Of a stretch of DNA of 41,369 nt, positions 1 through 41,369 are shown one piece after another (positions within the stretch are counted from its first letter, which is position 1; every line of letters starts with the position of its first letter). A model generated the notes under the pieces. It ran no database searches. It worked only from the letters and a program-made list of their open reading frames with translations, and was not told the DNA's origin. The DNA is from a virus, in the IMG/VR virus record IMGVR_UViG_3300006622_000024, positions 1-41,369 of that record; one strand, 5' to 3'. The position numbers and the translations under genes were made by a program.

Positions 1-587
1 CCGAAGTAGTTAGTACGCCAAGTAGTTTGGTCAAAAAAATCGAGATGATACCATTCATCTTTTAAATCCCAGATATCTCTGGCAACCTCATCCCAGTCTA
101 GTCTGAGTACTAAGTTTTCGATTTCTTCTTTTTTTTCCATAACTGCTTCATAGTTAAAAGAATCCCATTCGTAATGGAAAACTTCAAAAACTGCATCTTT
201 AGAGACATAATCAATAGAGATATCAATGCCCCACTTCGGTTTCATTTTAACTAATTTATATAACATAGGATTTGATTCGCTAGCAATATATTCTATTTGT
301 TCTAATGCTGCTGATTTAAATCCTTTTCTTTCGAATAAGTCAGAGTGATTTATATGAGCTCCAGATTTTTTATCACAGAGAAGCCAATCATGTCTTAAAC
401 AATCTTCATGTCTTCTTATAATAGGATCATATCCATTGTAGGTTAAAAATGCTTGTTCTGCTTTAGTGAGATGGTAACCGTTTTGATCAAATAAGTCTAC
501 ACAGTGAGGGTCTTTTAACGTCTTTATTTCTTCCGTTGGATCTAAAAAGTATGCTTCCTCCCTTAATGTGTTATTTGATAATTTCAT
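1..587 (-). CDS. Hypothetical phage protein, 3' end outside window
   Basis: An open frame runs without a stop from the ATG at 585-587 to the window edge, giving about 195 residues of a longer protein. It begins MKLSNNTLREEAYFLDP and is rich in acidic and aromatic residues, with no signal peptide or membrane segment. An out-of-frame ATG at 592-594 stops after seven codons, so 587 is the likely start. I do not recognise the family. It follows the small basic gene at 599-820 with an 11-nt gap, so it probably belongs to the same transcript. Confidence 0.75.
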   Translation of the reverse strand, partial: MKLSNNTLREEAYFLDPTEEIKTLKDPHCVDLFDQNGYHLTKAEQAFLTYNGYDPIIRRHEDCLRHDWLLCDKKSGAHINHSDLFERKGFKSAALEQIEYIASESNPMLYKLVKMKPKWGIDISIDYVSKDAVFEVFHYEWDSFNYEAVMEKKEEIENLVLRLDWDEVARDIWDLKDEWYHLDFFDQTTWRTNYF

Positions 588-598
588 TTCCCATTAAC

Positions 599-820
599 TT
601 ATTTTTTTCCACCTTTCATGTTAGCACACCAGTGGTACATTTTACCTTTTTCACCTCCGTACTTCTTTGCTTTTGCTCTCAATGAAGATACAGAACCTTT
701 ACAGCTAGCACCAGATTTTTTTACACGACCGGGTCTCGACTTACCTTTTTTCTTTCCGTCTTTGAAGTTTTCGGTAGCAAGTATTTCACCTATCATCTGT
801 GCTAACGTAAGTCTAGTCAT
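599..820 (-). CDS. Small basic protein, Lys/Arg-rich, possible virion protein
   Basis: A 73-residue, strongly basic protein. Residues 1-17 form a leader (MTRLTLAQMIGEILATE) containing I-G-E, similar to leaders on other proteins here and to the (I/L)xE rule of T4 prohead-protease sites. The rest has a KSRPGRVKKSGASC stretch and a C-terminal MYHWCANMKGGKK. I recall this C-terminal type from uncharacterised marine phage proteins but cannot name a family. Its start codon overlaps the stop of the upstream gene (TAATG), so the two are probably translationally coupled. DNA binding or virion location is inference from charge and leader only. Confidence 0.8.
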   Translation of the reverse strand: MTRLTLAQMIGEILATENFKDGKKKGKSRPGRVKKSGASCKGSVSSLRAKAKKYGGEKGKMYHWCANMKGGKK

Positions 821-984
821 TACTTATTTTTATTAATCTTCTTACCAGCTTTAACTGCATCTTTATGAGCATTAGAATTTTTATGAGCAGGTTTTTCTCC
901 TCTAGCTCTTTTAGCTCTAATATTAGCCCAAAGTCCTGGTTTTTCTTCTTGTAGTTCTTTAAGTGCTTGTATAAAGTTTTTCAT
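820..984 (-). CDS. Small basic protein with PGLWANIRAKRARGEKP motif
   Basis: A 54-residue protein starting MKNFIQALKELQEEKPG. A longer version starting at 1038 would add 18 hydrophobic residues and overlap the gene at 986-1345, so the internal ATG at 982-984 is preferred. The central PGLWANIRAKRARGEKP stretch is of a type seen in short phage proteins and in C-terminal tails of virion proteins. I know no function. It lies in a run of tiny basic genes with 599-820, one base after the upstream gene's stop. Confidence 0.75.
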   Translation of the reverse strand: MKNFIQALKELQEEKPGLWANIRAKRARGEKPAHKNSNAHKDAVKAGKKINKNK

Positions 985-985
985 G

Positions 986-1345
986 CTATTGAATTTTATC
1001 TGAATGTATAACAAGCATTCGAATAATAATTCCAGCAACTACTGTAAATAGAATCCATAATGCTTTATTAACACCGTTTTTCCATCTCTTTAGATCTTCA
1101 ACTTCTATGATTTGTTGTTGAAACTTCTCTTCACCCGATTCGATTTTTTTTCTAAAATCTGTATTTTTATTCGTATTCACAATTACTCCGTTCTCTGGAT
1201 TAAGTAATGTGTACTTTAGATCAGATAAATCTTCTTTCATATTTTCGAAATCTCTGGCCATTTGTTTTAACTCTCCATTAGGCATATGATTTTTTATATG
1301 CTTAATTTCTAATAAAAGGGAATCTAAAATTTCTCTTTGTGTCAT
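986..1345 (-). CDS. Coiled-coil protein with C-terminal membrane anchor (XhlA-like architecture)
   Basis: A 119-residue protein. Residues 1-90 are charged and heptad-like, followed by one hydrophobic segment near 95-112 (ALWILFTVVAGIIIRML) and a short polar tail. This architecture resembles the XhlA-type accessory proteins that sit beside holins in some phages, but no diagnostic motif is visible and no endolysin is adjacent. A role in lysis or membrane tethering is therefore only a possibility. The upstream gap holds a CTATTTAT motif (1384-1391), so this may be the first gene of its transcript. Confidence 0.75.
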   Translation of the reverse strand: MTQREILDSLLLEIKHIKNHMPNGELKQMARDFENMKEDLSDLKYTLLNPENGVIVNTNKNTDFRKKIESGEEKFQQQIIEVEDLKRWKNGVNKALWILFTVVAGIIIRMLVIHSDKIQ

Positions 1346-1383
1346 TCTATTTAATTGTTAAGTATGGTACTTGGTGCTTACTA

Positions 1384-1391
1384 ATAAATAG
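1384..1391 (-). promoter_or_regulatory. Candidate late-type promoter motif CTATTTAT
   Basis: On the minus strand this reads CTATTTAT in the short gap between the stop at 1394 and the start at 1345. The same CTATTTAT(A)-like string precedes the genes starting at 25887, 28841 and 33175, and TATTTATA precedes those at 8451 and 17683. It is the reverse complement of the T4 late box TATAAATA, so whether it is a promoter in this orientation is unproven. Confidence 0.35.
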
Positions 1392-1393
1392 AC

Positions 1394-1972
1394 TTAATCT
1401 AGGTGGTCGTCAATAATTGCAAGATATTCTTTTAAGTTATTCAATACCTTGTCATTTTGTGCTTTAGCGTTTCCTTTCCAGTCTTCTATTACACCCTGTT
1501 CGGTTACAAAAGTTTGTGTGCTTTGTACATACATATCTACCCATTCAGAAAGGTCCTTGCTAAAAGCTTTCATATTTCCTTGAATCATACTTTTTTCGTA
1601 CTTATCAAACAAACCAGCTTTTCTTAATTCAGCCTCATAATTAATAGTACAGTCAAAGCAGAACCCATGTATTTTATACATTTTCTTATGTATACGGTGA
1701 TTCATACTACCGCCACATTTAGGGCATGCTAATGGTACTCTAACTGCTTTTTTAGCAGCATCTAGTTTAGTTACATTCTGCTTAATACCGTTTTTTATAG
1801 TCCAAGTCTTACCCGACTCTTCCCATATGTCACCTTCTTTATGTGATCTGTGAGCTTTAGAATAACCTGACTGCAATTTAGTTTTCGCAGTAAAATCTTT
1901 TTTAACTATATTCCTTACTCTCTGTACATCTGAATGTTTAAACTCTTTTTTAAGTAGAGATTCTTTACTCAT
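1394..1972 (-). CDS. Zinc-ribbon-containing hypothetical protein
   Basis: A 192-residue protein with a four-cysteine zinc-ribbon pattern: C83-x2-C86 (ACPKCGG) and C105-x2-C108 (GFCFDC). The N-terminal 80 residues are basic, and the C-terminal 80 are helical and mostly acidic. The ribbon may bind nucleic acid or organise a small structural fold. I do not recognise the full-length family. Its ATG overlaps the end of the HAD gene upstream by 8 bp, indicating an operon. Confidence 0.8.
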   Translation of the reverse strand: MSKESLLKKEFKHSDVQRVRNIVKKDFTAKTKLQSGYSKAHRSHKEGDIWEESGKTWTIKNGIKQNVTKLDAAKKAVRVPLACPKCGGSMNHRIHKKMYKIHGFCFDCTINYEAELRKAGLFDKYEKSMIQGNMKAFSKDLSEWVDMYVQSTQTFVTEQGVIEDWKGNAKAQNDKVLNNLKEYLAIIDDHLD

Positions 1973-2507
1973 AACCTAGTTCTTTTAACTGCTCTATAAC
2001 GCTATCTACATCGCCGCCTTTACATCTTATTGCTATGCCGCCATGTGAAGCCCATTCTTTTATGTTTGACTTTTTATCATCTATTAATATAGCATTTTCT
2101 CTTGAATATCTCTGTTTATCAGCAGAATATGCAAATATTGTTTTTGGTTTAGGGTTAAGATTATTTTTAACCCATAAGTTTTTTCCTAATCTAGAATTAT
2201 CATGCCTTGAAGGAGACGTAAGTAAGTCTGGTTGATATGGTTTAATAAACTCCCAAAGTTTCTTACCTTGAGGCATCCAGTCCATTCCTACCCAGAACCT
2301 TACTCCAACTTTAACATCAATAAGCTCCCAAAATGCAGGAGTTCCTTTTGCTTTCTCATATTCTTGAGGATGCATTCCACTAAAATGTTCGAATCTTTTT
2401 TCGAAGTCAGTTAGTACTCCATCCATATCGCAGTATATTTTATACGGCGGTGTTTTCTTTTCTTCAGGAAGCGGATACGCTTCTAATAAATCTACTAATT
2501 TTCCCAT
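1965..2507 (-). CDS. HAD-superfamily phosphatase, 5'-nucleotidase-like
   Basis: A 180-residue protein. HAD motif I is CDMDGVLTD (nucleophile D27, acid/base D29) and the motif III/IV area is ILIDDKKSN. HAD enzymes of this size with DMDGVLxD are often deoxyribonucleotidases, fitting nucleotide salvage during infection, but the substrate cannot be read from sequence. The first residues MGKLVDLLEA contain L-L-E, so this may also carry the leader discussed for head-packaged proteins. The start context AAAGGTTATG matches that of the promoter-driven genes further right, although no TTG-N19-TAnnTT site is seen here. It is followed by the zinc-ribbon gene with an 8-bp overlap. Confidence 0.85.
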   Translation of the reverse strand: MGKLVDLLEAYPLPEEKKTPPYKIYCDMDGVLTDFEKRFEHFSGMHPQEYEKAKGTPAFWELIDVKVGVRFWVGMDWMPQGKKLWEFIKPYQPDLLTSPSRHDNSRLGKNLWVKNNLNPKPKTIFAYSADKQRYSRENAILIDDKKSNIKEWASHGGIAIRCKGGDVDSVIEQLKELGYE

Positions 2508-2512
2508 AACCT

Positions 2513-4420
2513 TTATAATTTTTGTTTTATTCCTAGTGACTTAAGTCTTAAGCCCCATACTCTTTTAACATCTTCAACTTCTTGTTTAGTTAAAAATGGT
2601 TCTCCTTTATCGTTGTATTGATCTGTAAATTGATATAAATATTGATCTACAATATCAACGAATGGTCTTTTAGCTTTTTTAGCTGTTAAATAAAGACCTT
2701 GTATGTTAGCATCTATTTCAGAAGGTAAAGTTAAATACTTCATTCCGTTTTTTACAATGCCATCTCTAATTTTAGTTCTGAATCTCATCTCCTCTTCAGT
2801 ACCAAACTCTCCTCTAAACTGAGCGTCTTTGTCAAAGGATTTACCTCTTTCGTTACCGCCTGCTTGAGTTAAGTGTTCTATTTCATGTCTTAGCACATCA
2901 GTAATTTGACTTGATAGTTCTTCAAAGTCTCTAGGGAAATTATAAGGGTCAAGAACAAATTCTAATTCTATCTTTGGTTGTACCCAACCTCCTTTAGTTT
3001 CACCTCCTTTATATGCTCCTCCATTTCTCATTATAGAGTTTACACCTTTAGCGAAAATTACTTTAAGGTCATAGTCAAACTCTAAGTCTGTTTCTTTTTG
3101 AAACTTTTTATCTATATCGTCCGGTATGTCCATAATTAAAATAGGATATACTTCGTCGGCTGCATTCTTTAGAGCTACTTGAGCATCTGTAGTTTTAGGA
3201 TCTCCAAAATGTCCTTCTTTATAATGATGAAGTTTTTTTCTAAGAGCCATTTTTACTGCTTCAATACTTTTGTTGGTAAGGTAGGTAGTAATAGCATCGT
3301 ACTTACCTTCTGTTATAGTCTCTTTAACTGTATCAACATTATTTTTTATTCCATCTTCCCAGTTACGGAAAGTAATATTCCCTAGTAAGTATGCTTCTTG
3401 CTCTAATTTAAGTAGTCCTTCATCTGCAGTAGTATCTGATGTCTTTACATCTGTCAATCTTCCTTCTAGATTTTGTATATGATGAATCATCTCATGAGTA
3501 AATGATCTACAAATATCTTTAGGGTGTCTATCGGTTGCATATAAAACGATTTCTTTATTATTAGGATCATAATATGCTGTTTTACCGAAAAAGTCTTTAG
3601 CGTTGTCTTCATCGTACCTAACTTTAACTTCAGGTAACGGCTGTATGTTCATACCTTTATCAAGCATATACTCTAAAATAGAGCCGATATGCTTAGTTAA
3701 TTCAGGTACTTCTTTTTTATCTTCCTGTATGCCATAAGTCTCACAAGGGTTTTTACCGCAACCACAATTCTCTTCTATACCAAAGTACTCATTTATAAAT
3801 CCATCAATATTGTTTGATAATACTTCAGCAACAATTTTATCTTTAAGGTCTGTAAGTATGGACATTATTTGTTCTTTAGATAGTTCTGGAGGAAAGAAGT
3901 CGATAATCTTATCTAAGTTACCAGAAAGAATACTTTTTCTAAAATCAGTAGCTCTAACTGCATCTTTAGGAGAAGAGGCTAATGCTAATCCTTGTACGTT
4001 AGGAGCATTTTTAAATGTTGTGACTCTTCTCAAGTCTACAAAATCTTGCTCTCCTCTTATTCCAGTAACTGCAACAAACTCTTCTTTTGAGTTAGCAACA
4101 GCATAATCTTTAGCAGCAAACATTGGATTCTTTTGTCCGTCTTGTATCTCTACATTTCCTAAATGCTTAGCGTACATCTGCCATATAGACATCGACTCAT
4201 CCTTTGATATACCGTTTCTCTCACCTGCACCAACAAAAACAATAACCTTATCTATCTTAGGTTTTTTATCACTGGTGCCACTCATTAAAGCAGCTCCTTT
4301 TTCTTTATAGTCATCTTTAGTATACACAGCACCATTATACGAACCGTCAAGTAATGTTTTGACAACGTTAAAATGTCCTCTATGAGGTGGTTTAAATGCT
4401 CCTGGGTATAATGCTATCAT
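2513..4420 (-). CDS. Nucleotidyltransferase fused to two HExxH zincin-like regions
   Basis: A 635-residue multidomain protein. Residues 1-170 form a cytidylyltransferase/NMNAT-like nucleotidyltransferase: GAFKPPHRGH has the HxGH motif (H13, H16), and RATDFRKS near 156-163 sits where the second conserved motif is expected. A cysteine cluster (NCGCGKNPC, about 218-226) follows. Region A around 300-345 carries HEMIH (H309, E310, H313) with a candidate Glu ligand near 342. Region B around 505-600 carries HEIEH (H512, E513, H516) with a candidate ligand in PSEIDA. Cytidylyltransferase genes occur in marine T4-like phages. The pairing with two metallopeptidase-like regions is unusual. Substrates are unknown; a role in head maturation or host protein processing is speculative. 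It overlaps the kinase gene upstream by 4 bp. Confidence 0.85.
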   Translation of the reverse strand: MIALYPGAFKPPHRGHFNVVKTLLDGSYNGAVYTKDDYKEKGAALMSGTSDKKPKIDKVIVFVGAGERNGISKDESMSIWQMYAKHLGNVEIQDGQKNPMFAAKDYAVANSKEEFVAVTGIRGEQDFVDLRRVTTFKNAPNVQGLALASSPKDAVRATDFRKSILSGNLDKIIDFFPPELSKEQIMSILTDLKDKIVAEVLSNNIDGFINEYFGIEENCGCGKNPCETYGIQEDKKEVPELTKHIGSILEYMLDKGMNIQPLPEVKVRYDEDNAKDFFGKTAYYDPNNKEIVLYATDRHPKDICRSFTHEMIHHIQNLEGRLTDVKTSDTTADEGLLKLEQEAYLLGNITFRNWEDGIKNNVDTVKETITEGKYDAITTYLTNKSIEAVKMALRKKLHHYKEGHFGDPKTTDAQVALKNAADEVYPILIMDIPDDIDKKFQKETDLEFDYDLKVIFAKGVNSIMRNGGAYKGGETKGGWVQPKIELEFVLDPYNFPRDFEELSSQITDVLRHEIEHLTQAGGNERGKSFDKDAQFRGEFGTEEEMRFRTKIRDGIVKNGMKYLTLPSEIDANIQGLYLTAKKAKRPFVDIVDQYLYQFTDQYNDKGEPFLTKQEVEDVKRVWGLRLKSLGIKQKL

Positions 4421-5364
4421 GCTAAAAATGCTTGTACTTTTTGATCTATTTCTCTAGGAGTAGAGTGTTCTAATTTCTCTTGAAACTTAGGACTGTAAAT
4501 CATATCTACTATATTGTCTAAAACTTCGTCAGCTTTTTGATCTCTTACTGCTTTTTTCTCTCTATATTTTTTTACTTCGTCTCTAAGTTTATCTTGACCA
4601 GGACCTACTCCATTCTTTCTGTATGCTTTAAGGAAAGCGTTTTTAATAGCTTTATCTTCTGATCTATTATCTTTATCCCAATCAACACTACCTACGTGCT
4701 TGTTAAACTCTTCTTCTTCTTCCGTAGACATTTCTACTGGTTTAAAGAATGATGAACCGCCAATTCCTTGTTTTTGGTTATATTTTTCTAGGTAGTCTTT
4801 AACACCGCTCAATCCGTTTTTAGCTGCTGTATCAAATCCTTCTACTTCTTTTTTAAATTTACCTCCTCTATCACTAACGTGTATAGAAAGATTACCTCCT
4901 AATAATTTATCGTATTCAGCAATTTTTTGATATACATTTCTCCAAGTTGAAAAAACTGCATCTGCAGGAACCATTCTTTCTACTCTAGAAAAGTTAGAAA
5001 TATAAGAGATCATTGGATGAGTATAAACCATTACCATATAGACCTTATACTTTTTAGCAAGTAGGTCTTTAAGTTGCTTCTCGAATCTAACACCAGAAGC
5101 TGTAGTATCCCAAACAAAGCTAGTCTTGTCTTCTGATGCTGCTGCTACGTCCTTGGCTACTTGATTGGACGCGGGACCTAGTTTGTTGTAATACGGGTGC
5201 TCCGGATCCTCCACGTACTTGTCGGGGTTGAACTGAACGAGGCTGTCTAGGGACAACTGGTTTAGTAGGTAGGTTTTCCCTGACCCTGCTCCCCCTGCCA
5301 TTATTACTGCTTTCGGGCCTGACGTAGATTCTAGGATTAGATCTGATAGTTTTATCATCGTCAT
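4417..5364 (-). CDS. P-loop kinase, zeta-toxin/AAA_33-like, with head-targeting-type leader
   Basis: A 315-residue protein. Residues 1-12 (MTMIKLSDLILE) match the recurring leader and end in I-L-E. Walker A is GGAGSGKT (about 24-31), followed by FNPDKY near 46-51 and FVWDTTASG near 84-92. This layout resembles zeta toxins and polynucleotide-kinase-type P-loop kinases. The C-terminal half is charged and helical. Kinase activity is predicted but the substrate is unknown. If the leader works as in T4, the protein would be packaged in the head and injected. The first 245 bp also encode the tail of the lipoprotein gene in another frame, and local GC rises to about 52%, against 38% just downstream. 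Confidence 0.85.
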   Translation of the reverse strand: MTMIKLSDLILESTSGPKAVIMAGGAGSGKTYLLNQLSLDSLVQFNPDKYVEDPEHPYYNKLGPASNQVAKDVAAASEDKTSFVWDTTASGVRFEKQLKDLLAKKYKVYMVMVYTHPMISYISNFSRVERMVPADAVFSTWRNVYQKIAEYDKLLGGNLSIHVSDRGGKFKKEVEGFDTAAKNGLSGVKDYLEKYNQKQGIGGSSFFKPVEMSTEEEEEFNKHVGSVDWDKDNRSEDKAIKNAFLKAYRKNGVGPGQDKLRDEVKKYREKKAVRDQKADEVLDNIVDMIYSPKFQEKLEHSTPREIDQKVQAFLA

Positions 5365-6043
5365 TGTTATTAATTGTTCTTCTTTTATTTACTCTTACTC
5401 TTATCTCATCAGCTATTTCATCAACTGATAATGTATTGCCAGCTGTTGCTGTTCTAGGTAACCTTCTACTTACATTAGTTCGGTTTTCAGTTACATTACT
5501 TGAACCTCTTCTACCGTTGATATATGCAACGTTTCGGTTAGTTCTTTCTCTATAATAATAATTAGGGTAATAATGTGAGTTATAACCTAAATAAGGGTTA
5601 TATCTATTCCAGTAATTATTATAACTATAACCATAGTACCATGAATTATTCCAAAATGGATCATTCCAAGTATAAGGATATCCCCAAGCCCAGTCATGCC
5701 ACATTTGTGTTCTATTCCAATAGTAATTATAGTTATAGAAAGACCCCCATCTATTGAATCTATTATATCTAAATCCTAATAGTCTGTTATTCCAATCAAA
5801 TGATCTAGGTTGACTTAGAGCGTATTGAGCATAGTCAAATCTGAATCGAAAATCATTTCTTATCTTATTTCTAAATTGAAATTCATTCAGTGTGTCTATT
5901 TTTACTGTATGTGTTGAGTTATAAATTCCATCAACATGTCCTGCGTGATTAAGTGTAGCGTATTTAAATTGTAGTCCTGCACAAGAGGATAAGAATAATA
6001 CTGCGATGAGCCAAGAAATGAAGATTTTTATTTTATAATTCAT
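5120..6043 (-). CDS. Aromatic-rich lipoprotein with long C-terminal overlap
   Basis: A 307-residue predicted lipoprotein. The signal peptide (about 1-21) ends in the lipobox LSSC (Cys21). Residues 85-170 are extremely rich in Tyr, Trp and Asn, for example YNYNYYWNRTQMWHDW. The rest is Arg/Ser-rich. Similar YN/WN-rich lipoproteins are common in Flavobacteriia. The last 81 residues are read from DNA that also encodes the N-terminus of the downstream kinase in another frame. They remain open and Arg/Gln/Ser-rich, which suggests real coding. The likely site is the host outer membrane; superinfection exclusion is a plausible but untested role. The start lies 4 bp beyond the nuclease stop. Confidence 0.8.
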   Translation of the reverse strand: MNYKIKIFISWLIAVLFLSSCAGLQFKYATLNHAGHVDGIYNSTHTVKIDTLNEFQFRNKIRNDFRFRFDYAQYALSQPRSFDWNNRLLGFRYNRFNRWGSFYNYNYYWNRTQMWHDWAWGYPYTWNDPFWNNSWYYGYSYNNYWNRYNPYLGYNSHYYPNYYYRERTNRNVAYINGRRGSSNVTENRTNVSRRLPRTATAGNTLSVDEIADEIRVRVNKRRTINNNDDDKTIRSNPRIYVRPESSNNGRGSRVRENLPTKPVVPRQPRSVQPRQVRGGSGAPVLQQTRSRVQSSSQGRSSSIRRQD

Positions 6044-6047
6044 AATT

Positions 6048-6833
6048 TTATTTTAATGTTACAGTGGTTGGGTAACTATTATAAATAGGTTCAGTATTGG
6101 GGTTCTCTAATGAATATAGTTTATAGATCATTTGAAACAACTCAAAGTTTTGTTCTATATCATCAATTACCTTTACTTGCCACCCTTTACCTTGATACAC
6201 TCCTTTCTTCTTAGAGGCTGATCTTGTATGTGCTTTTAGCCATATAATTCCAGTTCTATCTATCTTAATACCTTTTGACTCTTCGAGAGCTTTAGCATAA
6301 GAAGCTAATTGTAGGTCGTAAGATTTATGTATACTATTAGAAGTTTTTATATCTAATAGCCATGTCTCACCATCCATCTTAACAACTAAGTCAGCTGTTC
6401 CTGCATACTTATGTTCGTCGGACCATACAAAGTCTTCTGCAGATATAAGTTCTGGTTTATGTGTACGCCAGAAGTCAGCAAACTTAAGAATCATTTCCCA
6501 TACTATTTGAGAGTATTTAGCTCTGCCGTAATCATCCATCCATGCAACTTCGTTACCTAAAACTAATTGCTCACATGCTTCATGTACTTGAGTTCCTTCT
6601 TTACCTGCTTTACGCATAATAAGATCGGCGTTATGCCCAACGTCCTTCATCCATGTTTCGAAGAACTTATTCTTGGGCATATATTGGAGTATGGTTGTTA
6701 CGGACGGGTAGTATACTCCTTCGCCTCTCTTATAGACTCTGCGGTCTAAGAAATTAATTTGCTTTAACTCTGGGTTAAAGTCTAGTCTATTCTTCTCGTT
6801 TTGTTCGAGAATGTTCATACCTTGTTTTATCAT
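6048..6833 (-). CDS. PD-(D/E)XK nuclease, RecB/Cas4-like exonuclease fold
   Basis: A 261-residue protein with ordered RecB-family motifs: H84 with nearby acidic residues, GTADLV (D148), LLDIKTS (D161, K163) and QLASYA (Q175, Y179). These are the metal-binding and catalytic positions of PD-(D/E)XK nucleases. A role in phage recombination or in degrading host DNA fits its position just after primase. The annotated start MIKQGMNIL overlaps the primase end by 4 bp; M6 is an alternative start. Codon use and spacing match the neighbours. Confidence 0.88.
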   Translation of the reverse strand: MIKQGMNILEQNEKNRLDFNPELKQINFLDRRVYKRGEGVYYPSVTTILQYMPKNKFFETWMKDVGHNADLIMRKAGKEGTQVHEACEQLVLGNEVAWMDDYGRAKYSQIVWEMILKFADFWRTHKPELISAEDFVWSDEHKYAGTADLVVKMDGETWLLDIKTSNSIHKSYDLQLASYAKALEESKGIKIDRTGIIWLKAHTRSASKKKGVYQGKGWQVKVIDDIEQNFELFQMIYKLYSLENPNTEPIYNSYPTTVTLK

Positions 6834-7753
6834 AGGTCTAGTTTATGCATCATTAGACTAGAAAAGTCTAACTCATCTGCTGATTGTACGTGTTCGGTAA
6901 AGCTTTCAAATCCCATCTCACTAGGATCTTTACCCTTCATTGTAATATTATATACTCTAAATCCTGCATTTAAAAATCTTTCTGATAGTTCCATAGCAGT
7001 ATCTTGTGCGTCTTCGTCTAATGCAATATAGATATCTGTAAGTGAACTTTGGAGTATTTTCTTCCATAACGCATCAGAAATATTCTTCCCTAGGATAGGG
7101 ATTGCATTTCGTTTAATAGCCATTGCATCAAATACTCCTTCACAGAGTATGATAGGCTTGCTCCAGTTAATAAGGTTTTCGAAAAATATTATGTCTTTGG
7201 AAGCTTCTGGATTTTTGTATTTAAAATAGTTGCCATCAAAGCTTCTCGCAACAAAATAGTTGAGTGTGTTGGATGCAGAATAACTTGGAATAATAACTCG
7301 TCCTCCATATTCTCCAGTTGTTGCATATCCAATGCCATATTTAATAAAATCATAGTCGGTAAGTCCTCTCTCATATAAGTATTTTCTTACTAAGTTAGCT
7401 ACAACCGATTCCTTTGAGGCACTGTATAAAGTTTGATACTCCGGAGGAAGCTCTATTATAGATAGTCCTTTATATTCTATAAACGATCCTTTCGGAACAA
7501 ACTTTAAGATCTCGTTTGCTTGATCTTGTGGTGTTTTTAGTTGCTTAAGTAATGAACGGATAGATTGTCCACGAGTTTGACATACCCAACATTCCCAGAA
7601 GTTTTTACCTTCTTCGGTTGTATGCATATTGATCTCTAGTTTAGGCTTGCGGTGATTGCAAAATGGACAATGGAAAGCATGATTAGCTCTAGCTCTCTTA
7701 TGACTCTTACCTAAAATATTCTCAATGGACCCTAATAAAAAAGTATAATCCAT
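6830..7753 (-). CDS. DNA primase, T4 gp61-like (zinc finger plus TOPRIM)
   Basis: A 307-residue protein, slightly shorter than T4 gp61. The N-terminal CHC2-type zinc finger has C29-x2-C32 and C55-x2-C58 (HCPFC, CWVC). The TOPRIM core follows: LCEGVFDAMAIK near 204-215 supplies the catalytic Glu and ALDEDAQDT near 245-253 supplies the DxD. The protein should synthesise RNA primers for lagging-strand replication together with a gp41-type helicase, which is not in this window. A TTG-N19-TAnnTT promoter lies just upstream (7776-7806). It overlaps the nuclease gene by 4 bp, forming a replication/recombination unit. Confidence 0.92.
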   Translation of the reverse strand: MDYTFLLGSIENILGKSHKRARANHAFHCPFCNHRKPKLEINMHTTEEGKNFWECWVCQTRGQSIRSLLKQLKTPQDQANEILKFVPKGSFIEYKGLSIIELPPEYQTLYSASKESVVANLVRKYLYERGLTDYDFIKYGIGYATTGEYGGRVIIPSYSASNTLNYFVARSFDGNYFKYKNPEASKDIIFFENLINWSKPIILCEGVFDAMAIKRNAIPILGKNISDALWKKILQSSLTDIYIALDEDAQDTAMELSERFLNAGFRVYNITMKGKDPSEMGFESFTEHVQSADELDFSSLMMHKLDL

Positions 7754-7775
7754 AGACCTGTCCGTATCTTTTTAT

Positions 7776-7806
7776 ATAAGATAAGAACTTTTATTCGAAT
7801 AGACAA
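7776..7806 (-). promoter_or_regulatory. Promoter, TTGT-N19-TATCTTAT, before primase
   Basis: On the minus strand, TTGT (7806-7803) is followed after exactly 19 nt by TATCTTAT (7783-7776), 22 nt upstream of the primase ATG. Eight other sites in the window share the TTG box, the 19-nt spacing and a TAnnTT box. The form resembles the Bacteroidota housekeeping promoter. It begins next to the stop of the 66-residue gene upstream. Confidence 0.65.
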
Positions 7807-8007
7807 CTATTCTTCAGTATTTAATAGTAGTTCTTTTATTGCTGAGGAGACAGTTTTTCGAAGTATTTCTTTGTTTTCTATGTCTAGATAGTCCTCTAAC
7901 TTGTTAGTTATTGATTCGGTAAGTTTTTTTACATCATTACTTGAGATTGCTAATTCTTCTCGAACTACGTATCTTTTATTCTCTAGTATGATTTTGGATA
8001 GTTTCAT
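7807..8007 (-). CDS. Small protein with MKLSKIILE leader, possible internal head protein
   Basis: A 66-residue protein. The first nine residues MKLSKIILE match the leader repeated in several neighbours and end in I-L-E, like a T4 prohead-protease site. The remainder is a charged, probably helical mini-protein (residues 25-60). The function is not recognisable. It lies 4 nt after the stop of the 101-residue gene, which carries an almost identical leader. Confidence 0.75.
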   Translation of the reverse strand: MKLSKIILENKRYVVREELAISSNDVKKLTESITNKLEDYLDIENKEILRKTVSSAIKELLLNTEE

Positions 8008-8011
8008 ATCA

Positions 8012-8317
8012 TTAGCTTACGTCCATTGCATCGTCGAAGTCTGCCACAATTCCTTTTTCCTTCAATGCATCGACAATTTTTCTTAAGTGATTAGTTGCAT
8101 AATTTCTAGGTAATTCTAATCCAGTTAGGTTCTTTATGTATTCACTAGCTTCATCAAAGTGTAGCTTTTCTCTAGGGGTACCGAATGGTAGGTTAGCAGT
8201 TTGAGGTAGAGGGTGTAAATATGCACCATAAAATCGTCCGAAATCAGTATAAGTTAATCCTATACCTTTCACTTCGAAATTTGGTTTACCTTCTAATATG
8301 ATATCTGCTAGTTTCAT
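8012..8317 (-). CDS. Small protein with MKLADIILE leader, possible internal head protein
   Basis: A 101-residue protein beginning MKLADIILEGKPNFEVKGIG, with the same leader as 7807-8007 followed by an unrelated body. The body includes YTDFGRFYGAYLHPLPQ and a mixed helical C-terminus. It resembles short uncharacterised proteins of marine T4-like phages, but I cannot name a family. Packaging in the head is inferred only from the leader. Its ATG overlaps the TGA of the 45-residue gene upstream (ATGA). Confidence 0.78.
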   Translation of the reverse strand: MKLADIILEGKPNFEVKGIGLTYTDFGRFYGAYLHPLPQTANLPFGTPREKLHFDEASEYIKNLTGLELPRNYATNHLRKIVDALKEKGIVADFDDAMDVS

Positions 8318-8451
8318 CGTCCTTGACCTCTATATGCTTTTTTATAGTTTTTACTATTCTTTAATTTTGAGCTTTTTGATTTAGCATGTACACCGGGACG
8401 TTTCTTTTTTTCACCTCCTTTGTATGTACCTAACTGTAATACCTTCGCCAT
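8314..8451 (-). CDS. Very small, highly basic protein
   Basis: A 45-residue protein, about 40% Lys/Arg, starting MAKVLQLGTYKGGEKKKRPG and ending AYRGQGR. The ATG at 8449-8451 follows an A-rich leader, and the TGA overlaps the next ATG by 4 nt, supporting real translation. The KKKRPGVHAK stretch is similar in style to the KSRPGRVKK stretch at 599-820. It may be a DNA-condensing or virion protein, but composition alone cannot settle this. Confidence 0.7.
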   Translation of the reverse strand: MAKVLQLGTYKGGEKKKRPGVHAKSKSSKLKNSKNYKKAYRGQGR

Positions 8452-8483
8452 TTTAATTACAACTTTTTAGTTATTTCTCTTTC

Positions 8484-10031
8484 CTATAAATATCTATCAA
8501 ATCCCTTTAGTAAGCTTTGATTATATTTTTCTGTATAATGTTGGTCTACTTCTTTTATGATTCCTAGAGCATTTTTAAAGTCCACAGATTTAATCATTTC
8601 TTCTCTCGAATCAAAGTACTTAATACCATCTAAGTCAAAGTATTTTACATCGCCGTCGTCTCTAAACGATGTATTGTATGCACTTACTATATCAGTTAAA
8701 ACTATATTATTATCTAAGGCATTCATAAAATGTTTCAGTATGACAGGGTATAAAGTACTTTCTCTTACGTACGGTTTCCAATCTCCCCAAGCAGGGTGTA
8801 CATTATATTTTTTCCATATGATATCTTCTTCTGGGATTTTTTCTTGAATAGCATATAATACCCCTTTGTATAATCCTGCATGATATAGTTTAGGGACTAT
8901 TCCTAAATCAAATAATATATCATCCGTCTGAAGGATTGTTAGAAGTATTTCTTTAGAGGCTGCAGGAGTTGCTCTATGAAATGCATCTCTACTTAAAGTA
9001 GCTTTACATGGATATATAAATTTAAGTACGTATTTATCAAAATAAAAGACCTTGTGAAAATATCTAAAATCAGAAGATTGCTTTATTGCTTGTTTATATC
9101 TACCTTCTATCAACTCTATTATATCTCTTTCACCAAAGAATCTAAATTTATTTTTGTAGAGTTTTAATTTATTCTCAGCATTAGCTTCTATTTCTTCCCA
9201 GTTAGTATCCTTAGATTCAAATTTATTTCTCTCAGGGATGTGATACTTGTGTATTTTTACATCGTTAGTAAAACAATTTATTCCTGCACCTAAGTCTACT
9301 TCAAATCTCTTTCCTAATTCCTCTCCTAGCCAAGGTTGAATAGTTTTAGGCCATTCACCAACCTTTCCAGACCTAAAATCATTAGAAGTGTATATAACAT
9401 CTTTATTCTTTTTAAATCGAACATCAACTAATTTATCTACTGATTGATTTAAAAATTTACCTATTCTATTCACTGTAGATTCGTATTCATTAATCACTTC
9501 ATTAAAATATACTAGTTCTATATCAAGATCAAGAATCTCTTTACTCATGTATACTGAGAACCAATTTTTATAGTATCGTAATAGTAATTCAAAGAAATTA
9601 TCATATTTTTCGTCGATCAACTCGTAACCATCGTAATCAAAAGTGTTGTAGAAGTTTTCAAAAGTTTTATACTTTTCCTTATGTTTTGGTCTGAGAAAGC
9701 ATGAGTTAATTACATCTCTTATGTCTCTGAATACAAGTATAATTTTAGATTCAGAAAAATATTTATCTAAGGTGTTTAAATCTTCTCTACTGTGAGGACG
9801 TTTATAATAGTTTTTATAATCATGTAGATGTGTCCAAGTTACTTGATTACCTTTATTCATCGCTCCAGTAAACTTAGGCATTTCATCTGTATACTCATAG
9901 TAGTCTATATAGTTATAATTGATACTTTCGTATCCAAAATTATTTACTATTAAATCGACTAGTAAATGAGTTCCGCTTCGTCTAGCAGATACTACAATAA
10001 CATTTTTTTTAGTATTTGTCAATGTCAGCAA
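8484..10031 (-). CDS. Sulfotransferase-like protein fused to a kinase-like C-terminal domain
   Basis: A 515-residue protein. Residues 10-30 (VIVVSARRSGTHLLVDL) match the 5'-phosphosulfate-binding loop of PAPS sulfotransferases. ILVFRDIRDVINSCF near 98-112 matches the 3'-phosphate-binding region with its Arg and Ser. From about residue 330 a second domain resembles a small-molecule or protein kinase fold: FDKYVLKF as a beta-strand/Lys element, then LTDIVSAYNTSF and KYFDLDGIKYFD near the expected catalytic and metal sites. The kinase assignment is weaker than the sulfotransferase one. The target may be glycans, lipids, nucleosides or proteins. It overlaps the second sulfotransferase-like gene by 23 bp. 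Confidence 0.75.
   Translation of the reverse strand: MLTLTNTKKNVIVVSARRSGTHLLVDLIVNNFGYESINYNYIDYYEYTDEMPKFTGAMNKGNQVTWTHLHDYKNYYKRPHSREDLNTLDKYFSESKIILVFRDIRDVINSCFLRPKHKEKYKTFENFYNTFDYDGYELIDEKYDNFFELLLRYYKNWFSVYMSKEILDLDIELVYFNEVINEYESTVNRIGKFLNQSVDKLVDVRFKKNKDVIYTSNDFRSGKVGEWPKTIQPWLGEELGKRFEVDLGAGINCFTNDVKIHKYHIPERNKFESKDTNWEEIEANAENKLKLYKNKFRFFGERDIIELIEGRYKQAIKQSSDFRYFHKVFYFDKYVLKFIYPCKATLSRDAFHRATPAASKEILLTILQTDDILFDLGIVPKLYHAGLYKGVLYAIQEKIPEEDIIWKKYNVHPAWGDWKPYVRESTLYPVILKHFMNALDNNIVLTDIVSAYNTSFRDDGDVKYFDLDGIKYFDSREEMIKSVDFKNALGIIKEVDQHYTEKYNQSLLKGFDRYL
8485..8492 (-). promoter_or_regulatory. Candidate late-type promoter motif TATTTATA
   Basis: Minus-strand TATTTATA overlapping the stop of the sulfotransferase gene and 34 nt upstream of the ATG at 8451. 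It shares the string with sites at 17703 and 25891. Only the motif's recurrence before gene starts supports it. Confidence 0.35.
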
Positions 10032-10827
10032 TTCTTTTTGATACCTCTCTATCCAACACTACTCCGTTGTTTAAAAGCATTTTTTTATAATCATCTTCCT
10101 CTTTCATATCTAATGCATGCTCACCATGCCAATCGTATTTAAGTGCTTGCAAGCTTTCTGAAGGGTATTTATATTTCTTATAAAACTTTTTGAATCCTAA
10201 ATAATGTCTTGTGAGAGCACCATGTGAAAAGAAGTTATGAAAGTCTCCTACATTCTTATGAATAGCACGTTTATATTTTCTAGCATCGTCAACACCTAAA
10301 GGAGTATAGCCGGTAAAGTTAGAAACCTTATCTAGGAATGCTTTTTGGTTAAAGACTGCATCTTCATATCTAAGTACAGTACAATCGTCGACAAACTTTT
10401 CTTCGTAGTAGCGTATTAACTCTATTTGTTTTTGGGCTACTTGATTTAGGAATTCAGAATTATTAGTATCTTTTCTAGAATTAAGGGTGTAGTCAAATGG
10501 AGATAAATGCATGCCATTTTCGTAAAATGCTACGTTCATAGCAATCTCTCTAGGATCAGTTATAATAACAAATACTTTAGTATTAGCTTCTTTCTTTAAT
10601 TCTTCTACTAACTCATCGTTAAGTATAACGTGGCTTTTACACCAAAGTTTATTCGGTGCTAATTCAGGGAAGTTTTCTCTTATAAGCTCTTTTGAGAATT
10701 CTGAGCCAGACATTCTCCAGCTTACTAGGAGTAGTTTATTATCTGATGCTGGTCTTCTAAAATATGCATTGAAGTGGTCTACAACTACGTTAGGATTTAT
10801 TTCGTAAAGTTCATCTAACTTGCTCAA
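10009..10827 (-). CDS. Second sulfotransferase-like protein
   Basis: A 272-residue protein with the same two landmarks in weaker form. LLLVSWRMSGSEFSKELI near 32-49 resembles the 5'-phosphosulfate loop and FVIITDPREIAMNVAF near 105-120 the 3'-phosphate site. VLRYEDAV further along is a phrase typical of sulfotransferase folds. The usual Lys/Thr pattern of the first loop is changed to MSGSEF, so activity is uncertain. Overlaps on both sides (16 and 23 bp) place it in one operon with the cupin-like gene and the larger sulfotransferase, suggesting a joint pathway. Confidence 0.7.
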   Translation of the reverse strand: MSKLDELYEINPNVVVDHFNAYFRRPASDNKLLLVSWRMSGSEFSKELIRENFPELAPNKLWCKSHVILNDELVEELKKEANTKVFVIITDPREIAMNVAFYENGMHLSPFDYTLNSRKDTNNSEFLNQVAQKQIELIRYYEEKFVDDCTVLRYEDAVFNQKAFLDKVSNFTGYTPLGVDDARKYKRAIHKNVGDFHNFFSHGALTRHYLGFKKFYKKYKYPSESLQALKYDWHGEHALDMKEEDDYKKMLLNNGVVLDREVSKRIADIDKY

Positions 10828-11098
10828 TTATTTTTACTTTTAAGTTTCCTGTACCTTTTATAAGTCTATGGTACGTCTCTTTAGGTATAAAGATACGATT
10901 TAATTCTTTAGGAACCTCGTTATCTAATTGAAATTTCCAATCTGTTTCATGCAAAGCTTCGACTATACGGTCTTCTTTGTCTCTATGCCATACGAATTCG
11001 AATGAGGGAGTATCTTGAGAGAACTCTCTAATTATATAACCTTCTTCCTTTTTTTCAGAATATGGTCTACCAGTAACCTGAGAAGTTTGATCCACCAC
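10811..11098 (-). CDS. Small cupin-like phage protein
   Basis: A 95-residue protein with SFEFVWHRDKEDRIVEAL, then WKFQLDNEVPKEL, then IFIPKETYHRLIKG. The spacing of the WHRD segment and the late FIPKETYHR segment is what a single-domain cupin barrel shows, and similar short proteins occur in T4-like marine phages. A metal- or sugar-binding role cannot be decided. The start lies 32 bp inside the upstream 263-residue gene. A shorter start is possible, but no good internal ATG exists. Confidence 0.6.
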   Translation of the reverse strand: MVDQTSQVTGRPYSEKKEEGYIIREFSQDTPSFEFVWHRDKEDRIVEALHETDWKFQLDNEVPKELNRIFIPKETYHRLIKGTGNLKVKIIEQVR

Positions 11099-11858
11099 CT
11101 AATGATTTCCAATAACGGCCAATATTACATGACCAATAACCTGCTTTAGTTTTATCTTTCTTTGTAGCACATTTATGTCTTGCAGCAAAAGAAGCTCTTG
11201 CACCTCTCTTTTTTAATTTAACTGAAAGACCTGTGTCACCAAAAGAAACTTTTTTAACGTTTCCTTTTTTACTCTTAACGTAGACGTAGAATTTTTTACT
11301 ACCACCTCTTTTAGGTTTGTTAAGTTGAACCTTTTTACCTCTATACTCAGCTTCGTTCATGTAGTCAACTGAAGCTTTTAGCATATCGAATCCAGAAAAG
11401 TCAAATGTTTCGTTCTGTAACTTTACTGCTTTTCTAAAGTTTTCCATATTGATAGTCCCGCCGATAGATTCTACTAACTCTTTTACTAAGTCAAAGTCAA
11501 TCATTTCATCTATAGAAGCTGCTTCATCAATAGTATCTTCGTTTTCAACCATCTCATCAATTAAGCATCCAATTTCGAAAAGTGGATTATAGGAAGTAGA
11601 TACCATAGGTAGGTCTAAAGGTACTTTCATTCCGTTGTAGTCTCCGTACTCTCCTATATCAGTAGTTTCGATTAGATCCCTATCCTCTTCGCTAAGTTCG
11701 ATTTCTTCGTTGCTAAGAGCTTCTCTTGCTTCTTTAAACAATTGTATAAAGGCTTCAGAGTTATAACGGTAGACATGCTCATGTAAAGAGAGCTTATTGT
11801 CTATGTGGTATTGTAGTGATGGGTAACCAATAAGGTTTTTAAGTTTTATCATAGTCAA
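11067..11858 (-). CDS. Virion-type protein with basic Cys/Trp C-terminal domain
   Basis: A 263-residue protein. Residues 1-12 (MTMIKLKNLIGY) resemble the leader of the kinase gene but lack a clear (I/L)xE. Residues 50-150 are very acidic. The last 80 residues are basic and contain KKFYVYVKSKKGNVKKVSFG, then RASFAARHKC and GYWSCNIGRYW. This C-terminal domain recurs in uncharacterised proteins of phages and large DNA viruses. The acid-then-basic layout suits a head-internal or scaffold-associated protein, which is inference. Its start lies inside the GIY-YIG gene (20-bp overlap). Confidence 0.7.
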   Translation of the reverse strand: MTMIKLKNLIGYPSLQYHIDNKLSLHEHVYRYNSEAFIQLFKEAREALSNEEIELSEEDRDLIETTDIGEYGDYNGMKVPLDLPMVSTSYNPLFEIGCLIDEMVENEDTIDEAASIDEMIDFDLVKELVESIGGTINMENFRKAVKLQNETFDFSGFDMLKASVDYMNEAEYRGKKVQLNKPKRGGSKKFYVYVKSKKGNVKKVSFGDTGLSVKLKKRGARASFAARHKCATKKDKTKAGYWSCNIGRYWKSLGGGSNFSGYW

Positions 11859-12342
11859 AATCTTTTCTATAAAATTTTCCTAGTATATTATCATTTATGT
11901 ATTGATGATTATATGTCTCTAGTACGTCATTTATAAATAGGTGCTTACATTCAAAATACGTTAATAGCTTCTTATTAGGTACAAAATCAAGAATTCTCTT
12001 CTCAAAATCTGCTCTTAAGTCTTTTGATTCTTTAACTAATCTCAATATATCTTTATGTGAACCATAATACTCTTTCCAATCTGATTCAGTAATCACCTTT
12101 TGTTTTAGAGGAGTTCTTCCTCCTATACCTTTTGCCTTTCTTTCTTCTCTCAAAGCTTCAAGGGCTTTTTTGCCTAATCTTTTGTTTCGTTCGAAGTATA
12201 GTACTTTTTTTCCTATATACTTCAAACCGGATGGCTTATGTGTAGTTTCGTAAATGAAACCATAAGTGCCTTTCGGCATGTCTGAAATATCTGTTATAAG
12301 CCTACCCTGAAAAGTCCAGGTAGGTAGTGTTGGCATGTTCAT
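11839..12342 (-). CDS. GIY-YIG-type endonuclease-like protein (SegE-like)
   Basis: A 167-residue protein. GTYGFIYETTHKPSG followed by LKYIGKK (about 25-46) matches the two halves of a GIY-YIG catalytic module. Downstream are conserved-looking KQKVITESDWKEYYGS and a C-terminal ECKHLF segment. This combination is familiar from SegE-like proteins in T4-type phages. It might be a free-standing homing endonuclease, or a domesticated nuclease since it sits tightly between fibre and virion genes without visible disruption. Cleavage specificity cannot be inferred. Confidence 0.75.
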   Translation of the reverse strand: MNMPTLPTWTFQGRLITDISDMPKGTYGFIYETTHKPSGLKYIGKKVLYFERNKRLGKKALEALREERKAKGIGGRTPLKQKVITESDWKEYYGSHKDILRLVKESKDLRADFEKRILDFVPNKKLLTYFECKHLFINDVLETYNHQYINDNILGKFYRKDFDYDKT

Positions 12343-12360
12343 ATTAGTTTGATTATGTCG

Positions 12361-14304
12361 CTAGAGCTTTGCTTTCAGCTCGTCAATTTGTGACTGCTGC
12401 TCCTTAACAGCTTCTATTAATAACGCGACTAGTTTCTCATAACTTACTGCTTTATACCCGCTGTCTCTAGTTTGGACTAGCTCTGGTAAGATTGCTTCTA
12501 CTTCTTGGGCGATTACACCTACGTCATGTCCTTCATGTACGTTTTGCTTATCGTTCCAATCAAATTCATATCCCCCTATTTTTTTAAGTTTATCTAAAGG
12601 TTTAGAGATAGGAGTTATATTTTCTTTTAACCTTTCATCTGAAGATGCATATGCGATGATATCGTTTGTAGAACTCAAAGGAACTGTCAAGGATGCTGAT
12701 GCATCTTCTACTGTCAGTTTAGCAGTTCCGTCTATAACAAAAGATAACTGATCGATTGCAGATAATTCTAATTTTTTAATTAGAGATAAACCTGCTTGTG
12801 TTTCAAAGTATTTTATTTCAGCTCCGTATTGCCCGCTGTATCCTCCAGTATTTTGGTAACCAAAGTTTAGACCTTTACCTGCTGTAGTAAATTCTAAATC
12901 ACCAGAGATATCGTCTCCTTGTTTGAGCACATAGTTTTGAGCTACTGCTGTTGATCTAGCATAGCCTTCTACGGAGTGGTCTCCCCATCCTGCTGCAGTA
13001 TCCCAATCGTCTATATCTGTTTGATCGATATTATAAGCAGGGTGTGCAGTGAATATTGGATCTGTTTCTTGAGTTAATGAGTTAGCAGCATTAAGAGCAA
13101 AAGAAGCAGTTAAAGCAGTAGTTGCATATGATGCTGTTGAAGCTACACCTGCTTGTAGTGCATTATTAGCTAATCCAGCGTTATCGGCCCATGAAGCAGA
13201 AATTGATGTTCCAACAGTAGGGCCTGTGTAAGTACCGCTTACAATTAAATCTTGAACTGTAGTTACTCTACCTACATTAAGATCTCTATTAATGTTTACA
13301 GAGTTAGCAGAATAAATAGAACCGGTAAATATATGGGTATCATCTAAACTATTACCGAATTTAGTAGAACCAGATTCGAATATAACAGATGAGGTTATAT
13401 ATTCTGTTTTATATTCTTGTGCTGTTAAAGTACCTGTTACTGTAAGATCTCCTTCTAAAGTATCTGTTGTGTTGAGTAGATAGTTTTGTGTAAGTGATTG
13501 AGATATATCAGCTAATTCACTGTTAGTGCTACTAAGTATACTTTCAACTCCATTTATTGTACCGTCAATAGAATTAGATATAGCAGTTCTTTGAGTATGA
13601 GCAGAAGAACTTAATGCTGTTATATCTCCTCCTACTTCAGCTATTCTTTCTTCTCTTTGTTTATGTACTGATTCAGAGTAGGCTCCAAAACCAGAAGTAT
13701 TACCTAAGATAATTTGACTTGAGCCTGATACTAATGTAGGTTTATTGAGTAGTGAGTTAAAATCAGTTGAACCGTAAATAACTCCATCAACAGTTAAGTC
13801 GTTAAATATTAAACCTGTTCCTGCTTGAAATGCACCGTCAGCTATAATATCTACATTTGATACTATATCTCCTGTTGCTCTTAATGAACCGGTAAATTGA
13901 TGAAAGTCATCTGAAGAATCTCCAAACTTAGTAGAACCAGAACGGAATAATATAGAACTAGATACTAATGTTGTTTCAAATTGATGAGCGTATATTGTAC
14001 CGTCTAGGTATATATTACCTTTTTGGTACGTACTAGCAGTTAAGAATAACTCTTGGTCCCACCATTTATAGTTGAAACTACTAACACCTTCCCAGGTACC
14101 ATTATTATTTTTCATCTGCACATTACCTATATCACCACCTGCTTTAGGTAGTTCGGTAAGTACAAATGGGTCTGTTGATGAAGATCTAAATAAAGTAAGG
14201 GTAGTACCGGAGACAGAGCCACTGCAGATAAACTCACTAAAGTTCTGATCTAACTCAGCATGTGTTAATGCTGATCCTTTCGCTCCTCTAAACGTTACTG
14301 CCAT
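12361..14304 (-). CDS. Tail fibre with C-terminal S74 intramolecular chaperone
   Basis: A 647-residue protein. The N-terminus (MAVTFRGAKGSALTHAELDQ) is a virion-attachment type shared with the next gene. The shaft is Ser/Thr/Ala-rich and has at least two internal repeats around SGSTKFG..DD.H.FTGS (near 125-145 and 310-330), each followed by a predicted strand. The last 95 residues begin SSDERLKENI and contain GVIAQEVEAILPE, the peptidase S74 signature that assembles trimeric fibres and then cleaves itself off. It should be a receptor-binding or side fibre. An 18-bp gap separates it from the GIY-YIG gene. Confidence 0.9.
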   Translation of the reverse strand: MAVTFRGAKGSALTHAELDQNFSEFICSGSVSGTTLTLFRSSSTDPFVLTELPKAGGDIGNVQMKNNNGTWEGVSSFNYKWWDQELFLTASTYQKGNIYLDGTIYAHQFETTLVSSSILFRSGSTKFGDSSDDFHQFTGSLRATGDIVSNVDIIADGAFQAGTGLIFNDLTVDGVIYGSTDFNSLLNKPTLVSGSSQIILGNTSGFGAYSESVHKQREERIAEVGGDITALSSSAHTQRTAISNSIDGTINGVESILSSTNSELADISQSLTQNYLLNTTDTLEGDLTVTGTLTAQEYKTEYITSSVIFESGSTKFGNSLDDTHIFTGSIYSANSVNINRDLNVGRVTTVQDLIVSGTYTGPTVGTSISASWADNAGLANNALQAGVASTASYATTALTASFALNAANSLTQETDPIFTAHPAYNIDQTDIDDWDTAAGWGDHSVEGYARSTAVAQNYVLKQGDDISGDLEFTTAGKGLNFGYQNTGGYSGQYGAEIKYFETQAGLSLIKKLELSAIDQLSFVIDGTAKLTVEDASASLTVPLSSTNDIIAYASSDERLKENITPISKPLDKLKKIGGYEFDWNDKQNVHEGHDVGVIAQEVEAILPELVQTRDSGYKAVSYEKLVALLIEAVKEQQSQIDELKAKL

Positions 14305-14305
14305 T

Positions 14306-14962
14306 TTATTTATTTTCTAATGCAGATATTCTCTGCTCTAAATCGTTTATGATGCTATTTTGCTCATTAACTGCACTAATTAAGAGTGCAACTAATCCAT
14401 TGTAGTCAACACTAAGATAGCGATTTCTATCTGAAACTACAACTTCTGGAACTACTTTTTCTACTTCCTGAGCAATTACACCTAATTTGTTTCCAGGTAT
14501 ACCTTTCAAATTATAAATAGTTCCGTCAATCGAATTGAGCCTATCTAAAGCGTTATCTATATGTGAAATATTTTCTTTTAATCTTTCGTCTGAGGATTGT
14601 AGTATGGTTCCTGTAGCTTTTATGTCTCCTTCAACTGTCAGTTTGTATTCTAAGGTTGGTGTATCATTATCTGCTCCAATAACTACATTACCTTCATTGT
14701 TTATGAGAAACCCTTCTGTAGTATCGATTCCTGATGAACCAGAGAAATGAGCAATACGTCCATGTGCTCCTTGGTCTTGGAGACCTTTAATTAAACTGAT
14801 TTCTACAGAACCGCTATTGACTGGTACCTGTGAGCTTGAAGGATAATACAAAGTAAATGTATTACCATTAGCAGAGGCTGAGGTAAAATAAGAGCCAAAG
14901 TTATTATCTACTTCGCTGTAGGTCAATGCTGTTCCTTTATCTGCTCTAAAATTTATTGCCAT
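14306..14962 (-). CDS. Short tail-fibre paralogue with S74 chaperone
   Basis: A 218-residue paralogue of the 647-residue fibre. The N-terminus (MAINFRADKGTALTYSEVDN) and C-terminus (SSDERLKENI, GVIAQEVEKVVPE) align with it, but most of the shaft is missing. The intact S74 domain and tidy junctions (one base from each neighbour) argue against decay. It could be a short accessory fibre, a cap, or a spare receptor module. The two genes arose by duplication followed by gain or loss of the shaft. Confidence 0.88.
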   Translation of the reverse strand: MAINFRADKGTALTYSEVDNNFGSYFTSASANGNTFTLYYPSSSQVPVNSGSVEISLIKGLQDQGAHGRIAHFSGSSGIDTTEGFLINNEGNVVIGADNDTPTLEYKLTVEGDIKATGTILQSSDERLKENISHIDNALDRLNSIDGTIYNLKGIPGNKLGVIAQEVEKVVPEVVVSDRNRYLSVDYNGLVALLISAVNEQNSIINDLEQRISALENK

Positions 14963-14963
14963 T

Positions 14964-15995
14964 TTATATATCTAATTTTACTACAAATGTCATATCTACG
15001 TTATGTGACTTTGGTATAGGTCTATTCGTTTTTGCTACTGCTATCAATTCATTAGCTTCATTATATAGTCCTACGGTTGTTATATAAGGTTTAAATTCAC
15101 TACCAAGTAGATTTTCTCTAACATTCTTATATGAACCAGTCACAGCTGTTCGGTTATAGGTATGATTAAGTTCATATTCTTTAACAGTACAGTGTATATT
15201 ATATGTATAAATAGGTAGTTTTGAAATCCATGAGACATTTAATCTTGCATATGTAGAATAGTATCTTGCTAATACAGGGTCGGTAATTATAATTTGCCCT
15301 TGGTTGTATATAATATCACCAACTACTCTTTCACTATTCGTATAAGGGTCTGTCGATCCGGATACAATTATACGTCCATCACCGTCGTCTACTAATTCTA
15401 TTCTTTGCTGGTTAAATTTACTCTGAGTTAGAAATTGTTCAGTTGATTCATCTACATAATCACCTTCGTCTTCAATATAATCTTCTTTATCTAGAGGATT
15501 GGAACCGTACCAGTACCTAATAGTCTCTATATAATCATTCGTTTGTATTCCGTCTGACATATAACCTGTTGTTACGTACTCGTCGGTAGCATCAAATTCA
15601 GGTTCTAGTTTTAATGATAGAGGTTTAATACCTATACCATATACTTCTTTAGGTAAAGAGACAACCGCTATTTCTGATGATATTGCTCTTGACCCTGTTA
15701 AACTTAATGTTGATGTTAGAGATATATCGTAGCTACCTGAAATAACTGGGTAGTCTGTAAGTGAGCCTGAAGTATCTCCGTAGTAGTTTTGCTTTACACT
15801 ATCGTAGTTAAGTTTTTGATATCTATTGTTAAGAAGGTCTAAAGGGTAAGGGTAGCCTGGGGTTGAACCAGAAAAACCTCTTAAAACCTCTATACCGTAA
15901 TCCTCAACGTCACTGCCCGATGCTTCCCAACTTTTATAAGAAAGGTAGTCAGATACAAATAGATCTTGCTTTGATAGTTTTTTGTAAGCACTCAT
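14964..15995 (-). CDS. Baseplate or fibre-associated structural protein
   Basis: A 343-residue beta-rich protein starting MSAYKKLSKQDLFVSDYLSY. Its last 45 residues contain PYITTVGLYNEANELIAVAK and end VVKLDI. The next gene (15999-17024) ends with the same module in diverged form, so the two share a C-terminal attachment or capping domain. This type is known to me from structural clusters of marine T4-like phages, without a defined role. Position between fibres and baseplate genes supports a peripheral baseplate or fibre-connector function. Confidence 0.78.
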   Translation of the reverse strand: MSAYKKLSKQDLFVSDYLSYKSWEASGSDVEDYGIEVLRGFSGSTPGYPYPLDLLNNRYQKLNYDSVKQNYYGDTSGSLTDYPVISGSYDISLTSTLSLTGSRAISSEIAVVSLPKEVYGIGIKPLSLKLEPEFDATDEYVTTGYMSDGIQTNDYIETIRYWYGSNPLDKEDYIEDEGDYVDESTEQFLTQSKFNQQRIELVDDGDGRIIVSGSTDPYTNSERVVGDIIYNQGQIIITDPVLARYYSTYARLNVSWISKLPIYTYNIHCTVKEYELNHTYNRTAVTGSYKNVRENLLGSEFKPYITTVGLYNEANELIAVAKTNRPIPKSHNVDMTFVVKLDI

Positions 15996-15998
15996 TCA

Positions 15999-17024
15999 TT
16001 AATAATCAAGCTTAATTCTAACTAAAGTCTCTTTTGTAAAGTCTTTAAGTAGAGGTCTTGATAGTTTAGCTACAGCTAGCAGGTCATTATTGTCATTATA
16101 TAATCCGACAGCTGTAATATAAGATTGAGGTGAATCAATCATTACATCATGTCTAAGCTCTCCAGACCCTGTAATTAAGGAAGGGTTAGTAGAATAATTG
16201 AACTCTCCATTTCTAGCTCTAACGAAAACAAAGTTAGAAGATACTGTCTCTTCTGATTGAAGTCTTATACTCCCTGAGTATCTTAAGAAGTCAAATACTT
16301 TTCCTTGATTAGCAGAAGGGTTATTAGGTGTTCTATCTGTTCCTAAATCAATCCCACCTACTGTTGGTAACGTGTCTAACGCTTGTCCATTAAGTAATAC
16401 TACTCCAATATCTGGTAATAATTTACCATAAGAACCGGATGATAAAGTATATCCGTTTTCGTTTAGTGTAGTATAAACTCCTGTATCAACAGAACCAGAT
16501 ACTAAATCGTATACTCTACCTGCATCTGTAAATGTTTCAGTAGTAAGTATGGAACTGTTATCTATAATGGTTAGACTGTTAGCGCTTCCTGATTCCTGTA
16601 AAGTTAATTCAAAGGACCCTGGAAGTAGTTTTTCTTTATATCTTGCTCTATCAACTGCTAGTACATAGAAGTAATCTGACTGTTTTCCTCCAAAGTTAAA
16701 ATCACTCTCTTCATCCCCTAATACTACGTTTCTAAATTGTCCGTAGATAGTTGATGATGGGGAGTAACCGGCTACTGCTCCGTTGTAGTCTAGCGAACCT
16801 CTACCTAATTTATCTGCATAAGCTATTGAAAATTGTACTCTAGCTTCATCTGATGTTGCTTCTGCTTGGTATACATCGTAGTAGTAATCTGCAGATGTAC
16901 CACCAATTTGTGTTGATGAAGTAAAGAAGGTCGTTAAGGTTGTAGAATCCCCAGACCAAAGGGGTGTAGTTACTGACTCAGCACTAACTACGACATCTTC
17001 TAAATCAAATCTTTTAAATGACAT
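15999..17024 (-). CDS. Baseplate or fibre-associated structural protein, C-terminal paralogue
   Basis: A 341-residue protein starting MSFKRFDLEDVVVSAESVTT. The C-terminal segment (YITAVGLYNDNNDLLAVAK, ending RIKLDY) matches the module in 14964-15995, while the rest differs. It is Ser/Thr/Gly-rich and beta-predicted, with no signal peptide. A stacked pair of proteins sharing one domain suggests neighbouring positions in the virion. Gaps of 2-3 bp on each side mark it as part of the structural operon. Confidence 0.78.
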   Translation of the reverse strand: MSFKRFDLEDVVVSAESVTTPLWSGDSTTLTTFFTSSTQIGGTSADYYYDVYQAEATSDEARVQFSIAYADKLGRGSLDYNGAVAGYSPSSTIYGQFRNVVLGDEESDFNFGGKQSDYFYVLAVDRARYKEKLLPGSFELTLQESGSANSLTIIDNSSILTTETFTDAGRVYDLVSGSVDTGVYTTLNENGYTLSSGSYGKLLPDIGVVLLNGQALDTLPTVGGIDLGTDRTPNNPSANQGKVFDFLRYSGSIRLQSEETVSSNFVFVRARNGEFNYSTNPSLITGSGELRHDVMIDSPQSYITAVGLYNDNNDLLAVAKLSRPLLKDFTKETLVRIKLDY

Positions 17025-17026
17025 AA

Positions 17027-17683
17027 TTAGCTGGTTTTAGTAATGGTTACTGGAATAGTTAATCTTGCACCTGAACCTCTACCTATTACTGTGATTGTTG
17101 TTTGTAGTTGTGTTCTATCACCAAACAATGTATTCACTGAAGTAGCTGTTAGGTTGACTGCTGTTCCGATTACTGTCTTAGATACGTTAGTACCTACAGT
17201 TGTTGTGTTATTTAATCTATCTGCATCTTCTGTGTTAATACCTACACCTTGGAAGGAGTTAAGTACTCTAACATCAGCGATAGTTGCTGTATATCCTTCT
17301 GTTTCGAAGATTGAAGTAGCTCCTAAATAGTTTAGCGTTTGAGGGGTCAATGCTAAAGATGCTCCTTGCTTCAATGAAATAGAACTATATCCAATATCAA
17401 GTACAGGTAATTTAGACGTACCTCTTGGTAACGTAGTAAGTTTGTACTTCATAATTTGAGTCTCATCTGGGAATGCTTCTAATAACGGCATGTTTTCGAT
17501 AGCTTCTCCGTAGAGTGCAGAACCAGAGGGATGTTGTGGATTATATAAGGTGTAATCAATCTCATCATCTGCTAAAGCAAATTGAGTGATCTTAAAAGAA
17601 CCGTCCCCTCTAGCTAACAGCTCTCTTCCTTTTTTAGTTAAGATCGCATCCACTGTTACGATCGAATTATCTAGATATCCCAT
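17027..17683 (-). CDS. Conserved T4-like structural protein
   Basis: A 218-residue protein beginning MGYLDNSIVTVDAILTKKGR with LARGDGSFKITQFALADDEI soon after. I recognise this N-terminal signature from structural modules of marine T4-like phages, where it is annotated only as a virion protein. It may attach fibres or line the baseplate edge. It is the first gene after a 52-bp gap that holds a TATTTATA motif, so it probably heads a transcript covering the fibre genes. Confidence 0.78.
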   Translation of the reverse strand: MGYLDNSIVTVDAILTKKGRELLARGDGSFKITQFALADDEIDYTLYNPQHPSGSALYGEAIENMPLLEAFPDETQIMKYKLTTLPRGTSKLPVLDIGYSSISLKQGASLALTPQTLNYLGATSIFETEGYTATIADVRVLNSFQGVGINTEDADRLNNTTTVGTNVSKTVIGTAVNLTATSVNTLFGDRTQLQTTITVIGRGSGARLTIPVTITKTS

Positions 17684-17702
17684 TTTGTGTTATTGTGTTT
17701 TA

Positions 17703-17710
17703 TATAAATA
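17703..17710 (-). promoter_or_regulatory. Candidate late-type promoter motif TATTTATA
   Basis: Minus-strand TATTTATA in the only real gap inside the structural block (17684-17735), 20 nt upstream of the ATG at 17683. The flanks are A/T-rich. Its location at the head of the fibre subcluster is the best support for promoter function. Confidence 0.4.
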
Positions 17711-17735
17711 TGCGTTAATTATAATTTTAATGTTT

Positions 17736-18710
17736 TTATGTTACTAATCCAGTCTCGTCGATATCATAAATTGTATCGTTAGCTGTACTATATACTCTTT
17801 GATTTACAATCCTTTTCATTTTATTTCCCTCAGATTGATATAATATATTTCCTGTATCCGGAAAGTTAGGGTAGTTCCAAGTAAATCCCTTACTGCTACC
17901 AGAAGGTGCAGAATACCTTAATGCTGTATCAAAGTATACGGTTAATGTTTCTCTCTCTGCTGCATTTCTGATAGGACTGTCTGTTGCATCCGTAGGATGT
18001 AAACTACCTTCAAAAGATTTAAAACCTAATGCAGGTTCGTTTCCTACTAAACTTGATCTTGATACAGCTGTGGTGAACTTTTCTTTATTATATTCTGTAA
18101 TTGTTTTAGCAGCAGTTTCTTTAGTACCTGTATACCTAGCATTAATTATACCGACTTTAGTATATGCACAATTTTGTATTTCAGCTTGTTCTGCTGTCAA
18201 AGCTAATATTGCATCTAGGTTAGTAGGAGTCCCTTGACTTGCGAACCTATCAACAACCTGTACGATGTCATTTAGTTTACTTCCTTCTGAGTTATTAATC
18301 AGAGGATTATAGTCACTATTATTAAAAGCGGTTGTAACATAGGGTACAAAAGCAAAATCCGAGTCTTCTACTATAGGTTCATCACTAGGACCTACATCAG
18401 TAGGGTATGTGTCTACATTAAGCGGTTCTATTAAATAGTAAAAGTATTCTGCTTGTTTACGTCTACCTATGATATTAACATCTATTACTCCCTCAGTAAA
18501 TTCAAACCTTAATCTATCTACCTCTCTTAAAGCTGATGATATATTAATACCGTTTTTAGATCTATTAGGTATGCTAATTCCCTGTATTTGGTATGGAGGT
18601 ATCGGGGTAGGATCGTTGATGGGATCCTGCACACTACTACTGATTAGAAGGTTCACCCTTCCAAAGCCATATTTCTGTGGAGCTGTTTCTATAAACTCTT
18701 CCCTTGTCAT
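17736..18710 (-). CDS. Structural protein in the position and size range of T4 gp8
   Basis: A 324-residue protein starting MTREEFIETAPQKYGFGRVN. It follows the 1040-residue gene directly, the order and size seen for gp7 then gp8 (334 residues) in T4. I see no motif that proves homology to gp8, so the assignment rests on synteny. Residues 25-70 are Pro/Ile-rich and the middle contains a helical stretch (LDAILALTAEQAEIQN). It is probably a baseplate wedge or fibre-anchoring component. Confidence 0.6.
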   Translation of the reverse strand: MTREEFIETAPQKYGFGRVNLLISSSVQDPINDPTPIPPYQIQGISIPNRSKNGINISSALREVDRLRFEFTEGVIDVNIIGRRKQAEYFYYLIEPLNVDTYPTDVGPSDEPIVEDSDFAFVPYVTTAFNNSDYNPLINNSEGSKLNDIVQVVDRFASQGTPTNLDAILALTAEQAEIQNCAYTKVGIINARYTGTKETAAKTITEYNKEKFTTAVSRSSLVGNEPALGFKSFEGSLHPTDATDSPIRNAAERETLTVYFDTALRYSAPSGSSKGFTWNYPNFPDTGNILYQSEGNKMKRIVNQRVYSTANDTIYDIDETGLVT

Positions 18711-21700
18711 CTATATAAATTTAGCGTAATATTTCCAACCGTTGGTAGGTTCGTCTATATTATAAATAGTTAGTTGTGGATTAGTGCTGATCAAATTATC
18801 ATCTTCATCAAACCATCCTACAAAACCACCGTAATAACCGTAAACACCTTCTGCTTTAACAGTAATGAACTCATATGAATTATATTCGTGTATATAGTCA
18901 AAAGCAGTTTTTTCCGTATACATTGCCATATCGTCAGCTACTTTAATAACTTTTTTTGCTATCAAAGATGCTATATTATTACTTACATTTGAACGTGGGC
19001 CTTGCAAAGCCGCCTGTTGTTCTGCATACCCTTCTTCCCACCACTCTAGTACTCTATCATTACCTGCGTTTAGTTCAGGTATTTGCCAGTAATCTCTTTC
19101 TACTGCTGTAGGGTATATAAGGCTAATTGTACCTTGTCCGCTACCAGCAGACTGGAATCTGAATAGCTCTCCTTCATAATGGGCTGCTAATTCAATTAGA
19201 CATGCAGCTGGGAGTGGTAATGAAAGGTTAAAGACTGTAATATCAAAGTTAAGATCCGGCTGTAATAAGTTTAGGTAGGGGTTATTTTTACCAACCTCAC
19301 CGTCAGAAGCTATCATAAATGAACCGCTTAGTTCTCCGTTGAACTGAGGTTCCTCTGCTATTTGATCATATCTTGCTAATCCTATCGGAGTACCAATTGT
19401 TCTTTCGTAGTTAGTAGTATAGTCAAAGCTTTCTGAAGTCTCATAAGAACCTCCTTGAGATCCTGTTACTGTACCTATTTCGATAGATCCTGTTTCTAAT
19501 TGCTCAGTAACTCCTACTTCTACTTGTTTTACTTTATTTCTAGATAACTTGTGACCTTTAATAATAATACCCGTATCTATTTTAGTTCTAGCAGGTACAA
19601 AGTCTTTAATAATTTTAAATAAAGAACTATCAAAATAGTTTAAAAGTCTGATAAATGCTTTAGGGTGTCTAGAGTACTCTAATCTATGATCCCAATGCCA
19701 ATCTGCTTTTTGCCATTCTTTTTGTATATCTTCCCAGAAGTAGCCACTGTTAACTATATCTTCAGCTAACTTTTTTAATGGCGGGTAATTTCTTTCGTAT
19801 CTTGTTCTAGGATCGCCTATATAATCATCTAAGTCAAAACTACCACTAGCATTAAGTTTACTAGTTTTCAGGTCAATGAAGTCGTCTGTCCCTCTAGAGA
19901 TATTAAATCCTACTTCTACGTGATGTAGGTCATCTGTATATTTTACTTCTTTTCTTACAGTAGAAGTGAATTTAGAAAGTGTACTTCCAGTAACTAAACT
20001 ACCTGTGTTATCGGTTCTAATCTTGACATCTGAACTAGAAGTAGTATAGTTTTCTGGTCCAAAATATTTAGCTTGATCTAAAGATACACCACCAAATGTC
20101 TTGATGCTTAATATCTCTGGTGTTATACCAAAGCAGTTTATTAACGCTCTAAGACCTCTTTCAGTACCCTTTGTTTTAACGAGGTAAGGAAGGTTGTGAT
20201 ATATTCTTTTATGGATTTCTTTTTCATAATCTAATTTTGCAACTGGTTGTAAATGTTCTAATGCAGTACTACCACTATTATATGATGCAGAGGTTGCTAC
20301 AGACATTGTAGTAATAAGCTCACTACCTGTAGATGGTGTCTCTCCTACGAACATAGAGAACACATTGTCCATATTCATATTCGATGTATAAAGGTTTACA
20401 CCAAAGGATTCTACAGCAGAGCGTACTATATCTTTCGATACTCCAAAATTAAGTCTATTATCAGCATCGTACTTATCTGAAACTGCTTTAAAGTATACCC
20501 ACATGTTGTCAAAGTGTTGACCAATCATATGGATAAACATTAGATACGATTCGTTATTTTTATCTTCCCTTATAAATGTAGGGATAGTATTGGTAAGTAT
20601 ATCGAAGTTAGATACATCGTATTGATTAGCTTGTAAGATAATATTATCAAACCATGCTTCAGCTTGAGGATCTGAACTAGGTATATTTTCATGAGGTTTC
20701 TTAGTGGTTGATTTAGGCCAAGCGTAACTACTACTTTCAAAGTAGAGGAACCTATCGTAATGATCAAAATTAGTTACTATACCCTTTATAAGGTTATCAT
20801 AGTATTCTATACTTCCTGATGCACCTACTGCATAATTTGCTCCTTGTGTTTGTCCTCTAAGTTCCTTTAGCTGTTCATAAGACTCTATTAATTCTAACTT
20901 ATACTTAAAGTTTCTTAATCTTTCCTCAGCAGAAGAGAAGTTTATAAAGTCAGAAAAGTCTGTATGGTCGATAGTAATTTGAGCACTCTTTTCGTTAAAG
21001 AGAGAGAATAATTCAAAGTATGAGTTAGATACTGGGTAGCTAAATAACTCGTTATAGTTAAGGTATTCTGTAGGGTTGTTACTTTGTTCTGGTAGCTCTA
21101 AGTTAAAGTTAGGTCCTTTTAAGTAAGGAACTTTTACTTCTTCTTCTAATAGAGTACTTCTTACTTCGAATAACTGGTCATCAGCAACGATTTCATTAAC
21201 CGTAAATACACTCTTTATATCAGCACCGTCGGGTATAGGTTCGTAAGTTTTTAAGATAATGGCTTTACCTTGTGGTAAAGTTTCTATACCTATATTTAAA
21301 CCTATGACAGAAGTATCGTCTTCAAACTGTATTTTGAACTCAGAGAAATAATTAGAGGTTTTTAATGTCTCTATTATTTTATTAGCATACTCTTCAACCT
21401 TTTTATCTTCTAAGTCTCTAGCAAGAGCTCTAAACTCTGTTCTATCCGAAGATATAGATTCAATAAAAAAGTCTCCACCAAATTGTCCTTCTGAAAATAA
21501 ATTATTTGTAAAGGAGTATAGTATTCTAACATCTCCTGTTTCAAAACCATACTTTTCTAAATCTTTTTCAATGTCAATTGTAAGCGCACTTGCTCCACTT
21601 TGTCCAGCAGATTGAGCATTACCTAACAGGGAGTAGTCTTTATAGTAGTTTTCAGATAAAATTAAATCATCATCTAAACTTATAAAGTCTAATCTTACGT

Positions 21701-21833
21701 TAGCCTGTGTTGTGTCAAATACATTCTTTATTTCATAAGAAGTAATTAACTCCGAATCTTCAGGTTTAAAGTTATTAGCTTTAGGGTTATTGACTAACTC
21801 TAATTGTGATATGTCATATATATACTTTGCCAT
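18711..21833 (-). CDS. Very large baseplate protein, T4 gp7-like by size and order
   Basis: A 1040-residue protein, close to the 1032 residues of T4 gp7 and in a comparable order after gp25 and gp6. It starts MAKYIYDISQLELVNNPKAN. The first 250 residues are mixed alpha/beta, the middle (about 400-640) has helical segments with many Tyr and Asp, and the C-terminal 150 residues look like a compact beta domain. No enzymatic motif is seen. Two smaller genes separate it from gp6, unlike T4. I call it a baseplate wedge protein with moderate confidence. Confidence 0.65.
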   Translation of the reverse strand: MAKYIYDISQLELVNNPKANNFKPEDSELITSYEIKNVFDTTQANVRLDFISLDDDLILSENYYKDYSLLGNAQSAGQSGASALTIDIEKDLEKYGFETGDVRILYSFTNNLFSEGQFGGDFFIESISSDRTEFRALARDLEDKKVEEYANKIIETLKTSNYFSEFKIQFEDDTSVIGLNIGIETLPQGKAIILKTYEPIPDGADIKSVFTVNEIVADDQLFEVRSTLLEEEVKVPYLKGPNFNLELPEQSNNPTEYLNYNELFSYPVSNSYFELFSLFNEKSAQITIDHTDFSDFINFSSAEERLRNFKYKLELIESYEQLKELRGQTQGANYAVGASGSIEYYDNLIKGIVTNFDHYDRFLYFESSSYAWPKSTTKKPHENIPSSDPQAEAWFDNIILQANQYDVSNFDILTNTIPTFIREDKNNESYLMFIHMIGQHFDNMWVYFKAVSDKYDADNRLNFGVSKDIVRSAVESFGVNLYTSNMNMDNVFSMFVGETPSTGSELITTMSVATSASYNSGSTALEHLQPVAKLDYEKEIHKRIYHNLPYLVKTKGTERGLRALINCFGITPEILSIKTFGGVSLDQAKYFGPENYTTSSSDVKIRTDNTGSLVTGSTLSKFTSTVRKEVKYTDDLHHVEVGFNISRGTDDFIDLKTSKLNASGSFDLDDYIGDPRTRYERNYPPLKKLAEDIVNSGYFWEDIQKEWQKADWHWDHRLEYSRHPKAFIRLLNYFDSSLFKIIKDFVPARTKIDTGIIIKGHKLSRNKVKQVEVGVTEQLETGSIEIGTVTGSQGGSYETSESFDYTTNYERTIGTPIGLARYDQIAEEPQFNGELSGSFMIASDGEVGKNNPYLNLLQPDLNFDITVFNLSLPLPAACLIELAAHYEGELFRFQSAGSGQGTISLIYPTAVERDYWQIPELNAGNDRVLEWWEEGYAEQQAALQGPRSNVSNNIASLIAKKVIKVADDMAMYTEKTAFDYIHEYNSYEFITVKAEGVYGYYGGFVGWFDEDDNLISTNPQLTIYNIDEPTNGWKYYAKFI

Positions 21834-22177
21834 TAAAAGTCGATATCAGGTTTGTTAGCCTCTATTAATTGTTCTTGATATTCTAATATTTGCTGTCTTA
21901 ATTGAGATATTTCGTCTAAAAGAGGTTGAATGTCTTCTGTATCTTTTTCAAAGTCTACTAACTCCATACTTCTTTTAATTAAGTATTGATGAGATTTAGT
22001 TTCTCCATCAGGAGATATTTCATAGTAAAGCCTCTCATAGTCAGCAAAAAATTCATCAACCGTTGTAGGTTGAACTACTTCTTCTACCTTACCATAAGAC
22101 TTGAATGATCTATCTACAACTTTATTAAATGTAGACTTTTCATAAACCTTCTTTTTTATTTGTATATCTCTAGCCAT
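21833..22177 (-). CDS. Small coiled-coil virion protein
   Basis: A 114-residue protein with a basic N-terminus (MARDIQIKKKVYEKSTFNKV) and a C-terminal heptad-like coiled coil (LLDEISQLRQQILEYQEQL). It overlaps the upstream DNRLRE-like gene by 8 bp and shares one base with the 1040-residue gene, so it is co-translated with baseplate proteins. It probably acts as an adaptor or linker in the baseplate. No family is recognised. Confidence 0.7.
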   Translation of the reverse strand: MARDIQIKKKVYEKSTFNKVVDRSFKSYGKVEEVVQPTTVDEFFADYERLYYEISPDGETKSHQYLIKRSMELVDFEKDTEDIQPLLDEISQLRQQILEYQEQLIEANKPDIDF

Positions 22178-23222
22178 TTCTTACTACTTTAAATAAATTA
22201 TCTTGTTCAAATAGAACTGTACTGTTATCTAAAGTTGCTTTAATTTTTAATTTATAGTATCTTTCTGGTGAAAGTAAAGACATATCTAAGTCTATATATG
22301 ACCCTTTATCGTCTGCGTTTATATTAGTAAATGGGCTATACTTAATTATAGTCTGATTACTAAAGTTATCTACTACAGAGTATTGAGCATCTGCTGGTAA
22401 AGCATAGTTTGTCTTATAAATAGAACCAGTAGTAAATGTCCTAGCAGGGAAAGAGGGTTTAGCAGAAATTCTAAATCTTGCTGTTCCTTCGTTAATATAT
22501 TGTTCTTTTTGATTACTTATCGATACTTTAGCTATATCTGTACCTAGTATACTGTCTCCGGGATTCCATAGATCAGTAACTGCTTTGAACTCTAAGTAAG
22601 GTCTAAAGATAGTATTTGTATCTGCACCGTAATATTTTAAAGAAATGCTACCAGATAAATAATCTTCGTATGCATCTTCTAGCTTTATTAAAAAGCCGTT
22701 ATTAACAGAACCACTATATATATCAGAAACAAGGTTAGAAACGTCTAATTCTAGATCTAGGTTGTCTGAGTTTAGCTCATAAGAGATACTGCTAGAGCTA
22801 TCTGTAGAGTATGTTCCTCCTACGTCACTCCATTGAGTACCAAGTGCATCCCTTTGACTCCATGTTGCTCCCGTTTGATTTGCCGGGATATCATTAAGTT
22901 TACCTACTCCGTTTTCCCATGACTCAGATAAAGGATATACCTCTATTTTGAAGTCTGTTGGGAGTTCGCTAGCATCTGCTAATGGTAAGTATAGTGAGCA
23001 AGAAATAAGTCCTGAGGTTTTACTATCTACTAAGGTTTGTATTTCTTCTGTGTCAAATTGGATTAGTATTCTTTTAGTTCTACCTATTGAATCATTCATA
23101 GGATCAGGATTTCCTCCTAATTCTAGTATTTCATCTTTTCCGGCATTTGCATACCTACCGGTTTCGCTTGGCTTAGACCAAATCGTAGTATCTTTCTGTG
23201 GGTATATTCTGTATATTGCCAT
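22170..23222 (-). CDS. DNRLRE-like beta-sandwich structural protein
   Basis: A 350-residue protein. The N-terminal 210 residues resemble DNRLRE/CBM96-type beta sandwiches: DTTIWSKPSETGRYANAGKD, later RILIQFD, and LSESWENGVGK with TWSQRDA. Such domains occur in surface and carbohydrate-associated proteins. The C-terminal part is another beta-rich region. Its location between gp6-like and gp7-sized genes puts it in the baseplate, perhaps as a peripheral sugar-binding or structural wedge. The family match is from pattern memory and is not certain. Confidence 0.65.
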   Translation of the reverse strand: MAIYRIYPQKDTTIWSKPSETGRYANAGKDEILELGGNPDPMNDSIGRTKRILIQFDTEEIQTLVDSKTSGLISCSLYLPLADASELPTDFKIEVYPLSESWENGVGKLNDIPANQTGATWSQRDALGTQWSDVGGTYSTDSSSSISYELNSDNLDLELDVSNLVSDIYSGSVNNGFLIKLEDAYEDYLSGSISLKYYGADTNTIFRPYLEFKAVTDLWNPGDSILGTDIAKVSISNQKEQYINEGTARFRISAKPSFPARTFTTGSIYKTNYALPADAQYSVVDNFSNQTIIKYSPFTNINADDKGSYIDLDMSLLSPERYYKLKIKATLDNSTVLFEQDNLFKVVRNG

Positions 23223-23223
23223 C

Positions 23224-25041
23224 TTATAAAGTTGTTACTCTACCTTCGATATCTGTATCTGGGTATTTAAGTTCAAAAATACAAGGATCATACGAAGGAT
23301 AAACTATATTATCTTTTGTAGCTCCTGCTGTATCGTAACCAAATTCAGAATATCTACCTCCTACTTTGTTGCCAATCCTAACATTCTTTACTGTCTGTAC
23401 TCCTTTTACTTGATCAAGTAGGGTATAGACTGTCGATAGGTTAATAGGTTGATTTATATTCCATCTCTTAATATCAAAATGTTCTTTAAGAGCATTGGTA
23501 CAATTTAAAAGCACGTCTCTAGAACCGTAATTAGGTAGAGTAAGTATTTCAAATTTAACTCCTATATTAACTATAAATGCATCTTTCATATCGATTGCAT
23601 CAGTAATCATCATATATTGACCTAAGTAGTTCTTGAGGTTACTTTTTAATGTATCTGTAGCTTTGATTAGATGTCCATCTATGTTATAAGCTAGAACATA
23701 CATCGATAAAGCTAGAGGATTTCTTTCTAAAGGACCTGCATTAGCATTTATTACCATTTCGTTAGTAACAAATGTTTTAGCAATAGAGCCAAATTGAGCT
23801 GGTAAAGATAAAGCTCTAACAGTGTAGTCGTTTGTTGTTACAGCTCTTTTTTGTTCTGCAAAAGCTCTTAGTGAATTCTCTCTTAATTCTTCTACTGTAT
23901 CTCCATCTTTTCCTCCTGCTGCTGGTTTGTCGTTATTGAACCCTAAAGTGCCTACTTTAGATGAATCAGCTGGGGTGCTTCTTAATATAACTCCGTTAGA
24001 GTTAATAGTATCTGCAGGTACGTTTCCTTTGACTCCTCCGCCTACTAAGTACTTAATAGTTAGTGTTGTATTAGAGGGTGCAATACCATATGTTTTAGTA
24101 AATAAAAAGTTTGAAGGATCATATGCTCTATCTATTTTATCAACAGCATACTTATTACCGTATTTTTTAATAGTAGTTGGGTCTGGTAAGAACTCTTCAT
24201 CGAATGCTTCAGTAACGCCAGAACCAAACTGTATTTGCAATACTCCTTTAGATGTAAATCTCGTTACAAATCTTTTAGATATTCTTTTTAACTTCAGTAA
24301 AGCAGGTACTAAATCACTATCTTCATTAGTGTTTCTTTCTTCTTTGAATACAGTATCTTGAGCTAAAAAAGGAACTTCTGTCCACTCCCCACCATCACTG
24401 TCAGTAATAGATAAAACTCTAATTATTTCATCGTCTGCTATTTCAATAGTTGCAAATCTTTCTGCAGTAGTGAATGTCTGTTCGTATGTTTTAATTTCTC
24501 CAGATACAGCATTTACTTTTTTACTTAATAGGTAAGATTCAGGTTGTCCATCTGTTATTTCAAATACTGTAATATTAGTTGGATCTGCTGAACTACTAAA
24601 TGCAAAGTCTATTCCGTCTGTTAATAGGAATGCAGGAGAGTCTGCAGTTGAAGCGTTAATTGTAGAGTCGGGGTAAACTTGAAATGTTTGTTCCCAATTA
24701 GGTGTGTACATACTACCTGTAGCATCTACTACCATTGTAGCAGTTAATTCTACTTCAGAGTTAGAAGCTACTTTTGGTCTATATCCCATCATATACGCTA
24801 ATGCATATAAGTTAGCAGGATTTTTAGCGTGTTGTAAAAAGGTTTCTTGTAGTTGAGTATCTTGATAAAAAGATAAAACATCACCTACATAGGAGGCCAT
24901 CTCAATAAACATCATTCCTGGTGATGCTTCTGAGAAGTCGTTATATGTATCAGGGAAGTAGTTTTTAGCGTGCTCTATCAGCTGCTGCTTTAAGTCCCCA
25001 AACTCCTTATTAATGTATTTTATGTCTCTTTGGTCAGCCAT
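23224..25041 (-). CDS. Baseplate wedge protein gp6-like (baseplate J family)
   Basis: A 605-residue protein, near the 660 residues of T4 gp6. The N-terminus has the wedge signature: DIKYINKEFGDLKQQLIEHA, then SPGMMFIEMASYVGDVLSFYQDTQ (split here as it reads on). The middle carries the baseplate-J-like core with GGVKGNVPADTINS and the C-terminus RNSLRAFAEQKRAVTTNDY-type elements. It should form the iris-like wedge ring that links baseplate hub to sheath. It shares one base with gp25 upstream (start/stop overlap), the usual T4-like arrangement. Confidence 0.9.
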   Translation of the reverse strand: MADQRDIKYINKEFGDLKQQLIEHAKNYFPDTYNDFSEASPGMMFIEMASYVGDVLSFYQDTQLQETFLQHAKNPANLYALAYMMGYRPKVASNSEVELTATMVVDATGSMYTPNWEQTFQVYPDSTINASTADSPAFLLTDGIDFAFSSSADPTNITVFEITDGQPESYLLSKKVNAVSGEIKTYEQTFTTAERFATIEIADDEIIRVLSITDSDGGEWTEVPFLAQDTVFKEERNTNEDSDLVPALLKLKRISKRFVTRFTSKGVLQIQFGSGVTEAFDEEFLPDPTTIKKYGNKYAVDKIDRAYDPSNFLFTKTYGIAPSNTTLTIKYLVGGGVKGNVPADTINSNGVILRSTPADSSKVGTLGFNNDKPAAGGKDGDTVEELRENSLRAFAEQKRAVTTNDYTVRALSLPAQFGSIAKTFVTNEMVINANAGPLERNPLALSMYVLAYNIDGHLIKATDTLKSNLKNYLGQYMMITDAIDMKDAFIVNIGVKFEILTLPNYGSRDVLLNCTNALKEHFDIKRWNINQPINLSTVYTLLDQVKGVQTVKNVRIGNKVGGRYSEFGYDTAGATKDNIVYPSYDPCIFELKYPDTDIEGRVTTL

Positions 25042-25451
25042 TACTGTTCAAAATTTATTATTACTTCATCCTCAATATTAGTGTCTCTAACTGAATATTT
25101 GAGTGAGAATTGTACTGTGTTCTCGTCTGGTATACCTTGAGTGTTTATTTCATGAGCTACAACTCTAGGAAAATAGAATGCTAAGTCTTTTCTTATTTGT
25201 GCATCTATCTGTTTAATTTTATCTTTAGTCATTATCTCAAATAACTCTTTCTGTATACCGTTCCCAAAGGTTGGATTTAAATACCTTTCTCCTCTATAGG
25301 TAAGGAAGTAATTGATTAAGTTAGTCTTAATAGCGTCTTTAGATTCGTATGTTTGATTAAACACAGCAGCTCCAGTAAACGGTAGTTTAACTCCTACCGC
25401 TCTACTAGGCTGTAAATCTATTGGTGCTATTTTCTTAACTTCAAATGGCAT
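25041..25451 (-). CDS. Baseplate wedge protein gp25-like
   Basis: A 136-residue protein matching T4 gp25 (132 residues) in length. It has the gp25/GPW pattern: TNLINYFLTYRGERYLNPTF, then GNGIQKELFE and a C-terminal beta segment VQFSLKYSVRDT. gp25 has the gpW fold and initiates sheath polymerisation at the baseplate. The gene lies directly before gp6, as in most contractile phages. Confidence 0.9.
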   Translation of the reverse strand: MPFEVKKIAPIDLQPSRAVGVKLPFTGAAVFNQTYESKDAIKTNLINYFLTYRGERYLNPTFGNGIQKELFEIMTKDKIKQIDAQIRKDLAFYFPRVVAHEINTQGIPDENTVQFSLKYSVRDTNIEDEVIINFEQ

Positions 25452-25452
25452 A

Positions 25453-25887
25453 TTATACTCCTGTTCTTTGTTTTGATTTTTCTTCAGCAGCTTTTAATAT
25501 AGCTGTAGCTTTTTTAGGATCAAATCCTGGTATATCACTAAAGCTTACTCCTACGTCTGCCCCTCCTGTATTAGCTAATTCTGTTACTGCTCTAGAAGCT
25601 AAATTAGGTTTTTGTACTCCACCTCCTACAAAGTTTTTAGCATCTTGAGAGGTCATCGATATTGCTGTCTGTTCTAACATGGTTTCTAATGAACCTTGCT
25701 TACCTATAGGTGTTGACCACTTTTTAGGCATTGATTCGCTAACCTTAACATATGCGTTAGCTTTCTGAAGTTTAGGTTCAGGGGTAGAGGCGATTTTAAC
25801 TGCTTCTGTAATTACATCTTGTAACTCCTCCTTTACCGCTGCTCTTACTTCTTCTCGTATGATTTTTCTTAATTGATCGAGTTTCAT
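25453..25887 (-). CDS. Small virion protein with MKLDQLRKIIREE leader
   Basis: A 144-residue protein. The first residues MKLDQLRKIIREEVRAAVKE form an amphipathic helix that contains I-R-E and resembles the leader found on other genes here. The middle is Gly/Ser/Ala-rich (NFVGGGVQKP) and the C-terminus is a short helix (FDPKKATAILKAAEE). No family is recognised. It stands between the hub-like and gp25 genes, so a tail location competes with the head location suggested by the leader. A CTATTTATA box lies only 3 nt upstream of its ATG. Confidence 0.7.
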   Translation of the reverse strand: MKLDQLRKIIREEVRAAVKEELQDVITEAVKIASTPEPKLQKANAYVKVSESMPKKWSTPIGKQGSLETMLEQTAISMTSQDAKNFVGGGVQKPNLASRAVTELANTGGADVGVSFSDIPGFDPKKATAILKAAEEKSKQRTGV

Positions 25888-25890
25888 ATA

Positions 25891-25899
25891 TATAAATAG
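25891..25899 (-). promoter_or_regulatory. Candidate late-type promoter motif CTATTTATA
   Basis: Minus-strand CTATTTATA ends 3 nt before the ATG at 25887. If this is a -10 box, the transcript would be leaderless or nearly so. If not, it may be a processing or translation-initiation element. The motif is the same as at 28855-28863. Confidence 0.4.
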
Positions 25900-25904
25900 T
25901 TTAG

Positions 25905-27323
25905 TTATGGAAGTTGATTATCTATTCTGAATTTTATTTCATCTAAAAGTACATCTACTGATGAACTAAAAGATTTTTGCCCTCTCATCACTATAACATT
26001 TTGAGGATCTCTTGCAATTGCAAAGTGTCTCGGTGCTATAGAGGGTGAGTCTGGGTCTTTAACAATCTCTAGCTCGTATTGTATTCCGTTAGGACCTTCG
26101 TGAAAGAATCTTCCGTCACTTTCCTTATCTTGAGCTGTTGGGAGTGTTAAATCGTCTAACAGGTTTTTAAGAGTATCTTTTACCGATTCTGGTAAGTTAC
26201 TATTCTCCAATCCTTGGAGTCCTGAGTTTAATACTTTTATTGCATCTTGTTCTATTTCTAGAGGTGTTTTCCATGGTCCAATAGGAGGTGGTCCTGATTC
26301 GAAACCTTTACCTCCTTCTGCATCGGCAGGAGTTGATGTATGGTCTTTAGTACATACGTACAACTTACTGTCCATCTTTACGTTATCGTCTTCAAAGTAC
26401 TTAACACCTGCTTGCCATTTACCTCTAAATCTACTGTCACTTAAATCTGCTTTACCAGAAGTGAAGAGTCTATCTTTACCTGTAAGTTTTTCATCCGATA
26501 GTTTAGAGTTAACCAAGCTATCAGAGTTACCGCTTAGAGGTCTTCCTGTTATAGGGTCGATTTCTTCTTGTGCTGTTAACTCAGAGTCTTTTTGATTAGG
26601 ATTAGGAAGTCCATCAGATGAAGTGCCATTTAAGTCTTTACTTGAATTTTGATTCAGTAACTTAGGTCCTAAAGAAGAGAATATCATTACTGGTTCTTCC
26701 GCTTCTTCGTCTTCTAAAAGGCCTGCTGCTGCTAATTCTTCTTGACTGATAGTTCCTTTCTCTAATTCCTTTTTCAATGCTAATTCTACCTCACAGGCTT
26801 TAAGTGCATTATCTGCTCTTGATAGATTACCTTTCATTACCCCTGTACTCATTGTAGGTATTTGCATAACAGCATCGACACATTGTACTATCTCTTTTAT
26901 TTGTTTTATCAGCTCCTTAATAAGGTGCATTGTGTCTGCATATTTAGTAGTAATATTAATAGGTAATCCTAAAATTAAACCACCAGCAGGTCCAGGAGGA
27001 ATACCAACACCTTGAGGGATAGGTAGTGCTAATATAATTTTATATGCTGCTTCTAATCCACCTAGAGGTCCTTTAATCTTACCAGGTAGAGAGGCAAACT
27101 TACTTAACTTACCATCCATAGCTTTGACAGCTCTATCGATTTGAGTCTTTTGGTTTCTCATTCGAACTAATTCAGCTTCTGTTGGACAGCCTTTTCGATT
27201 AAGTTTGTTTGTAATAGTTAACCCCTGTTTAACAATCTTTGCAGATACGTTCCCTTGTATCTTTCCAACGATTGTGGCGACTGCTCCTGGTAATCCTGTA
27301 TCTGGTATATTAACGTAAGGCAT
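25905..27323 (-). CDS. Baseplate hub-like protein with chitin-binding-type module
   Basis: A 472-residue protein. Residues 1-190 are hydrophobic and helical with Gly/Pro stretches (IPQGVGIPPGPAGG). A Ser/Asn-rich linker follows at about 225-290. Near 297-350 a segment FRGKWQAGVKYFEDDNVKMD, then KLYVCTKDHTS, matches the W..G..Y..GD.V..Y.C..H pattern of CBM5/12 carbohydrate-binding modules. A final domain of about 100 residues is alpha/beta. It shares one base with the spike gene upstream, so it probably sits at the tail tip and may contact surface polysaccharide. Confidence 0.7.
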   Translation of the reverse strand: MPYVNIPDTGLPGAVATIVGKIQGNVSAKIVKQGLTITNKLNRKGCPTEAELVRMRNQKTQIDRAVKAMDGKLSKFASLPGKIKGPLGGLEAAYKIILALPIPQGVGIPPGPAGGLILGLPINITTKYADTMHLIKELIKQIKEIVQCVDAVMQIPTMSTGVMKGNLSRADNALKACEVELALKKELEKGTISQEELAAAGLLEDEEAEEPVMIFSSLGPKLLNQNSSKDLNGTSSDGLPNPNQKDSELTAQEEIDPITGRPLSGNSDSLVNSKLSDEKLTGKDRLFTSGKADLSDSRFRGKWQAGVKYFEDDNVKMDSKLYVCTKDHTSTPADAEGGKGFESGPPPIGPWKTPLEIEQDAIKVLNSGLQGLENSNLPESVKDTLKNLLDDLTLPTAQDKESDGRFFHEGPNGIQYELEIVKDPDSPSIAPRHFAIARDPQNVIVMRGQKSFSSSVDVLLDEIKFRIDNQLP

Positions 27324-28480
27324 TATTCAGTGAATACTTTTTTAGAAAGTAGTGGTTTTAATAAGTTTCTTAGTTGAGGTATAACTGGCTTAATAGAGTT
27401 AGCAGTAGATTTCATTACTGCAATAGCTGCTGGTGGAGCTGAAGGCATACTGGCCATAGTTTTGATTAATATTTCAAATTGAGATAAATAATCATCTAAC
27501 CAGTCTATAGAAGTCTGTCCTAATAGAACAGGCTCTCTTTCCCCAAATGCTTCAGTTCCTAAATAAACTTTAGTAGCATCTAAAGCTACATACTCTTCTC
27601 CATCTATACCTACTCTAGCAGCATTAAGTCCAATGTCTTCAGTAGCAGATAGGTATATACCTTCTTCTTTTGAATTAAAAAATAATCTTCCAGAGTTTAC
27701 AACAACTTGGCTTCCTTTATATGCATCTGCTTCTTTTGGTTCAGAAGAAAAAGCTTTTCGTTTCTTGTTAGCTTGAGTAAGTTTAAACTTGTGATCTGAA
27801 CCTAGATATATGGAAGCTGGGTCTTTATCTATATCTTCTACTACTAGAGTGGTTCCGGATCCTTGATTATCTTGACCATTGGATATAATAGTATATGGCA
27901 TACCGTTATTAGAGCCGTCTGTAAAGATATTTGTATCGTACTTAGTTCCTCCTAATCTAATAGTATTTCCGTATCTACCTTCTATAATAGTATCTCCAGG
28001 GAATGACTGTAAAGGACCTATTTTATCATTTTCTTCAAACTCATCACCTAGTTCAGGTGCTGAAGCTTGCCATGGAAATGCTGTAACGTCTGGGTAAGCA
28101 TTATGGTGTGGGTGGTTCCACATAGGAACTACGTGTGTCCAGTAATACTTTTTAACATTAGAATCTGACTCTCTCCCTGTTTCTGCAGGTAAGCTTTCTG
28201 CTCTAATGATTTCGTTAATTAAAGGTACTCTTCTATATAGAGGATCTATACAGTATGCAAATTTAAGAGAAAGTACGTCGTCGTTGTTTCTACCTCCCTG
28301 AAGTGGTCTAAAAACTACTCCATTAATAGAGTTAGATTTATCATACCTGTCATAAGCTTCTGAGTTTCCATCATATACAACTTCAACTACTCTACCAAAG
28401 ACAACGTCAGTACCTCCTGTACCTCCACCGCCTCCAGAGCCGCCTCCGCTACTTACACCAAATCCATAGTTATACGGCAT
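27323..28480 (-). CDS. Central spike, gp5-like without lysozyme
   Basis: A 385-residue protein. The N-terminus is Gly-rich (SSGGGSGGGGGTGG). The middle has the OB-fold-like PLQSFPGDTIIEGRYGNTIR segment typical of gp5/spike proteins. Residues 270-330 form a repetitive beta region (GIYLSATEDIGLNAA) like the triple-stranded needle, and the C-terminus is helical. T4 gp5 also carries a lysozyme domain; none is visible here, so the cell-wall hydrolase must lie elsewhere. It overlaps the upstream small gene by 11 bp. Confidence 0.8.
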   Translation of the reverse strand: MPYNYGFGVSSGGGSGGGGGTGGTDVVFGRVVEVVYDGNSEAYDRYDKSNSINGVVFRPLQGGRNNDDVLSLKFAYCIDPLYRRVPLINEIIRAESLPAETGRESDSNVKKYYWTHVVPMWNHPHHNAYPDVTAFPWQASAPELGDEFEENDKIGPLQSFPGDTIIEGRYGNTIRLGGTKYDTNIFTDGSNNGMPYTIISNGQDNQGSGTTLVVEDIDKDPASIYLGSDHKFKLTQANKKRKAFSSEPKEADAYKGSQVVVNSGRLFFNSKEEGIYLSATEDIGLNAARVGIDGEEYVALDATKVYLGTEAFGEREPVLLGQTSIDWLDDYLSQFEILIKTMASMPSAPPAAIAVMKSTANSIKPVIPQLRNLLKPLLSKKVFTE

Positions 28481-28841
28481 CTTCTTCGTCAGATTGTTTT
28501 TCTACAGAATCTACTTCTTTTTCGATCTGCTCTTGTTCGTCTAATAAGTCTTGTAGCTCTGAGAAGTCAAATTCGTTTGAATCTCCTTTAGCTTGTGCTG
28601 ATTCTATCCTCTGTATAATGGTGGCAAGCTTAATTAAAGCTTCATCATTCTTAACTCCTATCTCCATATATTCCTTAATCATAGGAACAATGAGAGTAGC
28701 GTCTCCAATATTTTCAATAAGAGGTTTTAATTCTCCAATAAGGCCTTTTACTTGCCCTTTAGTTTCTTTTGAGTTGTCATAGATTTCACCAAAAAGGTCA
28801 GATAGAGTTTTACCTTTGAATATTTCTTTATCTAAACTCAT
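28470..28841 (-). CDS. Small acidic helical phage protein
   Basis: A 123-residue acidic protein. It is helical throughout, with VKGLIGELKPLIENIGDATL and a segment LIVPMIKEYMEIGVKNDEAL, then an acidic tail ending QSDEEDAV. I recall this middle segment from structural regions of marine T4-like phages, where it lacks a function. It may be a chaperone or adaptor for spike assembly. It follows a CTATTTATA box and leads into the spike gene with an 11-bp overlap. Confidence 0.75.
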   Translation of the reverse strand: MSLDKEIFKGKTLSDLFGEIYDNSKETKGQVKGLIGELKPLIENIGDATLIVPMIKEYMEIGVKNDEALIKLATIIQRIESAQAKGDSNEFDFSELQDLLDEQEQIEKEVDSVEKQSDEEDAV

Positions 28842-28854
28842 AATATGTTTTTAT

Positions 28855-28863
28855 TATAAATAG
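28855..28863 (-). promoter_or_regulatory. Candidate late-type promoter motif CTATTTATA
   Basis: Minus-strand CTATTTATA, 13 nt before the ATG at 28841 and directly after the late sigma-factor gene. It would start the tail transcript running through spike, hub, gp25 and gp6. Confidence 0.45.
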
Positions 28864-28865
28864 AG

Positions 28866-29576
28866 TTACAATGGAATAGTTGAAACTAGTCCTTGATCAT
28901 AAAGTTTCTGATATTTTTGTCTAAAGTCTTCTTTTAGTACATTTATAACTCTTGTAAGGTAGGGAGTATCACAATCAGTCATTTCTCTTATATAAATATA
29001 TAATGCTTTCTTCTTGAATATCTCTAAATCGTTTCTAGTCTTAAATATCGTTAGGACTGCATCAGCTATTTTGATTTCACTTTCTTTAGTAAAAGTCTCT
29101 TCTAAGTTCTCATAGCACTGCTCTATCCAGGAATCCATAAATTGAGATAATGTGATTGATTGATCACTATCTAGATGTTGGGTTGGGTTTCCTTCGTAGG
29201 ATTCTTCCATGTCGCTAAAGCTACCTATTTGCTTTAGTTTCTTATAATTCTTATTATTATAATTAATTAACCAACGTTTTACAATTGTACCAAAGTATGA
29301 ATATGCTTTAGCACCATTAGTAGGATCAAATTTAGATATTTTCTCTTCTACTAAAACAGAAACGATCTCATGTTTGAGATCTTCTATCTGCTCTACATCT
29401 GTATAGTAGAATTTAAATGTGTGGATAATGTTTTCTGCTAGCTTATAAAAAGGAATGTAGATGTGTTCTGTAAATATCTTGTTCCTATATTCTATATCTG
29501 TAGAATTATTATACTTAACTATATACTCTTCTGTCTCTTTAGTAAAATAGTTAGCTTTGGATTTCTTTCTTGCCAT
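28866..29576 (-). CDS. Late transcription sigma factor, T4 gp55-like
   Basis: A 236-residue protein, somewhat longer than T4 gp55 (185). The region RNKIFTEHIYIPFYKLAENI with IEDLKHEIVSVLVEEKISKF and the phrase AYSYFGTIVKRWLI corresponds to sigma region 2, which binds the RNA-polymerase clamp and opens the -10 box. No region 4 is present, as expected for gp55, which recognises only the late TATAAATA box and depends on sliding clamp and co-activator. Its presence predicts late promoters without a -35 element. It overlaps the membrane gene upstream by 26 bp. Confidence 0.9.
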   Translation of the reverse strand: MARKKSKANYFTKETEEYIVKYNNSTDIEYRNKIFTEHIYIPFYKLAENIIHTFKFYYTDVEQIEDLKHEIVSVLVEEKISKFDPTNGAKAYSYFGTIVKRWLINYNNKNYKKLKQIGSFSDMEESYEGNPTQHLDSDQSITLSQFMDSWIEQCYENLEETFTKESEIKIADAVLTIFKTRNDLEIFKKKALYIYIREMTDCDTPYLTRVINVLKEDFRQKYQKLYDQGLVSTIPL

Positions 29577-29871
29577 AGTTTTCCGGGAGCATGTATGTGT
29601 TTAGCTCGTTCTGTACTTCTTTCATTTGTTCAAAAAAATAACCGACCTCATCGTCTCCTTGAAATACCCCTTTTTCATCTAGGCTTTGTAGGTGCTTTTG
29701 CGAATCTCTTATAATATTTGAGATTCTCTGAAGATATTGGGTTTGATCTATCGTTATATCTTCATATTTTTCGTTTTTCAACAATAGATTTCTTATAAGA
29801 TAAGATAAAAAAAGTATAATAGCAACTAAAATTCCGGAAATTGTGTAAAAAAGTGTTGGGTTAATGTCCAT
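29551..29871 (-). CDS. Small membrane protein with cytoplasmic coiled coil
   Basis: A 106-residue protein with one N-terminal transmembrane segment (about 7-30, TISGILVAIILFLSYLI) and a charged helical tail. The tail ends MLPENYGKKEIQS. Such a protein next to gp55 is common in marine T4-like phages, without a known role. It overlaps the sigma-factor start by 26 bp, implying coupled translation. Confidence 0.75.
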   Translation of the reverse strand: MDINPTLFYTISGILVAIILFLSYLIRNLLLKNEKYEDITIDQTQYLQRISNIIRDSQKHLQSLDEKGVFQGDDEVGYFFEQMKEVQNELNTYMLPENYGKKEIQS

Positions 29872-29872
29872 A

Positions 29873-30607
29873 TTATAGATTTTTTAGCATTTTACTAAGA
29901 CCTTCTGAAGAATTAACTGTTCTTCCTGTAGTGGACTTAGTTTTTTTAGTTTTTTGAGCAGTAGAACCGCCGTTTCTTTTAAACATATCGTATTCTACTT
30001 TAGAAGCAAGGAAGTCTGCAGTATGTAGAATTGATATGATAGATGTTTTCTGTCTAGATGACTCCATATTACTGAAGAAGTATGCTTCATTGGCTTTATC
30101 GAACACTCCATCATGTAGTCTAATACCTAAGAACTCTAACATGTCTACTTGAATACCAAATTTCTGTAGTATAAACAGAGATCTATCTGGTATAAGCATA
30201 AATTGTAGGTCTGGATTATATGTATACTTCTCTTGAAGCTTATCTTGTCTCCATTTATCCGTCTGAGGTATATAATTAGGTGCGTCTCCGTCACCCATTT
30301 TACCTAAGTCGTGGAAGAGGGCGGCGAAAGCTAATTGCTCATCAGTAAAATCAATAGTACCTCCCATTTCCTCATATAAAGCCTTTTGTTTAAAAGCAAA
30401 TTGAACTACCCTATTCACGTGATCAATATAACCACCAGGGAAAGCATTATGATACCAAGTCTTACTACTAGCAGGAGCCATTACATAGTTCTCACCTAAG
30501 TGGTCTAACATAGCTTTTACCTTAGTAGCTCTCTCATCGGAAAGATAGTGGTTTATAATCTTTAAATGCTTCTCGTAATTCTTACTAATTTGTTCTGCTT
30601 CTAACAT
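29873..30607 (-). CDS. HD-domain phosphohydrolase
   Basis: A 244-residue protein with HD-superfamily ligands: H53 or H63 (WYHNAFPGGYIDHVNR), the H99-D100 doublet (ALFHDLGKMGDGD) and a late HTADFLASK. The metal-dependent phosphohydrolase could act on nucleotides or cyclic dinucleotides. A lysine-rich tail (KKTKSTTGR) follows the domain. Upstream lie a TATAAATA box and a TTGC-N19-TATCTTCG site, so it heads the unit that includes the late sigma factor. Confidence 0.85.
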   Translation of the reverse strand: MLEAEQISKNYEKHLKIINHYLSDERATKVKAMLDHLGENYVMAPASSKTWYHNAFPGGYIDHVNRVVQFAFKQKALYEEMGGTIDFTDEQLAFAALFHDLGKMGDGDAPNYIPQTDKWRQDKLQEKYTYNPDLQFMLIPDRSLFILQKFGIQVDMLEFLGIRLHDGVFDKANEAYFFSNMESSRQKTSIISILHTADFLASKVEYDMFKRNGGSTAQKTKKTKSTTGRTVNSSEGLSKMLKNL

Positions 30608-30653
30608 ACGTAACCTTTTAAAATTTATTATTAATTATTAATATTATTATTTT

Positions 30654-30661
30654 TATTTATA
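30654..30661 (-). promoter_or_regulatory. T4-type late box TATAAATA
   Basis: Minus-strand TATAAATA followed by an A-rich run, 46 nt upstream of the HD gene ATG. This is the only intergenic site I found with the true T4 late orientation. The surrounding 30608-30720 region is almost pure A/T, so chance is possible. Confidence 0.35.
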
Positions 30662-30727
30662 TTGTTATTATATGATTATTAATATATTTTTTATTATATT
30701 TAATATATTATCTTATATAACATATAT

Positions 30728-30758
30728 CGAAGATATTAAATTTAAGGCAGAAAGGCAA
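30728..30758 (-). promoter_or_regulatory. Promoter, TTGC-N19-TATCTTCG, before the HD/sigma unit
   Basis: Minus-strand TTGC (30758-30755), exactly 19 nt, then TATCTTCG (30735-30728). It matches the spacing and boxes of the other eight sites. It starts at the stop of the 209-residue lipoprotein gene and leaves a 120-nt A/T-rich leader before the HD gene. Confidence 0.6.
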
Positions 30759-31388
30759 CTATTCTACAATAAATTTTTCAACATAATGATCTTTCACTAT
30801 AGATTCATTACCTGCATCCCAAAATACCTTCATATAAACACTTATAGTATCACCTATCATTTGAGGAATAAATGGACCTAAGTAACGTCTCGTCTTATAT
30901 CCTTCTGGTTTATCGTGAAAGTATATAGGAGAAGATTGAGCTATATTTACTTCTATACCTTCAAACTGAGTTAAGTTTAGATCATTATAACCTGCCGGTA
31001 GCGGTATTCCGTCCTGATCAACTAATCCAAAAGGATCATATAGTACTTGCTGTATAACTAAAGTATCTCCTATAACCCAAGATGTATTACTAGTAAACTC
31101 GGCCGTTGCAACAGCAGCATCATTATACCTATAGTAACGATCTGTTTTATCTGCATAAGCATCTACGTAAAAGTAAGGTAGATACTCACCCGTCCAATCT
31201 AGTTCTACATGATAATACCCGTTACTATCCTTCTCTCTATAAAACTCTATATAAGCATTACAATCACCAGACTCGCAGGTTGGAGGGACGATTGGTTCAG
31301 GTGTGCAGGAAGTGAGGGCAAATATAAAGCCGACGGCCGCCGCGCGAAACGCGCGAAGTTGCCACGAAAATTTTCTACTATTATTCAT
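30759..31388 (-). CDS. Predicted lipoprotein with GC-rich insert in its signal peptide
   Basis: A 209-residue protein with signal peptide ending in lipobox LTSC (Cys28) followed by TPEPIVPPTCESGDC. The mature part is beta-rich, with paired cysteines near 38 and 43. Residues 8-20 (SWQLRAFRAAAVG) are encoded by a strikingly GC-rich palindromic segment (31329-31366) unlike the rest of the gene. The product is probably an outer-membrane or periplasmic lipoprotein that alters the infected cell surface; function unknown. It overlaps the upstream gene by 8 bp. Confidence 0.8.
   Translation of the reverse strand: MNNSRKFSWQLRAFRAAAVGFIFALTSCTPEPIVPPTCESGDCNAYIEFYREKDSNGYYHVELDWTGEYLPYFYVDAYADKTDRYYRYNDAAVATAEFTSNTSWVIGDTLVIQQVLYDPFGLVDQDGIPLPAGYNDLNLTQFEGIEVNIAQSSPIYFHDKPEGYKTRRYLGPFIPQMIGDTISVYMKVFWDAGNESIVKDHYVEKFIVE
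31329..31366 (-). repeat. GC-rich palindromic element, copy 3 (in-frame in lipoprotein)
   Basis: Minus-strand CGTGGCAACTTCG followed by a perfect CGCGCG-TTT-CGCGCG hairpin and more GC. The 13-nt core differs at one base from copy 2 (CGTGGCGACTTCG, plus strand). It interrupts an A/T-rich gene without breaking the frame. Membership in one family with copies 1 and 2 is likely but rests on the short core. Confidence 0.5.
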
Positions 31389-31872
31389 TGTTAATCATTT
31401 TATAAGGTTCTCCTATTCTTTCTACTACAGACTTAGCTTCGTTAACAGAGATACTAAAGAACTCTTTATTTTTAGATACTCTAAATCCATTTTCTTCTAG
31501 ATATAGGTGTACTTGTTTTTCTACATCATGTGCATTAAAGCATGGTAACGCCCATTCTACTATAAAGTCTTGAGCTACACCGGTAGCACTATTAATTTGT
31601 TTTACCCTTTCAGACGGTTTATTCTTTGTAAAGCCTATCTTTACTATACCAGGCATAAGAGGATTGGATAGTACATATACGTATTGACAGCCAGTCATCC
31701 CTTTAGGTATAGAGATCTTCTTAGGGCGGTTAGTATAATACGTTACTGATTCCCATCCATCTCCTTTATCAGAAGGTGTTAACGTGAAGTAGGCAGCTTC
31801 TGAGTTAGTATAGTCCTCGGAGACTTTGATTAGACCTTGAGCTTCTTCTATTGTTATTCTTTTTATTCCCAT
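31381..31872 (-). CDS. T5orf172/MUG113-type GIY-YIG-like protein
   Basis: A 163-residue protein. Residues 64-150 match the T5orf172 layout: YVYVLSNPLMPGIVKIGFT, then RVKQINSATG, a Glu in HDVEKQVHLYL and a final KNKEFFSIS. This is a GIY-YIG-fold family found in phages and bacteria, often near DNA-modification or lysogeny functions. It may be a nuclease or only DNA binding. It shares 10 bp with the upstream SGNH gene and 8 bp with the lipoprotein. Confidence 0.8.
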   Translation of the reverse strand: MGIKRITIEEAQGLIKVSEDYTNSEAAYFTLTPSDKGDGWESVTYYTNRPKKISIPKGMTGCQYVYVLSNPLMPGIVKIGFTKNKPSERVKQINSATGVAQDFIVEWALPCFNAHDVEKQVHLYLEENGFRVSKNKEFFSISVNEAKSVVERIGEPYKMINNE

Positions 31873-32501
31873 GGTATTGTTTTTATTAAATGTTCTGCCA
31901 TCTCTTTATGACCTTGTTTACCAAAATGACTATCTCCTGTCCATTTAGATTCTTCTAACTTCTTACCAGGTACATACATCCTATTAGGATCTTCGAATAT
32001 CCAATCCTCAAAATATATACTACCATTAGGAGCCTTAATTAATAAGTCATCTATACTCTCTAACCATTTAAAAGCTCTTCTAAATATAATACCATCTTTA
32101 CTCCAACACCATCCATAAGCTTTATAACCTGCCTCTCTCAATAACCTAAGAGTAGCACAAAAACCATTTACATTTAAAGCAGCAGCCTCATCAGGATCAA
32201 TTCCATATTGAGCATATAGATGTAACGTCTCTTCAAAGTAAGGAGAAGTAGATCTACCAAAGAAAGAAGGACTTATTATAATAATATCCTCTTTACTGAT
32301 AACATTATCCGCTATATCTCTTTCTATTCTACCTCTTATAGTACCCCAACCAGCAGCACACTCCGCTCTTTCTTTAAGAGAATAACCTGTTTTACTAGCA
32401 ACTATATGAGGCCAACTATCACTTAGAGTCATAGTAGGTACATCCTCATTATCTTGAAATAATAGAGAAAAAGAACAGCCGTATATCCAAACCTTCTTCA
32501 T
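31863..32501 (-). CDS. SGNH/GDSL-like hydrolase
   Basis: A 212-residue protein. The N-terminal IYGCSFS holds the candidate nucleophile Ser10, IIIISPSFFGR corresponds to a mid block, and GDSHFGKQGHKEMAEHL near the end supplies the Asp/His pair. SGNH hydrolases in phages may deacetylate or de-esterify surface glycans. No signal peptide is present, so action is cytoplasmic or in the virion. It precedes T5orf172 and the lipoprotein in one operon. Confidence 0.78.
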   Translation of the reverse strand: MKKVWIYGCSFSLLFQDNEDVPTMTLSDSWPHIVASKTGYSLKERAECAAGWGTIRGRIERDIADNVISKEDIIIISPSFFGRSTSPYFEETLHLYAQYGIDPDEAAALNVNGFCATLRLLREAGYKAYGWCWSKDGIIFRRAFKWLESIDDLLIKAPNGSIYFEDWIFEDPNRMYVPGKKLEESKWTGDSHFGKQGHKEMAEHLIKTIPWE

Positions 32502-32502
32502 A

Positions 32503-32673
32503 TTAACCTATTTCACACATTAATTGGTATTTATCATGTCGAGCCTGGCTTTGAGCCTCTATATCCCAAGCCTCATCTGCTGTTACACATATCTCTTCTC
32601 CATTACGAAGAATAATAGCACATTCATCTCCCGATAAACCACATGTAAAAAATCTTAATACTGAATCAAACAT
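32503..32673 (-). CDS. Small hypothetical protein
   Basis: A 56-residue protein starting MFDSVLRFFTCGLSGDECAI with ATADEAWDIEAQS-like helical sequence after it. The start has the AAAGGTTATG context and a TTGC-N19-TATATTAA promoter 31 nt upstream. It ends one base before the SGNH gene start, so it probably leads that transcript. No family is recognised. Confidence 0.75.
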   Translation of the reverse strand: MFDSVLRFFTCGLSGDECAIILRNGEEICVTADEAWDIEAQSQARHDKYQLMCEIG

Positions 32674-32703
32674 AACCTTTATTATTTTAACTATTAATAT
32701 ACC

Positions 32704-32734
32704 TTAATATACGAATAATTAAGTTACTAGGCAA
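32704..32734 (-). promoter_or_regulatory. Promoter, TTGC-N19-TATATTAA
   Basis: Minus-strand TTGC (32734-32731), 19 nt, TATATTAA (32711-32704), then a leader ending AAAGGTTATG at 32673. The TTGC touches the stop codon of the gene at 32735. Confidence 0.7.
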
Positions 32735-33175
32735 CTATTTTCTTATTTTTCTCAATAAAAAATTAGCTTCTATTAGTAAATCTTGGTAGTCTTTGATAGT
32801 TTGACACTTTTCATAGTGCTCTATGCCTTGAAAATACTCTCTCAAGTCATCTAAACCCTTAAAAACAGTGGCAATTTCGAAAGATTCACCGATTTTATAG
32901 ATATCCTCGAACTTTTTACTGTTAATCCTAAGTAAATACCCGTAGAGCTTCTCAAAATACTTATATTTCGTGATAGATCTCACGTTTTTATACTTTTCTG
33001 GGTATCTCTTCAAGTACATCATGTCCATAATGTAGTAATTATGCATACCTTCTAGCACCATACCCATAAGTACATAAGGATTCTTAAGAGTATCCTGTAC
33101 TCCATGCTCTTCGTAGATTTCCTCATCCCCTTTTTCAAAGAGAGAGAAGAGAGTATGTGGGTCCAATGGTTGCAT
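32735..33175 (-). CDS. Hypothetical helical protein
   Basis: A 146-residue helical protein starting MQPLDPHTLFSLFEKGDEEI, rich in Tyr, Lys and Glu, with no signal or membrane segment. I do not recognise it. It lies at the left arm of the only divergent gene pair in the window; the upstream side holds CTATTTATC (33187-33179), 3 nt before the ATG. A late or alternative promoter is possible. Confidence 0.7.
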   Translation of the reverse strand: MQPLDPHTLFSLFEKGDEEIYEEHGVQDTLKNPYVLMGMVLEGMHNYYIMDMMYLKRYPEKYKNVRSITKYKYFEKLYGYLLRINSKKFEDIYKIGESFEIATVFKGLDDLREYFQGIEHYEKCQTIKDYQDLLIEANFLLRKIRK

Positions 33176-33178
33176 ACT

Positions 33179-33187
33179 GATAAATAG
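33179..33187 (-). promoter_or_regulatory. Candidate late-type promoter motif CTATTTATC
   Basis: Minus-strand CTATTTATC ends 3 nt before the ATG at 33175, the same tight spacing as at 25891. It differs in the last base from the others. Confidence 0.35.
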
Positions 33188-33261
33188 TTTCGATACCTAC
33201 AAGATATGAAGTAATCCCCTATATACCTAAAATTTTTTCGGAATTTTTTCCCCAATATCTG

Positions 33262-33292
33262 TTGGAAACCCGGTAAAAAGTTCATATATTAA
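33262..33292 (+). promoter_or_regulatory. Plus-strand promoter, TTGG-N19-TATATTAA
   Basis: TTGG at 33262-33265, exactly 19 nt, then TATATTAA at 33285-33292, with TTCA before the second box as in several minus-strand copies. It drives the two small plus-strand genes. An AAGG precedes the ATG at 33312. Confidence 0.7.
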
Positions 33293-33311
33293 TAGTATAA
33301 TAAGGTAAAGC

Positions 33312-33464
33312 ATGTCAAATTTAGAGAACTTAGTGTATTCTGCCTATGAGTTAGGTAAAAGAGAAGCGTTATTCGACGAGATAAAGCGGGTAAAACAAGA
33401 GTTTCCTAAGTTAACACTAGATGAGACATATGAATTAGCATATCAAAGGGTAATGAGAACATGA
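33312..33464 (+). CDS. Small plus-strand protein, helical
   Basis: A 50-residue protein starting MSNLENLVYSAYELGKREAL and continuing with KRVKQEFPKLTLDETYELAY. It is charged and helical. Support comes from the promoter at 33262, an AAGG upstream of the ATG and a four-base ATGA overlap with the next gene. It is one of very few genes against the main transcription direction. Function unknown; a small regulator or host-takeover peptide is possible. Confidence 0.7.
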   Translation: MSNLENLVYSAYELGKREALFDEIKRVKQEFPKLTLDETYELAYQRVMRT

Positions 33465-33637
33465 GAATAAACTGGGAAGGTATAATAGGCTGGATTATAG
33501 TACTTGCTATCACATATGGTATATGGAACTTTATAGTATCAGCTCCATTATGGGTTTTCTTTGGATATATTATAGGTACGGCTCTTATAATGGTATGGCT
33601 ATATGAAAGAAGTAAGGACTTTGACGATGATGGATAG
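33461..33637 (+). CDS. Small plus-strand membrane protein
   Basis: A 58-residue protein with two hydrophobic stretches (about 8-26 and 30-47, IIGWIIVLAITYGIW and PLWVFFGYIIGTALIMV) and an acidic C-terminus (SKDFDDDG). The start overlaps the previous stop by ATGA, implying translational coupling. Two close membrane spans suggest a holin-like or membrane-modulating peptide, which is speculative. Confidence 0.7.
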   Translation: MRINWEGIIGWIIVLAITYGIWNFIVSAPLWVFFGYIIGTALIMVWLYERSKDFDDDG

Positions 33638-33709
33638 GTACAATATATAAATATATATTACTATATACTCAAAATCTATCAGATTTATGCAAATAGGTAT
33701 GGCAGAAAA

Positions 33710-33925
33710 ATGCAGACTACCAACCCCTTAGGGAACTATACTGTCACTGTTATGTCACCATGCCTTCACCATACAGGCAAATGGCCGGCCAACTTAGCAA
33801 GGATTCCGGAAGGAGACTTTATACGAAAAATAAATCAATTAACCAACTCTAGCACGGACAAAAGATCCATAGAGAGAAGTATAGAAGGTAGAACACTAGA
33901 GCTACAAATAGAAATGATGCTATAG
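33710..33925 (+). CDS. Doubtful plus-strand ORF, 71 residues
   Basis: An open frame of 71 codons starting MQTTNPLGNYTVTVMSPCLH in an otherwise empty 347-bp stretch (33638-33984) after the two plus-strand genes. No convincing ribosome-binding site is next to the ATG. Composition is less A/T-biased than nearby genes and includes a GGCCGGCC palindrome at about 33783. It may be a third gene of the plus-strand unit, a vestige, or noncoding sequence. Confidence 0.25.
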   Translation: MQTTNPLGNYTVTVMSPCLHHTGKWPANLARIPEGDFIRKINQLTNSSTDKRSIERSIEGRTLELQIEMML

Positions 33926-33984
33926 TATCCCAGTTACGTACTATAGGCCTTATAATAGATTTAATAATAGATGCCATATATAGA

Positions 33985-34287
33985 TTATTTATTAATGATG
34001 TTAAGCTTATATAAAGGAAAGACATATGACGTACGCTGGGACATCATATCGTAAGTATATCCTCTCATGGTAGTCTTGCCTATCTTATCTATATTCATAC
34101 CCTGGAAGGAAGACCATATACTATATGTAACCTCATCCTTATATGACTTATAGGCCCTGATAGTATACTCATTAGGCTTACCTTTAAAGCCTTTGCCGTA
34201 GGTAACCTTTAATTCACCTTCCGGCTCTAGGCCCATTATAGCCTCCAATACTTTCTTTGATTGTTTTACTTTGTCTGAATACGTCAT
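33985..34287 (-). CDS. Hypothetical protein
   Basis: A 100-residue protein starting MTYSDKVKQSKKVLEAIMGL with a central basic segment (TYGKGFKGKPNEYTIRAYKS) and beta-predicted C-terminal half. It has its own TTGG-N19-TATATTTA promoter and the AAAGGTTATG start context, so it forms an independent unit. No family is recognised. Confidence 0.7.
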   Translation of the reverse strand: MTYSDKVKQSKKVLEAIMGLEPEGELKVTYGKGFKGKPNEYTIRAYKSYKDEVTYSIWSSFQGMNIDKIGKTTMRGYTYDMMSQRTSYVFPLYKLNIINK

Positions 34288-34314
34288 AACCTTTATTACC
34301 TTTATTTTACTATG

Positions 34315-34345
34315 TAAATATACGAATAATATTCCATATATCCAA
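34315..34345 (-). promoter_or_regulatory. Promoter, TTGG-N19-TATATTTA
   Basis: Minus-strand TTGG (34345-34342), 19 nt, TATATTTA (34322-34315), 28 nt before the ATG at 34287. The boxes and spacing equal those of the other copies. Confidence 0.65.
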
Positions 34346-34658
34346 CTGTCCGTACGGTTTTTTTTGCCTATATAGAGAAAAAATATGTTAGGGGGTGGGA
34401 CGAGCCTGATGTTTCACTGTTAAAATCCATACACCTACCCTATATTATTCTATACAACCTATATATTTTTATATGTTTATATGATTATAGCTTTATATGA
34501 ATATATACACTCACTATTATTAATAGTCTCTCTCTTAGTGTATTACCTTCTATACATCTAACTATCACCAAAGTCTATAACTACCCAGAGACATAAGCTC
34601 TGCTTATGCATACACCATATATGGCCATATTGTTCTATAGGGTTAAGGGTGGAAGGTT
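34346..34658 (-). other. A/T-rich intergenic stretch without a visible gene
   Basis: About 310 bp between the promoter at 34315-34345 and repeat copy 1. It is rich in short palindromes. CCGTACGG at 34351-34358 is followed by eight T on the plus strand, but the palindrome has no room for a proper loop. I see no ORF with a start context, no tRNA and no CRISPR-type spacing. A small RNA cannot be excluded. Confidence 0.4.
34592..34608. other. Perfect 7-bp inverted repeat with 3-nt loop
   Basis: CATAAGC-TCT-GCTTATG forms a perfect hairpin in noncoding sequence, followed 10 nt later by the palindrome ATATGGCCATAT (34619-34630). There is no T-run on either side, so a standard intrinsic terminator is unlikely. 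It may be a protein-binding site or RNA structure. Confidence 0.4.
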
Positions 34659-34711
34659 TGTTAAATATGCGCGTGGCAACCTGCGGTTATGAGAGACAAA
34701 AGCGCCCTCTC
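34659..34711 (+). repeat. GC-rich palindromic element, copy 1
   Basis: Begins TGTTAAATATGCGCGTGGCAAC, two mismatches in 22 nt from copy 2 at 35247. It then has AACC-TGC-GGTT, GAGAG, GCGC and CTCTC. The order GCGC..GAGAG..GCGC..CTCTC could form a pseudoknot. It lies at the 3' end of a possible 32-residue minus-strand ORF. Confidence 0.6.
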
Positions 34712-34808
34712 AAAACTTACCCCATCCTGTTCTGCCATCTAGATAGTTCTTAGTGGCTATTGTAAGGCCTCTCCATATGTCTTTTACCATCTTCTTAATA
34801 TATTCCAT
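34710..34808 (-). CDS. Possible 32-residue protein
   Basis: A short frame MEYIKKMVKDIWRGLTIATK then NYLDGRTGWGKF. The start lies 25 bp inside the 51-residue gene and the TGA falls at the edge of repeat copy 1. The overlap pattern and Gly/Trp-rich C-terminus suggest a real mini-gene, but length makes this uncertain. If the stop were bypassed, the repeat would be read in the same phase as in copy 2. Confidence 0.4.
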   Translation of the reverse strand: MEYIKKMVKDIWRGLTIATKNYLDGRTGWGKF

Positions 34809-34939
34809 ACTATAAATGCATTTGTTATTACCGCCTGGAGTACTATTAACGTTCTTATCAACGCTACTCTATCGGCCTCTCTTGTATCTCCTATCTTCTC
34901 TCCTAATGCCTTGGCCCACAACCTCCATATCCATCTCAC
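34784..34939 (-). CDS. Small phage membrane protein, GTG start
   Basis: A 51-residue protein: GTG start then RWIWRLWAKALGEKIGDTRE, followed by DRVALIRTLIVLQAVITNAF and ending IVWNILRRW. A single hydrophobic helix spans about 27-46. The pattern ADRVALIRT..ITN.FI..N..R.W is one I recall from short uncharacterised proteins of many phages. The GTG overlaps the upstream TGA (GTGA), strong support for translational coupling and for this start. Confidence 0.75.
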   Translation of the reverse strand: MRWIWRLWAKALGEKIGDTREADRVALIRTLIVLQAVITNAFIVWNILRRW

Positions 34940-35196
34940 CGCACAATACCTTTCTCTACTATTCTAATAAAGTCTGATACATCCTGATAGTCAAAGAAGC
35001 ATATACTATCATCTTCAAATATCTCTACTGTCCATTCTCCTTCTAATACATCTGTATTGGCTGGAGTAATAAGGCTTATACCTCTACTAAGGCCAAAGTC
35101 TCTTGTGTAGTAATAGAAAGCTTTATCACCACTCTCTTCTTTACTTACATCTGTTCTTTTAAAGCCTAAGCTTATTAAATCTTCTTCTTTCATCAT
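34936..35196 (-). CDS. Hypothetical protein
   Basis: An 86-residue acidic protein starting MMKEEDLISLGFKRTDVSKE, with beta-strand segments (AFYYYTRDFG, GEWTVEIFEDD) and a C-terminal helix (DVSDFIRIVEKG). It overlaps both neighbours by four bases, so it belongs to the operon 36283 to 34710. This kind of short protein is common in T4-like phages. Function unknown. Confidence 0.75.
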   Translation of the reverse strand: MMKEEDLISLGFKRTDVSKEESGDKAFYYYTRDFGLSRGISLITPANTDVLEGEWTVEIFEDDSICFFDYQDVSDFIRIVEKGIVR

Positions 35197-35384
35197 TCAT
35201 AAAATTTAGGTGAAGGCATTCCACTATATGAACACCACTCTTCTTCTGTTAAATCTGCGCGTGGCGACTTCGTCGAGAGAGAAGACAGCGCCCCCTCGCT
35301 CTCCTCTAATGCATCAATATCAAAACCCCAACCCTTGAGATCTTCTATCAATGACTCTTCGATTGCTTTATGTATTCTATCCAT
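35193..35384 (-). CDS. Small protein carrying an in-frame GC-rich repeat
   Basis: A 63-residue protein. The N-terminus (MDRIHKAIEESLIEDLKGWG) and C-terminus (LTEEEWCSYSGMPSPKFYE) are normal A/T-rich coding. Residues 29-44 (EGALSSLSTKSPRAD) come from repeat copy 2, which raises local GC sharply without shifting the frame. Four- and eight-base overlaps with neighbours show that the operon tolerates the insert. No family is recognised. Confidence 0.7.
   Translation of the reverse strand: MDRIHKAIEESLIEDLKGWGFDIDALEESEGALSSLSTKSPRADLTEEEWCSYSGMPSPKFYE
35247..35303 (+). repeat. GC-rich palindromic element, copy 2 (in-frame in a gene)
   Basis: Begins TGTTAAATCTGCGCGTGGCGAC, then GAC-TTC-GTC, GAGAG, AGCGCC and CTCTC. 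Compared with copy 1, the first hairpin keeps its pairing although the bases differ, as a conserved structure would. It lies inside 35193-35384, and on the minus strand is read in the same phase that copy 1 would have (EGALSSL against ERALLSL). Confidence 0.6.
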
Positions 35385-35631
35385 TTGTAACTAATTCGTA
35401 TCCGTTATCGTTCTGAATAAATCCTTTCACTATACCTTCTGAACCGTAAAGTGCTAGATCCATTTCTAATGTTATATAAGGTCCTCCTGAAGGATCAACC
35501 ATAGTAAGGTCTTCCGGGTTATCTTTAAACCCATGTCTTACATATTCAAAGTCTCCACTCCATTGAATGTTCCCTCTATCATTCTTTTGAAAGGTGAACT
35601 TATCACCATATCGATTTACATATTCACTCAT
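35377..35631 (-). CDS. Hypothetical protein
   Basis: An 84-residue beta-rich protein starting MSEYVNRYGDKFTFQKNDRG, with DPSGGPYITLEMDLALYG in the centre and FIQNDNGYELVTNG at the end. It resembles short T4-like accessory proteins without known function. It overlaps the gene upstream by four bases and the next by eight. Confidence 0.75.
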   Translation of the reverse strand: MSEYVNRYGDKFTFQKNDRGNIQWSGDFEYVRHGFKDNPEDLTMVDPSGGPYITLEMDLALYGSEGIVKGFIQNDNGYELVTNG

Positions 35632-36137
35632 AACTTATTATTTAATGTTAACCATTGCTCGTAATCACTTTTATTAACCATATAACCCCAATGCAATAAT
35701 GATTGTTGAATGCGAGGGCTTACTTGCCAATCTTTCGTTTCATATATTCTTTGATAGATTCTCTTTCTCCATCTACCATTCACTCCACAGAAGTCTTGCC
35801 ATCTTCTAATCTGCCTTTCATCATCTTCATGCCTTCTTCCGTTAAAGTATTTTAAATACCATTCAAACCATCCATAAGGATCATCTGGGTGCATCCATTT
35901 CATTTCAGTCCAGTATTGATAATCCATACCACTCCTTACTTTGAATAGATTCATTTTAGGTCTATACTTATCTCCTAAGTAGTACTTAGCAGGTACATCA
36001 GCTAAGGTTTCCAGAAATAGAGATTGATAATCATAATCACCTTTCAGGTCTTCAACACCGAAGTACGATCCTCCGAACGCTCCATTTTTAAGAATGTCCG
36101 AAGGAGTAAGATAAGGATAGAAATCTAACTTGCTCAT
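35628..36137 (-). CDS. Conserved protein with LTPSDIL and DPYGWFEWY motifs
   Basis: A 169-residue protein. YLTPSDILKNGAFGGSYFG starts the domain, WMHPDDPYGWFEWYLKYFNG and DDERQIRRWQDFCG form its core, and a basic helix follows (RWRKRIYQRIYE). I recall this set of phrases from an uncharacterised family present in large DNA viruses, fungi and phages. The conserved Trp, Asp and Arg residues suggest an enzyme or nucleic-acid-binding fold. It overlaps the small membrane gene upstream by ATGA. Confidence 0.75.
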   Translation of the reverse strand: MSKLDFYPYLTPSDILKNGAFGGSYFGVEDLKGDYDYQSLFLETLADVPAKYYLGDKYRPKMNLFKVRSGMDYQYWTEMKWMHPDDPYGWFEWYLKYFNGRRHEDDERQIRRWQDFCGVNGRWRKRIYQRIYETKDWQVSPRIQQSLLHWGYMVNKSDYEQWLTLNNKL

Positions 36138-36283
36138 CCTATATTAAAGTAAGTTAGTATACCTGCTATCAGTAATGAAGCTATCAAGCCTAAGCAGGAC
36201 CAACCTAGAATCTTATAACTTGATTCTAGTTGGCGTCTACTTCTACCCTGCCCTAATCTACTATCGTCCGTAGTCTTCTTCAT
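36134..36283 (-). CDS. Small membrane protein
   Basis: A 49-residue protein starting MKKTTDDSRLGQGRSRRQLE with one hydrophobic helix (about 28-46, GWSCLGLIASLLIAGIL). The positive N-terminus predicts N-inside topology. It starts one base after the papain-like gene stop and its TGA overlaps the next ATG, so it is part of the operon. Function unknown. Confidence 0.7.
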   Translation of the reverse strand: MKKTTDDSRLGQGRSRRQLESSYKILGWSCLGLIASLLIAGILTYFNIG

Positions 36284-36284
36284 A

Positions 36285-36809
36285 TTAAAATAAAGTTAAT
36301 TGGTTAGACGTTTCTTTAGGAGTGTCAATTTTAAAAGCACTCTGTACTTTTCTAGTAGGTCTAAACTCTTCTCCTACATTATCTACTAACACACCATCTT
36401 TAACTGTAAATGCATGACCAGATACTCCTAAAATATAAGTTCCTTTAGAATAGTCCTTGATGAACGATTTAACAGTCTTCTTACGTTTGATAACTTCACC
36501 GTGAAGCTTATACTTATTAGTAATCTCGTTAGTACTTAATACTCGTACCTTAACGTTCTTATTACCAATTAGCATTCCATCTTCTTCTAGCTTCATCATT
36601 ACCATGTTAGTAAACTCAGTACCTTTCTTATCTTCTCTTCCGAAGACCTCTTTAACGTACTGGTGAGCAGTATCGTAATTAACATCTGTAGCAGAAGCTA
36701 CCGCTCTTACGAAACAGTCATTAGTTTCATTCTTAGCAATTTGTGAATTAGAGTATCCTTTGATCTCTGTTGATGCGTACTTGTAAGTACCTACTTTTAA
36801 ATTTGACAT
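36285..36809 (-). CDS. Papain-like cysteine peptidase fold protein
   Basis: A 174-residue protein. NDCFVRAVASAT holds the candidate nucleophile Cys32 at the start of a helix. GHAFTVKDGVLVDN supplies His132 and Asp143/Asn144. This Cys-His-Asn layout is typical of papain-like folds such as C39-type domains, and similar short phage proteins exist. It could be a protease or deamidase, or structural only. The C-terminal tail SNQLTLF is unusual in resembling a clamp-binding QxxLxLF peptide. It has its own TTGC-N19-TATATTTA promoter. Confidence 0.7.
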   Translation of the reverse strand: MSNLKVGTYKYASTEIKGYSNSQIAKNETNDCFVRAVASATDVNYDTAHQYVKEVFGREDKKGTEFTNMVMMKLEEDGMLIGNKNVKVRVLSTNEITNKYKLHGEVIKRKKTVKSFIKDYSKGTYILGVSGHAFTVKDGVLVDNVGEEFRPTRKVQSAFKIDTPKETSNQLTLF

Positions 36810-36834
36810 AACCTTTATTGTTTTTAATTATACT

Positions 36835-36865
36835 TAAATATATGAATAATATCTCGGGGAGGCAA
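36835..36865 (-). promoter_or_regulatory. Promoter, TTGC-N19-TATATTTA
   Basis: Minus-strand TTGC (36865-36862), 19 nt, TATATTTA (36842-36835), before the gene starting at 36809 with AAAGGTTATG-like context. Confidence 0.7.
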
Positions 36866-36872
36866 CTTTATT

Positions 36873-37622
36873 TTAAGCCTCATCTACGTAAGTACCTAAC
36901 CATCCAACTCTGTTAGGAGTACTTAAGTTAAACATTCTCTTCGACATATCTCCACCTCTACGGTTTTTAGAGAAGAAGAAAGTTCTATCACCTTCTTTAG
37001 TCCATTTCATATGAGCCATACCAGTCATCATATGCTTGAATCTATTACTACCAGCGAACTCTCCGCCTTTAGTAACTTGCTGAATAACCAAGAATGAAGT
37101 ATTAGTCTTAGACTCATTCTCTCCTAAGTTATGCTTTTCAAATAAATTAAGCAATTCAGTCTCAGCTTTCTTAGAAGACATCCATCCTTTAGTAGTATCA
37201 ACTACAGCATTCTGTACCTCAGCCATACTATCGATCAAAACAGTATCCCAACCTTCTGATAAGATAGACTTAAGAACATCCAAGTTATTATCCTCAGTGT
37301 AATCACCCATAAACAAGATAGGCAATTGACCGAACTTAGGAAACCTTTTAACGTATCCGTACATATCGATCTGATTCATCTCACCAGAGATAAACAAAAC
37401 CTTTTGACCTTTAGATTGTAAGTCAGCAAGCATATCAAGCATTACTGTAGTTTTACCAATACCGGGATCACCTACGATAGCGTAGTTAGTACCTTTCATC
37501 AATCCACCTTCAGAAGAGAAGTGAGAGTCAATAACTCTACCAGACTTCATAGGAGTAAATAATTGTGAGTCGAAAGTCAATTCCGACATTTTAACCGTGT
37601 TGATTTTAATTGTATTTGTCAT
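36873..37622 (-). CDS. RecA-fold ATPase, RadA/DnaB-like
   Basis: A 249-residue protein consisting of one RecA core. Walker A is GDPGIGKTT (51-59), the catalytic Glu lies in FISGEM (E81), Walker B is TVLIDS (127-132), and QQVTKGGEFAGSNRFKHMM resembles the RadA/DnaB late loops. There is no zinc finger or Lon-like domain. It could load or translocate on DNA in recombination, or act as a helicase-like regulator. A strong copy of the repeated promoter precedes it, so it is likely made early or in mid-infection. Confidence 0.85.
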   Translation of the reverse strand: MTNTIKINTVKMSELTFDSQLFTPMKSGRVIDSHFSSEGGLMKGTNYAIVGDPGIGKTTVMLDMLADLQSKGQKVLFISGEMNQIDMYGYVKRFPKFGQLPILFMGDYTEDNNLDVLKSILSEGWDTVLIDSMAEVQNAVVDTTKGWMSSKKAETELLNLFEKHNLGENESKTNTSFLVIQQVTKGGEFAGSNRFKHMMTGMAHMKWTKEGDRTFFFSKNRRGGDMSKRMFNLSTPNRVGWLGTYVDEA

Positions 37623-37643
37623 AACCTTTATTATTAATATACC

Positions 37644-37674
37644 TTAATATAAGAAGAACTTTCCGGAAAAGCAA
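37644..37674 (-). promoter_or_regulatory. Promoter, TTGC-N19-TATATTAA
   Basis: Minus-strand TTGC (37674-37671), 19 nt including TTTTCCGGA, then TATATTAA (37651-37644), before the ATPase gene. The TTTTCCGGA flank recurs at 38250-38280. Confidence 0.72.
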
Positions 37675-37678
37675 CTAA

Positions 37679-38068
37679 TTAACTGAATATTTTCCAGTTA
37701 TTTTCTTCTTTATATGCTGCTACTTCATATGGGTGATTGTCATATCTATATCCCATATCGTAGTACCTTTTCATCCAAGACGGAGATTGAAGGTAATGTT
37801 GATATTCGTGAACCAACGTTTCAATAACATGCTTTCGACTTTTCATGTTAGGCCAGTATATTACAATACTGTTATCTGTTCTATCATACTCTGCATGACA
37901 TCCATCCTCTTCTCCTTGAGCTTCCTCTTCTCCGCTATAACGAGCATAGATGTTATAATGAGTTTCTACATAAGGAGTACATTCAGGAGTAAACTTAGAA
38001 TACCCATAATGAGCTTCTATCTTTGGATAAACCTCTTCGATAACTTTTTTTACTTCTTGTAATGTCAT
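37679..38068 (-). CDS. Small zincin-like metallopeptidase
   Basis: A 129-residue protein with ETLVHEYQHYLQ (H87, E88, H91) and a downstream Glu in HPYEVAAYKEE (E115), the ligand set of gluzincin or SprT-like minimal peptidases. The N-terminal helix (LQEVKKVIEEVYPKIEAHYG) is typical of phage and bacterial putative metallopeptidases of this size. The target is unknown. It follows the 52-residue gene after one base. Confidence 0.78.
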   Translation of the reverse strand: MTLQEVKKVIEEVYPKIEAHYGYSKFTPECTPYVETHYNIYARYSGEEEAQGEEDGCHAEYDRTDNSIVIYWPNMKSRKHVIETLVHEYQHYLQSPSWMKRYYDMGYRYDNHPYEVAAYKEENNWKIFS

Positions 38069-38069
38069 A

Positions 38070-38228
38070 CTACTTGATTGTTTCTACTTGACCAGCATCA
38101 AAATTGCCAGTCTTCAACAAAGTATCAACCCAGTTTTGAGCATCAACTTTATTATTAAAATTCTTACCCATATCCCACATGAACTGGCCATCTGCGATTT
38201 CCCAACCTACTCTTGCTTTAATTGTCAT
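38070..38228 (-). CDS. Small hypothetical protein
   Basis: A 52-residue protein starting MTIKARVGWEIADGQFMWDM and ending DAGQVETIK, rich in Asn, Asp and Trp. The start context is GAAGGTTATG after the promoter at 38250-38280. It is the leader gene of the zincin transcript. No family is recognised. Confidence 0.72.
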   Translation of the reverse strand: MTIKARVGWEIADGQFMWDMGKNFNNKVDAQNWVDTLLKTGNFDAGQVETIK

Positions 38229-38249
38229 AACCTTCATTATTAATATACC

Positions 38250-38280
38250 TTAATATATGAATATTAATCCGGAAAAGCAA
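38250..38280 (-). promoter_or_regulatory. Promoter, TTGC-N19-TATATTAA
   Basis: Minus-strand TTGC (38280-38277), 19 nt including TTTTCCGGA, TATATTAA (38257-38250), 21 nt before the ATG at 38228. Confidence 0.72.
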
Positions 38281-38298
38281 CTACTAACTAAGTTATTT

Positions 38299-38772
38299 TT
38301 AAAAATATTCTTTTCTGGGAATACCTACATACTGCTTATACCATTTGCCTTCTTTGTCATGCCATACATAAGGGTCTTCTGGGTTCTCCTTCCAGTTATG
38401 TTTTTTGTAGTACTCTGGATCTTTTCTTAATAGATTTGCTCTATGAGATGAATGCAGTTCTTCTTTTCCTAACCACCAAGGCATTTCTAATTTACCTTCG
38501 ATAGCTTCTTTCTGCATAGTATTATTTTTACCTCTAGCCTTCCATACATCTATACTAACATTAAGATACTCCTTTAAAGCATTCTCATAACCTCTCCACA
38601 TAACTGAGCATGGATGATTTAACCAGCCTTTATATGGCGTACCATCCTTCTTAGGGCGACCTAATATAACATTTAGTATTTGAGAAGTCTCAACTCTCTG
38701 TTTACCTAATCGTTTGTCGTCTAAGCTCTCAAGAGATTTTCTAAAGTCTTTATAAGGAAGGAATGTTTGCAT
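38299..38772 (-). CDS. MSMEG_6728/pyrimidine-dimer-glycosylase (DenV)-related protein
   Basis: A 157-residue protein. MQTFLPYKDFRKSLESLDDK, then RLGKQRVETSQIL and WLNHPCSVMWRGYENAL, match the family that includes MSMEG_6728-type proteins and is related to T4 endonuclease V. DenV removes UV-induced pyrimidine dimers; related proteins have no fixed role. DNA repair is therefore a reasonable guess, and the residues needed for glycosylase action cannot be verified. It overlaps the upstream gene by one base. Confidence 0.82.
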   Translation of the reverse strand: MQTFLPYKDFRKSLESLDDKRLGKQRVETSQILNVILGRPKKDGTPYKGWLNHPCSVMWRGYENALKEYLNVSIDVWKARGKNNTMQKEAIEGKLEMPWWLGKEELHSSHRANLLRKDPEYYKKHNWKENPEDPYVWHDKEGKWYKQYVGIPRKEYF

Positions 38773-38984
38773 TATTTAATCTTATGTTTCTTTTTATAGT
38801 GTTCTATGAATACTTCTCCTACTCCTATATCATGAATGACTGCTCCTTCTGGAAGTTTCTTTGATCTTGGAGAAATAATAGGATCAGGACATCTCAAGTC
38901 TCGAAAGGTTTTAATGTACTTCTTAATACCTTTATTGATTGTATATACAACCGTTATTGGAGTTTGTGGTTTAGCTACGTACAT
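38772..38984 (-). CDS. Small basic hypothetical protein
   Basis: A 70-residue basic protein starting MYVAKPQTPITVVYTINKGI, beta-predicted, with a Lys-rich end (EHYKKKHKIK). It sits between the DNA-binding-type gene and the repair-type gene with 6-bp and one-base junctions. No family is recognised. Confidence 0.68.
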   Translation of the reverse strand: MYVAKPQTPITVVYTINKGIKKYIKTFRDLRCPDPIISPRSKKLPEGAVIHDIGVGEVFIEHYKKKHKIK

Positions 38985-38990
38985 AATCTA

Positions 38991-39290
38991 TTAAGGTTCA
39001 AACCACATTCTAAATCTTGTAGGAGTCATTCCTGATTCTTTTAGAGCTTCTTGAGTTGCTTTAACCATATTTTCACCATAGGTATAAATACCTTCTTGAC
39101 CTTCAGTTAAAACTCCAACAACTTCTCTCTCTTTAAAACCAATTGCACTTCGAGTTCTTCCAAACTCATCAGCAATAATTTGACGAACTGTCTTTACATC
39201 TTTATTTTTTATTAACTCAAAGTAACGTTTAAAATAAAGTCGGCACTCTTCGAGAGGCCATTCTTGATAATGATTTTCTGCTTTTGACAT
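38991..39290 (-). CDS. Putative Myb/SANT-like DNA-binding protein
   Basis: A 99-residue protein. YQEWPLEECRLYFKRYFELI, DVKTVRQIIADEFGRTRSAI form a plausible Myb/SANT-type helix bundle, with Trp and basic residues where DNA contacts are expected. The C-terminal 35 residues are helical (TQEALKESGMTPTRFRM). It might regulate transcription; no exact family is recalled. It has its own TTGG-N19-TATATTAA promoter and AAAGGTTATG start context. Confidence 0.65.
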   Translation of the reverse strand: MSKAENHYQEWPLEECRLYFKRYFELIKNKDVKTVRQIIADEFGRTRSAIGFKEREVVGVLTEGQEGIYTYGENMVKATQEALKESGMTPTRFRMWFEP

Positions 39291-39319
39291 AACCTTTATT
39301 ATTTAATTATTAATATACC

Positions 39320-39350
39320 TTAATATATGAATATTTAATCAATTATCCAA
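39320..39350 (-). promoter_or_regulatory. Promoter, TTGG-N19-TATATTAA
   Basis: Minus-strand TTGG (39350-39347), 19 nt, TATATTAA (39327-39320). The TTGG lies inside the last codons of the FG-GAP lipoprotein gene. Confidence 0.7.
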
Positions 39351-40778
39351 CTTAACTAAGGTAAATGTTCCTCCATTATTCTTCCAATAAGCTACTCTAG
39401 TAGTACTAGCAATATCTTCATGAGAAGGAAAAGATGGCATCAAATCAAAATCACCATCATTGTCAATATCTATAATTTGTAAATCATATGACATTCCTAC
39501 ATCTCCAGGTTGTTGTTGAGAAAAAGGACCGTTTGCTCCTGAATGCATTTGTACAGGATTAGTAACATAGTATGATGTTTTATCCATCCACCCTTGACCG
39601 TTTAAATTCTTATATACTTTTATACCCCATCCAGCGTAGTCGTAAGTTTCTATCATTACCATTTCCGGAAAGCCATCGTAATCTAAATCTACAAAATTAC
39701 TTCCAAGCTGTGAGCTAGTATTAACATTAGCTAAAGTAGCTTCAATTGGAGTAGTAATAGGAATATGAAATCCATTATTTAAACTAAAGTCTCCAGAACC
39801 ATCTCCATACCATACTTGAATATCATTTGGTCTGTAGTTTGTAGAATCGTATAAGGATACCTGACCTTGGTCTGGAGTATTCCCGTTTGAGTATCCTGAA
39901 ATGATATCTAAATGATTATCTCCATTAACATCGAATGCTGCAATAGAAGTAAATATCATATCAGATCTAGAATTATGATTTAGAAATTCAACACTTTCAG
40001 CTAGATTAGTATTAGATGAAGTAAAGTTTCCATTACCGTCATTGAAATGAAATATAGGAACTGATATGTGATCAAAAGAACCGTACTTCCATTCAGGAGA
40101 GATAATATCTATATCTCCATCATTATCTAAATCACCTGTAGCTATATCATGAACTGAGGTAGGATCACCAACGGTAACTTCTGTAATGTTATTTTCCGAT
40201 AGATAAGTAATTATTAGAGGGTAATGATCTGTATAGTATCCTCCATTACCATCAGAGTGATGATTAGAGTTCTGCCATAAAAGTTCTAAGATACCATCTC
40301 CATTAAAATCATTTATCTCAAAACCAGCAGCAAACCAAATAGGACTTTCAAAGTATGTAGGAGTAGAATTAACATCTTCATAATTAGGCCACCATACCCA
40401 TCTACCAGGACCTGAGACATATCCTACTGAAGTTGCAGGAGATATATTTACCATCCATCCAAATAAATCTAAGTCACCATCTCCATCGTAGTCAAATAAT
40501 GCGTAAGATTGATCTCCTAATAAGTATACTTCTGTTTCACCATTATAGATATTTATCTTCTCTTCCATTTCTTCTCTAGAAAGAAACCTTCCAGAACTGA
40601 CCCTATTAAATACATTCTTACCGGTTGATTGATTTATGTAACTGTAATTAGGGTAACCATAATTCCCTAAGGTTGTCTCAACTGGAGGTTCTGGATCAAT
40701 TATGACTACGTCCTCTAGTTCTTCTTTACAACATCCTGATAAAAGGATAAGTGATAGTAATATTAATATTCTTTTCAT
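39339..40778 (-). CDS. Surface lipoprotein with FG-GAP/VCBS repeats
   Basis: A 479-residue protein when started at the ATG at 40776-40778 (MKRILILLSLILLSGC). The longer start at 40817 would put 13 residues before the signal peptide and overlap the upstream gene more. Lipobox LSGC gives Cys16, followed by CKEELED, which fits the X-K-(D/E)2 surface-export signal known from Bacteroidota. Six Ca-binding DxDxDG-type loops follow (DYDGDGDLDL, DFNGDGILEL, DLDNDGDIDI, DVNGDNHLDI, DLDYDGFPEM, DIDNDGDFDL), as in integrin-like beta propellers. Display on the infected cell is likely; adhesion or exclusion is conjecture. Confidence 0.85.
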   Translation of the reverse strand: MKRILILLSLILLSGCCKEELEDVVIIDPEPPVETTLGNYGYPNYSYINQSTGKNVFNRVSSGRFLSREEMEEKINIYNGETEVYLLGDQSYALFDYDGDGDLDLFGWMVNISPATSVGYVSGPGRWVWWPNYEDVNSTPTYFESPIWFAAGFEINDFNGDGILELLWQNSNHHSDGNGGYYTDHYPLIITYLSENNITEVTVGDPTSVHDIATGDLDNDGDIDIISPEWKYGSFDHISVPIFHFNDGNGNFTSSNTNLAESVEFLNHNSRSDMIFTSIAAFDVNGDNHLDIISGYSNGNTPDQGQVSLYDSTNYRPNDIQVWYGDGSGDFSLNNGFHIPITTPIEATLANVNTSSQLGSNFVDLDYDGFPEMVMIETYDYAGWGIKVYKNLNGQGWMDKTSYYVTNPVQMHSGANGPFSQQQPGDVGMSYDLQIIDIDNDGDFDLMPSFPSHEDIASTTRVAYWKNNGGTFTLVKLDN

Positions 40779-41011
40779 ACGCTTATAGACTTTTCTTTTT
40801 CGACTACAGTTAACCATAACTCATTATAAGCTTCTGCTGCTCCAGGAGCAAATGTCCATAGCTGATCACCAAACATCTTTCCAGCAGGAGTTGAGTATTG
40901 TTTAGCAAAATTATTAACCATTCTTTTAGCTCCTTCAATATGAGCTTCCGTAACACAAGACTCTATAACTTTTTGAATCTTGAGAACTGCAATTGTTAAA
41001 TTTGTAGTCAT
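40775..41011 (-). CDS. Small hypothetical protein
   Basis: A 78-residue helical protein starting MTTNLTIAVLKIQKVIESCV with FAPGAAEAYNELWLTVVEKE at the end. Its TGA overlaps the lipoprotein ATG (ATGA), so it is co-translated. It is the first gene after the tRNA cluster and may be transcribed with it. No family is recognised. Confidence 0.72.
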   Translation of the reverse strand: MTTNLTIAVLKIQKVIESCVTEAHIEGAKRMVNNFAKQYSTPAGKMFGDQLWTFAPGAAEAYNELWLTVVEKEKSISV

Positions 41012-41030
41012 ATCTTCTTTTTTAAATTAG

Positions 41031-41115
41031 TACCTCGGGCCGGGGTCGAACCGGCACGGCCTTTCAGGCCACAGGATTTTAAGTCCGGCGTGTCTACCAA
41101 TTCCACCACCGAGGC
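41031..41115 (-). tRNA. tRNA-Leu (anticodon TAA)
   Basis: Minus-strand cloverleaf of 85 nt. The acceptor GCCTCGG pairs with CCGAGGT (one G-T), the anticodon loop is CTTAAAA (anticodon TAA) and a long variable arm identifies a type II tRNA. The T arm has GGTTCGACC. CCA is not encoded. It reads TTA codons, which dominate Leu usage in this A/T-rich phage. Confidence 0.92.
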
Positions 41116-41131
41116 ATTTCCTATTACTAGG

Positions 41132-41205
41132 TGGACCCTACAGGGCTTGAACCTGTGACCTACTGATTATGAGTCAGTTGCTCTAACCATCTGAGCTAAG
41201 AGTCC
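41132..41205 (-). tRNA. tRNA with CAT anticodon (Met, or Ile2 after lysidine)
   Basis: Minus-strand cloverleaf of 74 nt. Acceptor GGACTCT pairs with AGGGTCC (one T-G), the anticodon arm is ACTGA-CTCATAA-TCAGT and the T arm contains GGTTCAAGCC. CAT may be elongator Met or, if modified by TilS, Ile for ATA. The body does not clearly separate these. CCA is not encoded. Confidence 0.9.
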
Positions 41206-41210
41206 TAAAA

Positions 41211-41348
41211 GCTAAGGGGAGGGACTCGAACCCTCGTCCTCTTCGACCTTACAATTGGTATATGCATCTACTTGCTCAGGTAAATTACTCCCTCGCTTTC
41301 CATCGTAAGTTATGCCGAAGTGTTCTACCTACTGAACTACCCCGTTAG
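41211..41348 (-). tRNA. tRNA-like gene with about 63-nt insertion in the anticodon loop
   Basis: On the minus strand the D arm GTTC-AGTAGGTA-GAAC, a five-pair anticodon stem CTTCG/CGAAG, a five-base variable loop AGGAC and T arm GAGGG-TTCGAGT-CCCTC are all in place. Between the two anticodon-stem strands are 70 nt in place of 7. The insertion extends the stem (CTTCGGC pairs with GTCGAAG, then CTTAC with GTAAG after a 4-nt bulge). The acceptor is imperfect: CTAA-CG-GGG against CCCTTAG, with two extra bases. It could be an intron-bearing, degenerate or repurposed tRNA. No anticodon can be assigned. Confidence 0.6.
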
Positions 41349-41369
41349 TGAACCGAGCAGGATTCGAAC
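41349..41369 (-). tRNA. 3' end of a tRNA cut by the window edge
   Basis: Minus-strand GTTCGAATCCTGC is the T loop and 3' T-stem strand, followed by acceptor strand TCGGTTC and discriminator A. The rest lies outside the window. It abuts the interrupted tRNA with no spacer. CCA is not encoded and the amino acid is unknown. Confidence 0.7.

Follow-up and report, generated by a model that had tools for sequence, protein, structure and literature searches.

A conserved N-terminal leader in T4-like phages of marine Bacteroidota is probably a capsid-targeting propeptide

Do unrelated phage proteins that open with the same short N-terminus also share a destination? Within the window (the whole 41,369-base stretch of DNA analysed here, positions 1-41369 on a viral contig of 93,955 bases), three minus-strand open reading frames begin with MIKLSDLILE, MKLSKIILE and MKLADIILE, and the first-pass annotation, which had the letters and coordinates of these three strict leaders all right, likened them to the T4 targeting propeptide that ends in (L/I)xE. 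The T4 capsid-targeting sequence (CTS) consists of 10 residues, of which 4 and 7 serve targeting and 8 and 10 processing; the first ten residues of IPIII are enough for packaging, and the gp21 protease cleaves after L/I-X-E (PMC9026906). T-even phages carry CTS-like sequences on further basic proteins as well (reviewed in PMC9026906). No description of MKLxxIILE-type capsid targeting in marine Bacteroidota phages was found in the open-access literature, and no usable virion proteomics was found there for immuto, HTVC008M or T4-like phages of Bacteroidota. Sequence comparison and analogy with T4 suggest that the leader is probably a version of the T4 capsid-targeting propeptide specific to this lineage. 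Because it reads as a head-loading tag that is later cut off, ready-made enzymes, kinases among them, probably travel into the bacterium inside the phage head.

The leader in the window

The genes bearing the leader, and those with looser similarity to it, are as follows.

599..820, minus strand: small basic protein with N-terminus MTRLTLAQMIGE (relatives MTRYILTQLIREV and MTRNEMLNVLKEV); different leader type, uncertain member
1965..2507, minus strand: HAD-type 5'-3' deoxyribonucleotidase (PHROG 2643, E=1.7e-22); possible degenerate leader MGKLVDLLE at 2481-2507
4417..5328, minus strand: mature kinase, a zeta-toxin/polynucleotide-kinase type P-loop enzyme by profile and fold matches
5329..5358, minus strand: kinase leader MIKLSDLILE, a predicted capsid-targeting propeptide with its cut predicted after Glu10
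7807..7980, minus strand: small protein (66-aa precursor), conserved in relatives
7981..8007, minus strand: propeptide MKLSKIILE predicted for the 66-aa protein; MKLSKxILE in 20/20 distinct homologues, with no change at residues 1-5 and 7-9
8012..8290, minus strand: small protein (101-aa precursor), relatives found
8291..8317, minus strand: propeptide MKLADIILE predicted for the 101-aa protein; MKL[AS][DQN]IILE in all distinct homologues
11067..11858, minus strand: 263-aa protein, MIKLKNLIG from an inner ATG; resembles the leader but lacks Glu at the cut position; uncertain member
25453..25887, minus strand: 144-aa protein MKLDQLRKIIREEV with baseplate genes around it; probably outside the leader set

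Neither the 66-aa nor the 101-aa protein had a match in Pfam or PHROG. A fourth strict leader, MKLVDIILE, lies beyond the window (contig 42577-43128, which is L002:6208-6759). When the strict pattern, M.{0,1}[KR]L..[IVL][ILV].{1,2}E, was scored on the called genes of the 94 kb contig, it occurred in 4 of 146, whereas shuffling residues within N-termini gave an expectation of 0.04 (0 of 20,000 shuffles reached 4) and shuffling columns one of 0.14 (p = 5e-5). The comparison of all N-termini proposed in the first-pass annotation therefore revealed a clear enrichment of strict leaders on the contig (p <= 5e-5). In a relative of 167,696 bases (G002), the pattern was present at 7 of 193 N-termini versus none of 825 internal methionines (p = 8e-6).

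The looser forms that the same annotation had listed at 599-820, 1965-2507 and 25453-25887 do contain the letters reported, but are weaker, and the N-termini at 599-820 and 25453-25887 are KxIIREE-like, unlike the strict leader, and represent another type. The protein at 25453-25887 was excluded because it sits within a block of baseplate genes and its counterparts in G002 and immuto have a long charged helix instead of a short leader. The leader of the HAD enzyme also appears weak on sequence, and its membership is doubtful, since 22 of 28 homologues carry [LIV]xE while the remainder have LLD (two), LLN or LLG. In T4 IPIII, an Asp at position 10 stops cutting while still permitting targeting (PMC9026906). 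The 263-aa family conserves MIKLKxIIGxPSLQYH among relatives, and some variants of both this family and a 99-aa family lack a clean cut site.

Conservation across viral contigs

When IMG/VR was scanned with a degenerate nucleotide pattern encoding MKLx[DN]II[LF]E, at least 119 stretches matched and, among the matches listed, 76 of the 82 sites read were N-termini of open reading frames of at least 45 codons. The mature parts of these frames fell, among the matches listed, into at least about 19 clusters, at a threshold loose enough to merge even the kinase with another family. Leader DNA differed in all 19 cluster representatives among the matches listed (19 versions, with synonymous changes), so the conserved unit is the protein sequence and not a copied piece of DNA; a single copied DNA cassette was accordingly rejected. 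Large zinc-finger, nuclease-like proteins resembling homing endonucleases can also open with MKL[FIL]DII[LF]E (L074, L123, L127 and L096, the last a 335 kb jumbo phage contig).

For ten leader families, homologues were gathered through their mature parts only, and an [LIV]xE ending at residues 8-14 (L, I or V being allowed) was retained in 144 of 146 distinct N-termini, on contigs many of which had been chosen for holding one leader somewhere (part of the loci were gathered by the leader pattern). The kinase loci L011-L027 were gathered by internal kinase peptides only. An N-terminal [LIV]xE has a background of 15-23% of all genes versus 9-13% of internal Met positions, so a single case means little and the motif alone was rejected as too weak a criterion for membership; its retention in 144 of 146 N-termini is nonetheless striking.

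The residues around the predicted cut behave very differently from one another. In the kinase, Glu10 is invariant in an alignment of 23 homologues, while the four residues after it are the most variable (entropies of 2.2-2.8 bits, 41 sequences); beyond this spacer, PK opens the P-loop strand and the kinase fold begins with PKAVIMAGG in the 41-sequence alignment. In a 142-aa family found in relatives, the Glu moves by one residue and [LI]xE is kept (ILGE/ILYYDP versus IILE/GPLEYDP; a slash marks the predicted cut). AlphaFold models of both proteins are confident, the sole segments below pLDDT 50 being residues 1-12 of the kinase and 1-10 of the 142-aa protein, and the leader is thus placed outside the mature fold in both.

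Leader exchange and the capsid module

On sequence comparison, homologues exchange leaders while the cut motif [LIV]xE stays. For example, the kinase of contig L170 is 46% identical to that of the cultured Methylophilales phage Melnitz and shares GVYDPxIFKA after the predicted cut, but its leader is MIKLKDILNE (MIKLKDILNE/GVYDPGIFKA) where Melnitz has MKTFAELQE (MKTFAELQE/GVYDPNIFKA), which resembles the N-terminus MKTYQEFIAE of T4 IPII/IPIII, used as a control. Similarly, a 181-aa protein opens with MKLASIILE in G002 versus MKKSELVKLIKE in its immuto homologue, and a terminase-adjacent head-module protein reads MNLIDKVLLE/WSYK in G002, MSVVDKIVIE/WAFR in immuto and MDVFDKILKE/HSWR in G003. 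A second recurrent N-terminus, MxNFDLxKFLxENK, was observed on head-region proteins of immuto (L054, at 3806, 17631 and 18632) and G002 (L044, near 7000), and is possibly another targeting class.

Gene content and the relationship to immuto, a Flavobacterium phage and the closest cultured relative, place the lineage among the T4-like phages of Bacteroidota. The gp21-type protease that the first-pass annotation suggested looking for was found in relatives but not on the window's own contig: no S77 (gp21-type) protease was detected in this 94 kb fragment, which ends before the capsid genes, and portal, scaffold and capsid genes are apparently absent from its 93,955 bases. An S77 protease and gp23 are encoded in the relatives G001, G002 and G003 (the G002 protease being 75% identical to that of immuto), and the protease also occurs in 6 of 13 further long leader-bearing contigs, including a 335 kb one; the other seven contigs may be fragments. 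In G002, gp21 and the gp22-like gene flank the leader-bearing 181-aa gene. For gp23, the candidate cut site in the clade reads V-x-E and not L/I-x-E, and the lineage protease may therefore accept Val at P3.

The proposal of a T4-like targeting propeptide thus gains strong support from the comparison with relatives, where the cleavage motif is retained, the spacer is hypervariable, leaders are swapped, the leader falls outside the fold, and a leader gene lies between a gp21-type protease and the scaffold gene. For the proposal as a whole, support remains partial: no protease was detected on the contig to which the window belongs, and the HAD enzyme and two looser members are doubtful.

Several other genes of the contig were recorded alongside. 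GroEL-like, GroES-like and Hsp20-like genes stand in a row at about 83.6-86.1 kb (L004:11633-14058). At window 2513-4420, an NMN adenylyltransferase-like domain is fused to a region bearing an HExxH motif of metallopeptidase type (with a weak match to DUF6782), which together with an NAD synthetase-like gene at about 82.9-83.6 kb of the contig hints at NAD metabolism genes. Two adjacent proteins at window 8484-10827 are sulfotransferase-like by eye.

Predicted cargo

The kinase frame at 4417-5364 was called with the start MTMIKLSDLILE, while starting from the in-frame ATG at 5358 yields MIKLSDLILE. Most kinase relatives use the equivalent of that ATG or start at MKL. By profile and structural model, the enzyme belongs to the zeta toxin/polynucleotide kinase family with a P-loop kinase core. 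It matches Pfam Zeta_toxin (E=3.4e-12, 46.6 bits versus a cut-off of 22.3), profile comparison leads to PezT and Zeta with the PezT match running from profile position 11, and its fold matches bacterial polynucleotide kinase and zeta/PezT (4gp7, 3q8x, 2p5t). A predicted lipoprotein gene (window 5120-6043, minus strand) shares 245 bases, read in a different frame, with the 5' end of the kinase gene, and a lipoprotein-kinase overlap also occurs in G002 (72410-73249, kinase from 73011).

The 142-aa protein of relatives has, on modelling and sequence, a minimal protein-kinase fold: Foldseek matched it to protein kinases (E about 6e-6), and K50, D123, N128 and D141 are invariant, corresponding to the Lys, the catalytic Asp-x4-Asn and the metal-binding Asp. 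A further, weak hit was to the T7 gp0.7 kinase family (PHROG 15752, E=2.8e-4). It is possible, judging by the model, that this protein is an injected protein kinase.

Proposed mechanism and alternative explanations

If the leader acts as in T4, its 9-10 residues would bind the prohead core after translation, and the cargo would become enclosed in the prohead, where the gp21-type S77 protease would cut after the Glu of [L/I]xE, the motif whose conservation was observed. The mature protein would then stay beside the packaged DNA and be delivered with it, as in T4. Predicted cargo in the window comprises the zeta-toxin/polynucleotide-kinase type kinase and small proteins with no family match, and in relatives the minimal protein-kinase-fold protein and other families, with cargo and leader apparently swapped as separate modules among phages of the lineage.

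A shared leader could instead be a docking helix that attaches proteins to the head, neck or scaffold and is neither removed nor injected. A 99-aa leader family encoded directly after a neck/head-completion protein, and the similar start of the 263-aa family despite its missing Glu, would suit such a role; however, an invariant Glu at P1 with a hypervariable spacer behind it, and a motif kept despite one-residue shifts, are traits of a protease site rather than of a docking helix, and we consider docking unlikely. Less probable still is that the leader is a short amphipathic signal directing proteins to the host membrane, the replication compartment or the tail tube. It is indeed short, hydrophobic-polar and helix-like, and some members lie outside the head module, but a membrane signal would not be expected to need an invariant Glu, the gp21-type motif survives leader exchange between lineages, and the T4-type leader on the Melnitz version of the kinase fits capsid targeting.

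Recombination can generate short shared 5' sequences, and one gene start might have been copied onto others without any function. Against this, leader DNA varies synonymously across every representative among the matches listed, and the protein motif is conserved among distant homologues, leaving a recombination by-product with very little probability. A capsid-targeting propeptide of T4 type therefore remains by far the best explanation.

If it is correct, N-termini would directly reveal which proteins many uncultured marine phages inject, and dozens of small uncharacterised proteins would become candidate factors of first-minute host takeover or counter-defence, including a possible injected protein kinase. 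The T4 head-loading system would also reach far past enteric phages, and the leaders would offer short tags for putting cargo into other phage heads. More broadly, T4-related phages of marine Bacteroidota, kyanoviruses and jumbo phages may each use their own exchangeable loading leader (MKLxxIILE, MKTFxEL and MxWxQLTE, respectively) to load large, fast-changing enzyme sets, including the zeta-toxin-like kinase and the 142-residue protein kinase, for delivery at the onset of infection, a generalisation for and against which we see the chances as evenly balanced.

Comparison with known systems

Like the T4 CTS, the leader described here is an N-terminal peptide of about 10 residues on unrelated small proteins, has an L/I-x-E end, and is accompanied in relatives by a gp21-type protease. 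Unlike it, MKLxxIILE shares with MKTYQEFIAE only Met-Lys and the I/L-x-E end: Tyr4 and Phe7 of T4 are replaced, so the two sequences are not identical. The predicted packaging would also involve many more cargo families, including enzymes, in phages of Bacteroidota-type hosts. T4 Alt and other injected head enzymes offer a parallel in that an enzyme is predicted to be head-borne and delivered at infection; however, the present leader sits on a zeta-toxin-like kinase and, among relatives, on a protein with a minimal protein-kinase fold, and no ADP-ribosyltransferase was recognised in the leader-bearing set. In the giant phages SPN3US and phiKZ, a gp21-related protease likewise cleaves head ejection proteins on the C-terminal side of Glu, but the propeptides of these proteins vary, with no single shared leader of 9-10 residues (PMC9026906 and general knowledge).

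The Agrobacterium jumbo phage Atu_ph07 provides a further parallel. Its gene cluster 31-76 contributes 29 products to virions by mass spectrometry, a count for the whole cluster (PMC6102473). A tandem array at L180:9485-20001 encodes about ten proteins that start M[KR]WxxL[TNI]E and contain a YRGM/YRGI motif; these are ADP-ribosyltransferase-like by eye, and two examined singly had no Pfam match. A kinase domain homologous to that of the window follows VTE/GVNDKHIFKA in a protein starting MKWNDLNE, and nine neighbours of this protein, all within gene cluster 31-76, start M[KR]W[EHQD]QL[TNI]E, a leader consensus that differs from MKLxxIILE.
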